Part shown: positions 1 through 64,000 of the stretch, piece after piece
How the letters are laid out: every line of letters begins with the position of its first letter
How positions within the stretch are numbered: position 1 is the stretch's first letter
From: Natronobacterium texcoconense
Lineage (GTDB): Archaea; Halobacteriota; Halobacteria; Halobacteriales; Natrialbaceae
NCBI RefSeq assembly: GCF_900104065.1
Contig: NZ_FNLC01000001.1
Coordinates: forward strand, 496,001-560,000
Direction: 5' to 3'
DNA length: 64,000 nucleotides
Notes under the pieces: model-generated
Database searches by the model: none
The model's input: only the letters and a program-made list of their open reading frames with translations
Told to the model about the DNA's origin: nothing
Translations under genes and position numbers: made by a program

Positions 1-920
1 CAGACCAGGAGGTCCTGAATCGAGTCAGCGAGGACTCGGGGACGCCCGTCCACCCCGACCCCGCGACCCTCGAGACGATCCACGACAAACTCGTCCAGAA
101 ACGCGAACTCGAGGACGCAGGCGTCCCAGTCCCACCCTTCCGCGAGGTCGAGGACGCCGACGATATACGCGCGGCGATCGACGATTACGGCGCGCCGGTC
201 ATGCTGAAGGCTCGAACGGGTGGGTACGACGGTCGTGGAAACGTCCCCGTCGAGTCGAAAGACGAGGCCGACGACGCCCTCGAGTCGGTCGCCGGTCCCG
301 CGATGGTCGAGTCGTTCGTCGACTTCGAACGGGAGGTGTCGGTCATCGCCGTCAAGGGAGACGACGAGATTGCGACCTTCCCCATCGGCGAGAACGTCCA
401 CGTCGACGAGATTCTGCGAGAGACGATCGTTCCGGCGCGCTCGAGCGAGGCCGTCGAGGAGCGCGCCCGGGAAGTCGCAGCGGACGTCCTCGAGGTGATG
501 GAGGGACGTGGCGTCTACGGCATCGAGTTATTCGAAGCGGCTGACGGTGACGTTCTGCTCAACGAGATCGCTCCCCGTCCCCACAACTCCGGTCACTGGA
601 CGATCGAGGGCGCACAGTCGTCCCAGTTCGAACAGCACGTCCGTGCGGTGCTGGGCTGGCCGCTCGCGGCGACCGACCTGCGGTCGCCGACCGTCATGAC
701 GAACCTTCTCGCCGACGTCAACGAAGAACGAGAAGCCGAACTGGGCGATCTCGATCGAATTCTCGAGACGCCCGGGGCGACCCTCCACTGGTACGGGAAA
801 CGCCAGGCACGGCCGCTGCGAAAGATGGGCCACGTGACGGTTACTCGCGAGGACGCGAGTCGGGAGGAACTGCTGGAGACCGCCCGCGAACTCGAGGACG
901 CCGTCTCGTTCCGATCGTAG
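1..920 (+). CDS. purK: 5-(carboxyamino)imidazole ribonucleotide synthase (partial, N-terminus missing)
   Basis: ATP-grasp enzyme of de novo purine synthesis that carboxylates AIR on nitrogen with ATP and bicarbonate. The window cuts the N-terminal Rossmann part; the frame is open from base 3. Visible family features are the ATP-grasp core (VMLKARTGGYDGRGN, residues about 64-78 of the visible part), VESFVDFEREVSVI, YGIELFEAADGDVLLNEIAPRPHNSGHWTIE and the C-terminal domain. The product of PurK is the substrate of PurE, encoded just downstream at 1545 on the same strand with one small gene between them. The family assignment is secure; only the start is unseen. Confidence 0.95.
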   Translation, partial: DQEVLNRVSEDSGTPVHPDPATLETIHDKLVQKRELEDAGVPVPPFREVEDADDIRAAIDDYGAPVMLKARTGGYDGRGNVPVESKDEADDALESVAGPAMVESFVDFEREVSVIAVKGDDEIATFPIGENVHVDEILRETIVPARSSEAVEERAREVAADVLEVMEGRGVYGIELFEAADGDVLLNEIAPRPHNSGHWTIEGAQSSQFEQHVRAVLGWPLAATDLRSPTVMTNLLADVNEEREAELGDLDRILETPGATLHWYGKRQARPLRKMGHVTVTREDASREELLETARELEDAVSFRS

Positions 921-1047
921 TCGCGGCAGTTTACGACGGGCGGTCTCGCTCCGCCCCGATCATGTTCGTGTGATGGTTTGTCGGACGATCCAACGCGAAC
1001 GTGTTCGTCCGAAACCAGTGTCTTGGGGCTCGTAACGCAGAAAACGT

Positions 1048-1054
1048 TTTATAC
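1048..1054 (+). promoter_or_regulatory. TATA box of the 1078 gene
   Basis: TTTATAC lies about 27 nt before the ATG at 1078, the spacing of a leaderless haloarchaeal transcript. It supports 1078 as the start and shows that this gene can be transcribed independently of purK. Confidence 0.6.
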
Positions 1055-1077
1055 GCCTTCCTGTAAGGTAGTTAGAC

Positions 1078-1419
1078 ATGCTCGACACAGAACACGTCCT
1101 CGACCGGCTCTCGGAGGGTCGTGGATCGGAGATCGACCTCGGCCCCGAGCCGACGAAAGCCGAGATTCGCGAGGTCGTCGAACAGTTCAAAGCCGAGGGC
1201 CTGTGTGGTCGCCGCGTCGCCGAACAGCGATTCGGACCGTACCTCATCGCGAGCGACGGTTACGGCCAGCGCGAACTGGACCTCCTCGAGGAAGTACTCG
1301 AGGCGGAGTACGAGGGAACCGATCTCTGTCTGAAAACTCGCCGCTCCGAGTGTATAGTAGCCACTGCAAGTCAATGCACACCTGATCGCACGAGGGTTGT
1401 GCGATCAGTGTGTAAATAG
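1078..1419 (+). CDS. Small conserved-looking acidic protein of unknown function
   Basis: 113 residues, not recognised. The first ~88 residues have normal haloarchaeal composition: an acidic helix-rich stretch (EIREVVEQFKAEGLCGRRVAE), then FGPYLIASDGYGQRELDLLEEVLEAEYEG. From about residue 92 the sequence becomes basic and cysteine-rich (IVATASQCTPDRTRVVRSVCK). That tail is encoded entirely inside the palindromic element 1353-1436, which also supplies the stop codon. The original C-terminus was therefore probably cut or replaced by the element. A TATA box sits 27 nt upstream. The gene separates purK from purE, but nothing in the sequence ties it to purine synthesis. Confidence 0.65.
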   Translation: MLDTEHVLDRLSEGRGSEIDLGPEPTKAEIREVVEQFKAEGLCGRRVAEQRFGPYLIASDGYGQRELDLLEEVLEAEYEGTDLCLKTRRSECIVATASQCTPDRTRVVRSVCK

Positions 1420-1436
1420 TTGCAGTTGTTACTATA
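1353..1436. repeat. 84-bp palindromic dispersed repeat, family A, copy 1
   Basis: Imperfect inverted repeat bounded by TATAGTA and TACTATA, with arms of about 38 nt folding around a short GAGGGTT-type loop; the inner arms are TGATCGCAC / GTGCGATCA. The same 84-bp design recurs at 19862-19945 and 29854-29937, with a variant at 29934-30014 and a half copy at 34508-34543. It overlaps the 3' end of the 1078 gene. Confidence 0.8.
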
Positions 1437-1544
1437 GCCGTCTGCGCGGCGGTTGTCAGGGATCGCGCTGAGTGGCGGTTTCGAAAGCGTGCTGAGCGGG
1501 CCAAATCACCACCTTTCATTGCTCCTGCGACGGAAGCCGCGCGT

Positions 1545-2183
1545 ATGACCGCACCGGCAGTCGACGACCTGATCGACCGACTCCACGAGGAGTCTACAGC
1601 GGATCGACCGACGGAGGAGACCCCGGACGTCGGCATCGTCATGGGCAGCGACTCCGACCTCGAGACGATGATGACCGGCGGGAAGCGCCGCGGAGCCTAC
1701 GACGCCTTCGTCGACGAACTCGGTTTCACCGAGCAGACCGATTACGAGAACCCGCCCGAGGAACGCTTTACCTTCGAGACCTACGTCACCTCGGCCCACC
1801 GGACGCCGGACCTGATGACGGCCTACGCCGAGACAGCCGAGGACCGCGGTCTCGAGGTTATCATCGCGGGCGCAGGCGGCAAGTCCGCGGACCTGCCGAA
1901 CATGACGGCTTCGATCGCGTACCCGCTGCCAGTGATCGGCGTCCCGGTTCAGGAGAAGTCCGTCGACAGCGTGATCGGAATGCCGACGGGCGCGCCGCTG
2001 GTCGCCGTCGACGCCGGCAAGTCGTTCAACGCCGCGCTCTCGGCCGCCCAGATTCTCGCCCGCCAGCACGACGAGGTGCGGGAGCGACTCGTCTCCTATC
2101 ACGAGGGACTCCGGCAGGGAGTCGGAACGGTTTCACGGGAGCTACACGACGAGGGGACTCCCGCCTTCCGGACGCGAGAGTAG
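1545..2183 (+). CDS. purE: N5-carboxyaminoimidazole ribonucleotide mutase
   Basis: Converts N5-CAIR, made by PurK, to CAIR in purine synthesis. The 212-residue protein shows VGIVMGSDSDLETM (phosphate-binding start, about residues 27-40), TSAHRTPDLM and IIAGAGGKSADLPNMTAS, then YPLPVIGVPVQEK. It is longer than the usual ~160 residues. There is an N-terminal extension of about 25 residues and an insertion of roughly 20 residues between the MGSDSD and SAHRTP motifs. It lies 0.6 kb after purK on the same strand, which supports a shared pathway role. Confidence 0.95.
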   Translation: MTAPAVDDLIDRLHEESTADRPTEETPDVGIVMGSDSDLETMMTGGKRRGAYDAFVDELGFTEQTDYENPPEERFTFETYVTSAHRTPDLMTAYAETAEDRGLEVIIAGAGGKSADLPNMTASIAYPLPVIGVPVQEKSVDSVIGMPTGAPLVAVDAGKSFNAALSAAQILARQHDEVRERLVSYHEGLRQGVGTVSRELHDEGTPAFRTRE

Positions 2184-2315
2184 CTCTCACCGACGTGTCG
2201 GTTCGATTGCTCGTCTCGTTCGCCCGATCGTATAATATGCGGTGATTAATCAGGTTCTTTCTTCGTCGCTGACGGCACTCTCGGCCCGTATTGAGCCGGA
2301 AAACGAACAATCAAC

Positions 2316-2323
2316 CCTTATAT
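2316..2323 (+). promoter_or_regulatory. Probable TATA box of the complex I operon
   Basis: CCTTATAT is centred about 36 nt before the nuoA ATG at 2356, so a transcript would carry a leader of only ~10 nt. No other promoter-like gap exists before nuoN ends at 12808, which suggests that this drives the operon. Confidence 0.5.
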
Positions 2324-2355
2324 GCGTGCGGTCTGAACCTCCGAACGTTACGGAG

Positions 2356-2769
2356 ATGAACGACTGGATAGCGATCGGGGCACTTGCGTTCGTAGGACTG
2401 CTGATACCGCTGGGTATGATGGCGGTGTCGTACCTCCTGCGTCCGAGTGTACCCGAAACGAACAAACGTGCCACCTACGAGAGTGGCGAGGTTCCGACCG
2501 GCGGAACGCGCGTCCGGTTTAACATCCAGTACTACATGGTTGCGCTTCTGTTCCTCGTCTTCGATATCGAGACCGTCCTGCTGTTCCCGTGGGCGGTGGT
2601 GTACCTGGATGCGGTCGAATCGGATGCCGTTTCGCTGTTCGAAATTCTCGGCCCGATGGTCGCGTTCGTTGCCATCCTGCTCGTCGGACTCGCGTGGGCC
2701 TGGCGCAACGGCGCAGTACAGTGGGCGAAAACACCACAACAGGTGGACGCGGAGCGTGAACGACTATGA
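2356..2769 (+). CDS. nuoA: NADH-quinone oxidoreductase-like complex I subunit A
   Basis: 137-residue membrane subunit of the proton-pumping arm. It has three hydrophobic segments (about residues 6-28, 63-85 and 94-115) and the family signature YESGEVPTGGTRVRFNIQYYMVALLFLVFDIETVLLFPWA. The ATG at 2356 is chosen over the longer open frame from 2242 because the extra residues are not family-like and the TATA box lies at 2316. Its stop overlaps the nuoB start (ATGA at 2766). Confidence 0.95.
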   Translation: MNDWIAIGALAFVGLLIPLGMMAVSYLLRPSVPETNKRATYESGEVPTGGTRVRFNIQYYMVALLFLVFDIETVLLFPWAVVYLDAVESDAVSLFEILGPMVAFVAILLVGLAWAWRNGAVQWAKTPQQVDAERERL

Positions 2770-3473
2770 GTAGCGACGAACCACGACAGACGATACACGG
2801 CAGCACAGCGCCGTCGACGGACACCCGCGACTCCCGGATCGGCGAAGGCGTCGACGATCGCTTCAACTCGAAGCTTCGAGAAGCGTTCGGCGCGTCACCG
2901 TTTATCCTCACCAAGTTCGACCAGTTCATGAACTGGGTGCGCGGGAATTCGATGTTCATGCTGCAGTTCGGGATCGCCTGCTGCAGCATCGAGATGATCC
3001 ACACGTACGCGATCAAACACGACGTCGACCGCTACGGGGCCGGCGTGCCACGTGCTTCCCCGCGACAGGCCGACGTCATGATCGTCCCCGGAACGATCGT
3101 CTCGAAGTTCGGGCCGCGCATGAAGCGCGTCTACGACCAGATGCCCGAACCCAAGTTCGTCGTCGGGATGGGATCGTGTACGATCTCCGGCGGCCCGTTC
3201 CAGGAAGGGTACAACGTCGTCAAGGGCGCCGAGGAGATCATCCCGATCGACATCCACGTCCCGGGCTGTCCGCCACGACCCGAGGCGCTCATCTACGGCA
3301 TTCTCAAACTGCAAGAGCGAATCCAGAACGGCGAATCCTCGCCCGTCGTCGTCAAGCCCTACGAACTCGAGCGTTTCGGCGACCTGGAACAGGACGAACT
3401 GGTGCAGAAACTGGCAGACGAAATCGACGAGGACGATCTCGTCATGCGGTACAACTGGGCTGATTCGCCATGA
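2766..3473 (+). CDS. nuoB: Complex I subunit B (iron-sulfur cluster N2 subunit)
   Basis: 235-residue peripheral-arm subunit that holds the terminal 4Fe-4S cluster N2 and passes electrons to quinone. The four ligands are visible: the adjacent pair C72-C73 in GIACCSIEM, C138 in VGMGSCTISGG, and C168 in VPGCPPRPEALIYG. The N-terminal ~40 residues are an acidic extension typical of haloarchaeal versions. ATGA overlaps at both ends join it to nuoA and nuoCD, so translation is probably coupled. Confidence 0.97.
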   Translation: MSSDEPRQTIHGSTAPSTDTRDSRIGEGVDDRFNSKLREAFGASPFILTKFDQFMNWVRGNSMFMLQFGIACCSIEMIHTYAIKHDVDRYGAGVPRASPRQADVMIVPGTIVSKFGPRMKRVYDQMPEPKFVVGMGSCTISGGPFQEGYNVVKGAEEIIPIDIHVPGCPPRPEALIYGILKLQERIQNGESSPVVVKPYELERFGDLEQDELVQKLADEIDEDDLVMRYNWADSP

Positions 3474-5119
3474 GCACGGGCATCGAGCGACAGGAAGACG
3501 TCGAGGGGGACCTGCTCGAGGAACTGATCGGCGACCGCGCCCTCGCGCGTGACGAACACAAGAACGCACCTGGGTTCGTCGTCAACCCCGACGAGGTCCA
3601 GAGCGTCCTCTCGGATCTCAAGGAGAAGGCCGGCTACGATCACCTCTCCTGTGTCACCGCACAGGAGTACGAGGACCGGTACGAGTCGATCTACCACCTC
3701 AAGAAGTTCGCCGATGCCACCGACGAGGTCAGCGTCGTCGTACCGACGACACGCGACGATCCGGTCAGCGAGAGCGCGGAACCGGTGTTCCGCACCGCAG
3801 ACTGGCACGAGCGAGAGGCCTACGACCTCATGGGGATCGAGTACGCCGACCACCCGGACATGCGGCGGATTCTGCTGCCCGAGACGTGGCAGGGACACCC
3901 GCTCTCGAGCGACTACGACCAGGAGAAGCCACAGCTAGTCACGCTCTCAGAGCACGCGAATCCGCTGCAGGAGGACCACCACGACGCCGAGTCGGACACG
4001 ATGTTCCTGAACGTCGGGCCTCACCACCCGGCGACTCACGGTGTGCTCCACGTCAAGACGGTACTCGACGGGGAGACGGTCGTCGACGTCGAGCCCGACA
4101 TCGGCTACCTCCACCGCTGCGAGGAGCAGATGTGCCAGCAGGGGACCTACCGCCACCAGATCATGCCCTACCCCGACCGGTGGGACTACGTCTCGGCGGG
4201 CCTGCTCAACGAGTGGGCCTACGCCCGGGCGATCGAGGATCTGGCGGACATCGAGGTTCCCGAGTACGCCCAGGTCATCCGAACGATGGGTGCGGAACTG
4301 TGCCGGATCGCCTCGCACATGCTCGCGCTCGGAACCTTCGCGCTGGACGTCTACGGCGAGTTCACCGCCATCTTCATGTACACGTTCCGCGACCGCGAGA
4401 TCGTCCAGGACATTCTGGAGGATCTCACGGGGCAGCGGATGATGTTCAACTACTTCCGCGTCGGCGGGGTCGCCTGGGACCTGCCCGAACCCCGCGAGGA
4501 GTTCATCGAACAGACGCGGGACTTCCTCGACGAACTGCCGGCGAAAGTCGACGAGTACAACGACATGGTCACCTCGAACGAGATCTTCCAGACCCGGTGT
4601 ATCGACACCGGCGTGCTGGAACCCGAGGTGGCCAAAGACTACGGCTGTACCGGCCCCGTCGCCCGCGGCTCCGGCGTCGACTACGACCTCCGTCGGGACG
4701 ATCCGTACGGCTACTACGAGAATCTCGAGTGGGACGTCATCACTCGCGACGGCTGTGACAACTACGCGCGCGTCCTCACGCGGATGCAGGAGGTCGAGGA
4801 GTCGGCCAAGATCATCGAACAGTGTCTCGACCTGCTCGAGGACTGGCCCGAGGACGAACGCGAGGTTCAGGCCAACGTCCCGCGAACGCTCAAGCCGGAC
4901 GCCGACACCGAGACCTACCGTGCTGTCGAGGCCGCGAAGGGCGAACTCGGTATCTACCTCCGCTCCGATGGCACCGACAAGCCCGGCCGATTCAAGATCC
5001 GAAGTCCGTGCTTCTCGAACCTGCAGGCGCTCGAGGAGATGTCGGAAGGGGAGTACATCCCCGACCTGATCGCCTCGCTGGGTAGCCTGGATATCGTGCT
5101 CGGGGAGGTGGATCGATGA
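3470..5119 (+). CDS. nuoCD: Complex I fused subunit C/D
   Basis: 549 residues combining the 30-kDa (NuoC, about residues 1-165) and 49-kDa (NuoD, about 170-549) subunits in one chain. The NuoC part shows the characteristic WHEREAYDLMGIEYADHPD. The NuoD part begins at MFLNVGPHHPATHGVLH and contains DIGYLHRCEEQ and the C-terminal SLDIVLGEVDR, which lines the quinone site. The fusion is a known arrangement in haloarchaea and some bacteria. ATGA overlaps connect it to nuoB and nuoH. Confidence 0.97.
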   Translation: MSTGIERQEDVEGDLLEELIGDRALARDEHKNAPGFVVNPDEVQSVLSDLKEKAGYDHLSCVTAQEYEDRYESIYHLKKFADATDEVSVVVPTTRDDPVSESAEPVFRTADWHEREAYDLMGIEYADHPDMRRILLPETWQGHPLSSDYDQEKPQLVTLSEHANPLQEDHHDAESDTMFLNVGPHHPATHGVLHVKTVLDGETVVDVEPDIGYLHRCEEQMCQQGTYRHQIMPYPDRWDYVSAGLLNEWAYARAIEDLADIEVPEYAQVIRTMGAELCRIASHMLALGTFALDVYGEFTAIFMYTFRDREIVQDILEDLTGQRMMFNYFRVGGVAWDLPEPREEFIEQTRDFLDELPAKVDEYNDMVTSNEIFQTRCIDTGVLEPEVAKDYGCTGPVARGSGVDYDLRRDDPYGYYENLEWDVITRDGCDNYARVLTRMQEVEESAKIIEQCLDLLEDWPEDEREVQANVPRTLKPDADTETYRAVEAAKGELGIYLRSDGTDKPGRFKIRSPCFSNLQALEEMSEGEYIPDLIASLGSLDIVLGEVDR

Positions 5120-6210
5120 CCGGAACGACGATCCCACTGCAAAACGACGTGGTCTTACTGCCCGAGCGAATCGGCGACCTGACCGGTCTGGCCGAGTTCG
5201 GGGTTGCCGGTGAGTTGCTCGCGGCGTTTATCGCCGCCTTTATCGTCGGCAACCTGATGCTCGCGATGACCGGCGTCGCCGGTCCCTGGGCGAAACGAAA
5301 GATCACGGCCGCCTTCACCGACCGGATCGCGGTCAACCACCTCGGGCCGGGCGGCATCCTGATCATCGTCGCAGACTCGGTCCGATTGCTCTCGAAGGAA
5401 AACATCATTCCCGAGAACGCCGATCGGCCGGCTTACGACCTCGCGCCGATCGTGATCGCAGGTTCGGCGCTGCTCGGCTTCGCCGTCATCCCGATGGGAA
5501 GCGGCATCCACCTCGCAGACCCCGAAGTCGGCCTGGTGTACGTCTTCGCTGTCGCCGGCATCGCGTCGATCGGTCTGGTGATGGCTGGCTACTCCTCGGG
5601 TAACAAGTACTCGCTTCTGGGTGGCCTGCGTGCAGTCGCACAGAACGTCGCCTACGAAATCCCACTGGTCGTAACCGGGATGTCGGTCGTGCTCTTTGCG
5701 GGGTCGCTCCAGATGAGCGAAATCGTTGCCGTCCAGAACGAGACGACCCTGTTCACGATCCCCGGACTCGAGTGGGCGATCCCGGCGTGGTTCGCGCTGG
5801 TGAACCCGTTCGCGTTCGTGCTGTTCCTGATCGCGAACTTCGCGGAAGTCGGTCGGAACCCCTTCGACATGCCCGAAGCGCCGGCGGAACTCGTCGCCGG
5901 CTATCAGACCGAGTACTCGTCGGTCTACTTCGTGCTGGTCTATCTCGGGGAGTTCCTCCACATCTTCCTCGGAGGTGCGATCATCGCGACGATCTTCCTC
6001 GGCGGGCCGGCCGGACCCGGCCCGGCTGAACTGGGCATCGTCTGGTTCATCGTCAAGATCTGGGCGGTGTTCTTCCTGACCCAGTGGCTCCGTTCGGCGG
6101 TGCCACGCGTCAGGATCGACCACCTGATCGAAATCGGCTGGAAAGGACTGCTCGTCCTTTCGTTCGCTAACCTCTTCCTGACTGCAGCAATCGTTGGGGT
6201 GATCGCATGA
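5116..6210 (+). CDS. nuoH: Complex I subunit H
   Basis: 364-residue membrane subunit at the junction of the peripheral and membrane arms, contributing to the quinone chamber. About eight hydrophobic segments are seen. Family signatures are GPWAKRKITAAFTDRIAVNHLGPGG near residues 55-80 and EVGRNPFDMPEAPAELVAGYQTEYS near residues 245-270. The start overlaps the nuoCD stop, and its own stop overlaps the nuoI start. Confidence 0.97.
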   Translation: MTGTTIPLQNDVVLLPERIGDLTGLAEFGVAGELLAAFIAAFIVGNLMLAMTGVAGPWAKRKITAAFTDRIAVNHLGPGGILIIVADSVRLLSKENIIPENADRPAYDLAPIVIAGSALLGFAVIPMGSGIHLADPEVGLVYVFAVAGIASIGLVMAGYSSGNKYSLLGGLRAVAQNVAYEIPLVVTGMSVVLFAGSLQMSEIVAVQNETTLFTIPGLEWAIPAWFALVNPFAFVLFLIANFAEVGRNPFDMPEAPAELVAGYQTEYSSVYFVLVYLGEFLHIFLGGAIIATIFLGGPAGPGPAELGIVWFIVKIWAVFFLTQWLRSAVPRVRIDHLIEIGWKGLLVLSFANLFLTAAIVGVIA

Positions 6211-6668
6211 TCGGACTACTCAAATCGATGGCAACCACGATGAAACACGCACTGGACGGCTCTACCTTCACGGTAGAGTACCCGAAAACCGCTCCGGACG
6301 TCTCGCCGCGGTTCCGTGGCGTCCACAAGTTCAGCCAGGAGCGCTGTATCTGGTGTCGCCAGTGTGAGAACGTCTGTCCGAACGACACCATCCAGATCGT
6401 GATGGACGACAAGCGAAACGGCGAACAGTACAACCTCAACATCGGACAGTGCGTCTACTGTCGGCTCTGTGAGGAGGTCTGTCCCGTCGACGCCATCCTG
6501 CTGACCCAGAACTTCGAGTTCACGGGCGACACCAAACACGATCTGGTCTACAACAAAGAACAGCTGAAGTCGGTACCGTGGTACAAAGACATCGATCCCC
6601 TCGAGTCACGCGAACCCGATCGGGGTGCGTGGATCGGTGAGGGAGACGGAGAGGTCGACTACCAGTAA
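6207..6668 (+). CDS. nuoI: Complex I subunit I (2x 4Fe-4S)
   Basis: 153-residue ferredoxin-like subunit carrying clusters N6a/N6b. Both motifs are intact: CIWCRQCENVCP near residue 49 and CVYCRLCEEVCP near residue 88. With nuoEFG absent from the cluster, these are the outermost iron-sulfur clusters encoded here. An electron donor, probably a reduced ferredoxin or another carrier, would have to deliver electrons to this subunit or to NuoB/CD; that is inference. Confidence 0.97.
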   Translation: MIGLLKSMATTMKHALDGSTFTVEYPKTAPDVSPRFRGVHKFSQERCIWCRQCENVCPNDTIQIVMDDKRNGEQYNLNIGQCVYCRLCEEVCPVDAILLTQNFEFTGDTKHDLVYNKEQLKSVPWYKDIDPLESREPDRGAWIGEGDGEVDYQ

Positions 6669-6670
6669 CA

Positions 6671-6964
6671 ATGATGGAAACACTCGCGTTCGCGCTGTTC
6701 GCGTTCGTGACCCTCGCCAGTGCCGCAGGGGTCGTACTCCTGAAAGACCCCTGGCACTCGGCGCTGATGCTGGGCGTGGCGTTGCTCAGCGTCGCGGTCC
6801 ACTACGTGATGCTGGAGGCGGAGTTCGTCGCCATGATGCAGGTCCTCGTCTACGTCGGCGGGGTCCTCATTCTCATCACGTTCGCCGTGATGCTCGTCCA
6901 GCGTGAAGAGCCAGAGGGCACGACTACGACGGATGCGGACTCCGACGAGGTGGTACAGCCATGA
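6671..6964 (+). CDS. nuoJ1: Complex I subunit J, N-terminal part
   Basis: 97-residue membrane protein matching the first three helices of NuoJ: LKDPWHSALMLGVALLSVAVHYVMLEAEFVAMMQVLVYVGGVLILITFAVML. It ends in an acidic tail where a standard NuoJ would continue. The remaining helices are encoded by the next gene, so J is split in two. It starts 2 nt after the nuoI stop, and its own stop overlaps the J2 start. Confidence 0.93.
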   Translation: MMETLAFALFAFVTLASAAGVVLLKDPWHSALMLGVALLSVAVHYVMLEAEFVAMMQVLVYVGGVLILITFAVMLVQREEPEGTTTTDADSDEVVQP

Positions 6965-7407
6965 CGACCGGACCGGAACTCCGTACCGGAAAAACACTCG
7001 TGCCAGGACTGCTCGCCGTCGCCCTCTTCGGGCTGATGGCGCTCATCGTGCTGAACACGCCCTTCGGAACCGTCGGTGATCGGCCAGTCGGCTTCCCGGA
7101 GGACATCGCGATCGTCTCCGAGATCGGCTACGCACTGTTCGATCTCGGCGTGCTCCAGTCCGGCGAGATGGCGATCCCCGAAACCGAACCCTTCCTCGCG
7201 GCGTTCCTGCTGATCGCGCTCACGCTCGACGCGGCACTCGACGCTTCGCTCGTGCTCGCAAAGCGCGAAGAGGAAGGCGAACCGGTCGCGGCACTGACGA
7301 GCCAGAACGCCGGAACCGGCGCGACGGCAAGTGCCGGCACCTCGAGCGATCGAACGGCCGTCGCCGACGGTGGAGACGACGCCGAGCGTGGAGGTGAGAC
7401 GCGATGA
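6961..7407 (+). CDS. nuoJ2: Complex I subunit J, C-terminal part
   Basis: 148 residues with hydrophobic segments at about 16-35 and 75-100, including the NuoJ-like LFDLGVLQSGEMAIPETEPFLAAFLLIALTLDAALDASLVLA. The last ~50 residues are an acidic, alanine/glycine-rich tail without obvious fold. Context between J1 and K and the two-helix content support its being the second half of NuoJ. On sequence alone it would be hard to name. Confidence 0.85.
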   Translation: MTTGPELRTGKTLVPGLLAVALFGLMALIVLNTPFGTVGDRPVGFPEDIAIVSEIGYALFDLGVLQSGEMAIPETEPFLAAFLLIALTLDAALDASLVLAKREEEGEPVAALTSQNAGTGATASAGTSSDRTAVADGGDDAERGGETR

Positions 7408-7715
7408 GCGTCGGCGTCGGTATCGAGTACTACGTGTTGCTCTCGATGGGGCTGTTCTGTATCGGCCTCTTCGGTATTCTGACGCGTCGCAACGCACTGA
7501 TGTTCCTGATGTCCGTCGAGTTGATGCTGAACGCGGCCAACATCAACCTGATCGCGTTCGCACTGTATCACGGCAACCTCACCGGGCAGGTGTTCGCGCT
7601 GTTTACGATGGCGCTTGCCGCCGCCGAGGTCGCCGTCGGACTCGGGATCATCCTGGTGCTGTACCGTAACTTCCGTGACGTCGACGTCACGGTTCCGACG
7701 ACGATGAGGTGGTAA
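7404..7715 (+). CDS. nuoK: Complex I subunit K
   Basis: 103-residue subunit with three membrane helices and part of the proton channel. Family core: LFCIGLFGILTRRNALMFLMSVELMLNAANINLIAF, containing the conserved membrane glutamate of VELMLNA, followed by MALAAAEVAVGLGIIL with the second conserved glutamate. It overlaps J2 by 4 bp and lies 1 nt before nuoL. Confidence 0.96.
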   Translation: MSVGVGIEYYVLLSMGLFCIGLFGILTRRNALMFLMSVELMLNAANINLIAFALYHGNLTGQVFALFTMALAAAEVAVGLGIILVLYRNFRDVDVTVPTTMRW

Positions 7716-7716
7716 G

Positions 7717-9753
7717 ATGGAAGGTGTATTCAGCTACGCTCCGGCGATCGCGGCGTTCCCGCTCGTGGCCTTCGTCGTCGCCCTGGCCTTCGGCAAGTAC
7801 ATGCCGAAGAAAGGGGCGCTGGCAGGTATCTTCGCGACGGCAGGTTCGCTCCTGCTGTCCGTGGTGATGCTCGTTGCGGTCGCGAGCGGTGAGGTGTATC
7901 ACGAGACGCTCTACGAGTGGGCAGTCGGCGATGCCCTGACCGAGGTCGGTACTGACGGGATCGAGTTCACGTTCGGTATCCTGATCGATCCGCTCTCGGC
8001 GCTAATGCTCGTGATCGTCTCGCTGATCGCGTTCCTCGTCCACGTCTTCAGTCTCGGCTACATGAACGCCGAGGGCGAGACCGGTCTGCCGCGGTACTAC
8101 GCTGGCCTCGGCCTCTTTACGTTCAGCATGCTCGCGTTCGTTTACGCGGACAACCTGCTGATGGCGTTCATGTTCTTCGAACTGGTGGGCCTGTGTTCGT
8201 TCCTGCTCATCGGCTTCTGGTTCCGCACGCGTAGTGCGCCGTCGGCCGCGAAGAAGGCGTTCCTGGTCACTCGCTTCGGTGACTACTTCTTCCTGATCGG
8301 CGTCGTCGCCATCGCCGCGACGTTCGGCACGCTACAGTTCGCGGGCGACGAATCGTTCGTCGTCGCCGCCGAGACCGCTATCGCGGACGGTGAACAGCTG
8401 TTCGGCTTCGGTGCCGAGACCTGGGTGACGATTACCGGACTGCTCGTACTCGGTGGCGTCGTCGGCAAGTCCGCGCAGTTCCCACTGCACACGTGGCTGC
8501 CCGACGCGATGGAGGGTCCGACCACCGTCTCCGCACTCATTCACGCGGCGACGATGGTCGCAGCCGGCGTCTATCTGGTCGCCCGAATGTTCGGCTACTA
8601 CGCACAGTCGCCGACCGCACTCGCGATCATCGCCTTCGTCGGCGGCTTCACTGCACTGTTTGCGGCGACGATGGGCGTCGTCAAAGACGACATCAAGCAG
8701 GTACTGGCGTACTCGACGATCAGCCAGTACGGATACATGATGCTCGGTCTGGGCGTCGGCGGCTACGTCGCCGGAGTCTTCCACCTCATGAACCACGCCT
8801 TCTTCAAGGCCTTGCTGTTCCTGGGTGCCGGCTCCGTCATCGTCCTCATGCACCACGAACAGGACATGTGGAAGATGGGCGGCCTGAAGGACAAGGCGCC
8901 CGTCACCTACTACACGTTCCTCGCCGGCGCGCTCGCCCTGGCGGGGATCATCCCGTTCTCGGGCTTCTGGTCCAAGGACGAAATTCTGTACGACGCCATG
9001 ATCGTCGGCCTAGAGGAGCCCGTGATCATGGCAGCCTACGCGATGGGGCTGCTCGCGGTCTTCTTCACCGGCTTCTACACCTTCCGGATGGTCTTCCTGA
9101 CCTTCCACGGTGAACCCCGGTCCGAGACCGCCGAGAACCCCCATCCGGTCGGCTGGTCGATCAAGGCACCACTGATCGTGCTGGGCGTGCTCGCACTCGT
9201 CGCGGGTATCGCCAACCTCGCACCGGTCGCCAAACTCACCGGACTCGACATCACGTTTCTCGAGTTCTGGCTCGACGGCGAGTACGGTGCCATCGAGGGG
9301 CTGACCTACAGCGCCTACGGTGAACTGCTGGCCTACGAGACCGGCGTCGTCGGCTCCGAACAGCTGACCGTCGCTATCGCGGCCGGCGTCTCCCTGTTGC
9401 TTGCCTTCTCCGGTGCGGGCGTCGCCTGGAAACTGTACAACGTCCCCGAGCCGACCGCACACAAGGAGAAACTCGGCTCGGTCGGCAAGGTCGTCGAAGA
9501 TAACTACTACCAGGACGAGTATCAGGTCTGGCTCGCGGAAGGACTAACCCTGCCGCTCGCTCGAGCGGCCGATCGGTTCGACCAGACCGCAATCGACGGG
9601 CTCGTCGACGGCGTTTCGACGGCGAGTCTCTTCGGCGGTGACCGGATGAAACGTATCCAGACCGGTCTGGTGACGAACTACGCGGCCCTGCTCGTGGCCG
9701 GATTCATCGCCTTGCTGGTCGTTCTCGGACTCTACGGAGGGTGGTTCCTATGA
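7717..9753 (+). CDS. nuoL: Complex I subunit L (antiporter-like)
   Basis: 678-residue proton-channel subunit of the Mrp-antiporter family with about 15 hydrophobic segments. Signatures are the glutamate-bearing helix MFFELVGLCSFLLIGFWF near residue 150, and HTWLPDAMEGPTTVSALIHAATMVAAGVYL near residues 258-287. LAYSTISQYGYMMLGLG and the lateral-helix region toward the C-terminus follow. It is the distal pump of the membrane arm. The last bases overlap the nuoM start (ATGA at 9750). Confidence 0.97.
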   Translation: MEGVFSYAPAIAAFPLVAFVVALAFGKYMPKKGALAGIFATAGSLLLSVVMLVAVASGEVYHETLYEWAVGDALTEVGTDGIEFTFGILIDPLSALMLVIVSLIAFLVHVFSLGYMNAEGETGLPRYYAGLGLFTFSMLAFVYADNLLMAFMFFELVGLCSFLLIGFWFRTRSAPSAAKKAFLVTRFGDYFFLIGVVAIAATFGTLQFAGDESFVVAAETAIADGEQLFGFGAETWVTITGLLVLGGVVGKSAQFPLHTWLPDAMEGPTTVSALIHAATMVAAGVYLVARMFGYYAQSPTALAIIAFVGGFTALFAATMGVVKDDIKQVLAYSTISQYGYMMLGLGVGGYVAGVFHLMNHAFFKALLFLGAGSVIVLMHHEQDMWKMGGLKDKAPVTYYTFLAGALALAGIIPFSGFWSKDEILYDAMIVGLEEPVIMAAYAMGLLAVFFTGFYTFRMVFLTFHGEPRSETAENPHPVGWSIKAPLIVLGVLALVAGIANLAPVAKLTGLDITFLEFWLDGEYGAIEGLTYSAYGELLAYETGVVGSEQLTVAIAAGVSLLLAFSGAGVAWKLYNVPEPTAHKEKLGSVGKVVEDNYYQDEYQVWLAEGLTLPLARAADRFDQTAIDGLVDGVSTASLFGGDRMKRIQTGLVTNYAALLVAGFIALLVVLGLYGGWFL

Positions 9754-11276
9754 TGATCGAAGCACTGATCGCGGTTGCACTGATCGGCGCGGCAGTTACG
9801 TTCGTCGCACCGAATCGGGTCGCTGGCAAACTCGCCTTCGCGATCAGCCTGGTGCCTGCCGCACTCAGCCTGTGGATGTTCTCTGCCTTCGACGGCGCTG
9901 GCAACGCCTTGCTCGATGGCGATCTCGCCTTCGAGTCCCAGATGGAGTGGATCCAGCTGAGCGAGTACTCGATCTCGTGGTTCGTCGGTCTCGACGGTAT
10001 CAGTATGCCGCTCGTGGTGCTGACGACGATCCTCTCGACGCTCGCGATCGTGAGTTCGTGGACGCCGATCGACGAGCGGGAGTCCCAGTTCTACGGGCTC
10101 GTACTGTTCATCGAGGCGAACCTGATCGGCGTCTTCGCTGCGCTCGACTTCTTCGTCTGGTTCATCTTCTGGGAGGCCGTCCTCATCCCGATGTACCTGC
10201 TGATCGGTATCTGGGGCGGTCCGCGCCGGAAGTACGCAGCGATCAAGTTCTTCGTCTACACGAACGTGGCGTCGCTGCTGATGTTCGGTGCGTTCATCGC
10301 GCTGGTGTTCGCACTGCCCGAGGTTACGTCGTTCGCGCTGCCCGAGATCGCGACGGCGATGTTAAACGGCGGGCCGGAGGCGCTGTTCGGCGTCGCCGGC
10401 ACCACCCTCGCGACGATCGTCTTCGTCGCGATGTTCATCGGATTCGCGGTGAAGGTGCCCGTCGTCCCGTTCCACACGTGGCTGCCGGACGCCCACGTCG
10501 AGGCACCGACCCCCGCGTCGGTGCTGCTGGCCGGCGTCCTGCTGAAGATGGGTACCTACGCCCTGCTCCGATTCAACTTCACCATGTTCCCGGACCAGGT
10601 CGAGGCCTACGCGGTCCCGATCGCGGCGATCGCCGTCATCAGCGTCATCTACGGCGCGATGCTGGCGCTCGCACAAACGGACCTCAAGCGGATCGTCGCC
10701 TACTCGTCGGTCTCATCGATGGGCTACGTCATCCTCGGCCTGATCGCCTACACCCAGTTCGGGGTCGGTGGCGCGACCTTCCAGATGGTCAGCCACGGTC
10801 TGATCTCCGGGCTGATGTTCATGGCGGTCGGCGTCATCTACAACGCGACTCACACCCGGATGGTCACGGACATGTCCGGGATGGCAGACCGGATGCCCGT
10901 CGCCGTCGGCATCCTCGTGGCCGGCGCGTTCGGCTACATGGGACTGCCGCTGATGAGCGGGTTCTACGGCGAGTTCACGATCTTCTTCGGCGCGTTCCAG
11001 TCCGAACTGCTCGCGTACGCGCCGGTGTTTACGTCGCTGGCGATGTTCGGCATCGTCATCGTCGCCGGCTACCTGCTCTTTGCGCTCCAGCGCACCGTCT
11101 TCGGACCGTACAACCTGGAAACCGACTACGAGGTGAGCCGAGCACCGCTGCACGACGTCGCACCGATGTTCGTGTTGCTCGGACTCATCATCCTGCTGGG
11201 GGTCGCCCCCGAACTGATCTTCGACATGATAACCGACGCAGTCGACCCGATCCTCGAGAACGGAGGTGAACTGTGA
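9750..11276 (+). CDS. nuoM: Complex I subunit M (antiporter-like)
   Basis: 508-residue membrane subunit with the channel signatures FIFWEAVLIPMYLLIGIWGG (catalytic glutamate helix) and PFHTWLPDAHVEAPTPASVLLAGVLLKMGTYALLR, then VAYSSVSSMGYV. The ATG at 9750 is preferred over the in-frame GTG at 9741 because it forms the same ATGA overlap used throughout the operon. The downstream end overlaps nuoN. Confidence 0.96.
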   Translation: MMIEALIAVALIGAAVTFVAPNRVAGKLAFAISLVPAALSLWMFSAFDGAGNALLDGDLAFESQMEWIQLSEYSISWFVGLDGISMPLVVLTTILSTLAIVSSWTPIDERESQFYGLVLFIEANLIGVFAALDFFVWFIFWEAVLIPMYLLIGIWGGPRRKYAAIKFFVYTNVASLLMFGAFIALVFALPEVTSFALPEIATAMLNGGPEALFGVAGTTLATIVFVAMFIGFAVKVPVVPFHTWLPDAHVEAPTPASVLLAGVLLKMGTYALLRFNFTMFPDQVEAYAVPIAAIAVISVIYGAMLALAQTDLKRIVAYSSVSSMGYVILGLIAYTQFGVGGATFQMVSHGLISGLMFMAVGVIYNATHTRMVTDMSGMADRMPVAVGILVAGAFGYMGLPLMSGFYGEFTIFFGAFQSELLAYAPVFTSLAMFGIVIVAGYLLFALQRTVFGPYNLETDYEVSRAPLHDVAPMFVLLGLIILLGVAPELIFDMITDAVDPILENGGEL

Positions 11277-12808
11277 TGTTGCCCGTCGAACTCGGCGAGT
11301 GGGCAGCACTCTCGCCGGCGCTGATACTCGCGGCGACGGCGCTCGTGCTGTTCCTCATCGACAGCATCTCGCCGCGCTCGTCGAGCCGTAGCCTGCTCGC
11401 GGGCACTGCGGCGGTGGGTTCGCTCGTCTCGCTCGGCGTCGCCGTCTGGTTCACCGTGGCCGGCGTCGGCACGCCGGGAATGGACGGCGGACGTGGCGTC
11501 ATCACGCTGTTCGACGGTCAGTTCGTCGTCGACCAGATGGCGCTGTTCTTCATGATCGTCGTCGCGGTCGTCACCGCGCTGGTCGCGGTCGCGAGCTACG
11601 ACTACATGGAGGGCCACGCCTACCAGGCCGAGTACTACTCGCTGATGGTGCTCGCGGCGACCGGGATGTCGCTGATGGCGGCCGCCAACAGCCTCGTGAC
11701 GATCTTCATCGCACTCGAGTTGGCGAGTCTGCCGTCCTACGCGCTCGTTTCCATCCTGAAGGACAACCGCGGTAGCGTCGAGGGCGGCCTGAAGTACTTC
11801 CTGATCGGCGCGCTGTCGTCGGCGATCTTCGTCTACGGCATCTCGCTGGTCTACGGCGCGACCGGCCACCTGCAACTGGACCTGATCGCCGACGAGATCG
11901 CCGTCCTCGCCGACGAGGGCGCCGGTTACGGCGGCCTGCTCGGGCTCGGCATCCTGATGATGATCGGCGGCTTCGCGTTCAAGACCGCGAGTGTCCCGTT
12001 CCACTTCTGGGCACCCGAGGCCTACGAGGGCGCGCCCGCACCGATCAGCGCCTTCCTCTCCTCGGCGTCGAAGGCCGCCGGCTTCGTGATCGCGTTCCGC
12101 GTGTTCACGACGGCGTTCCCGCTCGAGCCGACCGGCGCCTTGATCGGCGTCGACTGGACGCTCGCGTTCGTCATCCTCGCGATCGTGACGATGACGGTCG
12201 GGAACTTCGCCGCTGCGACCCAGACGAACGTCAAGCGGATGCTCGCGTACTCGTCGATCGGTCACGCCGGCTACGCCTTGATCGGGCTGGCCGGTCTCAC
12301 CGCCGACGGTGGTGAACTCGTGATGGGTGCGGCGATGATGCACCTGCTCGTCTACGGCTTCATGAATACGGGTGCGTTCCTGTTCGTCGCCCTCGCGGAG
12401 TACTGGGGCGTCGGCCGCACCTTCGAGGACTACAACGGACTCGCGAAACAGGCGCCGGTCGCCTGCGTCGCGCTCGGTATCTTCATGTTCAGCCTCGCGG
12501 GTATTCCGCCGCTCGGCGGCTTCTGGAGCAAGTACTTCCTCTTTACGGGTGCAATCAGCGTCGGTAGCACTGCGATGCTGATCGTCGCGGCTGCACTCGT
12601 GGTAAACAGCGCGCTCTCGCTGTACTACTACTCGCGGCTGGTCAAGGCCGTCTGGATCGAGGAGCCGGTCGCCGGCCGAGACACGCTGTCACAGCCGACC
12701 GGAATCTACGCCGCGATCGTCTTCGCGGCCGTGATGACGGTCGTCCTGCTGCCAGCCTTCGGCCCCGTTTCCGAGGCGGCGATCGACGCCGCTGCGTACG
12801 TAATCTGA
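11276..12808 (+). CDS. nuoN: Complex I subunit N (antiporter-like)
   Basis: 510-residue last subunit of the operon, homologous to L and M. It shows FIALELASLPSYALVSI (channel glutamate), VPFHFWAPEAYEGAPAPISAFLSSASKAAGF and MLAYSSIGHAGYALIGLAG. A Shine-Dalgarno-like GGAGGTGA at 11262-11269 sits 7 nt before this ATG. An in-frame GTG at 11273 overlapping the nuoM stop is an alternative start. No nuoE, F or G gene follows. Confidence 0.95.
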   Translation: MLPVELGEWAALSPALILAATALVLFLIDSISPRSSSRSLLAGTAAVGSLVSLGVAVWFTVAGVGTPGMDGGRGVITLFDGQFVVDQMALFFMIVVAVVTALVAVASYDYMEGHAYQAEYYSLMVLAATGMSLMAAANSLVTIFIALELASLPSYALVSILKDNRGSVEGGLKYFLIGALSSAIFVYGISLVYGATGHLQLDLIADEIAVLADEGAGYGGLLGLGILMMIGGFAFKTASVPFHFWAPEAYEGAPAPISAFLSSASKAAGFVIAFRVFTTAFPLEPTGALIGVDWTLAFVILAIVTMTVGNFAAATQTNVKRMLAYSSIGHAGYALIGLAGLTADGGELVMGAAMMHLLVYGFMNTGAFLFVALAEYWGVGRTFEDYNGLAKQAPVACVALGIFMFSLAGIPPLGGFWSKYFLFTGAISVGSTAMLIVAAALVVNSALSLYYYSRLVKAVWIEEPVAGRDTLSQPTGIYAAIVFAAVMTVVLLPAFGPVSEAAIDAAAYVI

Positions 12809-12922
12809 TCGGCTTTCGCCAGCCTGCTTTTCGCTTCTGACCACTGTAAGCGGCGATTACCGACAGTTCTACGCTCGAGTGGACCGGTACCTTTTCCCCG
12901 AAGCGATTACAACCCGCAACAA

Positions 12923-14437
12923 ATGGTTTTCCGGCTCGTGCTCGGGTGCGGGACCGTCGGTCGTCACGTCGTCACACGGCTGTCCGAACGTGGCGGCCCC
13001 GACGACCGGCTACTCGTCCTTACGGGCGACGAGAGCGTCGTCGAGACGCTCAGAGACGAGAGCATCCCCGCACGCCAGGCGACGCCGAGCGACCACGACG
13101 CCCTCGAGAACGTCGACCCGCCGGACGTCGTCTTCGTCGGTGGCGACCGGACCGACGTCAACCGGGCGGTCCTCGAGATGGCGCGGGAGCGGTTTCCGGA
13201 CGCCGAGATCGTCGCCTACCTCGGGGGGAACCCGACGCCGAGCGATCGGGCGGCCTTCGACGCCGCTGCGGATTGCGTCGTCGGCACCGAGGAACCGATC
13301 GTCGACGAGGTGCTTGAGCGGACGACGACGCCGGTCGCGGAACGAGCGATCCGGCTTCGCCGGCAACTCGAGTCGATCGACGGCCGACTCGCGGTGGTGA
13401 TGCACAACAACCCTGATCCGGACGCGATCGGGAGCGCGGTGGCGCTTTCCAACGTCGCCGAATCGGTCGGTCTCGAGGCGGACCCCTGCTATTTCGGCGA
13501 GATCTCCCACCAGGAGAACCGGGCGATGGTCAACCTGCTCGACCTGGATCTGCGGAATCTGGAGCCGGAAGAGTCACTCGAGGAGTACGCCGCGTTCGCG
13601 CTGGTCGATCACTCCAGACCCGGCGTCAACGACGAGCTTTCGCCGGACCTTCACGTCGACGTCGTCATCGATCACCACCCACCACGCGGGCCGGTCCCCG
13701 GCGAGTTCGTCGATCTCCGGGAAGGGGTCGGTGCGACGAGCACGCTGTTGACCGAGTACGTCGACCGCTTCGGGATCCCGTTCGATCCGGCGACGGCGAC
13801 GGCGCTACTCTACGGCATCCGGGTCGACACGAACGACTTCTCCAGGGAGGTAGCGCCGGCGGACTTCGAGGCGGCGTCGATCCTGCGCCCGCACGCCGAT
13901 ACGTCCGTCTTACGCCAGATCGAACAGCCGACGGTCGAGGGCGATACCCTGGAGACGATCGCTCGAGCGATCAAGAACAGAGACCAGCGTGACTCCGTCG
14001 CGGTCGCAAGCGTCGGCCGGATCTCAAATCGGGACGCGCTGCCACAGGCGGCCGAGCAGTTGCTCGCGATGGAAGCCGTCGAGACGACGCTCGTGTTCGG
14101 TTTCCGTGACGAGATGGCGTATCTCTCGGCACGCTCGCGTGCGAACGACGTCGACCTCGGAGAGACGCTCCGGGATGCGTTCGACCAGATCGGCAGCGCC
14201 GGTGGCCACGCAGATATGGCCGGCGCACAGCTCGAGATCGGGATCCTGGCGGAAATCGACGACGGCGACGAAGCCGATTCGATCGTCAGCGTCGTCGAGG
14301 AAGTGATTACGAACCGTTTTTTCGAGGGAATACGGACACAGCCGGGCGTACCGGTCGGAGCCTACGACGGGGCAAGCGAGTGGCTGTTTACGGTCTCGGA
14401 CGCCGAGAGCGAAGCGGAAGCCGACGACGGGGGGTGA
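12923..14437 (+). CDS. TrkA-N / DHH-family phosphoesterase
   Basis: 504 residues with two modules. An N-terminal Rossmann TrkA-N domain (GCGTVG at residues 8-13, to about 125) is followed by a DHH/DHHA1 phosphoesterase. Its Mn-binding motifs are HNNPDPDAIGSA (161-172), VDH (228-230) and the DHH triad (250-252); a GGH motif in SAGGHADMAG near residue 430 is DHHA1-like. Members of this superfamily hydrolyse short oligonucleotides, cyclic dinucleotides or pyrophosphate; the TrkA-N domain could bind a nucleotide regulator. The substrate is not evident. A CBS-domain gene follows within 40 nt. Confidence 0.9.
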   Translation: MVFRLVLGCGTVGRHVVTRLSERGGPDDRLLVLTGDESVVETLRDESIPARQATPSDHDALENVDPPDVVFVGGDRTDVNRAVLEMARERFPDAEIVAYLGGNPTPSDRAAFDAAADCVVGTEEPIVDEVLERTTTPVAERAIRLRRQLESIDGRLAVVMHNNPDPDAIGSAVALSNVAESVGLEADPCYFGEISHQENRAMVNLLDLDLRNLEPEESLEEYAAFALVDHSRPGVNDELSPDLHVDVVIDHHPPRGPVPGEFVDLREGVGATSTLLTEYVDRFGIPFDPATATALLYGIRVDTNDFSREVAPADFEAASILRPHADTSVLRQIEQPTVEGDTLETIARAIKNRDQRDSVAVASVGRISNRDALPQAAEQLLAMEAVETTLVFGFRDEMAYLSARSRANDVDLGETLRDAFDQIGSAGGHADMAGAQLEIGILAEIDDGDEADSIVSVVEEVITNRFFEGIRTQPGVPVGAYDGASEWLFTVSDAESEAEADDGG

Positions 14438-14477
14438 GGACGCAGTACTTTTGCATACGGCCCCGTTACTGGGGTGT

Positions 14478-15281
14478 ATGGAGGTCGTGTCGGACCAGAA
14501 GAAACCCCAGGTCGAGGAGTACATGACCCGGGACGTCGCCACAGTATCGCCCGATGCGACCGTCGGGACAGTCGCGACGCGAATCGCCGAAAGCGACGAA
14601 CACAACGGGTTTCCCGTCTGCGAACGCCGACGCGTCGAGGGCTTTGTCAGTGCTCGAGACCTGCTGCTGGCAGACGACGACGAGCCGATTTTCAAGGTGA
14701 TGACTGCCGACCTGCTCGTCGCTCACCCCGAGATGAAGGTGACCGACGCGGCTCGCGTCATCCTCCGATCGGGAGTCCAGAAACTCCCCGTCGTCGACGA
14801 CGCGGGCAACCTCGTGGGGATCATCTCGAACGCCGACGTCATCCGCAGCCAGATCGAGCGAGCGACCCCCGAGAAGGTCGGGAAACTGCTGCGAACGTTA
14901 GAGGAGATCCACGGCGTCAACCTCGAGCAGGAACGTCGCACCGTCCCGATCGGAGAACTCACACCCACCCAGGGAAAGGTGTACGCGGACGAACTCGAGG
15001 GACGTCGCTACGAACTCGAGCGTGGACTGGCCGAACCGCTGGTGGTCATCGACAACGCCGGTACGCTGTTGCTCGCGGACGGCCACCACCGCGTGCTCGC
15101 GGCGGATCGCCTCGATATCGACGAGATGGACGCCTACGTTATCGTTATCGACCACCAGATCGATCTCGGGATGGCACGGACCGCCGAGAAGGAGAACCTA
15201 GAACGGATCGACGACATCGAGGTCGTCGACTACGCGCGGCATCCGCTGGTCCGGACGACGAAGCGACTGCAGTTCGAATAG
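14478..15281 (+). CDS. CBS-domain pair fused to a ParB-like nuclease domain
   Basis: 267 residues. Two CBS motifs (about residues 15-70 and 75-135; EYMTRDVATVSPDATVGT and VMTADLLVAHPEMKVTDAARVI) form an adenine-nucleotide-sensing Bateman module. A ParBc-like domain follows (about 150-235: LVVIDNAGTLLLADGHHRVLAAD), with the typical GHHR motif. The ATG at 14478 is chosen because a TATA-like TACTTTT lies about 30 nt upstream; the open frame extends to a TTG at 14451. The combination suggests a nucleotide-responsive enzyme or DNA-associated regulator. The function is unknown. Confidence 0.88.
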   Translation: MEVVSDQKKPQVEEYMTRDVATVSPDATVGTVATRIAESDEHNGFPVCERRRVEGFVSARDLLLADDDEPIFKVMTADLLVAHPEMKVTDAARVILRSGVQKLPVVDDAGNLVGIISNADVIRSQIERATPEKVGKLLRTLEEIHGVNLEQERRTVPIGELTPTQGKVYADELEGRRYELERGLAEPLVVIDNAGTLLLADGHHRVLAADRLDIDEMDAYVIVIDHQIDLGMARTAEKENLERIDDIEVVDYARHPLVRTTKRLQFE

Positions 15282-15282
15282 C

Positions 15283-16347
15283 TCACTCGTCGCGTTCGAT
15301 AACGAACGTCGTGAACGCCTCGAGTTCCTGTATCGTCTCGTCGTCGAACGCGACGGCGTCGAGTTCCGCACGGGCATTGGCAGCCAGATCCAGCGCCCGT
15401 TCGCGGGCGTACTCGATACTGCCCGCTTCCTCGAGAATCGACAGCGCCTCGAGGACCTCCTCGTCCGTGTTCTCGTCGGCCTCGAGGAGTTCGCCGAGTC
15501 GCCTGGCTTTTTCGGGTGGACTCTCCTCGAGTGCGTGGATAACCAGCAGGGTCTTTTTGCCCTCGCGGACGTCGTTGCCGAACTCCTTGCCGAAGTCGCC
15601 GGCCCGACCCAGCGAGTTCTCGACGTCCAGAATGTCGTCGCCGATCTGGAAGGCGACGGCGGTCAGTTCCGCGTAGCTGGCGACGGCCTCCTCGACCTCG
15701 GCGGGCTGATCCGTGATGATCGCGGCCAGCCGTGCGACGATCCGGGCGAGACAGCCGGTCTTGCAGGCACACATCTCGAGGTACTCCTCGGTGCCGACGG
15801 GAGTGTCACACTCGTTGTGCCAGTAGATGTCCATTCCCTGTCCGAGGTGTGTCCGGTTGAGTTCGTACATCAGCATCTCGTAGGCGGCCAGCCGCTGTTC
15901 GGCCGGGAGATCGGCCGGATTCTCCGTCAGGATCTTCAGCGGCAGGAAGTACATCGCGTTGCCGGCGTTCAACGCGACGTCCTGTCCGTAGACGTGGTGG
16001 AGCGCGGGCCCGCCACGTCGTTTCGTCGCCCCGTCTTCGACGTCGTCGACGATGATCGTCCCGTTGTGGAGGATCTCCGGAATGCAGGCGTATGGCAGAT
16101 ACTCTTCCGGATCCTCTCCGAACCCGTCGACGAAGACCAGAAAGAGTACTGCACGCCATCGTTTCCCGCCTCGATCCAGAAGCTCCCAGAGCGGATCCGC
16201 GAGCGCCTGCTGGATGCTCTCGCTGTCGTACTCGTACGTGGGTTCGCCAAAGAACGACTCGAGGTAATCGTCGTCGATCTCCCGTGGGACGAGGTCAGCG
16301 ATGGCCTCGTCGACTGCCGGCCGCCACTCGGCAAGCGTCTCCCGCAT
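15283..16347 (-). CDS. idsA: Isoprenyl diphosphate synthase (GGPP/farnesylgeranyl type)
   Basis: 354-residue trans-prenyltransferase that condenses IPP with allylic diphosphates to make the C20/C25 chains of archaeal lipids. The first aspartate motif is DDVED (101-105) with RR following at 110-111; the second is GDDILD (about 236-241), and GGKRWRAVL is present at 60-68. The open frame extends upstream to 16686, but ATG 16347 begins the family-like sequence (MRETLAEW), and a TTTTTTA promoter element lies ~27 nt before it. Convergent with the CBS-ParB gene. Mevalonate-pathway gene at 20001 supplies the same route. Confidence 0.92.
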   Translation of the reverse strand: MRETLAEWRPAVDEAIADLVPREIDDDYLESFFGEPTYEYDSESIQQALADPLWELLDRGGKRWRAVLFLVFVDGFGEDPEEYLPYACIPEILHNGTIIVDDVEDGATKRRGGPALHHVYGQDVALNAGNAMYFLPLKILTENPADLPAEQRLAAYEMLMYELNRTHLGQGMDIYWHNECDTPVGTEEYLEMCACKTGCLARIVARLAAIITDQPAEVEEAVASYAELTAVAFQIGDDILDVENSLGRAGDFGKEFGNDVREGKKTLLVIHALEESPPEKARRLGELLEADENTDEEVLEALSILEEAGSIEYARERALDLAANARAELDAVAFDDETIQELEAFTTFVIERDE

Positions 16348-16507
16348 ACTCCCCTCGAGAGGTACCGGGGTAAAAAAGATTCTCAGTTTCGCGCGATACT
16401 GTGGGCATTCCGGAAGGTATCGCTCCGTTGGCTTTGCGACCTTCCCATCGTGTTTCGAAACGAAAAAAAGCGGTACAGTTACCATACCACAGTCCCACGC
16501 ATCCCCC

Positions 16508-17818
16508 ATGACGACCTGGATCGGTGACTTGTTCACCAGTGACGTCGGCTGGAACCACCTCGAGGGACTGGTCGACATCGGCAACCGGATGGCAGGAAGC
16601 GACGGTGAACGCGAAGCAGCGGAACTGACCCGCGACGCGCTCGAAGTCGTCGGCGCGCGAAACACCCGTCTCGAGACGTTCGACATTCAGGGCTGGACGC
16701 GCGGCGACAGCGCCGTCCTCGCGGGCGACGAGGAACTCGACTGTATCGCGCTCCCACGTAGTCCCGACGACGAAGCGACCGCACCGCTGGTGGACCTCGG
16801 CTACGGCCTCCCGTCGGACTTCGAGGCGGCCGACCTCGAGGGGAAAGTCGCCATGGTCCGCAGCGACATCCCCGATTACTACGAGCGGTACATCCACCGC
16901 CGGGAGAAGTACTACCACGCCGTCGAGAACGGCGCGGTCGCCTTCGTCTACCGCAACCACGTCGAAGGCTGTCTCCCACCGACCGGCAGCGTCGGCACCG
17001 AGGCGGACCCGATCGGCGATATTCCGGCCGTCGGCGTCTCGAGCGAGGTCGGTGCGCGACTCGCCCGGCGGTACGACGGCAAGGAGGTAGAGGTTCGCGT
17101 CGACGCGGACGTCTACGATGCCCAGAGCCAGAACGTCCACGCCGAACTCGGCCCCGATACCGACGAGCGCGTACTCGTGACGAGCCACGTGGACGCCCAC
17201 GACATCGCCGAGGGCGCACTGGACAACGGCGCGGGGACGGCGATGGTCGTCGAACTCGCGAACGCGCTCGCGAACCGGGAGGACGAACTCGAGACCCGCG
17301 TCGAGTTCGTCGCCTACGGTGCCGAAGAAGTCGGCCTGGTCGGTTCCGGGTATCACTCCGAACAGACCGACCACGACTCGATCGAGGCGATCGTCAACAA
17401 CGATGGCGTCGTCCGCGGCCGAACGCTCGAGTTCTACACGCACGGGTTCGACGGCCTCGAGGACGCTATCGACGCCGTCGCCGAGCAGTACGACCACCCG
17501 ATGAAGACGGTGCCACAGCTCGGCCCCCACAGCGACCACTGGCCGTTCGTCCAGTGGGGCGTCCCCGGCTACCACGTCATGTCGACCTCCGACGAGGTCG
17601 GCCGCGGCTGGGGCCACACCTTCGCCGACACCTTCGAGAAACTCGAGAAACGCGACCTCCGCGAACAGGCGATCTTGCTGACCGAACTGGTCGTCGACCT
17701 CGCGAGCGACGACCGGACGGTCGAACACCGCTCGCCCGAGGAGATCGTCGCCGACCTCGAGGACCAGAACCTCGCGGAAGGGATGCGGATTACGGGCGAC
17801 TGGCCGTACGACGACTGA
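16508..17818 (+). CDS. M28 family zinc aminopeptidase-like protein
   Basis: 436 residues. A peptidase fold with an inserted protease-associated region (about 85-180: LEGKVAMVRSDIPDYYERY) is followed by the M28 catalytic core. Metal ligands are visible as VTSHVDAHD, GALDNGAGTAMVVELANAL, VAYGAEEVGLVGSGYH and, near the end, the final histidine region SDEVGRGWGHTFADTFEK. No signal peptide is seen, so it is probably cytoplasmic. The start at 16508 replaces a longer open frame because the upstream part reads through the idsA promoter region. A family B palindrome begins at the stop codon. Confidence 0.9.
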   Translation: MTTWIGDLFTSDVGWNHLEGLVDIGNRMAGSDGEREAAELTRDALEVVGARNTRLETFDIQGWTRGDSAVLAGDEELDCIALPRSPDDEATAPLVDLGYGLPSDFEAADLEGKVAMVRSDIPDYYERYIHRREKYYHAVENGAVAFVYRNHVEGCLPPTGSVGTEADPIGDIPAVGVSSEVGARLARRYDGKEVEVRVDADVYDAQSQNVHAELGPDTDERVLVTSHVDAHDIAEGALDNGAGTAMVVELANALANREDELETRVEFVAYGAEEVGLVGSGYHSEQTDHDSIEAIVNNDGVVRGRTLEFYTHGFDGLEDAIDAVAEQYDHPMKTVPQLGPHSDHWPFVQWGVPGYHVMSTSDEVGRGWGHTFADTFEKLEKRDLREQAILLTELVVDLASDDRTVEHRSPEEIVADLEDQNLAEGMRITGDWPYDD

Positions 17819-17902
17819 TACGGTTTGCTGTAACTATTTACCGCCGATCGTCGATCCCGGCTTGACGATCGGCAGTAAAGAACCGACTGCCGGACAACCG
17901 TA
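17819..17902. repeat. 84-bp palindromic dispersed repeat, family B, copy 1
   Basis: Imperfect inverted repeat from TACGGTTTG to CAACCGTA, with inner arms CCGATCGTC / GACGATCGG around a small loop. It begins within the TGA stop of the M28 gene (GACGACTGATACGGT). The same junction recurs at the end of the ABC ATPase gene (37676-37745). It occupies most of the gap before the NAD-kinase-like gene. Confidence 0.7.
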
Positions 17903-17934
17903 CGCTTTTGGGCGGGCCGCGTGAACCTCACGCT

Positions 17935-18735
17935 ATGGATTCCGCCGCGTGGGACCCCGCCGAGGACCCGGTCGTCGGGTTCGTCACGGACGAAGAAACC
18001 GGATCGACGCCGGGACTGCAGGCCGGTGACGCCCTCGAGTCCGTCGTCGACGCACACGACGGGACGCTCGTTACTGGCGACCTCGAGACCGAGGACGTTC
18101 GCGCGGCGGACGTGCTGGTCGCTCGGGGCGATCGGACGCTCTCGGTGCTCGCTCGCGCGGGCATCGATTCACCCGTCGTTCCGGTCGCTCCGGCCACCGG
18201 CGTCGAGGCCGTCGACCCGGATCAGGTCTCCAACGCGGTCGCGGCTGTACTCGAGGGCGATGCGACCGTCCGCGAACGGGCGGTGCTCGAACTCGAGGGG
18301 GTCGACGCTGGAACACAGCGAGCCCTGTTGGACGTCGCGCTCGTTACGGACGAACCAGCCCGCATCTCGGAGTACGGCGTCCACTCTCTGGACGGCGAAG
18401 TCGCGACCTTTCGCGCCGACGGCGTCGTCGTCGCGACGCCGGCGGGGAGTCACGGCTACGCCAGCGCCGTCGACGCGTCCTTGCTCTCGTCGGCCGTCGA
18501 CGCCGTCGCGGTCGCACCGATCGCCCCGTTCGTGACCAATACGCGTCGCTGGGTGCTTCCACAGAAGGTGACGCTCACCGTCGAGCGTGACGAAGGCGAC
18601 GTGACTGTCCTCGCTGACGGACAGGCGGTCGAGACGGTCTCCCTCGGCGCGGACGTCACCGTCACCGCCGCTCGAGAGGGTCTCGAGACGCTCGTCGTCG
18701 CCGACGAACTGCTCGAAACCCCGGACGAAGACTGA
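17935..18735 (+). CDS. NAD-kinase-like protein with degenerate active site
   Basis: 266 residues. The NAD kinase C-terminal fold is visible: DGVVVATPAGSHGYASAVDASLL (about 162-184) matches the TPTGSTAY region that binds NAD, followed by the beta-strand-rich domain (IAPFVTNTRRWVLPQKVTLTVERD). At the place of the catalytic, ATP-binding GGDGT motif it has ARGDRT (63-68), and the NE motif reads VTDEP. The kinase reaction is therefore doubtful; it may bind nucleotide as a regulator or be inactive. A TATA-like TACGCTTTT lies about 30 nt before the ATG. Confidence 0.8.
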   Translation: MDSAAWDPAEDPVVGFVTDEETGSTPGLQAGDALESVVDAHDGTLVTGDLETEDVRAADVLVARGDRTLSVLARAGIDSPVVPVAPATGVEAVDPDQVSNAVAAVLEGDATVRERAVLELEGVDAGTQRALLDVALVTDEPARISEYGVHSLDGEVATFRADGVVVATPAGSHGYASAVDASLLSSAVDAVAVAPIAPFVTNTRRWVLPQKVTLTVERDEGDVTVLADGQAVETVSLGADVTVTAAREGLETLVVADELLETPDED

Positions 18736-18753
18736 CGAAAAACCGAATCGGAG

Positions 18754-19002
18754 TTAGCTGTTGTACGGCTCCTCGTCGCGGTGATTGTTCGGGTTCGTAT
18801 TCTCGAGGGCGTCGGCCTCGCGCTGGTCGGACTTGTGTTCGATGTCCTGCCGTCGCTGTTCTTCGTCCTGTCGTTCCCGCGCCTCCATCTCCTCTTCGGT
18901 GAGTTGCTCTTCGTCTTCTTCCTCCGTCTCTTCTTTGGCGAGTTCGACGTCCCGGCCGTGCTCGTCTTTACCAGTTTCGTCTGGCTGGGTATCGTCGGTC
19001 AT
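18754..19002 (-). CDS. Small highly charged protein of unknown function
   Basis: 82 residues, dominated by Glu, Asp, Arg and Gln with a central predicted helix or coiled coil (ETEEEDEEQLTEEEMEARERQ) and an Asn-rich end. No domain recognised. The start MTDDTQPDETGK at 19002 is preferred to the upstream frame extension to 19074, which is Pro/Thr-rich and not gene-like. It is convergent with the NAD-kinase-like gene, 18 nt away. Composition and clean frame support a real gene; similar small charged proteins are common in haloarchaea. Confidence 0.7.
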   Translation of the reverse strand: MTDDTQPDETGKDEHGRDVELAKEETEEEDEEQLTEEEMEARERQDEEQRRQDIEHKSDQREADALENTNPNNHRDEEPYNS

Positions 19003-19136
19003 AGTTCCGACCGAGGGTACCGGTGACCGAGGAAAAGGGGTTGGGCTTGCGAGGGTCGGCGTCCCCGGGTTCACCCTGTTGCAGTCGGGCGATCGTCACT
19101 GGGGAAGTCGGCCCCTGGATTGCGACGATACCGGAC

Positions 19137-19820
19137 CTACCAGGGCTCGCCCGAAGCCAGATCGATCTCGCTGTCGCCCTTCTCGGACGGACAGACGTCG
19201 GCGAGCACGCAGTCGCTACAGTCCGGGTTGCGTGCCGTACACGTCGCACGGCCGTGATCGATACAGAGGTGGGTGAACTGCTGCCAGTAGCCGTCGGGAA
19301 CGATCTCCATCAGTTCCTCCTCGATACGCTCCGGGCGCTTCTCCTCGGTGAGTCCGAGACGCCGGGTGAGTCGCTGGACGTGCGTGTCGACCACGATCCC
19401 CTCGACGACGTCGTGGCCGTGCTGGAGGACGACGTTTGCCGTCTTGCGACCGACGCCCGAGAGGTCCGTCAGTTCGTCCATCGTATCCGGCACTTCCCCG
19501 TCGTGTTCCTCGACGATCGTCTCGCAGGCGCTTTTGATGTAGCCCGCCTTGCTGTTGTAGTAGGTGATCGAGTTCAGATCCTCCGCGAGTTCCTCCTCGG
19601 GGGCCACAGCGTACTCCTCCGGTCCATCGTACTTCGCGAACAGGTGCTCGGTCTCCTTGTTCACCCGCTCGTCCGTACACTGGGCCGAGAGGATCACGGC
19701 AATCAACAGCTCGAGTCGGTTCGAATACCGAAGCGAGATCGTCGAGTCCGGATACTCCTCCTCGAGTCGCTCGACTACCTCTTCGGCCTGCGCTGCTCGC
19801 GTCTCGCGTGGGGTTCCCAT
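19137..19820 (-). CDS. nth: Endonuclease III
   Basis: 227-residue DNA glycosylase/AP lyase of base excision repair, removing oxidised pyrimidines. The helix-hairpin-helix LSGVGRKTANVVL carries the catalytic lysine, VVDTHVQRL carries the catalytic aspartate, and CTARNPDCSDCVLADVC provides the four cysteines of the 4Fe-4S cluster (C-X6-C-X2-C-X5-C). Length is close to the family norm with a short acidic tail. A family A palindrome lies 40 nt before its start. Confidence 0.97.
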   Translation of the reverse strand: MGTPRETRAAQAEEVVERLEEEYPDSTISLRYSNRLELLIAVILSAQCTDERVNKETEHLFAKYDGPEEYAVAPEEELAEDLNSITYYNSKAGYIKSACETIVEEHDGEVPDTMDELTDLSGVGRKTANVVLQHGHDVVEGIVVDTHVQRLTRRLGLTEEKRPERIEEELMEIVPDGYWQQFTHLCIDHGRATCTARNPDCSDCVLADVCPSEKGDSEIDLASGEPW

Positions 19821-19861
19821 AGGGGTGTGGTAGGATGCAGGTCGTTTCAGCGTTCGGGTTC

Positions 19862-19945
19862 TATAGTACCAACGGAACTGATTTACACACCGATCGCACG
19901 ACGACTGTGCACTCGGGTGTGCATTGGCTTTCAGCGGCTACTATA
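19862..19945. repeat. 84-bp palindromic dispersed repeat, family A, copy 2
   Basis: Runs from TATAGTA to TACTATA with the conserved core ACACACCGATCGCACGA, in the intergenic gap between the divergent nth and mvaD genes. Compared with copy 1 it is inverted in its core detail: the well-kept arm is the left one, and the right arm reads TGTGCACTCGGGTGTGCA. Length is identical to copy 1. Confidence 0.8.
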
Positions 19946-19969
19946 TTCTTCGTGAGCGGATGCCGTGAG

Positions 19970-19976
19970 CTTTAAG
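19970..19976 (+). promoter_or_regulatory. TATA box of the decarboxylase gene
   Basis: CTTTAAG lies about 28 nt before the ATG at 20001, giving a leaderless transcript and fixing that start over the longer open frame from 19965. Confidence 0.6.
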
Positions 19977-20000
19977 CGACCGTCACGCCCGTGTCTGGGT

Positions 20001-20978
20001 ATGAAAGCGACCGCGATGGCTCACCCCATCCAGGGGTTGGTCAAGTATCACGGAATGCGAGATCACGTCGAGCGACTCCCCTACCACGACAGTATCAGCG
20101 TCTCTACGGCGCCGAGCCACACTCGCACGACAGTCGAGTTCTCCATGGACTACGACGAAGACACCTTCGTCGTCGACGGCGAGGAACTCGAGGGCCGCGC
20201 CCACGAACGCGTCGAAGCCGTCGTCGAGAAGGCCCGCTCGCTGTCCGACGCCGCCCACACGGTCTATCCAGTTCGCCTCGAGAGCGAGAACAGCTTCCCG
20301 ACGAACGTCGGACTCGGCTCGTCCTCGTCGGGCTTTGCGGCCGCGGCGATGGCGCTCGCCGAGGCAGCGGAACTCGACGCTTCGATGCAGGAGATTTCGG
20401 CGATCGCTCGAGTTGGCTCCGCATCCTCCGCCCGCGCCGTGACGGGTGCGTTCTCGCAGCTGCACACCGGGATGAATGACGAGGACTGTGTCTCCCGTCG
20501 ACTCCAGACTGACCTCCACGAGAACCTGAAGATCATCGTCGGGCTCGTCCCCTACCACAAAGAGACCGAGGACGCGCACAACGAGGCCGAGGACAGCCAC
20601 ATGTTCCAGGCCCGCAACGCCCACATCCACGGCCAGATCGCCGAGATGCGCGACGCGCTCCGTGAGGACGACTTCCATCGAACGTTCGAACTCGCCGAAC
20701 AGGACTCCCTGTCGCTCGCAGCGACGACGATGACCGGCCCCGAGGGCTGGATCTACTGGCAGCCCGCGACGCTGGCCATCTTCAACCGCGTGCGCGAACT
20801 TCGCGAAGAAGAGGACATTCCCGTCTACTTCTCGACGGACACCGGCGCGACCGTCTACGTCAACACGACCGACGAACACGCCGAGTACGTCGAAGAACAG
20901 ATCGCAGACTGCGGCGTCTCGACGTCGATCTGGGAGGTCGGCGGCCCCGCGAAACTGCTTGACGACCACCTCTTCTAA
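20001..20978 (+). CDS. mvaD: Mevalonate decarboxylase family protein, probably phosphomevalonate decarboxylase
   Basis: 325-residue GHMP-superfamily enzyme of isoprenoid synthesis. Motifs: AHPIQGLVKYHG near the N-terminus, the ATP-binding loop NVGLGSSSSGFAAAAMALAEA (about 103-123), RVGSASSARAVTGAFSQL, and the C-terminal YFSTDTGATVYV. In Haloferax volcanii the homologous protein acts on mevalonate phosphate, giving isopentenyl phosphate, which a separate kinase then phosphorylates (alternate archaeal mevalonate pathway). By homology the same substrate is likely here, but sequence alone does not decide between mono- and diphosphate. Confidence 0.92.
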   Translation: MKATAMAHPIQGLVKYHGMRDHVERLPYHDSISVSTAPSHTRTTVEFSMDYDEDTFVVDGEELEGRAHERVEAVVEKARSLSDAAHTVYPVRLESENSFPTNVGLGSSSSGFAAAAMALAEAAELDASMQEISAIARVGSASSARAVTGAFSQLHTGMNDEDCVSRRLQTDLHENLKIIVGLVPYHKETEDAHNEAEDSHMFQARNAHIHGQIAEMRDALREDDFHRTFELAEQDSLSLAATTMTGPEGWIYWQPATLAIFNRVRELREEEDIPVYFSTDTGATVYVNTTDEHAEYVEEQIADCGVSTSIWEVGGPAKLLDDHLF

Positions 20979-21076
20979 ACGAACTTTTGCTCTGTCGTTC
21001 GAGAGAGCTTCCCTCTCTCGCGATCAGGCGGTTAGTAGCCAGCCCGAAATTCCGAACGAGGACCAGCTGGAGTCGC

Positions 21077-21565
21077 CTACCAGTCGAGTTCGCCCGGTAT
21101 CTCCTCGATAAACGGCTGTGCCGCCCACCCCTTCTCGTAGGGTGCGGCGTAGGTGAAATCGAACGAAAACGCCGAAATCTTCCACTCTCCGCCCACTCGC
21201 CGGAACTCGTGTTCGTAGGTGCCCTGCGTCCAGACGGCCTCACCGTCGCCGGTTACCGAGGGACAATCCAGGTACCACTTCCCGGTGGCAGTATCGCCGT
21301 CGACCTCGATCACCTGATTGTGGAGCATGTGCCTCCTGAACGGCATATTCTCCGAATAGGCCGTTTCGGCCCACTCTTTCCAGGCGTCTCTGCCTTCTGC
21401 TGACCCCAGCGGTTCGGCGTCGAACGTTACGTCTTCGGTAGCAAAGCGATCGATGGCCTCGCCCACCTCGCCGTCGTCGACGAGGTAGTACACTCTGGCC
21501 ATCAGTTCGTTGATCGCGTCTTTCTCCACGAGCGCTTGCACGTCCCTCGATGTTGTTTCTGCCAT
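21077..21565 (-). CDS. SnoaL/NTF2-like fold protein
   Basis: 162 residues of the nuclear-transport-factor-2-like fold. An N-terminal helix pair (VQALVEKDAINELMARVYYLVDDGEVGEAIDRFATEDVTFDAEP) is followed by strands HMLHNQVIEVDGDTATGKWYLDCPS and YEHEFRRVGGEWKISAFSFDFTYAAPYEKGW. This small cone-shaped fold serves enzymes such as ring cyclases, isomerases and dehydratases, or binding proteins; the substrate cannot be told. The start at 21565 is preferred to a GTG at 21577; an SD-like GAGGAGG lies just upstream of both. Confidence 0.85.
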   Translation of the reverse strand: MAETTSRDVQALVEKDAINELMARVYYLVDDGEVGEAIDRFATEDVTFDAEPLGSAEGRDAWKEWAETAYSENMPFRRHMLHNQVIEVDGDTATGKWYLDCPSVTGDGEAVWTQGTYEHEFRRVGGEWKISAFSFDFTYAAPYEKGWAAQPFIEEIPGELDW

Positions 21566-21708
21566 AGGGTGGTTCACCCTCCTCGTTCTATGCTGACCAG
21601 TTGCATAGAGGCGCCCCGTGACGTATTTTCACAGCGTGAACGGAACGTAGTCTGTGACCGGTACTCTCCAGTGGAACGGGTCGTGCTGGTCTGATGCCAG
21701 CGAATCGG

Positions 21709-22002
21709 TCACGCCATGGTATCTACGATGTCGCGGAACTCCTCGAGGGTGAACGCCCGAAGTGGTTCGACCGTCACGTTGCCACTTTCCGCGAGCGAGA
21801 GCATTGCCCGTGCCGCCGTCGTATCGTCGGGGAAGTCGGCGACGACGACGCCGTCGTACCGACCCATCGTGACAAAAAAGTCGTTCCACGTCCCGCCGAG
21901 CGACTCGATCATCTCTCTGGCATGCTCCGTCCGTTCGGGACTGTCTCGGACGTTTCGAACGCCTTGCTGGGTGAAAGCGGTCAGGAACACGTACGTCGGC
22001 AT
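21709..22002 (-). CDS. GYD-domain protein
   Basis: 97 residues matching the GYD family, a ferredoxin-like-fold small protein of unknown function. It begins MPTYVFLTAFTQQGVRNV, has the namesake region FFVTMGRYDGVVVADFPDDTTAARAMLSLAESGNVTVEPLRAF, and ends in a short helix. The start at 22002 follows family convention (MPTY); an upstream in-frame start at 22020 adds only six residues. It is alone between the NTF2-like and M24 genes, all on the minus strand but with gaps over 130 bp. Confidence 0.88.
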   Translation of the reverse strand: MPTYVFLTAFTQQGVRNVRDSPERTEHAREMIESLGGTWNDFFVTMGRYDGVVVADFPDDTTAARAMLSLAESGNVTVEPLRAFTLEEFRDIVDTMA

Positions 22003-22141
22003 GGCAATGCCGCGTACCACGAAGAAAACGATAGTCGTTCGCCCGAGACCGCCTTTCGGTGAACACCGAGTATGGTACCAGCACGACCTCTGAAACGTCT
22101 CCCCGACTGAGGCGATCAGAAGCGCCAGTTCTCTGTTTCCA

Positions 22142-23266
22142 TCAAAGCGACTGCCACCCTCGAGGCGAGTCGTTCAGCCGCTCACAGCCGTCCTCGGTGA
22201 CGACCACCAGGTCCTCGATACGGACGCCGAACTCGCCCTCGAGGTAGACGCCCGGTTCGATGCTGAAGACCATCCCTGGCTCGAGTTCGCAGCCGTTGCC
22301 TGCAGTGATGTACGGCGGTTCGTGGACGTCGAGTCCGACGCCGTGGCCGGTTCGGTGGATGAACTGGTCGCCGTAGCCGCGGTCCTCGAGGACGTCGCGG
22401 GCAGCACGGTCGATTGCCTCTGCTGCGACGCCGGGTTCGACGGCTGCGACGGCAGCCTGTTGTGCCTCGAGGACGGCGTCGTGGACGCCCTCGTACTCGG
22501 CCGGCGGTTCGCCATCGAAAACGACGGTTCGGGTCTGGTCGCCCGGGTAGCCGTCGGCGTAGGTTCCGAAGTCGAGCACGACGGGATCGCCGGCCTCGAT
22601 CGTCCGATCGCCGTGACGGTGGTGGGGACGCGCGCCGTTCGGCCCAGAACCGACGACGGTCTCGAAGGAGACGCCCTCGCCGCCGGCGTTGGCGAGCCGT
22701 TCTCCGATTTCGGCCGCGAGTTCGTTTTCGGTCATCCCGATCGCATCGCTCCCGAGAGCGCGGACCTCCTCGCTGACGGCGTCCGAAATCGAGGCGGCTT
22801 TCCGGAGCGCCTCGAGTTCGGCCTCGTCCTTGCGAATCCGGAGGTCGTCGACGACCTCGCTGGCCAGGCCAAACGTCGCTTCGGGGAACGTCGCCCGCAG
22901 ATCCTGGGTGAAGAGTGCCCACATGCGGTCGTCGATCAGGAAGTGACCACCCGCGAGATCGAGTTCCTCGCCGACGCGCTCGAGGAGGTCCGTGGGATCG
23001 TCCCCGTCGCTCCAGGTTCGTACGTCGGTCACCGGCGAGGCGTCCCGGATCTGGTCGTCGTACATCTCGGGGGCGACGAACAGTTCGGCTTCGGGTGTGA
23101 CGAACAGGAACAGGTGCCGCTCCATCGGTTCCTCCTCGAAGCCTGCGAGGTAGTGCATGTTCGAACTCGGGAAGCAGACGAGGGCGTCTACCCCCTGCTC
23201 CGTGAGTACTTTGCGGGCCCGCTCGAGTCGTTTCTCGACGATATCGTCGGTTTGCGTTCGGCTCAT
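22142..23266 (-). CDS. M24 family metallopeptidase (Xaa-Pro dipeptidase-like)
   Basis: 374 residues: an N-terminal creatinase-like domain (about 1-130) and a pita-bread M24 domain. Metal ligands are visible in VVLDFGTYADGYPGDQTRTV (two Asp), HRTGHGVGLDVHEPP (His), EPGMVFSIEPGVY (Glu) and VRIEDLVVV (Glu). It probably cleaves X-Pro peptide bonds in the cytoplasm. The start at 23266 is chosen because the upstream frame extension (to 23320) crosses the divergent promoter region and is not family-like. Confidence 0.93.
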   Translation of the reverse strand: MSRTQTDDIVEKRLERARKVLTEQGVDALVCFPSSNMHYLAGFEEEPMERHLFLFVTPEAELFVAPEMYDDQIRDASPVTDVRTWSDGDDPTDLLERVGEELDLAGGHFLIDDRMWALFTQDLRATFPEATFGLASEVVDDLRIRKDEAELEALRKAASISDAVSEEVRALGSDAIGMTENELAAEIGERLANAGGEGVSFETVVGSGPNGARPHHRHGDRTIEAGDPVVLDFGTYADGYPGDQTRTVVFDGEPPAEYEGVHDAVLEAQQAAVAAVEPGVAAEAIDRAARDVLEDRGYGDQFIHRTGHGVGLDVHEPPYITAGNGCELEPGMVFSIEPGVYLEGEFGVRIEDLVVVTEDGCERLNDSPRGWQSL

Positions 23267-23352
23267 ACGTGGCGATAGACGGTCGTGGATAAAGTTCCCG
23301 CCGATAGCGCGTTTGGCCACCAGTATATGGGCGTCGAACCCCTATATCGGGT

Positions 23353-24492
23353 ATGCACGTCGTCGTCCTCGGCGGTGGCTACGCCGGACTGACGCTGACT
23401 CGGCTGCTCGAGAGCGACCTTCCCGACGACGCGGAGTTGACGCTGGTCGACCGAACGCCGGACCACCTCGTCCAGCACGAACTCCACCGGGTGATCAGGC
23501 GGCCGGAACTCGCGGGCGCGATCACCGTCTCCTTGCCCGCGGTCCTCGAGCGGGCTACCGTCCGCGTCGCCACCGTCGAGAAAATCGACCGGCAAGAGCG
23601 TGTTGTCTCGCTCTCGAACGGCGGCCTCGAGTACGACCTCTTGGCGATCTGTCTCGGGGCTCGAACGGCCTACTACGGCCTCGAGGGAGTCCGCGAGCAC
23701 GCGATTCCGCTCAAACGGTTGCGACACGCGAATCGGATTCGAAAGCGAACGCGCGAAATCTGTTACGACGGGAGCGACGACTCGCGGATCGTCGTCGGCG
23801 GTGCCGGCCTCTCAGGCATCCAGGTCGCCGGCGAACTGGCCGAACTCGTCCGCGAGGAGCGGAGTCCGGAGACGGAGATAACGCTGCTCGAGCAACGTGA
23901 GTCGGTCGCGCCGAGTTTTCCGTCGAACTTCCAGCGGGCTGTCCGGGAGAAACTCGAAGCAAAGGGAATCGGCGTCAGGACCCAGGCGACGGTCCGGGAG
24001 GCGACCGACGAGCACGTCGTCCTCGAGTCCGAGGAGACTGTTCCCTACGACGAGTTCGTCTGGACCGGCGGCATCCGCGGCCCCGATCCGCTCGAGGGCG
24101 AGCGCCCGACGGTCGAGAGCGACCTGCGACTCGACGACCGGACGTTCGTTCTCGGTGACGCGGCTCGGGTCGTCGACGGCGAGGAAGAGTTCGTTCCCGC
24201 GAGCGCACAGTCCGCGGTCCGGGAAGCACGAACGGTCGCGACGAACGTCACGCGAGTCGTCGAGCGCGAACTCGAGGGCGATGGAATGATCGACCTCGAG
24301 TCGTTCACGTTCGACACTCCCGGATGGCTGGTCAGCGTCGGCGACGACGCGGTCGCACAGGTCGGTCCGGCCGTCGTCACGGGACGATCCGCGAAGGCGC
24401 TGAAGTCGACAGTCGGTCTCGGCTATCTCTCGTCGGTCGGAGCCACGGGAACTGCACTCGGGCGCATTCGTGAGGAGTTCGATCCGAGATAA
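23353..24492 (+). CDS. NAD(P)/FAD-dependent oxidoreductase (NDH-2-like)
   Basis: 379-residue two-dinucleotide-binding flavoprotein. The FAD Rossmann motif VLGGGYAGLTLTRLLE is at the N-terminus, the NAD(P) motif VVGGAGLSGIQVAGELAEL lies at about 138-156, and the second FAD motif FVLGDAARV at about 257-265. The C-terminal region KALKSTVGLGYLSSVG resembles the amphipathic membrane-contact part of type II NADH dehydrogenases. It may thus feed NADH electrons to menaquinone without pumping, complementing a complex I that lacks NuoEFG; that role is inference. A TATA-like GTATATG lies ~27 nt upstream. Confidence 0.9.
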   Translation: MHVVVLGGGYAGLTLTRLLESDLPDDAELTLVDRTPDHLVQHELHRVIRRPELAGAITVSLPAVLERATVRVATVEKIDRQERVVSLSNGGLEYDLLAICLGARTAYYGLEGVREHAIPLKRLRHANRIRKRTREICYDGSDDSRIVVGGAGLSGIQVAGELAELVREERSPETEITLLEQRESVAPSFPSNFQRAVREKLEAKGIGVRTQATVREATDEHVVLESEETVPYDEFVWTGGIRGPDPLEGERPTVESDLRLDDRTFVLGDAARVVDGEEEFVPASAQSAVREARTVATNVTRVVERELEGDGMIDLESFTFDTPGWLVSVGDDAVAQVGPAVVTGRSAKALKSTVGLGYLSSVGATGTALGRIREEFDPR

Positions 24493-24572
24493 CTGCCGAT
24501 CGATTTGCGTCTCGTTCCGAATAGTTGAGACGCAGCCTACCTTTGATATCCGTCTCCGGTGGCCAATACCGC

Positions 24573-25898
24573 ATGCGCCACGTCGAGGTTTCGCTCCGAC
24601 CCCAGACGCGAGAACCGGTCCTGGCGGTTCTCGATTCGGAGCGGATCGACTACACGGTCGTTCCGGCCGACGACGACAGCGAGTACGACGCCCTCGTCTC
24701 GTTTACCCTCCCGAAGAACGCCGTCGAGGTCGTCCTGGACGAGTTAGAGGAGGCCGGACTCGGTGAAGACGATCATACGGTGATCGTGACAGCGGACACG
24801 GTTATCTCCCGGAAGTTCGGCGCGCTCAAACAGCGGTACACGAAGACACTGGACGACGAGCGACTCGCTCGCCACGAACTGTACGCCGAGTCCGAAGGCC
24901 TGATGTCGACGCTTCCGGTGTACGTGACGCTGACGCTAGTGAGTGCGATCGTTGCAACGGCCGGGCTGCTACTCGATTCGGCCGCCGTCGTGGTCGGATC
25001 GATGGTGATCGCACCGCTGATCGGACCGGCGCTCGCGGCCAGCGTCGGAACGGTCCTCAACGAACACGACCTGTTCTGGACCGGCGTTACGTATCAACTG
25101 CTTGGGGTCGGTATCGCGATTGCTGGTGCGGCGACGTTCGCGTGGCTGTCGAAATCGCTGTTTCTCGTTCCGCCCGGGATCGACGTCGTCGAAATCGACG
25201 AAGTCAGCGAACGAGTTCTTCCGAACCTGCTCTCACTGTTCGTCGCTTTCGGTGCGGGAATTGCTGGCGTGTTGAGCCTCTCGACGGGTGTCTCCGTCGC
25301 TCTCGTCGGCGTGATGATCGCCGCCGCACTGATCCCGCCCGCCGCTGCCGCCGGCATCGCTATCGCGTGGGGAGTTCCGAACGCAGCGGTCGGCTCGCTC
25401 ATCCTCGTCTTCGTCAATCTGTTAGGCGTCAACATCACCGGACTCTTCACCCTCTGGGCAATGGGCTATCGTCCGCACATCCGGGCTGAGACGGGGATCG
25501 CACGCCAGTTAGTTCGTCGCCGTCTCGTCGTGTTTACGATCGTCATCCTGGTGCTGTCGACGTTCCTGGTCGGCGTTACGTGGGCGTCGTACGAACGCGC
25601 ATCGCTCGAGAACGACGTGACGACGGAAGCGGAAGCCGTTCTCGACTCGCCAGCGTACCAGGACGTCTCCCTCGTCGAAGTCGAACTGTTTCTCGAGGAA
25701 GGACTCCTGTTCGAGCCCGCAATACGTCTCGAGGAAGGGACGTTACTCGAGCAACCCGAACGGATCGTCATCACGGTCGAGCAGCCAGCCGACGACGACC
25801 ATCCGGAGCTCGCTTCGGAGCTGGACGACCGCATCAGCACCGAGATAGGGGACGACGTGACGGTTCACGTCCGGTTCGTCGAGTACGATACTGCGTAG
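24573..25898 (+). CDS. DUF389 / TIGR00341-type membrane protein
   Basis: 441 residues. The N-terminal ~120 residues form a soluble ferredoxin-like regulatory region. Six or so membrane helices follow, carrying the family core SAVVVGSMVIAPLIGPALAASVG (seen as LLLDSAAVVVGSMVIAPLIGP) and VALVGVMIAAALIPPAAAAGIA, and the protein ends in a soluble C-terminal domain rich in Glu (about 345-441). Function of the family is unknown. The start at 24573 (MRHVEVSL) is the usual family start; the frame is open to 24525. Confidence 0.9.
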   Translation: MRHVEVSLRPQTREPVLAVLDSERIDYTVVPADDDSEYDALVSFTLPKNAVEVVLDELEEAGLGEDDHTVIVTADTVISRKFGALKQRYTKTLDDERLARHELYAESEGLMSTLPVYVTLTLVSAIVATAGLLLDSAAVVVGSMVIAPLIGPALAASVGTVLNEHDLFWTGVTYQLLGVGIAIAGAATFAWLSKSLFLVPPGIDVVEIDEVSERVLPNLLSLFVAFGAGIAGVLSLSTGVSVALVGVMIAAALIPPAAAAGIAIAWGVPNAAVGSLILVFVNLLGVNITGLFTLWAMGYRPHIRAETGIARQLVRRRLVVFTIVILVLSTFLVGVTWASYERASLENDVTTEAEAVLDSPAYQDVSLVEVELFLEEGLLFEPAIRLEEGTLLEQPERIVITVEQPADDDHPELASELDDRISTEIGDDVTVHVRFVEYDTA

Positions 25899-25929
25899 GG
25901 CGCTCGACGTCCGGGCTGAAACTGGAAAA

Positions 25930-26907
25930 CTAGGTCCAGCGATCAAGCCCCGTCTGGGTGACGCTCTCCTCGATGCGTTCGAAGCCGCGGGCGACCTCGC
26001 CCGGATCGACGGCCCACTCGTCGGTGACGTACTCGCGGGCGGCCTCGAGGTCCGGATCCAGCGCCGTGTCGAACTCGTAGTCGTCGGTGACGTTCGGATC
26101 TCTGAAAAGTTGACGGACGCGGTCGCCGTACTCGACGCTGTCGCCGCGGGCCTCGAGAACGCTCCAGAGGTCGCCGTGTTCGGTGATCTCCTTGATGGCC
26201 GTCTTCGGGCCGATCCCCGAGACGCCCTCGTTGAAGTCCGTCCCGATGAGGATGGCGGCGTCGATCAACTGCTCGAGAGTCAGGTCGTGGTGTTCGAGTG
26301 TCGCCTCGAGGTCCATCAGTTCGGGATCGCCTTTGCTCGTCAGCTGTCGCAGCGTCAGCGGCGCGCCAAAGAGCAGGGCGTCGTAGTCCTCGGAGCCGAC
26401 GTAGTCGGCGTCGCCACGCCGGACCATGTGTGCAGCCTGGGCCTCTCCCTCTGCGGGTGCCTCGACGACGGGAACGTCCAGCAGCCGGAGCAGTTCACGA
26501 CTGGTTTCCTGGATCGTCTCCGTCAGCCGCTGGGTTCGGGACTCGAGTTGAGCGATGGCGACCTGATCGCCTTCCTCGCGGGCGGTCTCGAGCTGTTCCT
26601 CGTACGTTCGGCGCTGTTCGCGGCGGGATTCGATCTCGTCTTCCTTGAGTTCGGAGGGGCCGCCGTCGAAGACCATCACGGGCGTGACGTCGTTCTCGAA
26701 GAACTTCGGCAGTCCCTGGACGATGCCGACGAGGTTGGCGACCTCCGTGCCGTCGGCGGTCGTGTAGACGTCGCTGTTCGTCCACTTGACGGTCGTCGTC
26801 AGGTACCGGTAGAGCCAGTTGTGGGCGTCGACGGCGACCACTCCCTCCACCTCGGAGAAGGGCACCTCCTCGATGACCGCGATATCACGAAGTGCAGCGT
26901 TTCCCAT
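25930..26907 (-). CDS. fen: Flap endonuclease 1
   Basis: 325-residue structure-specific nuclease that trims 5' flaps in Okazaki-fragment maturation and repair. N and I domains show [53 protein letters not shown] and [19 protein letters not shown], with the acidic metal ligands in place. The C-terminal end QTGLDRWT resembles a PIP box for binding the PCNA clamp. It is divergently transcribed from the PQQ-lipoprotein gene. Confidence 0.95.
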
Positions 26908-26980
26908 TGGGACGCAATAGGTAGGACTGGGATTTGAATCGTTGGCTTCTCGGCTCGGCGTAGACGACTCGAGCGGAAAG

Positions 26981-26990
26981 TATTTATTAA
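26981..26990 (+). promoter_or_regulatory. TATA box of the beta-propeller lipoprotein gene
   Basis: TATTTATTAA is centred about 31 nt before the ATG at 27017. It supports that start over the longer open frame from 26942, which would run across the promoter. Confidence 0.6.
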
Positions 26991-27016
26991 AACGATATCA
27001 CGTGGGTAGCAACGGA

Positions 27017-28393
27017 ATGGTCCCCGGAACGCATTCGAGTCGTCGAGCGGTGCTCGGCGGCATCAGTACCCTCCTCGTCGGTGGCTGTCTCGGGCGGTCT
27101 CCCCCCTCGAGCGGAACCGACGACTGGCGGATGTACGGTCGTGATCCCGGTCGAACGCGGTACGTCTCGGACGTCGAGATTCCGGAAACCGAACCTGAGA
27201 TCGCGTGGGAACGCAGCGTCGGTGCCTCCGGCTGGCGGCCACCGATCGTCGTCGGCGAGACCGTCTACTGCCAGTACGCGAACGGACTGTTCGTTCTCGA
27301 GGCCACGACTGGCGAGGGGCCGCTCGCGAGAACCTCGGGCGCGTTCGGACGGGGAACGGGACCGATGGTGTTCGCGTCGACCGAGATCTATCGCGACGGG
27401 ACGCTGGTCGTCCCCTACGGCGAGGCCATCGCCGGCTACACCGGAGCTCCCGGCCGCTGGCCGGACAGAGTGTCGGGCTTCGGCAGCGAACTGCTCCGGT
27501 GGTGGAGCGACGGGGAACACGTCGGAACCGGCGGTGCAGGTATCGCTTTGCGCTCCGGCGAGTCGCGGTCGATCGCGTCGCCGCTCGTCACCGACGGGGC
27601 GCTCGTGACCGTTCACTCCTTCTCCGACAGCGTCTCCGCCGTCCGGCCCGACGACGGCAACCCACGCTGGCGATACGCCCTCGAGGACGCGATACCGGAC
27701 GACTGGGACTACGGTCTCTTTTCGATCGGACACGTCGTCGACGAGACGACCGGTACCGTCGTCGTCAAGGGGCGGCTCTTCGGAACGCCGTACCTGATCG
27801 GTCTCGACCTCGCCGACGGCGAACTCGAGTGGACGGTCGACGAACGAGAAACCAGCGCCGAGTTGAACGAACGGGAGGATAGCCTGCTCGCACGCGAGGG
27901 AGTAGTTTACACAGTCGGGCAGACCGAAGACCGCGACCGGCGAATCCTCGAGATCGATGCGGAGACCGGTGAGCGGGGCTGGAACCGGGCGCTAGATCGA
28001 TCCGACCACGTCGGCCTCGCCGCCGACGAACGAACGCTGTATCACGTCGGGACCGTCGCTCGTGACGGAACCGATCCGCTGGCAGTCACGGCGCTCGACC
28101 TCGACGACGGGAGCGTCCGCTGGGAAGTGATCTTCGACGGCGATTCGTTCGCCACGACTTCGTTCTCTTTCCAGCCGCCGACGGTAGCCGGCGACTCGCT
28201 GCTCGTTCCCGGAGACGACGGCCTGCACGCACTCGACTGCGAGAGCGGCGACCTCCTGTGGACGTTTACGGAGATGGTCGGCACGTCGGGCGGAAGCGAG
28301 ACGGAGCGAGAGGCACTGACACCAGCCGTCGTCACGAACGACCGGATCGTCCTCGGAACCACGCTCGCGCTGTACGGACTCGATATTTCCTAA
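27017..28393 (+). CDS. PQQ-like beta-propeller lipoprotein
   Basis: 458-residue exported protein. The N-terminus has a twin-arginine/lipobox signal (SSRRAVLGGISTLLVGGCLG; lipid cysteine in VGGC at about residue 32). The remainder shows repeated propeller blades of the PQQ-like type, with recurring patterns such as LFVLEATTG, YCQYANGLFVLE, GLDLADGELEWTVD, ILEIDAETGERGW and LHALDCESGDLLWTF. Such propellers are usually scaffolds or binding modules at the cell surface; PQQ binding itself is not shown. The next gene starts 2 nt after its stop, implying co-transcription with the membrane protein. Confidence 0.88.
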   Translation: MVPGTHSSRRAVLGGISTLLVGGCLGRSPPSSGTDDWRMYGRDPGRTRYVSDVEIPETEPEIAWERSVGASGWRPPIVVGETVYCQYANGLFVLEATTGEGPLARTSGAFGRGTGPMVFASTEIYRDGTLVVPYGEAIAGYTGAPGRWPDRVSGFGSELLRWWSDGEHVGTGGAGIALRSGESRSIASPLVTDGALVTVHSFSDSVSAVRPDDGNPRWRYALEDAIPDDWDYGLFSIGHVVDETTGTVVVKGRLFGTPYLIGLDLADGELEWTVDERETSAELNEREDSLLAREGVVYTVGQTEDRDRRILEIDAETGERGWNRALDRSDHVGLAADERTLYHVGTVARDGTDPLAVTALDLDDGSVRWEVIFDGDSFATTSFSFQPPTVAGDSLLVPGDDGLHALDCESGDLLWTFTEMVGTSGGSETEREALTPAVVTNDRIVLGTTLALYGLDIS

Positions 28394-28395
28394 CT

Positions 28396-29238
28396 ATGTC
28401 GACAGAACCCGCTTCCACGACCGACAGCACCGAGACGAGCCCTGGATTCGCCACTGTCGTTCGCGCCGTCGTCGTGATGGTTCGCGCTCGCCCCTCCTCT
28501 CTCGTCCCGTTTCTCCTCGCCGGACTCGTCGGCGCGGCAAGCACGCTCGCGCGGATCGAGACACCGTATCCAGCCAGCATCTCGCCGTTCGGCGCGAGCG
28601 GATCGCTCCAGATCCCGATTCCGCTCGTCCCTCGCCTCGAGCCGACCGTCGAACTCGCACCGACGATCCTGCTCGGATTGCGACTCGAGTACGCCGCCGC
28701 CCTCATCGGCTGGCAGGCCGCGCTCGCGGTGGTGACGGCGGTCGCGTTCGCCGTTGGCATCTGGCGCGTCGCTCCCAGGATGGACGGGTTCGTGCCGCCA
28801 GCCGCTCGAGTCGGCTGGCTCGCAGTTTACGTGCTCGTCCTCCAGAGTGTGCTGTTCGGGGTGATCTACGTGGTTCGAGTACACCCCACGGGCGGTGTCG
28901 TCGGCACCGGAATTCTGGCTGCACTCGTCGCACTCCTCGTCGGCGGTGCTCTCCTGCTGGCACCCGCAGCGATCGTTCTCGGTGGGGATCGGCCGGATGC
29001 GGCAGTGCTCGAGAGTCTCGCCTACGCCGGCTCGCGTCCGTTCTCGAGTGCCGGGCTGGTGCTCTGTCTCGGAATTCTGGCGACACTCTTCACCGGCGCT
29101 GCGACGGTAGTTTCGGGGTATCCGGGACTCGCAGCGGGAACGATCGCGAGCGTGGCCGTCGCGGGAACGGCACACGCGGCGGCCGTCGCGAGCATATACG
29201 AGTCTGTCGAGCGAAACGGGCCGGCGAGCGATTCGTAG
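28396..29238 (+). CDS. Multi-pass membrane protein of unknown function
   Basis: 280 residues with about six hydrophobic segments (around 40-60, 97-125, 140-165, 175-205, 222-243 and 250-268). It starts 2 nt after the stop of the propeller lipoprotein, so the two are probably expressed together, perhaps as a surface/membrane pair. No family is recognised. The N-terminal ~20 residues are Ser/Thr-rich and cytoplasmic-looking. The frame extends upstream through the previous gene, but only ATG 28396 makes sense with that neighbour. Confidence 0.8.
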   Translation: MSTEPASTTDSTETSPGFATVVRAVVVMVRARPSSLVPFLLAGLVGAASTLARIETPYPASISPFGASGSLQIPIPLVPRLEPTVELAPTILLGLRLEYAAALIGWQAALAVVTAVAFAVGIWRVAPRMDGFVPPAARVGWLAVYVLVLQSVLFGVIYVVRVHPTGGVVGTGILAALVALLVGGALLLAPAAIVLGGDRPDAAVLESLAYAGSRPFSSAGLVLCLGILATLFTGAATVVSGYPGLAAGTIASVAVAGTAHAAAVASIYESVERNGPASDS

Positions 29239-29251
29239 CGAACTCGGCGTG

Positions 29252-29824
29252 TTAGTCCGTGCGTTCAGCAGTCGGCGGTTTGCCGTCCACCCGCGACTCG
29301 AGAAAGGTCTCCTCTTCGACCGAGAGGTCGCGGTCGCGAAACTCCTCGAAGCCGCACCGATAGGCCTCCTGCTCGTTCGTCCAGTCTTCGGGCCGCGGAT
29401 ACTCGAGTACCAGTTCCGCGATGCCGGTCGTCTCACCGGTGTAGCCGAAGCCAGCCCGGTACAGAGCCTCGTAAGCGAACGGGTTGTTGACGGCAATCCG
29501 GAGCCGCTCGTAGCTGCGCTCGAGTGCCTCATCCCGGACGCGTCGCACTAGCTGGGGGCCGATCCCCTCGCCGCGTCGGTCGCGGGCGACCGTGACGTAC
29601 CGCAGCCACAGCGTCCTCTCGTCGGTTCGGTCCTCGTTGAACGCAATGGCGGCGACGATCCCCTCGTTTCCGTCTTCGACTCCGTCCGCGTCCGCCGCCT
29701 GGCGCTCTCGAGCAACTGCCTTCCCGGTGTTCGTCATGACGAACTTGCCGGCGTAGCTGAACCGCTCGTGATCGAGTCGGAGCTTCGGACCATCGGGCGG
29801 CCACCCAAGTAGTTCGTACTCCAC
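29252..29824 (-). CDS. GNAT family N-acetyltransferase
   Basis: 190 residues. The acetyl-CoA-binding motif A is visible as YVTVARDRRGEGIGPQLVRRVRDEAL (about 80-105), followed by motif B IAVNNPFAYEALYRAGFGYTG. The acceptor substrate is unknown. It carries an acidic C-terminal tail of about 40 residues beyond the fold. It is convergent with the preceding membrane-protein gene (14 nt apart), and its promoter region abuts the tandem palindromes at 29854. Confidence 0.9.
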   Translation of the reverse strand: MEYELLGWPPDGPKLRLDHERFSYAGKFVMTNTGKAVARERQAADADGVEDGNEGIVAAIAFNEDRTDERTLWLRYVTVARDRRGEGIGPQLVRRVRDEALERSYERLRIAVNNPFAYEALYRAGFGYTGETTGIAELVLEYPRPEDWTNEQEAYRCGFEEFRDRDLSVEEETFLESRVDGKPPTAERTD

Positions 29825-29853
29825 AGTCGTCGTTCACTCGCTAGCTATTATAA

Positions 29854-29937
29854 TGTAGTAGCTACTGAACGTCAGTGCGCACCAGATCGCACGACACCAG
29901 TGCGATCGGTGTGCAAACAGTTTCAGTTGTTACTATA
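29854..29937. repeat. 84-bp palindromic dispersed repeat, family A, copy 3
   Basis: From TGTAGTA to TACTATA, with core CAGATCGCACGA / TGCGATCGGTGTGCA. It is directly followed by copy 4, the two sharing TATA at 29934-29937, so this is a tandem pair between the GNAT gene and the 30124 gene. Confidence 0.8.
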
Positions 29938-30014
29938 GCCACTGCAAGTCAGTACACACCTGATCGCACGACAGCTATGCGGTCAGTGTGTAACCAGTTG
30001 CAGTCGTTATTATA
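29934..30014. repeat. 81-bp palindromic dispersed repeat, family A, copy 4
   Basis: The left arm TATAGCCACTGCAAGTCAGT is nearly the same as copy 1, lacking only a GTA triplet near the end. The right arm ends GTTATTATA. It shares its first four bases with copy 3, which looks like one element placed at the edge of another or unequal exchange between copies. Confidence 0.8.
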
Positions 30015-30123
30015 AGAGCCACGTCTCGGTTGGGCGACCACGTCGTCTCGCGTCTTCGCTCGAGCGGTCCTTGCCGGGGCTTGCTCAAGCCTTTTGCCGG
30101 ATTTCGTCGTAGCTTCGGGTAGT

Positions 30124-30693
30124 ATGGATGGCGGCTCCGACGGAACGGCATCGGCGACCTCTGCGTCCGCGTTCGGTCTCGAGAGTCCACTCGACTGGAC
30201 GGTCGGCGGCGCACTCGGCGGAGCGATCGGTGCGGCCGTGTTCGGACTGCTGGTGTGGCTCTTCGATCCCGAGGTTGTAGCCGTCGCGATCCCCGCGATT
30301 TACGGTCTCGAGCCGGTCGGCGTCGTCGGCTGGGGGATCCACGTCGCGCACGGAATCGTCCTCGGGCTGGTCTTCGGGTTCCTGATGACTCGGCAGGCGG
30401 TTCTCGAGTTCGCACAGATGGACGTCGAGACCGCCGCCCTCTCGCGGTCCGGGATGTGGGTCCGGACAGTCGCGGCCGGTTTCGTCTTCGGACTCACCAT
30501 CTGGGCGATCCTGCCACTGCTCGTCCTCCCCGTCTGGATCGACGCCATCGGGACCGAGGCAGCAGGCGATTTCCCGGCCACGGCGGTCGAGAGTCTCGTG
30601 GGTCACGTCCTGTTCGGAACCGTGCTCGGACTCGTCTTCGCGACGACCGTCGACCTCCGCAGTCGGACCGGTGAGGCACCGATCGAGGACTGA
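30124..30693 (+). CDS. Multi-pass membrane protein of unknown function
   Basis: 189 residues with about four hydrophobic segments (around 22-45, 52-82, 104-130 and 150-172). It contains internal similarity: HVAHGIVLGLVFGFLM near residue 70 and GHVLFGTVLGLVFATTV near residue 160. That suggests two related helix pairs, an arrangement seen in histidine-containing membrane proteins of unknown role. The start at 30124 is preferred to the upstream frame start at 30094 because it begins the acidic cytoplasmic leader (MDGGSDGTAS). No family name can be assigned. Confidence 0.8.
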   Translation: MDGGSDGTASATSASAFGLESPLDWTVGGALGGAIGAAVFGLLVWLFDPEVVAVAIPAIYGLEPVGVVGWGIHVAHGIVLGLVFGFLMTRQAVLEFAQMDVETAALSRSGMWVRTVAAGFVFGLTIWAILPLLVLPVWIDAIGTEAAGDFPATAVESLVGHVLFGTVLGLVFATTVDLRSRTGEAPIED

Positions 30694-30746
30694 TCGGGCG
30701 TCGTTCAGGTACGGCTTTTTTGCTGGTATCCGTCGTAGAACCGTCC

Positions 30747-31046
30747 ATGTCGGAGGAAGAACTCCTCGAGTTCGAACTCGAACAGTCCCCACAGGAGGTC
30801 GCCGATCGACTCCGCGAACTCGCGGATACGTTCGAAAACGACGACGAGTTGACGATATCGGACGACGCCGTCTCGATTACGGTCCCCACTCCGACCGAAC
30901 ACCTCGAGTTCGAGACCGAACTCGAACGCGAACGGTACGAGGGCGGCAACGAGTTCGAACTGGAGATCGAACTCGAGTGGACGGTCGAAACCGACGGGTC
31001 GCCGGTCGAGAGCGACGAGATAGAAGAAGAGACCGACGAAGAGTAA
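30747..31046 (+). CDS. amphi-Trp domain protein
   Basis: 99-residue acidic protein resembling the small amphi-Trp domain family, with the helical leader LLEFELEQSPQEVADRLRELADTFENDDELTI followed by paired strands (VSITVPTPTEHLEFETELERER and NEFELEIELEWTVE) and a short acidic tail. The domain is common in haloarchaea; function is unknown. A T-rich promoter (GCTTTTTT, 30714-30721) sits about 30 nt before the ATG, supporting this start over 30720. Confidence 0.82.
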   Translation: MSEEELLEFELEQSPQEVADRLRELADTFENDDELTISDDAVSITVPTPTEHLEFETELERERYEGGNEFELEIELEWTVETDGSPVESDEIEEETDEE

Positions 31047-31050
31047 CGCG

Positions 31051-31524
31051 TCAGAATCGGTTTCGCCACCGCTTCGTTCGCAGAACTTCGTCTTTCATCG
31101 CCGAACAGTGTTCTTTGGCGCGCTGTTCCTCGAACTCGTCGGTCATGTCGTCGACGCACGCCTCCCAAGAGCCGCCGATCGAGGACCAGTACTCGAGGAC
31201 GCTGTCCCGGTCCCACCCCTGTGGGAGGCCGTCCAGGGCGTCGACGTCCTCGTCGACGACGTCCGTCAGCGAGTCGCCGTCGGTCGACTCCGCCGCGTTC
31301 TCATCCTCGAGATCCGTCGACTCCAGTGCCGATGCCCGGTAAACTGCCGACCCGACCGACTCGAGGCCGACGACGTAGGCTGGCCGGTCGTCGCTCGCCT
31401 CGACGTCGACGAGGTCCTCCTCACCCTGGGGAAACTCGAGGTCGTCAGTCATCACTGCGGCAACGACCCCGCGACCGTCGGGCGTCGCTACCGGATCACC
31501 CTCGTCGTATCGCGTGTCACTCAT
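31051..31524 (-). CDS. Haloarchaeal protein of unknown function
   Basis: 157 residues, not recognised. The N-terminal part (DEGDPVATPDGRGVVAAVM, then YVVGLESVGSAVYRASALE) looks like a small SH3-like beta-barrel for protein-sequence-independent contacts. A low-complexity acidic linker follows, then a conserved-looking Trp/Cys-containing C-terminal helix region (WDRDSVLEYWSSIGGSWEACVDDM, then AKEHCSAMKDEVLRTKRWRNRF). That basic C-terminus is unusual among the acidic proteins around it and could contact nucleic acid. Convergent with the amphi-Trp gene, 4 nt apart. Confidence 0.75.
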   Translation of the reverse strand: MSDTRYDEGDPVATPDGRGVVAAVMTDDLEFPQGEEDLVDVEASDDRPAYVVGLESVGSAVYRASALESTDLEDENAAESTDGDSLTDVVDEDVDALDGLPQGWDRDSVLEYWSSIGGSWEACVDDMTDEFEEQRAKEHCSAMKDEVLRTKRWRNRF

Positions 31525-31684
31525 CGTCGGTTACGTTCGGTCGCTGAAAGGGTAGGGGTGATGCACGGAGGTGCAAGGCCTCGAGCGGCCGGAACTGGGT
31601 TCGTTCGGACGTCGATAGCGAGCGGACCGTCGCCCGTCGAAACGGCAATCAGGGTTAACTTGGAGTATTTCAGATACACGGACA

Positions 31685-32971
31685 GTGTTCGAGAGCGTCG
31701 TATCGATACAGAGTGGTTCGAACAAGCTTACCGCACCAGCAGACGAATCCACGATAAACGAGACGGCCGAGCGGTGGTTCGAGAGCATCGAGGCAATCCA
31801 GTTGGCTCTCGAGACTGTTACCTCGACCGAGGGGCGGATGGCGGCCAGTCTCCTGATGATCCTGCTCGCAGTCACCATCGGGTTCGTCGTCGTCCCGAAA
31901 GCCGTCCAGCGAACGACCGAACTGGTCGGCCAAACCTTGCGCGAGAGCGAGGCCGGAACGGTTCTCGAGACGATCGACGACCTGCTCGACGTCCCGTTCC
32001 CGAAGACGGCAGTCGTCCGACTCTTTCAAACGAGCCTGATCGCAATCACCGGGCTCGCGTTGCTCGTCGTCTGGGGTTACGCCGACATCGCACGGAGCGC
32101 ACTGGGTTCGCTCAGGTCGGCACTCCCGTACTTCTTCCAGGTGTTGTTGACGATCGGACTTCTCGTCGGTGCGCTCGTCGGAACGCGATACCTCGAGGAA
32201 CGACTCGAGGAGTGGCTCGCCGACGCGAACTACGTTACGGCCCACCAGGAGGAGGTCGTCTACCGCGTGCTGCAGGTGATCATCTTCGTCGCCGCCGGGT
32301 TAGCCGCCCTCTCGCTCTGGGACGTCGATCTCGGTGGGTTGCTCGTCGGGGCAGGGTTCCTCGGTATCGTGCTCGGTATGGCCGCCCGCCAGACGCTCGG
32401 GTCGCTGATCGCTGGCTTCGTGTTGATGTTCTCCCGCCCGTTCGAGATCGGTGACTGGGTACAGATCGACGACCACGAGGGGATGGTCGTCGACATCACG
32501 ATCATCAACACGCGCCTGCGAAGTTTCGACGGCGAAGTCGTGGTCCTTCCCAACGACAACGTTTCGGCGAGTACGGTGATCAACCGCAGCAAGCGCAACC
32601 GACTCCGCCTCCGACTTGAGGTCGGCGTCGACTACGAGACCGACCTCGAGCGAGCCGAGGAAGTCGCCATCGAATCGATCGAAACCGTCGAGAAGGTCGC
32701 CTCGGCACCGAAACCGCAAGTGATCCCCACCGAATTCGGGGATTCGGCGATCACGCTCGAGTGCCGGTTCTGGATCAAACAGCCGAACGCACACAAGAAG
32801 TGGACGACGTTGCAGTCGGTGATCCACGAGATCAAGACGAGTTACGAGCAAGAGGGAATCGGGATCCCCTACCCACAGCGAGAACTCAGTTCGCGGGAGG
32901 ACGCTCGCTTCCGTCTCGATAACGACGTCGAGCAGGGAGAACAGGAACTCACGTACACCGACCAGGAGTGA
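31685..32971 (+). CDS. Mechanosensitive ion channel (MscS family)
   Basis: 428 residues, GTG start. Four to five hydrophobic segments lead to the MscS pore and beta domain: LLVGAGFLGIVLGMAARQTLGSLIAGFVLMFSRPFEIGDWVQIDDHEGMVVDITIINTRLRSFDGEVVVLPND is the classic signature (about 216-300). A C-terminal alpha/beta domain and an acidic tail follow. Such channels open under membrane tension to release solutes on hypo-osmotic shock, relevant for a halophile diluted by rain. Its Gly/Ala-rich pore helix looks intact. Confidence 0.93.
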   Translation: MFESVVSIQSGSNKLTAPADESTINETAERWFESIEAIQLALETVTSTEGRMAASLLMILLAVTIGFVVVPKAVQRTTELVGQTLRESEAGTVLETIDDLLDVPFPKTAVVRLFQTSLIAITGLALLVVWGYADIARSALGSLRSALPYFFQVLLTIGLLVGALVGTRYLEERLEEWLADANYVTAHQEEVVYRVLQVIIFVAAGLAALSLWDVDLGGLLVGAGFLGIVLGMAARQTLGSLIAGFVLMFSRPFEIGDWVQIDDHEGMVVDITIINTRLRSFDGEVVVLPNDNVSASTVINRSKRNRLRLRLEVGVDYETDLERAEEVAIESIETVEKVASAPKPQVIPTEFGDSAITLECRFWIKQPNAHKKWTTLQSVIHEIKTSYEQEGIGIPYPQRELSSREDARFRLDNDVEQGEQELTYTDQE

Positions 32972-33087
32972 ACTGGCCAGACGGTCGGGAGTTCACTGCC
33001 GGGAAATCTGTTTACGGCTTCGCGGTGGGCTCTCGAGTGTGAAACCGAAAACTGCCGTTCTGTGTCGGGTAGACCGGAGGACGGTCC

Positions 33088-34449
33088 GTGGGTGACACCG
33101 TTACAGGAGAGCCCGGCTACACCTATCGCGGCGAGGCGACGCCGGCGAAACTCCTCGAGATCGCCCGTTACTTCCTCTTTATCGGGATCGTCGGCTTCGG
33201 CGGCCCGCTCGTCCACATCGCGATGATGGAGGACGACCTGGTCGGCGAGGACAGCAAAGAGTGGACCGAGGAGTCGATCTTCATGGAGGGGCTCGCCATC
33301 TGTAACATGTTGCCGGGTCCCGCCTCGACGCAACTGGGGATCTTCATGGGCTGGATCCGCGCCGGCAACCTCGGCGCGCTCGTGGCAGGTTTTTTCTTCA
33401 TGCTGCCGACGTTCGTCATCGTCGTCTTCTTCTCGTGGCTGTACTTCGCTTATCAGGAGCTTCCGGCGGTCGAGGCGATGTTCTACGGGATCAACCCCGT
33501 CGTCATCGGACTCATCGTGGGCGCGGCGTGGTCGATGGCAGGGAGCGCGCTGGCGGAAGGACGCGGCCACGCCGAGTTCGACGTCGGGTCGGAGACGTGG
33601 TCGGTCGACTACCTGCTGGTCGGACTGCTTGCCGCCGCAATCGTCGCCACCGCGATCCTCGGCTCGAATCCCGTCGTCCAGTTCGTCCTGGCAGGGCTCG
33701 TCGCCGTGGCGATCTATCGGTCGGACTGGGTGCGCGAGCACCTCCGGCGCGTCGCGCTCTGGTCGGTCGCCGGTGCGATCCTCGGAGCGTCGTACGCGTT
33801 CCGGGATCGCATACTCGATCTGCTCGGCCCGACCCTGCGCGGAGCGATCCAGGCCAGCCCGATCTGGGGGCTGCTGGTCGCGTTCTGGGCGAACCCGTGG
33901 GTACAGCTGTTCGCGTTCATGGTCTACACCGGCTCCTTTATTTACGGCGGCGGGCTCGTTCTCATCCCGTTCATCGAACTCTACGTCGTCCAGGAGTTCG
34001 GCTGGATGACCAGCCGCGAGTTCGTCGACGGCATCGCGATCGGACAGCTCTCGCCGGGCCCCGTCGTGATGACGACGGCCTTCGTCGGCTACAAGCTCAT
34101 GCTCGACGTCTCGGGCGGACTGCTGTGGGTGGCCGTCCTCGGCGCTCTCGTGGCCACGGTCGGCGCCTTCGGCCCGTCGTTTGCGTTCATCATGGGTTTC
34201 TTTCCGTACTTCGCGAGAGTTCGCGAGAACGACGTCGTCCAGACCGCACTCACGGGAGTCAACGCCGCCGTCGTCGGCGCGATTCTTGGAGCAACGGTGA
34301 CGCTCGCACTCGAGTCGTTCGTCGACGCGTTTACCGTCCTGCTCGCAGTCGTCACGTTCGAACTGTTCCGGCGAGGAGTACACGCGGCGTATCTCATCGT
34401 CGGCGGCGGAGCCGTCGGGATGGCGTGGTACGTTCTGGTTCTGCCGTAG
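33088..34449 (+). CDS. chrA: Chromate transporter (CHR family, two-domain)
   Basis: 453 residues with two homologous CHR halves: FGGPLVHIAMMEDDLV with ICNMLPGPASTQLGIFMGW in the first, and YTGSFIYGGGLVLIPFIELYVV with GIAIGQLSPGPVVMTTAFVGY in the second, both followed by long helices. Family members extrude chromate or import sulfate-like anions by antiport; the true substrate here is not shown. GTG start preceded by CGGAGG at 33075-33080 with 7 nt spacing. It stands alone, with no chrB regulator nearby. Confidence 0.92.
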   Translation: MGDTVTGEPGYTYRGEATPAKLLEIARYFLFIGIVGFGGPLVHIAMMEDDLVGEDSKEWTEESIFMEGLAICNMLPGPASTQLGIFMGWIRAGNLGALVAGFFFMLPTFVIVVFFSWLYFAYQELPAVEAMFYGINPVVIGLIVGAAWSMAGSALAEGRGHAEFDVGSETWSVDYLLVGLLAAAIVATAILGSNPVVQFVLAGLVAVAIYRSDWVREHLRRVALWSVAGAILGASYAFRDRILDLLGPTLRGAIQASPIWGLLVAFWANPWVQLFAFMVYTGSFIYGGGLVLIPFIELYVVQEFGWMTSREFVDGIAIGQLSPGPVVMTTAFVGYKLMLDVSGGLLWVAVLGALVATVGAFGPSFAFIMGFFPYFARVRENDVVQTALTGVNAAVVGAILGATVTLALESFVDAFTVLLAVVTFELFRRGVHAAYLIVGGGAVGMAWYVLVLP

Positions 34450-34507
34450 TGGTCTCTCGACAGGCGCGAAAATCGTCCGAATCGGAATACCGGTCCCCTC
34501 GAGTGTT

Positions 34508-34543
34508 GCGACCGGTGTGTAAGCCGTTTCGGTCGCTACTATA
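34508..34543. repeat. Half copy of palindromic repeat family A
   Basis: The right arm only (GACCGGTGTGTAAGCCGTTT through CGCTACTATA). The left arm is missing or unrecognisably decayed. It lies downstream of chrA at the edge of the tRNA-end repeat region. Confidence 0.6.
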
Positions 34544-34568
34544 GCGGCGGTTCTTCTCGAACAATCCT

Positions 34569-34590
34569 GCGCGGACCGGGATTTGAACCC
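34569..34590 (-). repeat. Copy of the tRNA-Gly 3' end (att-like), outer copy
   Basis: Contains GCGCGGACCGGGATTTGAAC followed by CC, identical to the last 22 nt of the tRNA-Gly gene at 34858-34928 (reverse strand). No anticodon arm follows, so this is a 3'-end fragment, as left by an element that integrated into the tRNA gene. Confidence 0.75.
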
Positions 34591-34740
34591 GACTACGAGA
34601 CGTTCGTCCTCACTTCGTTCGGACGCTGCGACTCGCGTGGCTCAAATCTCTCTATCGCGCATTTTCTCCTCACGTCCGTTTTCCGTAAGACAGGGTCTCA
34701 CGACGTGCTACTCACTACGATCGCAACACCGTCGAAAAGT

Positions 34741-34761
34741 GCGCGGACCGGGATTTGAACC
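34741..34761 (-). repeat. Copy of the tRNA-Gly 3' end (att-like), inner copy
   Basis: GCGCGGACCGGGATTTGAAC plus one C, a second truncated duplicate of the tRNA-Gly 3' end, 172 nt from the outer copy and 118 nt from the intact gene. The following bases (to about 34815) form an imperfect hairpin ending TTCAAATCCC. The stretch 34450-35001 holds no protein gene; it contains only these copies, the half palindrome at 34508 and the tRNA. Confidence 0.75.
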
Positions 34762-34857
34762 ACGCCCGAGAACCTGCTCACTTCGTTCGCAGAACCTCGG
34801 TCTGATTCAAATCCCTCGTACGATTGCTGCGGCTCACGAATTTGTTCGCCGCAGCAA

Positions 34858-34928
34858 TGCGCGGACCGGGATTTGAACCCGGGCCATGAGCTTGGAAGGC
34901 TCAGGTCCTACCACTAGACCATCCGCGC
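34858..34928 (-). tRNA. tRNA-Gly (anticodon UCC)
   Basis: 71 nt. The acceptor arms GCGCGGA / TCCGCGC pair fully and the discriminator base is A. The anticodon stem TGAGC / GCTCA encloses loop CTTCCAA with anticodon TCC. The T arm is CCGGG-TTCAAAT-CCCGG and the D loop contains AGTGGTA. No intron, and CCA is not encoded, as usual in haloarchaea. Its 3' end is the apparent integration target whose duplicates lie at 34569 and 34741. Confidence 0.96.
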
Positions 34929-35001
34929 GCACTCTACCGTTTTCACTTCGAGTTTAAGACTCTTCCTCTTTTCCCCGACTTCGGGGTGGGGTACCACAGT
35001 C

Positions 35002-35706
35002 TCACCGCGAGCCCGCAACCCTCGCGTAACAGTTTCCGCTCGAGAGTTCCCACTCTAGCAACTCGAGATCACTTGCCTCAAGGTCGCGTTCGAACTCGTC
35101 GGGCGCGTAGATGTGATAGAACCGGTCTACGGGTTCGCCGCCGGGCAGGGTCCACTCGACCGTGGTGTCGAACCCCTCGTCTGCGTCCTCGAACCGGTCG
35201 TGGGCGGTCGACCACGCGCTGACGAGGCCACGTCCGTCGGGAGCGAGGACGCGTGCGAGTTCGTCGAGGCTCGCGCGACGTGCGCCAGCGGACGGGAGGT
35301 GATGCAGCGTCGCGACGTAGACCGCGAGGTCGACGCTGTCGTCGGCGAGCGGCAGCGTCGCTGCATCGCCCTGACAGAGTTCGACCGCGAACGATCGGTC
35401 CCGGGCGCGTTCGCGTCCCGTCTCGAGCAGTCCGCGACTGACGTCTACGCCGACGACGGTCTCGAGACCGGCATCGGCGAGTAGTTCGGCGTGTCGGCAG
35501 TTTCCACAGCCGAGGTCGAGACCGACCGTGTGGCTCCCGTCGGCCACGTCGTCGACGAAGGTTTCGACTTCGGGCCAGGCGTACTCGCGAGTGGATGCGA
35601 AGTGAGCGGCGATCCGATCGTAGGTGTCGCGGACGGTCGTTCGGTCCGGTCGACCGCGATCTGCTGTCTCCTCTCGAGCGTCTTCGTCCGCCTGGTCGTC
35701 GCCCAT
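35002..35706 (-). CDS. Trm9/ALKBH8-like SAM-dependent methyltransferase
   Basis: 234 residues. The N-terminal VRDTYDRIAAHFASTREYAWPEVETFVDDV resembles the Trm9 signature (YDxIAxHFxxTR...PWP), followed by motif I VGLDLGCGNCRHAELL and VVGVDVSRGLLETGRERA. Motif IV CQGDAATLPLADDSVDLAVYVATLHHL comes next, and the end DLELLEWELSSGNCYARVAG is also Trm9-like. Trm9 enzymes methylate carboxymethyl groups on wobble uridine of tRNA together with Trm112, encoded at 42798. The start at 35706 is chosen over an extension to 35853, which crosses the divergent promoter. Confidence 0.87.
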   Translation of the reverse strand: MGDDQADEDAREETADRGRPDRTTVRDTYDRIAAHFASTREYAWPEVETFVDDVADGSHTVGLDLGCGNCRHAELLADAGLETVVGVDVSRGLLETGRERARDRSFAVELCQGDAATLPLADDSVDLAVYVATLHHLPSAGARRASLDELARVLAPDGRGLVSAWSTAHDRFEDADEGFDTTVEWTLPGGEPVDRFYHIYAPDEFERDLEASDLELLEWELSSGNCYARVAGSR

Positions 35707-35867
35707 CGGTGGAGACTCTTCGTCGTGGGCGCAAAAATCGTTCGTACCATATCGACCAGCCGTGAATCGATCGTCGACCCCGATGCCTTCGCGCGGAAAA
35801 CAGTTCATTTCACCGACTATTCGTGCGTTACGTTGATACGGAGGGAACGCCAATCGACAGGTACGGA

Positions 35868-36338
35868 ATGAGGCGCGAGCACTTCACGCTAGAGGTTACG
35901 AACGTCGACTGGGTCGAAAGCGACGACGAACCCAAAAAGCCCACTGTATCGATCGATTTTACCGGCCCAGCGACGACGCTTCGCGAGCGCCTTACCGGTC
36001 CCGACGGGGACGTTCTGGAAGCGGGCGAGACCGACGTCGCCCTCAGGCTTCAGGAGCCACTCGGGACCGACGCCGCGGGCGTGGTGAGCGTAACCAACCG
36101 CGTCACCGGCGAATTCATCCTCGAACTCAACGAGGACGCCGAGGACGTCCTGCGGTTCATCCGTGCGGCCCGTGGCTACGGCGAGGAAGCCACCGACGAC
36201 GAGGGGCGATACGAAGTCGAAATCGTCCTCGAGGACGAGCCGTTCGTCTCCTACGACAAGCGAACGTTCCTGGTCTACGACGACGAGGGGAGTCTGCTCC
36301 GCCAGCACAGCCTGATTCCAAGCGGCGTCGAACTCTAG
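35868..36338 (+). CDS. Haloarchaeal conserved protein of unknown function
   Basis: 156 residues. The sequence MRREHFTLEVTNVDWVESDDEPKKPTVSIDF opens a compact alpha/beta protein with VTNRVTGEFILELNEDAEDVLRFIRAARGYGE in the middle and VEIVLEDEPFVSYDKRTFLVYDDEGSLLRQHSLIPSGVEL at the end. It looks like a widely conserved small haloarchaeal family, but no function is known to me. The frame is open from 35823, yet MRREHFTLEV at 35868 gives the natural start. Divergent from the Trm9-like gene. Confidence 0.83.
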   Translation: MRREHFTLEVTNVDWVESDDEPKKPTVSIDFTGPATTLRERLTGPDGDVLEAGETDVALRLQEPLGTDAAGVVSVTNRVTGEFILELNEDAEDVLRFIRAARGYGEEATDDEGRYEVEIVLEDEPFVSYDKRTFLVYDDEGSLLRQHSLIPSGVEL

Positions 36339-36448
36339 ACCGTTCCCGACGCCGACCGATGGGGTGAACCGACCCGCAGGTCGGGGTTCTCTCAGTACAC
36401 CGGGCCTGGACCGCCACTAGTTCCCGGTGGGCTGGAACGGACCGCCAA

Positions 36449-36456
36449 CTATAAGT
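36449..36456 (+). promoter_or_regulatory. TATA box of the ABC ATPase gene
   Basis: CTATAAGT is a good haloarchaeal TATA box. The expected transcription start, about 25-30 nt downstream, would fall at the right edge of the palindromic operator at 36459-36474, giving a short leader before the ATG at 36508. Confidence 0.65.
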
Positions 36457-36458
36457 GT

Positions 36459-36474
36459 TTTAGGCGTCCCTAAA
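36459..36474. promoter_or_regulatory. DtxR-like (iron-box) palindromic operator
   Basis: TTTAGG-CGTC-CCTAAA is a perfect 6-bp inverted repeat with a 4-bp spacer, placed between the TATA box (36449) and the expected transcription start. This matches the general shape of DtxR/MntR/Idr-type metal-regulator sites (TTAGG...CCTAA). A metal-loaded repressor bound here would block the gene; regulator identity is inference. Confidence 0.55.
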
Positions 36475-36507
36475 CCAAATGTACGCTGGCAGACGCCGGA
36501 GTCGACA

Positions 36508-37665
36508 ATGGCGAACGGACAATTACTCACGACGGCAGCCGACGAACCGACGGAGGTATCGGGGACGACCGACGAGGCCGTCCTGAAACTGGACGCTGTC
36601 GCGAAACGGTACGGTTCCGAGGAAGTCATCTCGGACCTGTCGCTGTCGGTTCGCGACGGCGAGATCCTGACGCTGCTTGGTCCGTCGGGCTGTGGCAAGA
36701 CGACGACGCTCCGGCTGATCGCCGGCCTCGAGCGCCCCGACGCCGGCCACATCCAACTCGAGGACAACTCCGTGGCCGGCAACGGACGGTTCGTCCCGCC
36801 GGAGGAACGCGGCGTCGGGGTCGTCTTCCAGGAGTTTGCGCTTTTCCCGCATCTCACCGCACGCGAGAACGTCGCTTTCGGCCTGCAAAACTGGGGCGAG
36901 GAGGAACGCGACGCTCGCGTCACGGATCTGCTCGAACTCGTCGGTCTCGGGGATCACGGCGACGACTATCCGGAGGAACTCTCCGGCGGTCAGCAACAGC
37001 GGGTCGCGCTCGCCCGGTCGCTCGCGCCCGAACCCGAGATGCTGTTGCTCGACGAACCGTTCTCGAACCTCGACGTCGACCTTCGGGTCGAGATGCGCGA
37101 GGAGGTCCGCCGAATCATCAAGGAAGCCGGCGTCACCGCCATCTCGGTCACACACGATCAGGAGGAGGCGCTCTCGATCTCCGATCGCGTTGCCGTGATG
37201 AACGACGGCGACATCGAACAGATCGACGCCCCCGAGCAAGTCTTCCAGCAGCCGAAATCACGGTTCGTCGCGGGCTTTCTGGGCCACGCCAGCTTTCTTT
37301 CCGGAACGGTCCAGGGCGACAGCGTCGAGACCGCACTCGGCCGCGTTCTCCGTGACGACGTCAACGGCCTCGCCCAGCAGTACGACGGGACAGGCATCGA
37401 TCTGCTCGTCCGGCCGGACGACGTCACTGCGTTCTCGGCCGACGGTTCGGAGACGAACGGTCGGGTCGTCTACCGTCGCTATCTCGGCCCGACGGTTCTC
37501 TACCGGGTGGAACTCGACTCCGGCGAAACCATCGAGTGCATGCACAACCACTCCGATCGGATCGACCTCGACGAGCGCGTCGCCGTCCGGGTCACCGCCG
37601 ACCACGAACTGGCCTGGTTCCCCGCGGGCCAGCGCCACCGCGACGTTACCGTCGCGGACGACTGA
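36508..37665 (+). CDS. ABC transporter ATP-binding protein (iron/thiamine/putrescine type)
   Basis: 385 residues. Walker A is LLGPSGCGKTTTLRL (about 57-71), the Q-loop VVFQEFALFPHLTARENVAFGL, the signature EELSGGQQQRVALARSL, Walker B LLLDEPFSNLD, and the H-loop VTHDQEEALSISDRVAVMNDGDIEQIDAPEQVFQQP. A C-terminal TOBE-like regulatory domain (about 265-375) places it in the FbpC/CysA/PotA class. No permease or binding-protein gene is adjacent, so its partners are elsewhere. The iron-box-like operator upstream favours Fe uptake. A family B palindrome begins at the stop codon. Confidence 0.9.
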   Translation: MANGQLLTTAADEPTEVSGTTDEAVLKLDAVAKRYGSEEVISDLSLSVRDGEILTLLGPSGCGKTTTLRLIAGLERPDAGHIQLEDNSVAGNGRFVPPEERGVGVVFQEFALFPHLTARENVAFGLQNWGEEERDARVTDLLELVGLGDHGDDYPEELSGGQQQRVALARSLAPEPEMLLLDEPFSNLDVDLRVEMREEVRRIIKEAGVTAISVTHDQEEALSISDRVAVMNDGDIEQIDAPEQVFQQPKSRFVAGFLGHASFLSGTVQGDSVETALGRVLRDDVNGLAQQYDGTGIDLLVRPDDVTAFSADGSETNGRVVYRRYLGPTVLYRVELDSGETIECMHNHSDRIDLDERVAVRVTADHELAWFPAGQRHRDVTVADD

Positions 37666-37675
37666 TACGGTCCCC

Positions 37676-37745
37676 TGGAACGATTTACCGGCGCAATCGC
37701 AAGGCGATTCGCGATTGCGCTGTCGATGACTTACAGCAGTCCGTA
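37676..37745. repeat. 70-bp palindromic dispersed repeat, family B, copy 2
   Basis: From TACGGTCC to GTCCGTA, with an inner stem GCGCAATCGC / GCGATTGCGC around a short loop. It shares the terminal sequence and the exact junction with a stop codon (GACGACTGATACGGT) seen at 17811-17825, but its inner stem sequence differs from that copy, so the stem appears to be conserved by pairing rather than by sequence. Confidence 0.65.
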
Positions 37746-37856
37746 TGATGGCCGCGCCCTCACTCGATTTTGCTGTAATACGGAACGGCAAACTCCGACT
37801 ACCTGACGGTATCTCCGGGTTATTTTCGGTTGTTTTGCGACTGTTGTCCACACAAT

Positions 37857-37863
37857 CCTTAAG
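37857..37863 (+). promoter_or_regulatory. TATA box of the UPF0058 gene
   Basis: CCTTAAG is about 28 nt before the ATG at 37888, typical leaderless spacing. Confidence 0.55.
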
Positions 37864-37887
37864 CCGAAACCGTTCGTACGACCCGAT

Positions 37888-38166
37888 ATGCACAAAGACG
37901 AACTTCTCGAGCTTCACGAAGAACTCGTCGTCATCATGGAGTACTTTTCCGAACGCGACGAGGTCAACGAGGAGCTGTTCGACCCGTACCACCAGCTCGA
38001 CGTCGACCCGTCGCACGTCCACAAATCCAAGAGCGAACACAAACACGCCGTTTTCGTCCTCGGTAACGCCCTCGCGAAGGGAATGAGCGAAGACGAGTTC
38101 TCGAGCGCGGGTCGAATTGGCAAGCGAATGAAAGAACTTGCAGAGGACGCCGAGTCGAAAATCTAG
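37888..38166 (+). CDS. UPF0058 family protein
   Basis: 92-residue helical protein matching UPF0058: MHKDELLELHEELVVIMEYFSERDEVNEELFDPYHQLDVDPSHVHKSKSEHKHAVFVLGNALAKGMSEDEF in outline, with histidines at HE, YHQ, HVHK and EHKH that could bind a metal. Family function is unknown; it is widespread in archaea. It precedes the 787-residue protein by 37 nt on the same strand, so co-expression is possible. Confidence 0.88.
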   Translation: MHKDELLELHEELVVIMEYFSERDEVNEELFDPYHQLDVDPSHVHKSKSEHKHAVFVLGNALAKGMSEDEFSSAGRIGKRMKELAEDAESKI

Positions 38167-38203
38167 GCGTAACCTATTTGGTTGGGTTACTGCTTGTTAA
38201 ATT

Positions 38204-40567
38204 ATGGACCCACGCACGCAAGAGCGCGTCGAGCAGTGGGATTCCCGCCCGTTCAGCGGGGGTTACGACGGTCTTTCCGATCTCGCTGACGACGGATTCT
38301 CGGGGGCCGTCACGGCGAACGGAACCTGTCTCTTTCTGCTCAACGGTCGCATCATCGGTGCCATCGACGGCGAAATCGAGGACTTCCAGAGCGCGTCCGG
38401 GACGCTCTACCAGGCACCTCACCCGTCGGTACCGTTGCTCTGCTCGATGGAGGAACACGATGGCGAAACGCGCGCCAAATACTACACGAACGAGACGTCG
38501 ATCGAGGAGGTCGACAGGACCCTCAAGCAAGGGTCGTTTACCGGCTACGTCGAACTGAGCGAGAACGTTCTCAGCGGCGACTACTACCTCGTCTACTACG
38601 GCGGTCGTCGGATGGCCGCGGCCTACATCGGCAACTCCAAGCGGCTGATCACCGGCGACGAGGCGTACGAACGCGCCGTCGACGAAGTCGGGATCTACAC
38701 CGTCACGAATGTCGACCTCGAGGTCGTCGACGTTCCAGGAGAGGGGGCAGATCCACCCGTCAGTAGCGACGACTCGTCTACCGGACCGACTGGGACGACT
38801 GCAAGCGCCAGCCCGGACGACGCACCGGAATCCAACGTCGCGTCGGGTACGGAACTGGACGACTCGTCCATCGATCCGATCAACGTCTCCGAGGCTGGCC
38901 CTGGCAGCGTCGGCGAAGAAACCGAGTTCGAGAGCTTCGACGAACACTCGGTCGGCGAGACCGAGGCGGACAGCGTTGAGGCCACCGACGGGTCGGCTGT
39001 GACGCCCGATGTCGAGGACGAGGGATCGGCACCAGCGACCGATACCGGAAGCCCCGGCATGGACGACGGACCGACCACGACGGCCACGGACGTCGACCTC
39101 GAGGACGACGACTCGAGTTCCGAGCCAGCGAGTGCCGGCAGCGACGCGGCGTCTACTCCCGAATCGGGGACTGGCATCGATGCCTCGAGTCCCGAACAGC
39201 AGTCGACGTCGCTTTCCTCGGGGCCGGACCCTGCCGAGGTCGAGGCAGCCGCCGAACAGCTAGACGAAAGCGACATCACCTGGTCGACCGAGGACGACGA
39301 GCCGGACGAACCCGTCGACGAACGGTTCGAAGAAGAAGAGCAGTGGCGAGAGACCCGTAGCATTCCCTCGATCGATCCGGAGAAGACCTCGAGTTCGAAT
39401 TCGAACGCGAAGTCGGAGTCGTCGTCCCGACAAACGCGTTCGAGCACCACCGATCGAACGAGCGGTGACGCCGGTGCCAGTTCCGGAACGGGCAGTAGAA
39501 CCCCGGACCGGCAGACGTCACAGCCCGAAACCGGTGCTCGAGATACGACGAGCAACACCACGCAGACCTCGAGTTCGAGTGCGAACGCCGGCCAGTCGGG
39601 ATCGTCGTCCCAGACGCAGGCCCAGACACAGCAACTCGCCGAACGCGTCGAACGTCTCGAGGAGAAACGCGACGCGCTGGAGACGAAAGCCAACGAACTG
39701 GCGTCGGAACGCGATCAGCTTCGTGAGGAAAACCACGAGCTATCGTCGAAGATCGATCGGCTACAGTCACGTATCGAGGAACTCGAGAGCGAACGGCAGG
39801 GAGGCGGTGAACGCCAGGAGTCCGCCGTCGAACCGTCTGGAACGCCGATGCAGCCCACACAGGCGCTCTCCGGGACGAACCTTTTCGTCCGATACGAATC
39901 GAAGAGCAAACCGACTCTCGAGACGGCCCACGCGGGCGACGCCGGTCGCAGTGACGTCGCGACGAACCTGCAACTCGAGCATCATACGGAGTTCGACGCG
40001 AACGAAGTTGCAGTCGACGGCAAGCCCTACGAGACGTTCCTCACCTCGACGATGGCCTACCAGTTCGTCGAGTGGCTCACCGAGCGGGCGCTGTACGAGG
40101 TCCGCGATACCGGCAACGCAAACGGGCTCGCCGACCTCTACGATGCGATTCCACGGATCGACCGCGCCGAACTGGACGCGACGATCTCGCTCGCCGACGA
40201 CGATACCGAGGACGTCCCCGAGTCGGTCACGTTCGACGTCGTCGCGTTCGACAAGCGCGGCAACCCGCTCGTGCTTGCGACGCTGAACGACTCGCGGGAC
40301 CCGATAACCGAAGAAGAACTCACCGATCTCGAGGAGAAGACCTCCGCGGTCAAGGCTAATTACCCCGATCTCGGGGCCGCGTTCGCGGTGACCTCGAGTT
40401 ACTTCGAACCTGGCGCACTCGAGGTCACGGAGAAGGCGACGAATAGCGGTTTCCTCAACCGTGGCTCGAAGATGAGCTACGTCAACCTCTCGCGCAAGGA
40501 GGGGTACCACCTCTGTCTCGTCGAATCCCGGTCGGAAGGGTTCCACATGAACGTCCCCGAACTGTAG
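38204..40567 (+). CDS. Large modular protein: N-domain, disordered linker, coiled coil, C-domain
   Basis: 787 residues in four blocks. Residues 1-170 form a compact alpha/beta domain (DGFSGAVTANGTCLFLLNGRIIGAIDG, then SGDYYLVYYGGRRMAAAYIG). Residues 175-475 are a low-complexity Asp/Ser/Thr/Glu-rich linker. Residues about 477-535 form a strong coiled coil (LAERVERLEEKRDALETKANELASERDQ...ELESERQ). Residues 560-787 are a second folded domain (FVRYESKSKPTLETAHAG...YVNLSRKEGYHLCLVESR). No signal peptide or membrane helix, so cytoplasmic. Function is not recognised; the layout suggests a scaffold or signalling adaptor. Confidence 0.82.
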   Translation: MDPRTQERVEQWDSRPFSGGYDGLSDLADDGFSGAVTANGTCLFLLNGRIIGAIDGEIEDFQSASGTLYQAPHPSVPLLCSMEEHDGETRAKYYTNETSIEEVDRTLKQGSFTGYVELSENVLSGDYYLVYYGGRRMAAAYIGNSKRLITGDEAYERAVDEVGIYTVTNVDLEVVDVPGEGADPPVSSDDSSTGPTGTTASASPDDAPESNVASGTELDDSSIDPINVSEAGPGSVGEETEFESFDEHSVGETEADSVEATDGSAVTPDVEDEGSAPATDTGSPGMDDGPTTTATDVDLEDDDSSSEPASAGSDAASTPESGTGIDASSPEQQSTSLSSGPDPAEVEAAAEQLDESDITWSTEDDEPDEPVDERFEEEEQWRETRSIPSIDPEKTSSSNSNAKSESSSRQTRSSTTDRTSGDAGASSGTGSRTPDRQTSQPETGARDTTSNTTQTSSSSANAGQSGSSSQTQAQTQQLAERVERLEEKRDALETKANELASERDQLREENHELSSKIDRLQSRIEELESERQGGGERQESAVEPSGTPMQPTQALSGTNLFVRYESKSKPTLETAHAGDAGRSDVATNLQLEHHTEFDANEVAVDGKPYETFLTSTMAYQFVEWLTERALYEVRDTGNANGLADLYDAIPRIDRAELDATISLADDDTEDVPESVTFDVVAFDKRGNPLVLATLNDSRDPITEEELTDLEEKTSAVKANYPDLGAAFAVTSSYFEPGALEVTEKATNSGFLNRGSKMSYVNLSRKEGYHLCLVESRSEGFHMNVPEL

Positions 40568-40717
40568 TCGGGTCGTCGTTCAGTTTTCGTCGGCGTCGAA
40601 CGAACTCCCGGTTCGAGTCGGGTGTTCGTCGTGGAGAGTCGAATTGACGGAGAAAACAAGTAGTCTATCGCAGCCGCTCCGGACGAAACTCGCCGGCGAT
40701 CGAACGTCTGTCGCAGT

Positions 40718-41023
40718 TTAGTTCTCGACTTCGGGGACGTCTTCGATCTTCATCCCGTCGAGTTTGTTCATGATGTCGTCGAGTTTGCCGTCGAGTTCGT
40801 CGACGAACTCGGCGGTGCGCTCGGTCTTGATCGCGCCCTGGCTGGAAGGCTCGATGAGGTTTTCTTCCTCGAGGACGCGGAGGGAGTAGCGGACCTTGTG
40901 GTGGGGGTAGCCGGTCTCGTTCGACATCTTGACGATTCCGATCGGCTCGTTCTCGATAACCATCTTCAGGACCTGCAGATGTCGTTCCAGCATATCGACT
41001 TCCTTCTCAAGTCGGTCTATCAT
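40718..41023 (-). CDS. Small winged-helix transcriptional regulator
   Basis: 101 residues: an N-terminal coiled helix (LEKEVDMLERHLQVLKMVIE), a winged helix-turn-helix (IGIVKMSNETGYPHHKVRYSLRVLEEENLIEPSSQGAIKTERTAEFVDEL) and a C-terminal helix. This is a familiar small haloarchaeal regulator type. Its promoter (TTTAAA at 41051-41056) lies about 30 nt upstream in the 300-bp divergent gap before purA. Target genes are unknown; the adjacent purA is a possible one. Confidence 0.88.
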   Translation of the reverse strand: MIDRLEKEVDMLERHLQVLKMVIENEPIGIVKMSNETGYPHHKVRYSLRVLEEENLIEPSSQGAIKTERTAEFVDELDGKLDDIMNKLDGMKIEDVPEVEN

Positions 41024-41324
41024 GGCATTTGTTAACTTGTCTTTGTCCCCTTTAAAGGTTACTCTCGAAAAACGGGACGACCACTCTCAACTCGAGGGTA
41101 GTTCTTGAGTGTAGTTAACGCTTCGGGTTGCAGCCCCTAGCCCGAACGGTCGACTACCTACCTGATCGTGGGGGCGCCGATGCTATTACAGTATCGGCCG
41201 ACGGCCGTCCGGCGGTTATCGGTCGATGTCGCGCGAAAGCGTCTCCTGTGGTATCCACCGAGAACTATCGGTAGCCGTCAATACCGAAATCTGTTTATCG
41301 GCCCGGCAAGAATCCGCCGCTGTT
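41024..41324. promoter_or_regulatory. Divergent promoter region between the winged-helix regulator and purA
   Basis: 301 bp without a gene. For the minus-strand regulator, CCTTTAAAGG at 41049-41058 is a palindromic TATA element. For purA, CTGTTTATC at 41291-41299 is a weak TATA about 30 nt before its ATG. The remainder (41070-41280) shows no ORF or repeat that I can support; the open frame from 41226 leading into purA is promoter DNA read in frame. Confidence 0.5.
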
Positions 41325-42704
41325 ATGACCGTCACAATCGTCGGGTCGCAACTCGGCGACGAAGGCAAGGGTGGCGTCGTCGACCTTTACGGCGACGCTG
41401 CCGACGTCGTCGTCCGCTATCAGGGCGGCGACAACGCTGGACACACTGTCGTTTACGATGGTACGAAGTACAAACTCTCTCTGGTTCCCTCGGGTGCGGT
41501 CCGGGGGAAAGTCGGCGTTCTCGGGAACGGCTGCGTCGTAAACCCGAGAACGCTGTTCGACGAGATCAACACGCTCCGGGAGAAGGGGCTCGACCCGGAC
41601 GTCCGCATCGCCGAACGAGCACACGTCATCCTCCCGTTCCACCGCGTTCTCGACGGCATCGAGGAAGACGTCAAGAGCGAATCCGACCAGGAGGTCGGCA
41701 CGACCGGCCGCGGCATCGGCCCGACCTACGAGGACAAGGCCGGTCGCCGCGGCGTCCGCGTCGGCGACCTGCTCGACCCCGACGTGCTTCGAGAGCGACT
41801 CGAGTACGTCGTTCCACAGAAACGCGCGCTCGTCGAGGACGTCTACGACGTCGATATCCACGAACTCGAGGATCCCGACGCGTTCGACGTCGACGCGCTC
41901 TTCGAGGAGTTCCGCGACATCGGCGAACGCCTCGAGGAAGAGAACATGACCGTCAACGCCGGCGCGTTCCTCGCCGAGGCGATGGACGACGGGCAGAACG
42001 TCATGCTCGAGGGCGCACAGGGGACGATCATCGACATCGACTACGGGAACTATCCGTACGTGACCTCCTCGAACCCGACCGCGGGCGGCGCCGCGACTGG
42101 CGCGGGGATCAGCCCGACGGTGATCGGCAACGGCGAGGTCATCGGCATCGTCAAGGCCTACCTGACCCGCGTCGGAAGCGGTCCGCTGCCGACCGAACTC
42201 GGCGGCGTCGCCGGCGACACGCCGGGCTACGACGAGGACACCGAGGGACCCAACGAGGAACTCGCGACCTACATCCGCGACGAGGGCGGCGAGTACGGCA
42301 CCGTCACCGGTCGTCCGCGCCGTGTCGGGTGGCTCGACATGCCGATGCTCCGTCACTCCGCCCGGACGAACGGCTTCACGGGTCTCGCGATCAACCACGT
42401 CGACGTCCTTGCCGGACTCGACGAGGTGAAGGTCGGCCACACCTACGAACTCGACGGCGAGGAACTGTACACGATGCCCGCGACGACCGAACAGTGGGCC
42501 CGCTGTGAGGCGACGCTGAAGCGCTTCGATGGCTGGCCCGAGGTCGACTGGGAAGAAGTCGCCGAGGAAGGATACGACGCGATCCCCGAAAACGCCCGAA
42601 CCTACCTCGAGTACGTCAGCGACGAACTCGACGTACCGATCTACGCGGTCGGCGTCGGTCCCGGCCGCGAGGAGACCGTCGTCGTCGAAGACCCCTACGA
42701 GTAG
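41325..42704 (+). CDS. purA: Adenylosuccinate synthase
   Basis: 459-residue GTP-dependent enzyme that joins IMP and aspartate on the way to AMP. The N-terminal loop is GSQLGDEGKGGVVD, where most homologues read GxQWGDEGKGKxVD; the catalytic Asp, Glu-Gly-Lys and the DNAGHT histidine are kept. Other motifs: GTTGRGIGPTYEDKAGRRGVRVGDL, LEGAQGTIIDIDYGNYPYVTSSNPTAGG, and GRPRRVGWLDMPMLRHSARTNG. The start at 41325 is preferred over 41226, whose extra 33 residues are basic and non-homologous. With purK/purE this places three purine genes in the window, not in one operon. Confidence 0.95.
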   Translation: MTVTIVGSQLGDEGKGGVVDLYGDAADVVVRYQGGDNAGHTVVYDGTKYKLSLVPSGAVRGKVGVLGNGCVVNPRTLFDEINTLREKGLDPDVRIAERAHVILPFHRVLDGIEEDVKSESDQEVGTTGRGIGPTYEDKAGRRGVRVGDLLDPDVLRERLEYVVPQKRALVEDVYDVDIHELEDPDAFDVDALFEEFRDIGERLEEENMTVNAGAFLAEAMDDGQNVMLEGAQGTIIDIDYGNYPYVTSSNPTAGGAATGAGISPTVIGNGEVIGIVKAYLTRVGSGPLPTELGGVAGDTPGYDEDTEGPNEELATYIRDEGGEYGTVTGRPRRVGWLDMPMLRHSARTNGFTGLAINHVDVLAGLDEVKVGHTYELDGEELYTMPATTEQWARCEATLKRFDGWPEVDWEEVAEEGYDAIPENARTYLEYVSDELDVPIYAVGVGPGREETVVVEDPYE

Positions 42705-42797
42705 GTCTGACTGGACCGATTCCGCCGTCTCTGGGTCTGCCGGAGGCGGGGCGAATATTCCCGAAGCCTTTTGCTGGATGCGGTCAGCCTACGTAAT

Positions 42798-42995
42798 ATG
42801 AAGGAGTCGTTGCTGGAGATCCTCCGCTGTCCGCTGGACAAACACGAACTCGAACTCGAGGACGCAGAGTACGCTGACGGCGACGAGGTCGTCGACGGGA
42901 CGCTCGTCTGCGCGGAGTGTGGCGAGCGGTATCCGGTCGACGACGGCATTCCGAACCTGCTGCCACCGGACATGCGCGAAGAAACGCCTGCGTAA
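42798..42995 (+). CDS. Trm112 family zinc protein
   Basis: 65 residues: MKESLLEILRCPLDKHELEL, then GTLVCAECGERYPVDDGIPNLLP. The Cys-Pro and CxxC pairs match Trm112, the small activator that binds and stabilises several SAM methyltransferases acting on tRNA, rRNA and release factor eRF1/aRF1. A likely partner, the Trm9-like protein, is encoded at 35002 in this window. The GTG-started protein gene at 43008 follows within 12 nt and is probably co-transcribed. Confidence 0.92.
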   Translation: MKESLLEILRCPLDKHELELEDAEYADGDEVVDGTLVCAECGERYPVDDGIPNLLPPDMREETPA

Positions 42996-43007
42996 TCCCG
43001 ATTCACC

Positions 43008-43604
43008 GTGCTGTCGAACGAGGTTACCGTCCACGTCAACCGCGGGGAAAGCGACACCCTGGAACTCGAGTCCACACCCACCGGTGACGAACTCGAACTC
43101 GAGGTCAGTCGGTCGTTCACGCTGACGCTCCAGGGCCACGAGACGCCGGCACACGTTCACTGCCGGCTCGACGGTGACCTCAGTCGTATCGCATCGATCG
43201 ATCACCCGAACTACTACGTCGGGCCGGGCGACGTCACGTCGGTCCCGGTCGAGATCGAACCCGACGGCGTCGAAGACCTCGTCGAGGGACAACTCGAGAT
43301 ACTGACCGGCTACGGGTCGGAGTCGGTGACGGTCGACGTCACCGTCACACCCGGTTCGGCCAGGATCGACGTCGACGAGTCGCTCGCGAAGCCGTCGCGA
43401 GACGAGTCCGAACCGACGGCCCTCGAGCGACTCTCGTCGGTAACCCGGATCGACCCCGGAACCCTCGCCGTCGCCGCGCTCGGACTGGTTGCGGTCGCTA
43501 TCGCGACGATGACTGCGGCGACAATCGCCAGCCCAGCCGCGCTGGTCGGACTCGTCGCGGTGGCCGTCGGCGTCGTCGTCGCCGGTCTTCTCCTGATTCA
43601 GTAG
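43008..43604 (+). CDS. Membrane-anchored beta-rich protein of unknown function
   Basis: 198 residues, GTG start. Residues 1-125 look like an immunoglobulin-type beta sandwich (VTVHVNRGESDTLELESTP, then FTLTLQGHETPAHVHCRL and YYVGPGDVTSVPVEIEPDG, ending VTVDVTVTP). Two closely spaced C-terminal membrane helices follow (about 150-195: LAVAALGLVAVAIATMTAA and LVGLVAVAVGVVVAGLLLI). No signal peptide, so the domain faces the cytoplasm unless it inverts. It follows Trm112 by 12 nt. Not otherwise recognised. Confidence 0.78.
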   Translation: MLSNEVTVHVNRGESDTLELESTPTGDELELEVSRSFTLTLQGHETPAHVHCRLDGDLSRIASIDHPNYYVGPGDVTSVPVEIEPDGVEDLVEGQLEILTGYGSESVTVDVTVTPGSARIDVDESLAKPSRDESEPTALERLSSVTRIDPGTLAVAALGLVAVAIATMTAATIASPAALVGLVAVAVGVVVAGLLLIQ

Positions 43605-43626
43605 TCGGCTCGAGTCGTCCCAGCGG

Positions 43627-43977
43627 TCACTCCGGGACGGTGATCGACGTCCGGGCCTCACACGTCGTCTCCCGTGCCCGTAGCTCCGCGACCACGGTGA
43701 ACTCGCCGGACTGCGGGTCGGACCACTCGGCCTCGTAGGTCGCCGACTCGTCCGGTGCGAGTCGCTCGGAGCTGACCACCTGGGCGAACATCCGACCGTC
43801 CGAGAACCGCCACACCTCACGGCCCTCGTCCTCGACGACGAACTCGGCCTTGGCCGCGTCCGGGAACTGCAGTTCCGCGGCACTCGAGCCGGTGTTCGTG
43901 ACCGTAAACTCGAACGTCACGGCGTCGTCTATTCCACTCGTCGATACGTCCGCCTCGAGCGTGCCTTCGAGTGCCAT
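43627..43977 (-). CDS. BsuPI-related intracellular proteinase inhibitor domain protein
   Basis: 116 residues of all-beta BsuPI-like fold: FEFTVTNTGSSAAELQFPDAAKAEFVVEDEGREVWRFSDGRMFAQVVSSERLAPDESATYEAEWSDPQSGEFTV in outline. The combination VTNTG...FPxxxxxEF...WRFSDGRMF is the family signature. B. subtilis BsuPI inhibits a cytoplasmic serine protease; the target here is unknown. An A/T-rich promoter (AAAAAAGCTAT on the minus strand, near 44001-44011) lies about 28 nt before the ATG. Confidence 0.88.
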   Translation of the reverse strand: MALEGTLEADVSTSGIDDAVTFEFTVTNTGSSAAELQFPDAAKAEFVVEDEGREVWRFSDGRMFAQVVSSERLAPDESATYEAEWSDPQSGEFTVVAELRARETTCEARTSITVPE

Positions 43978-44184
43978 AGCGGGCTTTCGACGGTCTCTCG
44001 GATAGCTTTTTTCCGGACTCCCTCGAGTCTGTCCGGAATATTCGGTGCGTATCTCGTCGACGTGTACGCTACGAAAGCCCCTGCCGGCGAGCGAAACCGG
44101 AGCTTTCGCGATGCTCGAGAGAGCGTTGTTTTCCCGCCGGCATCCGGTCGAGAGCTCGGTATCGTTCGAGAGGGAGTTGGGTTA

Positions 44185-44754
44185 TTAGCACTCGACCGGC
44201 TCGACCCACTCCGTCGCTGGTTCTCCGTCGGGGATCCCGAGGAAGGTGACGTGTGCGAACGCGCCGCCTTCGCTGTCCGCCTTGTGGACGTGGCCGGGGT
44301 CGATCCACGCGTCGCCCGCCGAGTACGTCCGTGGGACGCAGTCGTCCTCCATCGTGTGCTCGATTTCTCCCTCGACCATGCGGACGATGGACATCCCGGG
44401 GTGGCGATGCCACCCGGACTCCGCGCCCTCCTCCCACGTCGCCTCGGCGAGGATGACGGTCGAGGCGTCCTCGAGGTCGACGACGATCGGTTCGTCGGCG
44501 TCGTCGTAGGTTACCTCGAACGTCGCGCCCACGCCGTCGGTGAAGGACGCGTGCTCCTGCAGGATTTCGACCTCGAAGCCATCAGGTTCGTCGACCTCGA
44601 CCCCTTCGTCGTTCTCGCCGTCGTAGTCGTCCTCTTCGTCGTGATCCTCGGCGGCCGCACACCCGCTCAGTGCGAGTGCTCCCGCTGCGCCAGCGCCGGT
44701 TTTCAGTACTGTTCTACGTAACACACCGTCGATTGGCTCGCTGTTGCCAGTCAT
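44185..44754 (-). CDS. Secreted cupin-domain lipoprotein
   Basis: 189 residues. Twin-arginine and lipobox leader (VLRRTVLKTGAGAAGALALSGC; lipid cysteine at about 32), then an Asp/Glu-rich linker (35-60) and a cupin barrel with the metal-site motif GWHRHPGMSIVRMVEGEIEH and the second motif GDAWIDPGHVHKADSEG. The His ligands are present. Small cupins of this kind bind a metal and can be enzymes or binding proteins; the substrate is unknown. The upstream gap 43978-44184 holds no further gene. Confidence 0.9.
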   Translation of the reverse strand: MTGNSEPIDGVLRRTVLKTGAGAAGALALSGCAAAEDHDEEDDYDGENDEGVEVDEPDGFEVEILQEHASFTDGVGATFEVTYDDADEPIVVDLEDASTVILAEATWEEGAESGWHRHPGMSIVRMVEGEIEHTMEDDCVPRTYSAGDAWIDPGHVHKADSEGGAFAHVTFLGIPDGEPATEWVEPVEC

Positions 44755-44900
44755 GGTATCACTCGCGGTCGTATCGATTACCCGCGAAAGAAGCTATGAG
44801 AACCGGGAAGAGATAGGTATCTGCTGGTATTTCTGCACTCGTTGGTCCCGTTGCAACTACTGACCACAAATTGCCAGAGCTATTCCTTAGCGAACGGTAT

Positions 44901-45746
44901 ATGAAAAACGCGCCCGAACCCGAACGCGTGCAACTGGTCGGCTACGAACCGAGTGGTCGGGGTTCGGCGCTGTTGCTCGGCGACGGCGAGTCCGTCGAGC
45001 GACGCGACCTCGAGCCAGGCGATACCCTCTCGTACGCCCTGGGGACTCGTCGCTGTGCGGGCACGATCGCCGACGGCGAGCACGTCGCCTGCGATCGATC
45101 CGGAACGCCCTACTGCGAGTACCACACGAGCACGTGGGTCTGCGCTCGCTGTACGGGCACGTGCCTGAAAGACGAAATGGACTGCTACGAACCCCACGCA
45201 GTCTATATCGCAGCCTTCGCCCCCGACACGTTCAAGGTCGGCGTCACCCGCGAGTGGCGACTCGAGACCCGACTCCGCGAGCAGGGTGCCGACCGCGCCG
45301 TCCACCTCTATACCGTCTCGGACGGCCGGATCGCCCGCGAGATCGAGGCCGCGATCGCCCGTGACCTCGTCGACCGAGTCCGAACCGGACCGAAAGTCGC
45401 CGCGCTCGCGACCGAGGTCGACGAGGACGCCTGGGAGCGGACGCTCGCGGACCTCGAGGGGTTCGTGGCCGACGCCGACGTCGCGTTCGAGTTCGATCCC
45501 GCCGCCGAGGACCTCGAGCGCGGCGTCCGCGAGCGATACGTCTTCGACTACGGAATCGACCTCGAGGCCCAGCCAGTCCAGGAAACGATCGCGAGCGGGA
45601 CCGTCGTCGGCGTCAAGGGACGGCTGCTCGTCCTCGAGAACGGCGGGACGACCTACGCCGTCGACATGCGCGACCTGGTCGGCTACGAACTCGCGGAGGA
45701 CGGGGAGACGAATCGCAGCCTCCAGTCGTCGCTCGGCTCCTTTTAA
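44901..45746 (+). CDS. DUF2797 protein with Cys cluster and GIY-YIG-like region
   Basis: 281 residues. A cysteine/histidine-rich block (RRCAGTIADGEHVACDRSGTPYCEYHTSTWVCARCTGTC, about 50-95) probably binds zinc. It is followed by HAVYIAAFAPDTFKVGVTREWRLETRLREQGA (about 103-134), which resembles a GIY-YIG nuclease core (VYIA...KVGVT...RL...QGA). The rest is acidic and helical, ending in beta strands. The family is a domain of unknown function. ATG 44901 is chosen; a TTG start at 44871 is possible. Its stop shares TTAA with the convergent gene. Confidence 0.85.
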   Translation: MKNAPEPERVQLVGYEPSGRGSALLLGDGESVERRDLEPGDTLSYALGTRRCAGTIADGEHVACDRSGTPYCEYHTSTWVCARCTGTCLKDEMDCYEPHAVYIAAFAPDTFKVGVTREWRLETRLREQGADRAVHLYTVSDGRIAREIEAAIARDLVDRVRTGPKVAALATEVDEDAWERTLADLEGFVADADVAFEFDPAAEDLERGVRERYVFDYGIDLEAQPVQETIASGTVVGVKGRLLVLENGGTTYAVDMRDLVGYELAEDGETNRSLQSSLGSF

Positions 45747-46369
45747 CCGGAATACTCGAGTTTTAGATCGCCGGTCTCTCCCCACCCCTCGAGTCGCTCC
45801 GGGTCGACGCCGTACTCGATGTCGTGGGAGTCGTCGCGTTCCCACCCGTCGGCAGTAAACTGGTCGTCGACGCGCTCGACCGCCTCGCGATAGTAGTCAC
45901 CCCGGTGGAGATGGGAGGAACCGAAATCGAGGACGTCGAGGTGGGCGTGGAGGGCGACTCGATCCGCGTCGACCTCCCAGACGTGGACGTGGGGCCACTC
46001 GTCGCCCAGTCGAGGTCGACGGAACGAAAGCGAGGGCGCGATCAGTTTCTCGTCGCGTTCGTCCCACGCCCTGGTGGGCGAGTCCGGCAGGAGTCGGGTC
46101 CACTCGAGGTCCGACAGGCCGGTGAACTCGTCCTCGACGGCTGCGAGCGCGAGGGTGTCACCGGGAACGCGGACGTGTACGTTGATCGGCATCGAGACGT
46201 TCCACTCACCTTCGGACATCTTGTACACGCACTTCGGGTACTCGGTCTCGAACCCCGTCTCGACGACTGCGTCCGTCGTCTCCCCGCTGACGGTCGTCGC
46301 CGTCCCCGAAAGCGCGACCGTCGTTCCGATTCCTGCGATTGCCTGCCGTCTGGTCAGTTCTCGTGCCAT
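45743..46369 (-). CDS. Tat-exported protein of unknown function
   Basis: 208 residues. Twin-arginine signal RELTRRQAIAGIGTTVALSG with a likely cleavage near residue 25-30, no lipobox. The mature domain has VYKMSEGEWNVSMPINVHVRVP, LLPDSPTRAWDE, and a His/Asp-rich stretch HVHVWEVDADRVALHAHLDVLDFGSSHLHRGDYYREAVERV, suggesting metal binding. No family recognised. The stop codons of this gene and the DUF2797 gene overlap in opposite directions on TTAA. Confidence 0.8.
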   Translation of the reverse strand: MARELTRRQAIAGIGTTVALSGTATTVSGETTDAVVETGFETEYPKCVYKMSEGEWNVSMPINVHVRVPGDTLALAAVEDEFTGLSDLEWTRLLPDSPTRAWDERDEKLIAPSLSFRRPRLGDEWPHVHVWEVDADRVALHAHLDVLDFGSSHLHRGDYYREAVERVDDQFTADGWERDDSHDIEYGVDPERLEGWGETGDLKLEYSG

Positions 46370-46452
46370 CGTCGCCGGTCTCCTCGATTGGCGGGGATTC
46401 GACTGAAGCGTTCGGCCTGTGTATCCAGGGGAGACTCGAGGTCGCTGCCGAA

Positions 46453-46722
46453 TCAGCGGCTCTCACCGACTACGGCGTCACCGACGTCCGCCGTCCGCTC
46501 GGCGACGTCGACCAGCGAAAACCAGGTGTTGAGCGCTGCACGCAACGCCACGGGGTCGTCCGCGTCGATCTCGAGTCGGACGGTCGATCCCGTTCGGTCG
46601 AGTGTGGTTCGGGATCGGTCGTCGTCGATCTCGCCGATCTCACGGGCGATGCTTTCGGCGACGAGACGCGCACGGGCGGTCGAGTCGTACTCGAACTCGG
46701 CGGTCGCGTCGTGAGAAGACAC
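46453..46722 (-). CDS. pcc1: KEOPS complex subunit Pcc1
   Basis: 89 residues matching Pcc1: HDATAEFEYDSTARARLVAESIAREIGEI and LEIDADDPVALRAALNTWFSLVDVAERT. Pcc1 dimerises and bridges the KEOPS complex that makes threonylcarbamoyl-adenosine at position 37 of ANN-reading tRNAs. It lies directly after rpoP, 1 nt apart in the same direction, the usual archaeal order L37Ae-RpoP-Pcc1. Confidence 0.9.
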   Translation of the reverse strand: MSSHDATAEFEYDSTARARLVAESIAREIGEIDDDRSRTTLDRTGSTVRLEIDADDPVALRAALNTWFSLVDVAERTADVGDAVVGESR

Positions 46723-46723
46723 G

Positions 46724-46858
46724 CTATCTGACGTCGACTTCCTTGACGTCGCGGCTGCGTTCTTTCAGGAGTACGCGGTGTCCGCAGTACGGACAGCGGA
46801 CGCCACCGTACTCGTCGAGCTGGACGTCGCGTTTGCAGCGAGAGCACTTGTAGCTCAT
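46724..46858 (-). CDS. rpoP: DNA-directed RNA polymerase subunit P
   Basis: 44-residue zinc-ribbon subunit of archaeal RNA polymerase. Translation begins [19 protein letters not shown] and continues [19 protein letters not shown], giving two CxxC pairs at C5/C8 and C22/C25. It is preceded by the L37Ae gene (22 nt) and followed by pcc1 (1 nt), the standard archaeal cluster. Confidence 0.96.
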
Positions 46859-46880
46859 GCGTATAGAGGTGGAGAGACGG

Positions 46881-47147
46881 TTATTCGTCGTCGTCTTCGG
46901 TCAGTGCGGCGCGGATCGAGCGCTTTACGGTACGGCCGGCGGGGGTCTCGGGGCGGTAGGCACCGCCGGTGAAGACCTCGCCGGTCTCCTCGTTCTTCCA
47001 GATACCGGTGCCGACGCGGGTGACGTCGTCACCGTCGACCTGAGCGTTCTGCATGTCGTCTTCGATCTCGCTGACGCGACGTCGAGCGACGCGGCCGTAG
47101 CGTGCACCGAAGCGGCCCGCGCTACCGACGGTTCCTTTTTCGGACAT
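46881..47147 (-). CDS. rpl37ae: 50S ribosomal protein L37Ae, zinc-less form
   Basis: 88 residues. Family framework: [26 protein letters not shown] at the start and [37 protein letters not shown] at the end. Standard archaeal L37Ae has a C4 zinc finger between these (CxxC ... CxxC); here no cysteine exists anywhere in the protein, and the positions read QVDGDDVT and NEETGE. It sits in the canonical L37Ae-RpoP-Pcc1 operon. A zinc-free fold stabilised otherwise is likely; whether another, Cys-bearing copy exists in the genome cannot be seen. Confidence 0.88.
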
Positions 47148-47199
47148 AGTAGGGATAGCTATCCCCAGCGGATTATTAAACCTGTTGAGTCGCGCCGCT

Positions 47200-47400
47200 C
47201 TATGAGGCCCGCTTTGCGACCGGGCCGACGAGCAACTCCCTGAAGACGAGCGCGAGCGCGGCGAGGTAGCCCGCCGGGGCGAGCGGTGCAGCGAGCAACC
47301 CCGTCGCGACGCCGGTCGTCGCGATCAGTGACCGAAGTACGAGTCCACTCACGGCGAGCAACGGAATCGCGGCCAGAACGACATCCGGTCGCTCGAGCAT
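47200..47400 (-). CDS. Small two-helix membrane protein
   Basis: 66 residues with two hydrophobic stretches (about 8-33 and 37-55: [24 protein letters not shown] and [22 protein letters not shown]) and a basic end AKRAS. Start at 47400 is followed upstream by an AT-rich palindrome (GTAATTAC, 47401-47408) that may serve as promoter or operator. No homologue recognised. The gap 47401-47648 ahead of the next gene has no other ORF that I would support. Confidence 0.7.
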
Positions 47401-47648
47401 TGTAATTACATCTAATTAGCGTTTGGCGGAAAAGGAGCGGACAACCAGCAGAGAGTGTCTCTTCCACGAGGTCGTGATATCCATCGGCGGCGACCGCTCG
47501 GAGTTCGTGGACGCCGACGGCTCTCGGCCGATCGACGGAATCGTCGCCGTCCGCCAGCCATTCGTTATCGAAAACGTCTGGTGGAAACAAACGAAAGTCG
47601 TGGTAATAGGTAACACGATATTAAGGTTCGTCTCCCGGTACGTCCACC

Positions 47649-50600
47649 ATGCGGCGCCGGAGCTATCTCGCCGCTGGGGGGAGTCTGGTGGCGGGGCTTT
47701 CGGGAAGCGTGGAAGCGATCGAGCACGAACTCTCGAGACGGGTCCGCGGCGTCCTGGCCTCGCAGGACGGAAGCGAAATCGCGGTTCGAATTCTCGAGAC
47801 GAACGCACCGGTCCGCGGAGGATCGTTGCTCGAAGTACCGATCGAGATCGAAAACAGGGGCGACGAACCGGCGAGACCGGAGGTCCACCTCGAGTACGAC
47901 GGCGAACACCGGTGGACGGTCGAGACGCCCGTCGAGGCCGGGGAGACCGAGACGCTCGAGTACATCAGTTTTCGAACGTACCCGATGGAGTCGGACGGCG
48001 AGGCAACCGTGCGGGTCGAGGCGAACGGAAGCGTCGACGAGCGTGTCGTCGAGATACTCGCCGTCGGGGAACTGGATCCCGACCGGACCAGACCGGATCG
48101 GGAACTCTCGGTCCAGCCCGACACGTCGCTGCTGTTCGAGGTCGAAGGCGTCGGGGAGTACGACGGCCGAACGCAGTGGTTCGTCGACGGCGAGCATGCG
48201 GGGCAGTCGATGGGTCCCTGGTACAGCGCCTACTACGACCACCAGGGAGCCGACTTCTGGCAGACAACGCTCGAGGAGACGGGCACTCGAGCGGTCACGG
48301 CAGCCGTCGGCGACGACGATCGCAGTCGGGCGACGTGGACCGTCGACGTGACGGAAGGCGGCGTCGCGGCACCGACGATCGAGGCCGTTCGGCCGGAAGA
48401 AGAACCGCTCGAGGTAACCGAGAACGAGTCGATCGAACTGGAACTGGACGTCGCCCATCCCGACGGCGCGCTCGACCGCGTCGTCTGGTGGCTCGGGCAC
48501 GCTGACGTCGTCCTCGAGATCACGTCGGTGAACGGGGCCGACGATACGGCGACGCTCGACCTCGAGCGGTACTGTCATGGCTGTCCGATCGTCGTCTGGG
48601 TGGTCGGCGAGAACGGGACCGTCACCTCGGAGAGCCCGTGGGTGATCGACGAGATCGGCGACGCTCCTGACGCGGAGCCGCAGGTGGCGATCACGGGAAC
48701 GAACGACCCCGTCGACGCCGGGGAGGTCCTCGAGGTGAGCGCCGAACTCGAGAACCCGACCGACGACGAGGTGACCCGGGACGTGGAGCTGATCGTCGGC
48801 CACGATCCGGAACTGGTCGACAGTCAGTCGGTGACCGTCGGTCCCGACGAGACCGAGTCGTTCGATCTCGAGTTCGAGACGGCCGAGGTACGGCGCACCC
48901 AGACGTTCCCCGTCCGCGTCGAGACCGAGGAGAGCGCGGACGAGTGGACGGTGACGGTGATCGGCACTGAAGACGTCGGGCCGGACGTGACGATTCTCGA
49001 GACGAATTCGCCGGTCCGGACCGGCGAGTTCCTCGAGGTGACGGCCGAAGTGGAGAACCCCCACGATTCGGCGTTCTCGCGGGAGATACAGCTCGTGGTC
49101 GGCCACGATCCCGACGTAGTCGAGACGAGAGGGCTGACGCTCGAGCCGGGCGAGACCGAGACGGTGACGATGGGCTACGAGACGGCGGTCGTCGAGCGCG
49201 ACCAGGAGTTCCCGGTGCGCGTCGAGACGAAGGGGGACGCCGACGAGGTCCCGATCTTCGTCTACGTCGACGAGCCACCGGTTCTGGTGTCGATCCTCGA
49301 GACGAACGATCCCGTCGTCACTGCCGACGTTCTCGAGGTGATCGCCGAACTCGAGAACGTCGGCGACGCCGAGGCGAGTCAGGACGTCGACCTCGTCGTC
49401 GGTCACGACCCCCAGCGGGTCGACTCCGCCGCCGCGACCCTCGGCCCCGACGAGAGCGAGACGGTCGCCCTCGAGTTCGAGACGGCACTCGTCCGGCACA
49501 CGCAGACGTTCCCCGCGCGAGTGAAAGGAGAGACCGACGCCGACGTTCGAGACGTCGAGGTGATCGGCACCGACGACCTCGACGTCGCAGTGACGATCAC
49601 GGAGACGAACGATCCGGTCGACGCAGGGGAGTTTCTCGAGGTGATCGCCGAGGTCGAGAACGAAGGCGAGACTGCCGTCGAGCAGGAGTTCGAACTCGTC
49701 GTCGGCCACGATCCGACGGTCGAGGACAGCGCCGTCGTTCGGCTCGAGCCCGACGAACGCGAGACGATCGAACTCGGCTTCGAGACGGCGGTCGTCGAGA
49801 GCGATCAGGAGTTCCCGGTCCGAGTCGAGAGCGCGGCTGCTGCAGACGAACGGACGGTAACGGTCCGTGGCACGGGAGACGACGAGGAGGTCGAGTTCGA
49901 TTTCCTCGACTGTACGACGGCCGAGGTCTCGGGCGCGTTCGAAGAGGGTGACGACCTGACCGTCGAGACGCTGTTCGTCGACTCCGCGGGACCGGGCAAC
50001 GCCCACTTCTCCGTCGCGTTCGGCGACGAACTCGAGGCGCCGTTCTCGGGGACGGTTCGGTTCCAGGTCGCCAACGTGCTGGAGACCACGGTCGTCGCGG
50101 AAACAGACGACGAAATCGTCGTCGAGCTACCCGACGAGGGGTTCGGCTCGACGATCCACCTCGTCGCCGTCAACTGGACCAGTCCGGACGAGATCGGCGA
50201 GAGCAACCCCGAGGACTGCGTCGACGAGCGCCGGCCCGAGCGACCGACGATCGCGCTCGAGGAGGTCGCCCTCGTCGCCGGCGACGGGGAGTACGGAACC
50301 CACGCCGTCACCTTCGGTTACGAGAACCCCAACGACCTCCCGCTTGCCGGCGGCGAGTTCGTCTCGGGGACGACTCCCGACGAACCGGCCGTCCTCGAGC
50401 CCGGCACGGACTCGTTCACCGTCGAGTGGACGCCCGAATCGGCCGACGAACGGCTCGTCTGGGAGGTCGACCTCGAGGACTACCTCTACGACGAGGTGCT
50501 CCGGGCCGAGACGGAGCCGGCCGAGGAGTACGCGCCCGCCGAACCCGCGTTCTTCGAGGTGACGATCCTTCAGGCGCCGGACGTCGTCGAGGTCGGCGAT

Positions 50601-51080
50601 CCGATCGAGGTGACCGCCGAGATCGAAAACGTCGGCGACGATCCCGGAGAACGGCTCGTCGAGTTGACCCTCGAGGGACGAGGGACCGTCGACGCGACGT
50701 GGTTGTCGCTCGAGGGAGGCACCGCCGAGACCGTCGTGCTGTCGTACCCTGCGACGCCGGCGGACGCGGGCGACCGGTCCGCGACGGTGAGTACAGACGA
50801 CGACGCCGACTCGGTGCAGGTGACAGTGGAAGAGCTCGACCTGCCGGAGGATCCGGTAGAAGAGGACGATGCAGTGGTAGAAGAGGAGACGGAGACGGAC
50901 GATCCACCCGAGGAGACGGCCGACGAGCAACCGCCGGACCCACCGGACGACCCTGCCGACGAAGCGGCGGACGAACCGCCGGCCGACGCCGGGGACGAAG
51001 ACGTTCCAGCGGGAGAAGGCGACGAAGGCGGAAACGGAACCGGAGACGAAAACGAAGACGAAACGACGGGTGACGGGTAG
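47649..51080 (+). CDS. Large exported protein with tandem CARDB-like repeats
   Basis: 1143 residues. An N-terminal twin-arginine-like signal (MRRRSYLAAGGSLVAGLSGS) is followed by Ig-like domains. The core is four tandem ~100-residue repeats starting at about residues 346, 447, 547 and 648; each opens with the pattern ETNDPVDAGEFLEVIAELEN, runs through VVGHDP, and ends FPVRVE...VTVIGTED. A divergent related copy lies near residue 45 and another near 966. The last ~90 residues are almost only Asp, Glu, Pro and Gly, with no membrane anchor or PGF-CTERM motif, so the protein is probably released or held by the acidic tail. Adhesin-like role is inference. Confidence 0.85.
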   Translation: MRRRSYLAAGGSLVAGLSGSVEAIEHELSRRVRGVLASQDGSEIAVRILETNAPVRGGSLLEVPIEIENRGDEPARPEVHLEYDGEHRWTVETPVEAGETETLEYISFRTYPMESDGEATVRVEANGSVDERVVEILAVGELDPDRTRPDRELSVQPDTSLLFEVEGVGEYDGRTQWFVDGEHAGQSMGPWYSAYYDHQGADFWQTTLEETGTRAVTAAVGDDDRSRATWTVDVTEGGVAAPTIEAVRPEEEPLEVTENESIELELDVAHPDGALDRVVWWLGHADVVLEITSVNGADDTATLDLERYCHGCPIVVWVVGENGTVTSESPWVIDEIGDAPDAEPQVAITGTNDPVDAGEVLEVSAELENPTDDEVTRDVELIVGHDPELVDSQSVTVGPDETESFDLEFETAEVRRTQTFPVRVETEESADEWTVTVIGTEDVGPDVTILETNSPVRTGEFLEVTAEVENPHDSAFSREIQLVVGHDPDVVETRGLTLEPGETETVTMGYETAVVERDQEFPVRVETKGDADEVPIFVYVDEPPVLVSILETNDPVVTADVLEVIAELENVGDAEASQDVDLVVGHDPQRVDSAAATLGPDESETVALEFETALVRHTQTFPARVKGETDADVRDVEVIGTDDLDVAVTITETNDPVDAGEFLEVIAEVENEGETAVEQEFELVVGHDPTVEDSAVVRLEPDERETIELGFETAVVESDQEFPVRVESAAAADERTVTVRGTGDDEEVEFDFLDCTTAEVSGAFEEGDDLTVETLFVDSAGPGNAHFSVAFGDELEAPFSGTVRFQVANVLETTVVAETDDEIVVELPDEGFGSTIHLVAVNWTSPDEIGESNPEDCVDERRPERPTIALEEVALVAGDGEYGTHAVTFGYENPNDLPLAGGEFVSGTTPDEPAVLEPGTDSFTVEWTPESADERLVWEVDLEDYLYDEVLRAETEPAEEYAPAEPAFFEVTILQAPDVVEVGDPIEVTAEIENVGDDPGERLVELTLEGRGTVDATWLSLEGGTAETVVLSYPATPADAGDRSATVSTDDDADSVQVTVEELDLPEDPVEEDDAVVEEETETDDPPEETADEQPPDPPDDPADEAADEPPADAGDEDVPAGEGDEGGNGTGDENEDETTGDG
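48684..49884 (+). repeat. Four tandem ~300-bp coding repeats
   Basis: Units begin at 48684, 48987, 49287 and 49590 (periods 303, 300 and 303 bp), all in frame within the 1143-residue protein. Amino-acid similarity between units is high (ETN.PV..GE.LEV.AE.EN, VGHDP, FPVRVE) with different DNA third positions, so the duplications are not recent identical copies, although slippage could still change copy number. Confidence 0.8.
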
Positions 51081-51148
51081 CCGGTAGCGAAACCCTCGGC
51101 GCGAGTCGTCCGCCCACCCCGGGAACTGCCGGTTGCTCGAGCCCGGTA

Positions 51149-51877
51149 CTACTGGAACTCGGCCTCCTCGAGCACGTCGTTCAGATCCTCCCGAATCCGC
51201 TCGCCCATTTCGCGGTCTCGAGCGGTCGTCACGATGCGGTTCTCCTGAACGCTCGAGCCGTTACGAATGAGCATGCGAACGTTGCCACCGTCGTCGGCAC
51301 GGGTGACTTTCGCCCGCAGGCCCGACTGGGAGCCCTTGCCGCCGGCGTCGATGGGGCCGGGAATGACTTTCTTGACGTGTGGGTGGCCGGCGACGGTCTG
51401 GATGGCACGCATCCCGGTTCGGCCGCCGATCAGCGTCGAGTGGCTGCCGCCGATTTTCTCGGCCGGCGGCGTTTCGACGACTTCCAGGGCGCGGTTTCCG
51501 CGCCGGTCGCGGACGGCCTGGACTGGATCGTCGTCGTCGACGCGATAGAACGGATGGTGGACGTCCTCGCGGACCGCACGGATCACGATCCGTTTACCGC
51601 CTGCGTAGACCTCGTCCGGTCGTTTGCGCCGGATCTCGTCCCCGATCAGTCCCGCGAAGTTCCGGAGTTCGATAGGCTCGTTCTCGCCGTCCTCGGGCGT
51701 CGTCGTGATCGTCGTCTGCCCGAGGATCGGTTCCTGTCGGTCCTCGTCGCCGAGCATCGTCAGTGTCGCCCGCTCGCGGCCCGCCTCGAGAACGACGGCC
51801 TCCGTGTTGGCCTCCCGGCAGACGAGACAGAAGTCGCCGGGTTTCTCGAGCGGCGACGCACAGTGGCGACACTCCAT
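51149..51877 (-). CDS. DUF2103 predicted zinc-ribbon protein
   Basis: 242 residues. A C-terminal half carries the DUF2103 core KIGGSHSTLIGGRTGMRAIQTVAGHPHVKKVIPGPIDAGGKGSQSGLRAKVTRADDGGNVRMLI. The N-terminus has a four-cysteine zinc ribbon (MECRHCASPLEKPGDFCLVCRE). The conserved GGSHST and Gly/Lys-rich stretch suggest nucleic-acid contact, but no function is established. It is convergent with the large repeat protein and precedes SurE in the same direction with a 51-nt gap. Confidence 0.88.
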   Translation of the reverse strand: MECRHCASPLEKPGDFCLVCREANTEAVVLEAGRERATLTMLGDEDRQEPILGQTTITTTPEDGENEPIELRNFAGLIGDEIRRKRPDEVYAGGKRIVIRAVREDVHHPFYRVDDDDPVQAVRDRRGNRALEVVETPPAEKIGGSHSTLIGGRTGMRAIQTVAGHPHVKKVIPGPIDAGGKGSQSGLRAKVTRADDGGNVRMLIRNGSSVQENRIVTTARDREMGERIREDLNDVLEEAEFQ

Positions 51878-51928
51878 ACTCGCGGTTTCGTCCGCGCGTG
51901 TAAAATGGACGCGTTTTGCTCGCGGGGA

Positions 51929-52783
51929 TCAGGCGGAGACGATCTCCTCGATGACGTTCCGGACCGGGTCGGTGTCGACGACCTCGTAGGGAGCCACGAG
52001 CGGCGAGATCGAGAGTCTGTCCTCGAGGAGTGCGTGGCGGTCCGTATCCGGCGGGTCCGGAATGTCGCGGTTGGCCATCTGCTGCCAGAGGCGGTTGGTC
52101 AGCCGGAACTGGCCGTCTTCCATGGTGGCGTCCATCTCGTAGACTTCCGTCGGCCGGGTTATTTCGACGCTCTCGATCGGTCGGTCGGGACGGGGAACGT
52201 TGACGTTGAGGTAGTCGATCCGGTCGAAGAGGCCGGTTTCGGGAGCGCCTTCGACGATCGAGGCGGTGATCTCCGCCGCTCGCTCGAAGTCCGCTGGTGA
52301 GATATCGTCGCCTTCGCCCTCGTAGCCGAGCGTGTCCATCGAGACGGCGATCGAGGGGACGTCGAGGAAGGCCGCCTCCATCGCGGCGCTGACGGTTCCC
52401 GAGCGCGAGAGGACGTACGCGCCGAGGTTCGCCCCCGCATTACAGCCCGAAACGAGTACGTCGGGTTCGGGCTCTATGGCGTTGACGCCGACGATGGCAC
52501 AGTCACAGGGCGTGCCGTCGACTGCATAGCCGAGTTCGTGGTCGGTGTGGGGAACCGGGCTGGTGAACGCCTCTTCCGAGAAGTCCACCGTCAGTTCGTC
52601 TATCGTCGTATCGTCCGTGCTCGTCCGGCCGTAGGAGAGGGCACGTCCGACCGCACTCCGGTTCCGGTTGGGAGCGACGACGGTAACCGACCCGACCGCC
52701 GAGAGTGCGTCGTACAGCGCTCGGATACCCGGCGCGTCGATTCCGTCGTCGTTCGTCAGCACGATCTCCGGCGCTCGATTCAT
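51929..52783 (-). CDS. surE: 5'/3'-nucleotidase SurE
   Basis: 284-residue metal-dependent nucleotidase and exopolyphosphatase-like enzyme. Motif IVLTNDDGIDAPGI (metal-binding DD) at about 7-20, APNRNRSAVGRALSY, the signature SGCNAGANLGAYVLSRSGTVSAAMEAA, and FDRIDYLNVNVP are all present. The ATG at 52783 is chosen because a strong SD-like GGAGGGG lies 3-9 nt upstream; the frame is open to 52972 but would overlap the divergent gene. Confidence 0.94.
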   Translation of the reverse strand: MNRAPEIVLTNDDGIDAPGIRALYDALSAVGSVTVVAPNRNRSAVGRALSYGRTSTDDTTIDELTVDFSEEAFTSPVPHTDHELGYAVDGTPCDCAIVGVNAIEPEPDVLVSGCNAGANLGAYVLSRSGTVSAAMEAAFLDVPSIAVSMDTLGYEGEGDDISPADFERAAEITASIVEGAPETGLFDRIDYLNVNVPRPDRPIESVEITRPTEVYEMDATMEDGQFRLTNRLWQQMANRDIPDPPDTDRHALLEDRLSISPLVAPYEVVDTDPVRNVIEEIVSA

Positions 52784-52880
52784 GTCCCCTCCTTCGGATT
52801 CGGGGGAGATATGCGTGTCCGTCCGCCGACGGTGAGGCCGTCCCGAACGCTCAAGACTCGCCGACCCGAACACGTGATAG

Positions 52881-53273
52881 ATGCACCGCCGTGCGCTCCT
52901 CTCGCTCGTCCCTGCCGCGCTGATTCCGGGGGCCGGCTGTCTCGAGTATCTCGACGAGGACGAGGAGATCACCGAACCCGGCGACGTCGAAATCGTCTGG
53001 GACGACCTCGTCCGGGATAATCCGGGGACCGAGGACGAGCGGGTCGCCGTCTGGGGCGTCGTGCGGAACGTCGGCGATCGGACGCTGAGCTACATCGAAG
53101 TTCGGGCGACGTTTTTCGACGCCGAGAGCGATGAACTCGAGAGCGTCATCGAGAACGTCGACGAAGACGTGACCTCCGGCGAGGAGTGGGCCTTCGAGGT
53201 GGAGTTTCCCCACTTCGGCGAACGGGCTGCCGACGTCGAACGGTACGAACTCGAGCCGGCGACCGGCGTCTGA
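52881..53273 (+). CDS. FxLYD-like lipoprotein
   Basis: 130 residues. Lipoprotein signal MHRRALLSLVPAALIPGAGC (lipid cysteine 20), then a single Ig-like/FxLYD-type domain: VEIVWDDLVRDNPGTEDERVAVWGVVRNVGDRTLSYIEVRATFFDAESDELES and WAFEVEFPHFGERAADVERYEL. The pattern of a repeated beta sandwich hung from the membrane is common in haloarchaeal surface proteins. The function is unknown. Divergent from surE. Confidence 0.83.
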   Translation: MHRRALLSLVPAALIPGAGCLEYLDEDEEITEPGDVEIVWDDLVRDNPGTEDERVAVWGVVRNVGDRTLSYIEVRATFFDAESDELESVIENVDEDVTSGEEWAFEVEFPHFGERAADVERYELEPATGV

Positions 53274-53359
53274 GGACTGTCGTCGCTGGCTGTCGGCGAC
53301 GTCGGGCGGCGAATCGAGCGACCGACGGAACGATCGATCGGGTGACCACACGAGGGCAG

Positions 53360-54868
53360 ATGACCGACCACGACGAAGGCGTCTCGACGCTGGCAAAGCA
53401 GGGGAGTATCACGTTCGTCGGGAACGTGATCAACGGGGCGCTGGGCTTTGCCATCGTCATGCTGATGACGCGGTTCGTCAGCCCCTCGGTCTACGGACTG
53501 TTCGTCCTCGCGACTTCGGTCATACTCTTCATGCAGGTGTTCGCGAACCTCGGGTTGCCGCTTGCGATCGACTACTTCGTCCCCCAGTACCTGGACGCGG
53601 ACGAACGCGGGAAGGCGAAGGGCGTGATCGTCCAGGTGACGGCGACCGTCCTCGTGACCTCGTCGCTGGTGGCGTTCGCGTTAGCGATGAGTGCGACCAC
53701 GGTCAGCGAGTTCTTCCAGGAGCCGGCGATGCAGATCGCGCTCCTCTTTCTGTCCGTCACAATCCCGATGCTGGCGATCTACAACGTCTTGCTCACCTCC
53801 TATTACAGCATCAAGAAGCTGCAGTACCGGGTCATCATGCGCGACCTCGTGCGCCCGATCGTTCGCTTTACCGTCACGGCTGGCCTCCTGCTGGTCGGTT
53901 ACGGCCTGCTCGGGCTCATTATCGGCTACGTCGTCGGCCTCGCCGTCGCGATCACGGTCGGTGCGATCGTCTTCACGTACAAGGCCTGGGACCTGCTGAC
54001 GGTCGACGTCGAACTCGTTCCGGCACGGCCGCTCGTGACTTACTCCGTCCCGCTGGCGATGACTAGCGTCGTCTTCGTGTTAATGGGTCACGTCGACTAC
54101 TTCGTGCTCGGTTTCTTCCTCTCGTCCGACGACGTCGGCATCTACCGGGTCGGCTACATGCTCGGCTCCGGACTGATGATCATCTTCAACTCGCTGTCGC
54201 CGGTGTTCAAGCCGCTGATCGCCGAGAAACGAGACGACATCCAACTGGTCCAGTCCCGGTTCCGGACCATGGCCCGCTGGATCGCTGCCATTACGCTCCC
54301 GGTCGCGATCGTCCTCTCGCTTGGCTCGAGTTCGTACCTCTCGGTGCTGTACACGCCACAGTACGCCGAGGCCAGCGCCGTTGTCGTGTTGCTCGCCGGC
54401 GCGTTCCTCTTCAACGTCACCTTCGGTGGTCCCGACGGCTCCCTGCTCCAGGGGCTTGGCTACTCGCGGATGGTCTTCGCCAACACGCTGGTTCTCTTCG
54501 GCGCGAACTTCCTGCTCTCGATGGCACTCGTCCCGATCTTCGGCATCGAGGGTGCAGCGATCGGCTCCGCGACCGCCCTCTTCCTCGTGGGCACGCTCAC
54601 GCTCGTCGAAATCTACTATCTCGACGGCATCCACCCCTTCACTCGAGATTTCGCAAAGATCGTCGCTGCAGGTGTCCCTGCGACAATCGCTGGCGTTCCG
54701 GTCGTCTCCCTGATCGAGACCGACATCGCCGTCGTGATCGCGCTTCCCGTCGTCGTGATCGGCGTCTACCTGCTCGCGTTGCTGGTGACCGACGCGTTCA
54801 CCGAGGAAGACGCCCGCATGCTCGGGGAGTTCAGCCCGCGACTCGAGAAGTGGCTGCCGGTCAGGTAA
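53360..54868 (+). CDS. Polysaccharide biosynthesis flippase (Wzx/RfbX type)
   Basis: 502 residues with about 14 membrane helices, starting GSITFVGNVINGALGFAIVMLMTRFVSPSVYGLFVLATSVILFMQV, the usual flippase N-terminus. SVPLAMTSVVFVLMGHVDYFVLGFFLSSDDVGIYRVGYMLGSG near residue 220-265 and the C-terminal FLFNVTFGGPDGSLLQGLGYSRMVFANTLVLFGANFLLSMALVPIFGIEGAAIGSATALFLV in outline fit as well. It probably moves a lipid-linked glycan across the membrane; no glycosyltransferase gene is adjacent. The frame is open upstream to 53186, but ATG 53360 starts the homologous region. Confidence 0.88.
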   Translation: MTDHDEGVSTLAKQGSITFVGNVINGALGFAIVMLMTRFVSPSVYGLFVLATSVILFMQVFANLGLPLAIDYFVPQYLDADERGKAKGVIVQVTATVLVTSSLVAFALAMSATTVSEFFQEPAMQIALLFLSVTIPMLAIYNVLLTSYYSIKKLQYRVIMRDLVRPIVRFTVTAGLLLVGYGLLGLIIGYVVGLAVAITVGAIVFTYKAWDLLTVDVELVPARPLVTYSVPLAMTSVVFVLMGHVDYFVLGFFLSSDDVGIYRVGYMLGSGLMIIFNSLSPVFKPLIAEKRDDIQLVQSRFRTMARWIAAITLPVAIVLSLGSSSYLSVLYTPQYAEASAVVVLLAGAFLFNVTFGGPDGSLLQGLGYSRMVFANTLVLFGANFLLSMALVPIFGIEGAAIGSATALFLVGTLTLVEIYYLDGIHPFTRDFAKIVAAGVPATIAGVPVVSLIETDIAVVIALPVVVIGVYLLALLVTDAFTEEDARMLGEFSPRLEKWLPVR

Positions 54869-54871
54869 CTC

Positions 54872-55324
54872 TTATTCGTCGCCGGAACAGTCGAACGACC
54901 GCCAGATGCTCAGGGTCGACTCGAGGTCTTCCCGGAAGGGCTCTCCGATCCGGACCATCACCTCGACGCACTCGAAGTCGTACTCCCGGAGGTCGAGCGT
55001 CCGTTGTTGCTCTTCAGACTGGTCGCTTCGTCGCGCGTGGAGGACGTACTCGCCCGGTTCGGTCGGGATCTCTTCGAAGACCGCCTCGCCTGGGTTTTCG
55101 TTCTCCCCTTCACCGTCGGCTGCTGGCACCTCGAGCGCCCGCTCGTAGACCGACTCGTCGCCGCCGACGATCGTCGCGTGGACGACGTGGCTCTCGTCGT
55201 CGTAGTTGGCGACGGGGATGTGGCCCTCTATCCGGGTATCGACCGCCGATTCCCGACCCAGACAGCCGCCGAGTGCCAGCGGGACGCTCAGTGCGAGGGC
55301 TCGTCGGCGCGTATACGGGGACAT
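54872..55324 (-). CDS. Small Tat lipoprotein of unknown function
   Basis: 150 residues. Signal SPYTRRRALALSVPLALGGC with RRR and lipobox (cysteine at about 21). Mature part VVHATIVGGDESVYERALEVPAADGE, then FEEIPTEPGEYVLHARRSDQ and LDLREYDFECVEVMVRIGE, looks like one beta-sandwich domain ending in a possible disulfide pair (C near 119 and C near 146). Convergent with the flippase gene, 3 nt apart. No family recognised. Confidence 0.78.
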   Translation of the reverse strand: MSPYTRRRALALSVPLALGGCLGRESAVDTRIEGHIPVANYDDESHVVHATIVGGDESVYERALEVPAADGEGENENPGEAVFEEIPTEPGEYVLHARRSDQSEEQQRTLDLREYDFECVEVMVRIGEPFREDLESTLSIWRSFDCSGDE

Positions 55325-55396
55325 ACACACGCAGTAGCTACGACGAACGTATAGGTTTTCCTGTGATTCGTCCGCGGCCGGTTCGCTCGAGTTCCG

Positions 55397-56899
55397 TCAG
55401 TCGTCGACCGTCTCCCGTTCGCCGTCGGCGTGGACGTCAGGACGCTGTGTCGACTCCTCGCCGAGCGGTTCGTCGGCGTCTTCGTCGATGACGCCCTCGC
55501 GCCAGGTTCCGAGTCGGAACCACGCGACTGCGACGACGAACGAGGCGACCATGCCGAAGGAGTAGGCCCACCAGATACCCTCGATTCCGAGGTCGATCCC
55601 CGGCACTGTCGGAACCGTCACGCCGATCCACGGGATCGTCACGGCGGTAAACCCGAGCGCGAGCGCGACGGGAACGCGGAAGATCCACCGCGAGAGGAAC
55701 GAAAGCACCATCGCTTCGCGGGTGTTGCCGGCCCCGCGGAACGCTCCCTGAATGACCATGACGCCGGCGAACAGCGCCCAGAACGGTCCCATGATCCGAA
55801 GGAAGACGACGCCCTCGGCGATCACAGCGGGATCGGAGACGAAGACTGCCATCGCCTGTCCGGGGAAGGCAAACAGCAAGGCTGCGACGCCGAAGATGGC
55901 GAGCATGGTCCCCGCAGTCGCCGTTCGCGTAACTGTAGCGGCGCGGTCGGGCGTCTTCGCGCCGAGGTTCTGGCCGACGCCGGTCGCCGTCGCGTTGCCG
56001 ACGGCACCCGCGACCGCCCACGTCACCGACATGTACCGGACGCCGATCCCGTAGGCCGCCGTCGGTGCCGCGCCGAAGCGGGCGACGAAGCCGGCCATCG
56101 CGACCGACGCGAAACTCCGGGCCCAGCCGTCGATCGTCGACGGATAGCCGACGTCGATCAACTTGCGCTGGATCTCGAGGTTCGGCGTCAGGTCCTGTGG
56201 CCGAAGCCGTACCCCGAACCGACCGTCGAGCAGGATATAGACGCCTGCGACGGCGGCGATCCCTCTCGAGATGAACGTCGCGACGGCCGCTCCCTGGGTC
56301 CCCATCTCGGGGAACGGCCCCCAGCCGAGGATGAAGAACGGATCGATGACGACGTTGATCCCCGCGGAGATGAAGACGAGCCACATCGCCGTCTTCGTGT
56401 CGCCGGCGCCCTGCAGCGAGGCACGGAAGGCGAAGAAGAGGAAGGTAAGCGGCAGTGCGAGGAAGATAACCTCGATGTAGGCCAGCGCCTCGACGAACAC
56501 CTGGTCGCGAGCGCCGATCAGCCACAGCAGCGGCCGCCGGAAGTAGAGCCCGACTGCGGCGAGCACCGAGGAGATCGTGAGCGTCAACAGGATCGTCTGG
56601 GCGACGACCCTGTCTGCCATCCGGTCGTCGTTCGCGCCGACGTACTGGGAGACCAGTGCGATCGTCGCGGCGGTGATCCCCATTGCCGTCGAGACGAACA
56701 TCCACGAGAGCGGGAACATCAGCGAGACGGCGGCGACGGCGTCGCTACTCACCCGGCCGACCCAGAACATGTCCGCCAGGTTGTAGAACGTCTGCAGTAG
56801 ATTCCCGAGGACCAGCGGCCAGGCCAGGTGCAGGAGCTTCGGGGGGATCGCCCCCGTAGTCATGTCGACGCGTTTCCGTTCAGTCTCCGACTCTCCCAC
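55397..56899 (-). CDS. MATE family efflux transporter
   Basis: 500 residues with 12 membrane helices. Two related halves: LAWPLVLGNLLQTFYNLADMFWVGRVSSDAVAAVSL and the corresponding second-half SFASVAMAGFVARFGAAPTAAYGIGVRYMSV. FRASLQGAGDTKTAMWL and FRGAGNTREAMVL are the duplicated MATE loops. It exports cationic or other small molecules using Na+ or H+ gradient. The GTG at 56899 is used because MATE proteins usually have residues before TTGAIPPKLL; ATG 56863 (12 residues shorter) is an alternative. Confidence 0.92.
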   Translation of the reverse strand: MGESETERKRVDMTTGAIPPKLLHLAWPLVLGNLLQTFYNLADMFWVGRVSSDAVAAVSLMFPLSWMFVSTAMGITAATIALVSQYVGANDDRMADRVVAQTILLTLTISSVLAAVGLYFRRPLLWLIGARDQVFVEALAYIEVIFLALPLTFLFFAFRASLQGAGDTKTAMWLVFISAGINVVIDPFFILGWGPFPEMGTQGAAVATFISRGIAAVAGVYILLDGRFGVRLRPQDLTPNLEIQRKLIDVGYPSTIDGWARSFASVAMAGFVARFGAAPTAAYGIGVRYMSVTWAVAGAVGNATATGVGQNLGAKTPDRAATVTRTATAGTMLAIFGVAALLFAFPGQAMAVFVSDPAVIAEGVVFLRIMGPFWALFAGVMVIQGAFRGAGNTREAMVLSFLSRWIFRVPVALALGFTAVTIPWIGVTVPTVPGIDLGIEGIWWAYSFGMVASFVVAVAWFRLGTWREGVIDEDADEPLGEESTQRPDVHADGERETVDD

Positions 56900-57058
56900 G
56901 TGTAGTTCAGTTGCTCGGTCGCCCGGACGCGTGAAAAGGGCTCGCCTCCCGTACCGAGTTGCCGCCTTCGAGCGGGCGACGACCGCCGACTACTGGAAAG
57001 AGGACGGCGACGCGGGCTACTGGAAACATTGATGTATGGGGCGTGGGACCGACTCACT

Positions 57059-58441
57059 ATGTCCGACGCCCTCGAGTCGACGACGATCGACCGGATCGAT
57101 TCGTTCCTGCGCGACCGACTTCACGAAGACGGCCTTCCGGGACTGAGTCTCGCGGTCACCGACGGCGACGAAACCGTCTATGCTCGGGGATACGGCTCGC
57201 GGGACCTCGCGTCGAACGAGCCAGCGACGCCCGAGACCGTCTACGGGATCGGCTCGGTCTCGAAGTCCTTCGCCGCGCTCGCGACGGCCCAGCTAGTCGA
57301 CGACGGCACCCTCGACTACGACGATCACGTCACCGACCACCTCGAGATCGACGTCCCCGACGACGTGACCATCCACCACCTGCTCAGTCACACCTCCGGC
57401 TACCCGTCGCTCGCGGTCAGCGAGGCGCTGATCGCCCGCCAGCTCGAGGTCGGTGAAGCCGGCGTCCCCCTGGGGTCGCTCGCGGACGTCCGCGCTCACC
57501 TCGAGGGCGCACGCGACGAGATCGCCGGCGATCCTGGCGACCGCTGGATGTACTGCAACACCGGCTACACGCTGGTCGGCGAGGTGATCGAGGCGGTCAC
57601 GGGACAGTCGTACACCGACTACGTCACGAGCGAGATCCTCGAGCCGCTGGGGATGGACCGGTCGACCTACGACGGCGACGTCTTCGAGTCGTTCGCGGAT
57701 CGGATGACGCCGTACTTCCGCGGTGACGAGGAAGACGACGGTGACGCCGACATCGAGCCCGCCGCGCTCCCGATCCGGGAACAGAGCGCGGCCGCTGGCG
57801 GCGTGCTCGCGCCCGTGACGGATCTCGCGAAGTACCTTCGACTCCACCTCAACGAGGGCGTCGCTGCCGACGGGGAGGAACGGCGGCTGGTCGGAACTGA
57901 GCCGCTCGAGCAGTGTTACGGCGAATACGCAGAGACGCCTTCAGGTCCGTACGGCTACGGCTGGCGCACCCGCGAGGTCGCGGGACGAGAACTGATCGGT
58001 CACGGCGGTTCGATCGTCGTCTCGACTGCCTACGCCGGCTTCGCACCGGGAGAAGACCTCGGTATCGCGCTGCTGGCGAACGGCTCGCCGGGCTATGGCC
58101 TCGCCGAACTCGGGAAAGGCGTCTTCGCGGCGCTCGTCGGCGAGGAGCCACAGGAGATCCCCTTCTTCGCTCGCAGGCGACGACTCGAGGAACTGGCAGG
58201 CGAGTACGAGACCTACCGCGGGATCAAGGAAGCCGAGGTGCAGGTCGAAGGCGGAACGCTCCGCTTGCGCGTTGGCGGCCCCATCGAGGAGGGATCGTGG
58301 ACGCCGTTGGTTCCCGTGGATCTCGAGGCCGGCGAGTTCTACGCGCCGACGATGGCCGGGAACCGACAGCCGGTCACGTTCGAACGCGACGGCGACGACC
58401 CGAGTCTGTACGTCGATCGCTGGCGGCTCCACCAGCAGTAG
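57059..58441 (+). CDS. Serine hydrolase of the beta-lactamase/penicillin-binding class C type
   Basis: 460 residues. The SxxK motif is SVSK (S66-K69), the YxN motif is YCN (165-167), and the third motif HGG occurs in ELIGHGGSIVVST. The N-terminal part STTIDRIDSFLRDRLHEDGLPGLSLAVTDGDETVYARGYGSRD and the C-terminal beta domain (about 360-460) fit the family. Archaea lack peptidoglycan, so an esterase or peptidase role is more likely than beta-lactamase. No signal peptide. It starts at 57059 as MSDALES; ten upstream in-frame residues are possible. Confidence 0.92.
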   Translation: MSDALESTTIDRIDSFLRDRLHEDGLPGLSLAVTDGDETVYARGYGSRDLASNEPATPETVYGIGSVSKSFAALATAQLVDDGTLDYDDHVTDHLEIDVPDDVTIHHLLSHTSGYPSLAVSEALIARQLEVGEAGVPLGSLADVRAHLEGARDEIAGDPGDRWMYCNTGYTLVGEVIEAVTGQSYTDYVTSEILEPLGMDRSTYDGDVFESFADRMTPYFRGDEEDDGDADIEPAALPIREQSAAAGGVLAPVTDLAKYLRLHLNEGVAADGEERRLVGTEPLEQCYGEYAETPSGPYGYGWRTREVAGRELIGHGGSIVVSTAYAGFAPGEDLGIALLANGSPGYGLAELGKGVFAALVGEEPQEIPFFARRRRLEELAGEYETYRGIKEAEVQVEGGTLRLRVGGPIEEGSWTPLVPVDLEAGEFYAPTMAGNRQPVTFERDGDDPSLYVDRWRLHQQ

Positions 58442-58582
58442 CCGTCACGCGCGCAACGCACGCACACCCGCGCTGTCGCCCGGTTTTTCTGCGAAAGGGT
58501 TATCAGATTCTCCATCGTAGCGAGCGACCATGAGCGACACTCGTCTGCCGGAGTCGGCGACCTGGAACGGAGGTGATCCGCC

Positions 58583-61066
58583 GTGGAACTGATTATTACG
58601 GAGAAGGACAACGCAGCCCGGCGGATCGCCGACATTTTGAGCGGCGGCACGTTCGACTCGAGCCGCGAGAACGGCGTCAACGTCTACGAGTGGGGCGGCA
58701 AGCGCTGCGTGGGGCTGTCGGGCCACGTCGTCGGTGTCGACTTCCCGTCGGAGTACTCGGACTGGCGGGACGTCGAACCCGTCGAGTTGATCGATGCAGA
58801 CGTCGAGAAGACCGCGACGAAAGAGAACATCGTCGCGACGCTACGGATCCTCTCGCGCAAGGCGAATACGGTCACGATCGCGACCGACTACGACCGCGAG
58901 GGCGAACTCATCGGCAAGGAGGCCTACGAGATCGTCCGCGACGTCAACGAGGAGGTCCCGATCCGGCGCGTCCGGTTCTCCTCTATTACGGAAAACGAGG
59001 TCCAGAACGCCTTCGACGAACCCGAAGACCTCGACTTCGACCTCGCAGCCGCGGGCGAAGCCCGACAGATCATCGACCTCGTCTGGGGGGCCGCACTGAC
59101 CCGGTTTCTCTCCCTCTCTGCGGGCCAGCTCGGGAACGACTTCATCTCCGTCGGCCGGGTCCAGTCGCCGACGCTGAAGTTGATCGTCGACCGCGAGCGC
59201 GAGATCCAGGCGTTCGATCCCGAGGACTACTGGGAGCTGTACGGCGATCTGACGAAAGACGAGACGACGTTCGAGGCCCAGTACTTCTACCGCGACGAGG
59301 ACGACAACGAGGCCGAACGCGTCTGGGAGGAATCGACCGCCGATGAGGTCTACGACACGCTCTCGAGTCGCGACAGCGCGACCGTCGTCGACGTCAACCG
59401 CCGGACCCGCACCGACGCGCCGCCGACGCCCTTCAACACGACCCAGTTCATCCGCGCGGCCGGCGCGCTCGGTTACTCCGCACAGCGGGCAATGTCGATC
59501 GCCGAGGACCTCTACACCGCCGGCTACATCACCTACCCGCGGACGGACAACACCGTCTACCCCGACGACCTCGAGCCCGACGAACTGCTCGACGAGTTCG
59601 TCGGCCACCCGACGCTCGGCGAGTCCGCCGAGGAGTTGCTCGAGGCCGACGAGATCGAGCCGACCCGCGGCGACGAGGAGACGACCGACCACCCGCCGAT
59701 CCACCCGACCGGCGAGATTCCCGCCCGCGGCGGCGACGTCAGCGACGACGAGTGGGAGATCTACGAACTCGTCGTCCGCCGGTTCTACGCGACGGTCGCC
59801 GAGGCCGCCGTCTGGGAACACCTCAAGGTCGTCGCCGAGGTCGACGACTACCGCCTGAAGGCAAACGGCAAACGGCTCGTCGAACCCGGCTACCACGACG
59901 TCTACCCGTACTTCAGCACCGCCGAAAACTACGTCCCCGACGTCGACGAAGGCGAAGAGCTGGGACTGACCGAAGTCGAACTCGAGGCAAAAGAGACCCA
60001 GCCACCCCGCAGGTACGGCCAGTCGCGGCTCATTGAAACCATGGAGGATCAGGGGCTTGGAACAAAAAGTACTCGACATAACACTTTGGAGAAATTATAC
60101 GATAGGGGATACATCGAGAGCGATCCGCCGCGCCCGACGAAACTCGCGATGGCGGTCGTCGACGCCGCCGAGAACTACGCCGACCGCGTCGTCAGCGAGG
60201 AGATGACGGCTCAACTCGAAGCGGACATGGACGCCATCGCTTCCGGCGAGGCGACGCTCGAGGACGTTACCGACGAGTCCCGCGAGATGCTGGAGGAGAT
60301 TTTCGCGAACCTCGCCGATTCGCGCGACGAGATCGGCGACCATCTGCGGAAGTCGCTCAAGGACGACAAGCGACTGGGGCCGTGTCCCGAGTGTGGCGAG
60401 GATCTGTTGGTCCGCAGCAGTCGCCACGGCTCCTATTTCGTCGGCTGTGACGGCTACCCTGACTGTGAGTTTACGCTGCCGCTGCCATCGACGGGCAAGC
60501 CGCTAATCCTCGATCAGGAGTGTGAGGACCACGAGCTGAACGAGGTCAAGATGCTCGCCGGCCGACAGACGTTCGTCCACGGCTGTCCGCTCTGCAAGTC
60601 CGAAGACGCGGGCGAGGGACCGATCCTGGGCGACTGTCCCGAGTGCGGCGAGGAACACGACGGCGAACTCGCTGTCAAGACTCTCCAGAGCGGCTCCCGA
60701 CTCGTCGGCTGTACGCGCTACCCCGACTGCGAGTACTCGCTGCCGCTGCCACGGCGCGGCGATATCGAAGTCACCGACGACCACTGTGAGGAACACGACC
60801 TTCCCGAACTCGTCATCCACAGCGGCGACGAGCCCTGGGAACTGGGCTGTCCGATCTGTAACTACCAGGAGTTCCAGGCTCGAGAGAGCGAGAGTGGATC
60901 CGACCTCGAGGCACTGGACGGTATCGGCGCGAAGACGGTCGAGAAACTCGCGGCTGCCGGTATCGAGGACATCGACGACCTGACCGACGCAGATCCGGAC
61001 GCGGTCGCCGAAGACGTCGAGGGCGTCTCTGCCGACCGCATCCGCAACTGGCAGGCAGAGGCCTGA
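58583..61066 (+). CDS. topA: DNA topoisomerase I (type IA)
   Basis: 827 residues, GTG start. TOPRIM domain (MELIITEKDNAARRIADIL; TDYDREGELIG near 101-111), catalytic tyrosine Y318 in AGYITYPRTDN, and GRVQSPTLKL are present. The C-terminus has several C4 zinc ribbons from about residue 600 and a helix-hairpin-helix tail (DGIGAKTVEKLAAAGIEDIDDL). It relaxes negative supercoils during replication and transcription. A segment at 60032-60114 (residues about 484-511, motif QGLGTKSTRHNTLEKLYDRG) uses AT-rich codons very unlike the rest of the gene. Confidence 0.96.
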   Translation: MELIITEKDNAARRIADILSGGTFDSSRENGVNVYEWGGKRCVGLSGHVVGVDFPSEYSDWRDVEPVELIDADVEKTATKENIVATLRILSRKANTVTIATDYDREGELIGKEAYEIVRDVNEEVPIRRVRFSSITENEVQNAFDEPEDLDFDLAAAGEARQIIDLVWGAALTRFLSLSAGQLGNDFISVGRVQSPTLKLIVDREREIQAFDPEDYWELYGDLTKDETTFEAQYFYRDEDDNEAERVWEESTADEVYDTLSSRDSATVVDVNRRTRTDAPPTPFNTTQFIRAAGALGYSAQRAMSIAEDLYTAGYITYPRTDNTVYPDDLEPDELLDEFVGHPTLGESAEELLEADEIEPTRGDEETTDHPPIHPTGEIPARGGDVSDDEWEIYELVVRRFYATVAEAAVWEHLKVVAEVDDYRLKANGKRLVEPGYHDVYPYFSTAENYVPDVDEGEELGLTEVELEAKETQPPRRYGQSRLIETMEDQGLGTKSTRHNTLEKLYDRGYIESDPPRPTKLAMAVVDAAENYADRVVSEEMTAQLEADMDAIASGEATLEDVTDESREMLEEIFANLADSRDEIGDHLRKSLKDDKRLGPCPECGEDLLVRSSRHGSYFVGCDGYPDCEFTLPLPSTGKPLILDQECEDHELNEVKMLAGRQTFVHGCPLCKSEDAGEGPILGDCPECGEEHDGELAVKTLQSGSRLVGCTRYPDCEYSLPLPRRGDIEVTDDHCEEHDLPELVIHSGDEPWELGCPICNYQEFQARESESGSDLEALDGIGAKTVEKLAAAGIEDIDDLTDADPDAVAEDVEGVSADRIRNWQAEA
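60032..60114 (+). other. AT-rich codon island inside topA
   Basis: About 83 bp that encode the conserved type IA motif region (ETMEDQGLGTKSTRHNTL...YDRGYIE) with codons such as AAA, AGT, ACT, CAT, TTG, TTA, GAT and AGG, whereas the flanking gene uses almost only G/C-ending codons. GC content drops from near 65% to roughly 40%. The reading frame is intact, so the change is in DNA, not protein. Confidence 0.75.
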
Positions 61067-61067
61067 A

Positions 61068-61685
61068 TCAATCGGTTTCGTTTCCGTCGTTCGTTTCTTC
61101 GTCGTCGGTTTCCACGTCGTTCTCGAGGTGCTCTTCCAGCACCGATTCGACGCGTCGTACGATGCGATCGGCCTCGAGGACGCCCTCGTCCTCCCAGCGG
61201 ACGATCCCGTCGGGGTCGATTGCGAGGAGGACGGGGTGGGAGACGACCTCGTACTCGTCGGAGAGCGTCCGGTCGTCGTCGTGTGCGAGCGTCCAGTGGC
61301 CGTCGTGTTCTTCCCACCAGTCACGAAGCTGTTCGGGCGACTGCTGTGTCGTGACCGAGACGCGAGTCAGTCCGTCCTCGTCCGCGAGGCGTTCCTGGGC
61401 CTCGACGAGATTCGGCATCAGCGACCGACAGCGGTGACAGACGGGCGAGAAGAACGTAACGAAGGTAATGCCGTCGTTTGGAACGTCCAGGGTGCCGGCC
61501 TCGCTGCCACGGGCCTCGATCGTCTCGATCTCGATCGGGCCGTCGTCGTCACCCTCCTCTTCGTCGGTATTTTCCGCTCCTGCGGAGTCGCCGTCCTGGA
61601 ACGGCACGCCACGCTGCAACGCGACGAGTCCGCCGCCGAGTACACCAAGACTCGCGACGCCGGCGACGAGTTCGCGGCGATTCAC
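61068..61685 (-). CDS. Exported TlpA-like thioredoxin-fold protein (active CxxC)
   Basis: 205 residues. N-terminal RR-containing signal or anchor (MNRRELVAGVASLGVLGGGLVALQ), an acidic linker (35-55), then a redoxin domain with FVTFFSPVCHRCRSLMPNL (CHRC, C83/C86) and VVSHPVLLAIDPDGIVRWEDEG. The cis-proline region SHPVLL is typical of TlpA/ResA. A short acidic C-tail follows. It probably reduces or forms disulfides outside the membrane. Its closest relative is the 62460 gene; the pair flank a methyltransferase. Convergent with topA. Confidence 0.9.
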   Translation of the reverse strand: MNRRELVAGVASLGVLGGGLVALQRGVPFQDGDSAGAENTDEEEGDDDGPIEIETIEARGSEAGTLDVPNDGITFVTFFSPVCHRCRSLMPNLVEAQERLADEDGLTRVSVTTQQSPEQLRDWWEEHDGHWTLAHDDDRTLSDEYEVVSHPVLLAIDPDGIVRWEDEGVLEADRIVRRVESVLEEHLENDVETDDEETNDGNETD

Positions 61686-61830
61686 TGGTCCGTCACCTCG
61701 AGTCGCAGCGCCATTATCGAACCTTCGATCGCGACGGGAAAATAATCACGGGTCAAACGGCCTGTTCGCGACCTGCTCCAACGAGTCACGCCTACCAACC
61801 TACAAGAGCCGCCCGTCCGTTCTCGAGACC

Positions 61831-62451
61831 GTGACCGACGATCGCACCCGCTGGAACGAGAAGTACAGCGATCCGGACTTCGACCTCCCCGAGGAGCCGA
61901 TTCCCACACTCGAGCGCCGGATCGATACGCTCCCGGACGGTCGTGCGCTCGACGTCGCGACCGGGAGTGGCCGGAACGCCGTCTTTCTCGCCGAGCGCGG
62001 CTACGACGTCGACGCAATCGACGTCGCTGACGAGGCTCTCGAGCGTGCCCGTCGACGGGCCGACGACCGTGGCGTCGAGGTCGACTGGATCCGTGCCGAC
62101 CTCGCGGAGTACGAGTTCGAGGACGAGTACGACGTGATCACGGTGAGTTTCTTCGCCGCGCTCGAGTCCCTGCCGGCGCTCAAGGAGGCGCTCGCGCCGG
62201 GCGGCGTCCTCGTCTACGAACATCACCTCCGCTCGAGCGACGAGATCGACGTCGGCCCCTCGAGCGACCGGTTCCGGTACCGGTCGAACGATCTGTTGCG
62301 GGCGTGTCTGGATCTGACCGTCCTCTCCTACGAGGAACGGCGACGCGAGGTCATCGGTGGCACGGCAGCGGTCGTGACGCTCGTGGCGCGCAACTCACAC
62401 GGCGGGAACCAGTCGTATCCGAACGAAGCCGCGTTCGACGATCCGTCGTAG
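61831..62451 (+). CDS. Class I SAM-dependent methyltransferase (TehB-like)
   Basis: 206 residues, GTG start. N-terminal RWNEKYSDPDFDLPEEPIPTLERRI, then motif I RALDVATGSGRNAVFLAERGYDVDAIDVADEALERAR, the acidic loop WIRADLAEYEFEDEYDVITVSFFAAL and LKEALAPGGVLVYEHHL. The opening WNxxYSDxxF and compact size resemble TehB/UbiE-like methyltransferases. The acceptor is unknown. The frame extends upstream to 61468, antisense to the redoxin gene, but 61831 gives the usual start. Confidence 0.88.
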   Translation: MTDDRTRWNEKYSDPDFDLPEEPIPTLERRIDTLPDGRALDVATGSGRNAVFLAERGYDVDAIDVADEALERARRRADDRGVEVDWIRADLAEYEFEDEYDVITVSFFAALESLPALKEALAPGGVLVYEHHLRSSDEIDVGPSSDRFRYRSNDLLRACLDLTVLSYEERRREVIGGTAAVVTLVARNSHGGNQSYPNEAAFDDPS

Positions 62452-62459
62452 TTCGGACG

Positions 62460-63065
62460 TTACGAATCGTCGCCGGCCGACTCCTCGAGGGCGCGCTCGA
62501 CGTTCGAGACGATCGTTCCGTCGCCCACGGTGCCCCGCTCTCGCCAGTGGACCTCGCCCTCGTCGTCGATCACCACAGTCGTGGGAAACCCGACGACGTC
62601 GTAGTAGTCGTTGAGGGCTCCGGCTTCGTCGGTACCGATCGTCCACTCGCCGTCGTGTTCGCGCCACCAGTCGGCGAGTTCGTCGTCGGTCGGATTGGGG
62701 CCCTGCGTTCCGTCGGTCACCGACAGGAACCGAACAGTGCCGTCCTCGCCGACGTCGTACTCGTCTGCGAGTTGCTGCCGTGCCGCGTCAACGGTCTCGA
62801 GGAGCCCGGAACTGGTCGGGCATCTGGTTCTCGTGAAGTTGACGACTGCGACCGGCTCCGAAGGAGGGACGGTGATCGTGCCAGCGTCGCTTCCGGGCGC
62901 GTCGACGGTGTGTACCTCGAACGGCGGTTCGGTCGCCGCGCCGATTGCCTCGTCGCTGTCCGGGCGTCCGTCGTCGCCATCGCTCTCGTCGGTCGTCGCA
63001 CGGTCCAGACAGCCAGTGCTGGCGACCAGTCCGCCGACGACGCTGACGAGTTCGCGGCGGTTCAT
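62460..63065 (-). CDS. TlpA-like thioredoxin-fold lipoprotein with CxxS instead of CxxC
   Basis: 201 residues, paralogue of the 61068 protein: both share WW.EHDG.WT, then DYYDVVGFPTTVVIDDEGEVHWRERG matching the other's DEYEVVSHPVLLAIDPDG. N-terminus MNRRELVSVVGGLVASTGC has a lipobox (cysteine 19). The active-site region reads FTRTRCPTSSGLL, so only C82 remains and the resolving cysteine is serine (S85). It cannot use the classic dithiol cycle; a monothiol role such as mixed disulfide handling, or loss of redox activity, is possible. Confidence 0.87.
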   Translation of the reverse strand: MNRRELVSVVGGLVASTGCLDRATTDESDGDDGRPDSDEAIGAATEPPFEVHTVDAPGSDAGTITVPPSEPVAVVNFTRTRCPTSSGLLETVDAARQQLADEYDVGEDGTVRFLSVTDGTQGPNPTDDELADWWREHDGEWTIGTDEAGALNDYYDVVGFPTTVVIDDEGEVHWRERGTVGDGTIVSNVERALEESAGDDS

Positions 63066-63181
63066 ATCGGAACCCGGCCTCTCGAGCACATATCACGTCC
63101 TCGGGCCGAAACGACAAAGAACCGATGGGTCGGATTCGAGCCACTACCCTTTTGCCCGCCCGCTGCCGACTCGAGACCGAC

Positions 63182-63859
63182 GTGACGCTACTCACTACGA
63201 CACTCGCGGGGGTCGTCTTCGGACTGGCGCTTGCTGCGCCGCCAGGGCCGATGAACGCCATCATCGCCGAGGAGAGCGTCGTCCGTGGCTGGTCTGCAGG
63301 CTTCTGGGCGGGACTCGGGGCGATGCTCGCCGACGTCCTCTTTTTCGTGCTGACGCTGCTCGGCGTCGTCGCAGTGATCGACCGCTATCCAGCGGTTCGA
63401 CCCGCGCTCTATCTCGCCGGTGGTCTCCTCATGCTGTACTTCGCAGTCGGCGCGATCGAAGAGGCGAGAGCCGCTACGTCGTTCACCGACGGCGGCGAGG
63501 TCGACTCGAAGGGGTTCCGGAAGACGTTCGCGCTCTCGCTGACCAACCCCTACCAGATCGGCTTCTGGCTCACCGTCGGCGTCGGCCTGCTCGAGTCGGG
63601 CACCCTCGACGTGTTCGCACACGTTCCCGGCGTCGGCGAGGTGCTCGCGGGGAGTCTGCTGGTCGAGACCGGATCGCCGGCGCTGTTGCTCGGTTTCTTC
63701 GGCGGAATCGCGGTCTGGATCGTCGTCTATCCTGCGGCGCTGTCCTCGGCAGGTCGGCGCGTCGACGCGCTCGCGCCGGTCATCGCCGCGCTCAGTGCTG
63801 CGGTGCTTGCAGGATTCGGCGCGCTCTTTCTCGTGATGGGGGCGGCTCAACTGCTCTGA
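63182..63859 (+). CDS. LysE/RhtB-type amino-acid exporter
   Basis: 225 residues, GTG start, with six membrane helices. Motifs GVVFGLALAAPPGPMNAIIAEESVVRGWSAGFWAGLGAMLADVLFFVLTL (the LysE PPGP...GxxAGxG pattern) and FRKTFALSLTNPYQIGFWLTVGVGLL (NP in helix 4) are clear. Such proteins export amino acids or related solutes. A CCCTTTT promoter element lies about 33 nt before the GTG. An ATG at 63125 in frame would add a 19-residue non-homologous leader and is less likely. Confidence 0.9.
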   Translation: MTLLTTTLAGVVFGLALAAPPGPMNAIIAEESVVRGWSAGFWAGLGAMLADVLFFVLTLLGVVAVIDRYPAVRPALYLAGGLLMLYFAVGAIEEARAATSFTDGGEVDSKGFRKTFALSLTNPYQIGFWLTVGVGLLESGTLDVFAHVPGVGEVLAGSLLVETGSPALLLGFFGGIAVWIVVYPAALSSAGRRVDALAPVIAALSAAVLAGFGALFLVMGAAQLL

Positions 63860-63882
63860 AAACTGGAACGCGCGTTCCGTCG

Positions 63883-64000
63883 TTACTCGTCGTCGCCGTC
63901 TTTCTCGTCGTCGCTGGCGTCCGTCATCCAGTCGTCACTGTCACTGCTCGAGTCGTCATCGCCGGTGTCCGTCCAGTGGTCTCCGTCGCGGTCGTTCTCG
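63883..64000 (-). CDS. C-terminal end of an acidic protein (partial)
   Basis: The minus-strand frame is open from the window edge to a TAA at 63883-63885. The visible 38 residues are Asp/Ser/Glu-rich (ENDRDGDHWTDTGDDDSSSD, later DDWMTDASDDEKDGDDE), like a haloarchaeal acidic tail. Identity cannot be told without the rest of the gene. Confidence 0.6.
   Translation of the reverse strand, partial: ENDRDGDHWTDTGDDDSSSDSDDWMTDASDDEKDGDDE

Follow-up and report, generated by a model that had tools for sequence, protein, structure and literature searches.

The topA gene of Natronobacterium texcoconense raises the question of why a block of A/T-ended codons should lie in a conserved motif of a gene whose genome favours G/C-ended codons. 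The window analysed here, a continuous stretch of 64,000 nucleotides, holds the gene on the forward strand at positions 58583 to 61066. Its open reading frame translates into an intein-free type IA DNA topoisomerase of 827 amino acids, with Pfam matches to Toprim (E = 1.2e-14), Topoisom_bac (6.5e-125), the C-terminal zinc ribbons of Zn_ribbon_Top1 (1.9e-20) and HHH_5. The GC content is 41% at 60030-60119 against about 65% in the surrounding DNA, and 59% of the 28 codons at 60032-60115 are A/T-ended compared with 18.5% overall in the 57 likely genes of the window. For A/T-ended share, this 28-codon segment ranks first among those genes; the following ranks lie mostly at ORF ends, and the topA island is the most A/T-ended gene-interior stretch of the whole window. 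Sliding-window scans located a core of 16 codons (60056-60103, forward strand) that is 75% A/T-ended and has an amino-acid-normalised z of 6.9, and codon-usage windows computed along topA place the bias beyond ordinary variation. The sequence-only reading that had pointed to the island was correct about its existence and about the motif, the equivalent of that of type IA topoisomerases, which is kept in the protein.

The middle of the island is the insertion point of an intein in related organisms. When the 125 genomes of the family were searched at the protein level, four TopA proteins proved to contain some 536 extra residues at the island's centre, and in the class as a whole a LAGLIDADG intein of 532 to 540 amino acids was present in TopA of 17 of 391 genomes, representing 14 genera. 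It starts with Cys and ends in HN ahead of Ser; the one representative scanned matched LAGLIDADG_3 above the cut-off (3e-16) and Intein_splicing under its cut-off (4e-6). In homologues L040-L043 and L120-L136 the insert falls precisely at K495|S496 (GTK|ST), and this identical boundary, between window bases 60067 and 60068 on the forward strand, is empty here; the link to inteins proposed in the sequence-only reading is therefore right. The TopA intein of haloarchaea has been catalogued (allele 'topA', PMC4071816) and resides in the same gene, relatives being occupied at the site that is recoded here, whereas the allele in the window is empty and our finding concerns the host target rather than the intein. 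Besides its endonuclease, the representative intein, L120, contains two further domains, a helix-turn-helix (160-196) and one of winged-helix-like type (417-466). At L351 (G000:C3:194000-197900) and G000:C3:79441-79848, the source genome, although intein-free in TopA, carries two inteins in DP2 and an MCM reading frame whose length (1408 aa) suggests inteins there too.

Compared with topA of the nearest relative, a member of the same genus with 95% protein identity, the tract from codon -12 to codon +14 around the intein site (60032-60109, forward strand) carries 18 synonymous and no non-synonymous differences. Synonymous change reaches 0.69 per codon in the tract and 0.21-0.22 elsewhere, an approximately 3-fold excess that is purely synonymous. 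Switches between six-fold codon boxes number five in the tract and five in the remaining 787 topA codons; in recoded topA tracts they run from TCN to AGY, CGN to AGA and CTN to TTA. The earlier description of A/T-ended codons "almost throughout" was slightly too strong, as codons -12 to -5 are changed in part only. Alignment showed the island to be missing from the genus relatives of the source genome. At the sequence level, the target is thus unlike the occupied sites although it encodes the same protein, the pattern expected of a homing-endonuclease-resistant allele. A deamination footprint of break repair was excluded, since transversions are as frequent as transitions in the tract (about 1:1). 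In relative G003, topA (L005/L006, G003:C1:4053243-4055704) gives two matches, residues 1-59 and 81-827, and seems broken near its N-terminus, which may be a sequencing error.

Recoding of this site recurs in many lineages. About 12 of 140 intein-free topA alleles have an AT-rich synonymous rewriting of their own over codons of about -1 to +13, and in recoded alleles of other genera changes over these 14 codons have about 2 to 13 times the density seen across the remainder of topA. The carriers come from no fewer than two families and from numerous genera; they belong to genera g1, g16, g17, g19, g21 and g28 of the source family and to other groups, among them the MAG QS_9_68_17 and Halocatena pleomorpha, and Natronolimnohabitans sp. 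A-GB9 has the allele of g21. At least 11 changes are needed for 12 recoded alleles on a topA tree built without the tract, and the close neighbours L088 and L090 have recoded tracts that differ from each other. Most haloarchaeal topA genes, compared with and without intein, do not have the AT-rich codons; neither outcome that the sequence-only reading had held to count against it, the same codons in all topA genes or a bias within ordinary variation, was found. Most of the tract is on the 3' side of the site, and it is one-sided in most recoded alleles; the 3' position speaks against endonuclease escape unless it is ascribed to an assumed footprint of the enzyme.

Tract codons of the source genome and of H. 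pleomorpha, which belongs to another lineage, agree at 10 of 13 positions versus 49% elsewhere. This agreement, together with short tracts at cut sites common to several genera, is what gene conversion might leave if an endonuclease break were repaired with a divergent intein-free homologue of AT-rich sequence as template, the patch then marking repair and any resistance being incidental. We regard such patches as an unlikely explanation, given that an AT-rich donor was not found among viral contigs and plasmids, that recoded tracts reach 81% A/T-ended in 16 codons, above the mean of any whole topA examined, and that ordinary GC-rich relatives would not yield such a bias as templates. A viral source of the tract was rejected because the viral contigs hold no TopA relative, and a plasmid source because the sole close plasmid TopA is just 57% identical.

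Within topA, the outlying windows gather at the intein site. Nine 16-codon windows in the 140 intein-free alleles reach an amino-acid-normalised z of at least 5, and every one of them lies there, as do 12 of 20 with z of at least 4 (p = 5e-12; this and the other enrichment p-values assume independent alleles and are optimistic). An amino-acid artefact was removed by the normalised scores, and a second hot spot near codons 670-695 in the raw data was mostly gone after normalisation, leaving single windows that reach z ≥ 4 but not z ≥ 5. Excess AT3 is limited to some 13 codons next to the site: at codons +1 to +13, intein-free alleles with Ser at +1 exceed both intein-bearing alleles (p = 1.1e-4) and alleles with Ala at +1 (p = 0.004), and no such difference between intein-free and intein-bearing alleles was seen at codons -26 to -13 or +14 to +26. 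Serine +1 is encoded by AGY in 27 of 120 intein-free versus 0 of 15 intein-bearing alleles (p = 0.028), and AGY makes up 28% of the other Ser codons of the intein-bearing alleles. For box switching, Arg+3 ranks first of 52 Arg columns and Leu+7 first of 67 Leu columns. Phylogenetically independent pairs went in the expected direction (4.6 to 0.3 and 5.4 to 0.4), their number being too small for significance.

An intein with Ala at the following +1 position cannot splice, and the Ala(+1) topA alleles show no rewriting. Rewriting is also missing from intein-bearing alleles: in all 15 that were compared, drawn from the 17 intein-carrying genomes of the class, the flanks are ordinary and GC-rich with a TCN serine at +1, and AT-rich flanks brought by present-day inteins were rejected for topA on these grounds. 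Taking these results together, we read the island, with moderate confidence, as an empty TopA homing site that was recoded synonymously and escapes, or is poorly recognised by, the LAGLIDADG homing endonuclease.

Enrichment at intein sites was likewise found in MCM, PolB and DP2. Windows with z ≥ 4 lay near intein sites in 8 of 12 cases for MCM (p = 5e-5) and 19 of 28 for PolB (p = 3e-15), the latter count rising when everything from site A to site C is included. The DP2 result had been predicted in advance, and all 14 outlier windows fell at residues 220-285 (506 examined), around two intein sites whose positions were taken from relatives that carry the inteins. The control regions, RadA and the N-terminal part of DP2, gave no windows at z ≥ 5; a conserved-motif effect was thereby dismissed, RadA showing none despite its P-loop. 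On inspection, AT-rich blocks such as GAAAAATTATAT look like archaeal BRE/TATA elements, as they might if a nucleotide-level function unrelated to inteins, for instance pausing of translation or a promoter within the gene, were kept in some lineages. Such a function is very improbable as the cause, for it leaves unexplained both the restriction to intein-free Ser topA alleles and the match to intein sites across four genes, on which the internal promoter offered in the sequence-only reading also fails, and the islands appear neither in close relatives nor in conserved motifs of RadA.

At the MCM-d site, recoding is stronger in splice-competent Ser(+1) alleles than in those with Pro or Ala (p = 0.015), and GAT occurs at -4 in 15 of 19 of the former versus 1 of 10 of the latter (p = 0.001). 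The continuous AT3 difference by intein status at MCM-a was not significant, with the expected direction and 23% versus 5% strongly recoded. The serine after the MCM-a insertion (L202-L251) is TCC in 16 of 20 intein-bearing alleles, and TCG in 16 of 30 intein-free and none of the 20 intein-bearing ones; co-conversion could be another cause of this difference. Strong AT-rich codon islands were also noted off the intein sites used, in MCM (EQQKISVSKAGI, L203 codon 414) and PolB (YVDKTDPDILTGWNFE, L186 codon 331), and may mark further intein sites.

PolB did not cleanly reproduce the difference by intein status. Flanking AT3 at site A does not distinguish A-bearing from A-free alleles, and of the three alleles with an intein at site C, two (L252 and L254) are AT-rich upstream of it. 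Codon sharing among PolB tracts across genera is 0.62 against 0.36 expected from independent recoding. Both the site-C flanks and the codon sharing, along with the position of tracts at insertion sites and the lower GC content of inteins relative to their host genomes, would suit the main rival explanation, a footprint of intein gain and loss in which the flank of an AT-rich donor was co-converted with the intein and stayed behind when the intein was lost. Against this account, an AT-rich flank is seen in none of the 15 intein-bearing topA alleles, PolB being ambiguous in this respect, precise intein loss would be required many times, L088 and L090 differ in their tracts despite close relationship, and most topA tracts are one-sided; we therefore doubt it. 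This footprint and an exon introduced from a lower-GC donor, two of the four origins that the sequence-only reading had offered, are less likely, in that every intein-bearing topA allele compared is GC-rich at its flanks and the search for an AT-rich donor among viral contigs and plasmids yielded none. Homing-endonuclease-resistant recoding fits best among the four.

Synonymous escape from the endonuclease would leave the GLGTKSTRH motif, essential to the topoisomerase, unchanged while its DNA target is rewritten. Single synonymous changes are reported to be easily tolerated by homing endonucleases, and non-synonymous ones not (PMC3024317), and in Haloferax the endonucleases of the PolB and MCM inteins show activity in vivo (PMC3024317; PMC10643990). 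Because the host gene must keep its protein and single synonymous changes are tolerated, escape would be possible only by many synonymous changes or by box switches. Changes at codon positions 1 and 2, which the TCN to AGY, CGN to AGA and CTN to TTA switches alter, would be preferred over wobble changes. AT-richness would then be a by-product of leaving the standard target, as departure from G/C-ended codons moves towards A/T-ended ones. An allele that has lost cleavage in this way would be favoured under selection by homing. Codon sharing in PolB above the level of independent recoding suggests that recombination probably spreads the blocks, and recoded blocks may in part have passed among genera by short-tract recombination, possibly triggered by the endonuclease's own breaks.

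Resistance at an empty intein site of a haloarchaeal replication gene has a precedent in mcm, where alleles with Pro after the MCM-d site resist invasion (PMC10643990). In both cases the +1 residue determines whether splicing is possible; in MCM-d, however, an amino-acid change blocks splicing and cutting is reported to go on, whereas in topA the protein is unchanged and many codons differ synonymously. That the MCM-d endonuclease is reported to cut Pro alleles too (PMC10643990) counts against the escape reading. Among the titles and passages found in the literature on inteins with synonymous resistance or flanking codon usage, a search that covered papers available without subscription, none deals with recoded homing sites.

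Synthetic homing gene drives meet synonymous resistance alleles. The putative topA alleles resemble these in being functional alleles with a recoded nuclease target, and differ in being natural, recurrent, up to about 26 codons long and directed against archaeal intein endonucleases. More tentatively, haloarchaea may recurrently have gained resistance to intein homing at many genome sites through synonymous rewriting of essential genes, especially by box switches, and through sharing of short tracts between genera. If true, natural synonymous resistance alleles would directly answer why intein-free and intein-bearing alleles coexist, a question in models of homing elements, and would parallel, in nature, the resistance alleles that stand in the way of synthetic gene drives. 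Such alleles would be readable from genomes, would provide a map of the bases read by each endonuclease, and would make codon islands usable to locate undiscovered intein sites.
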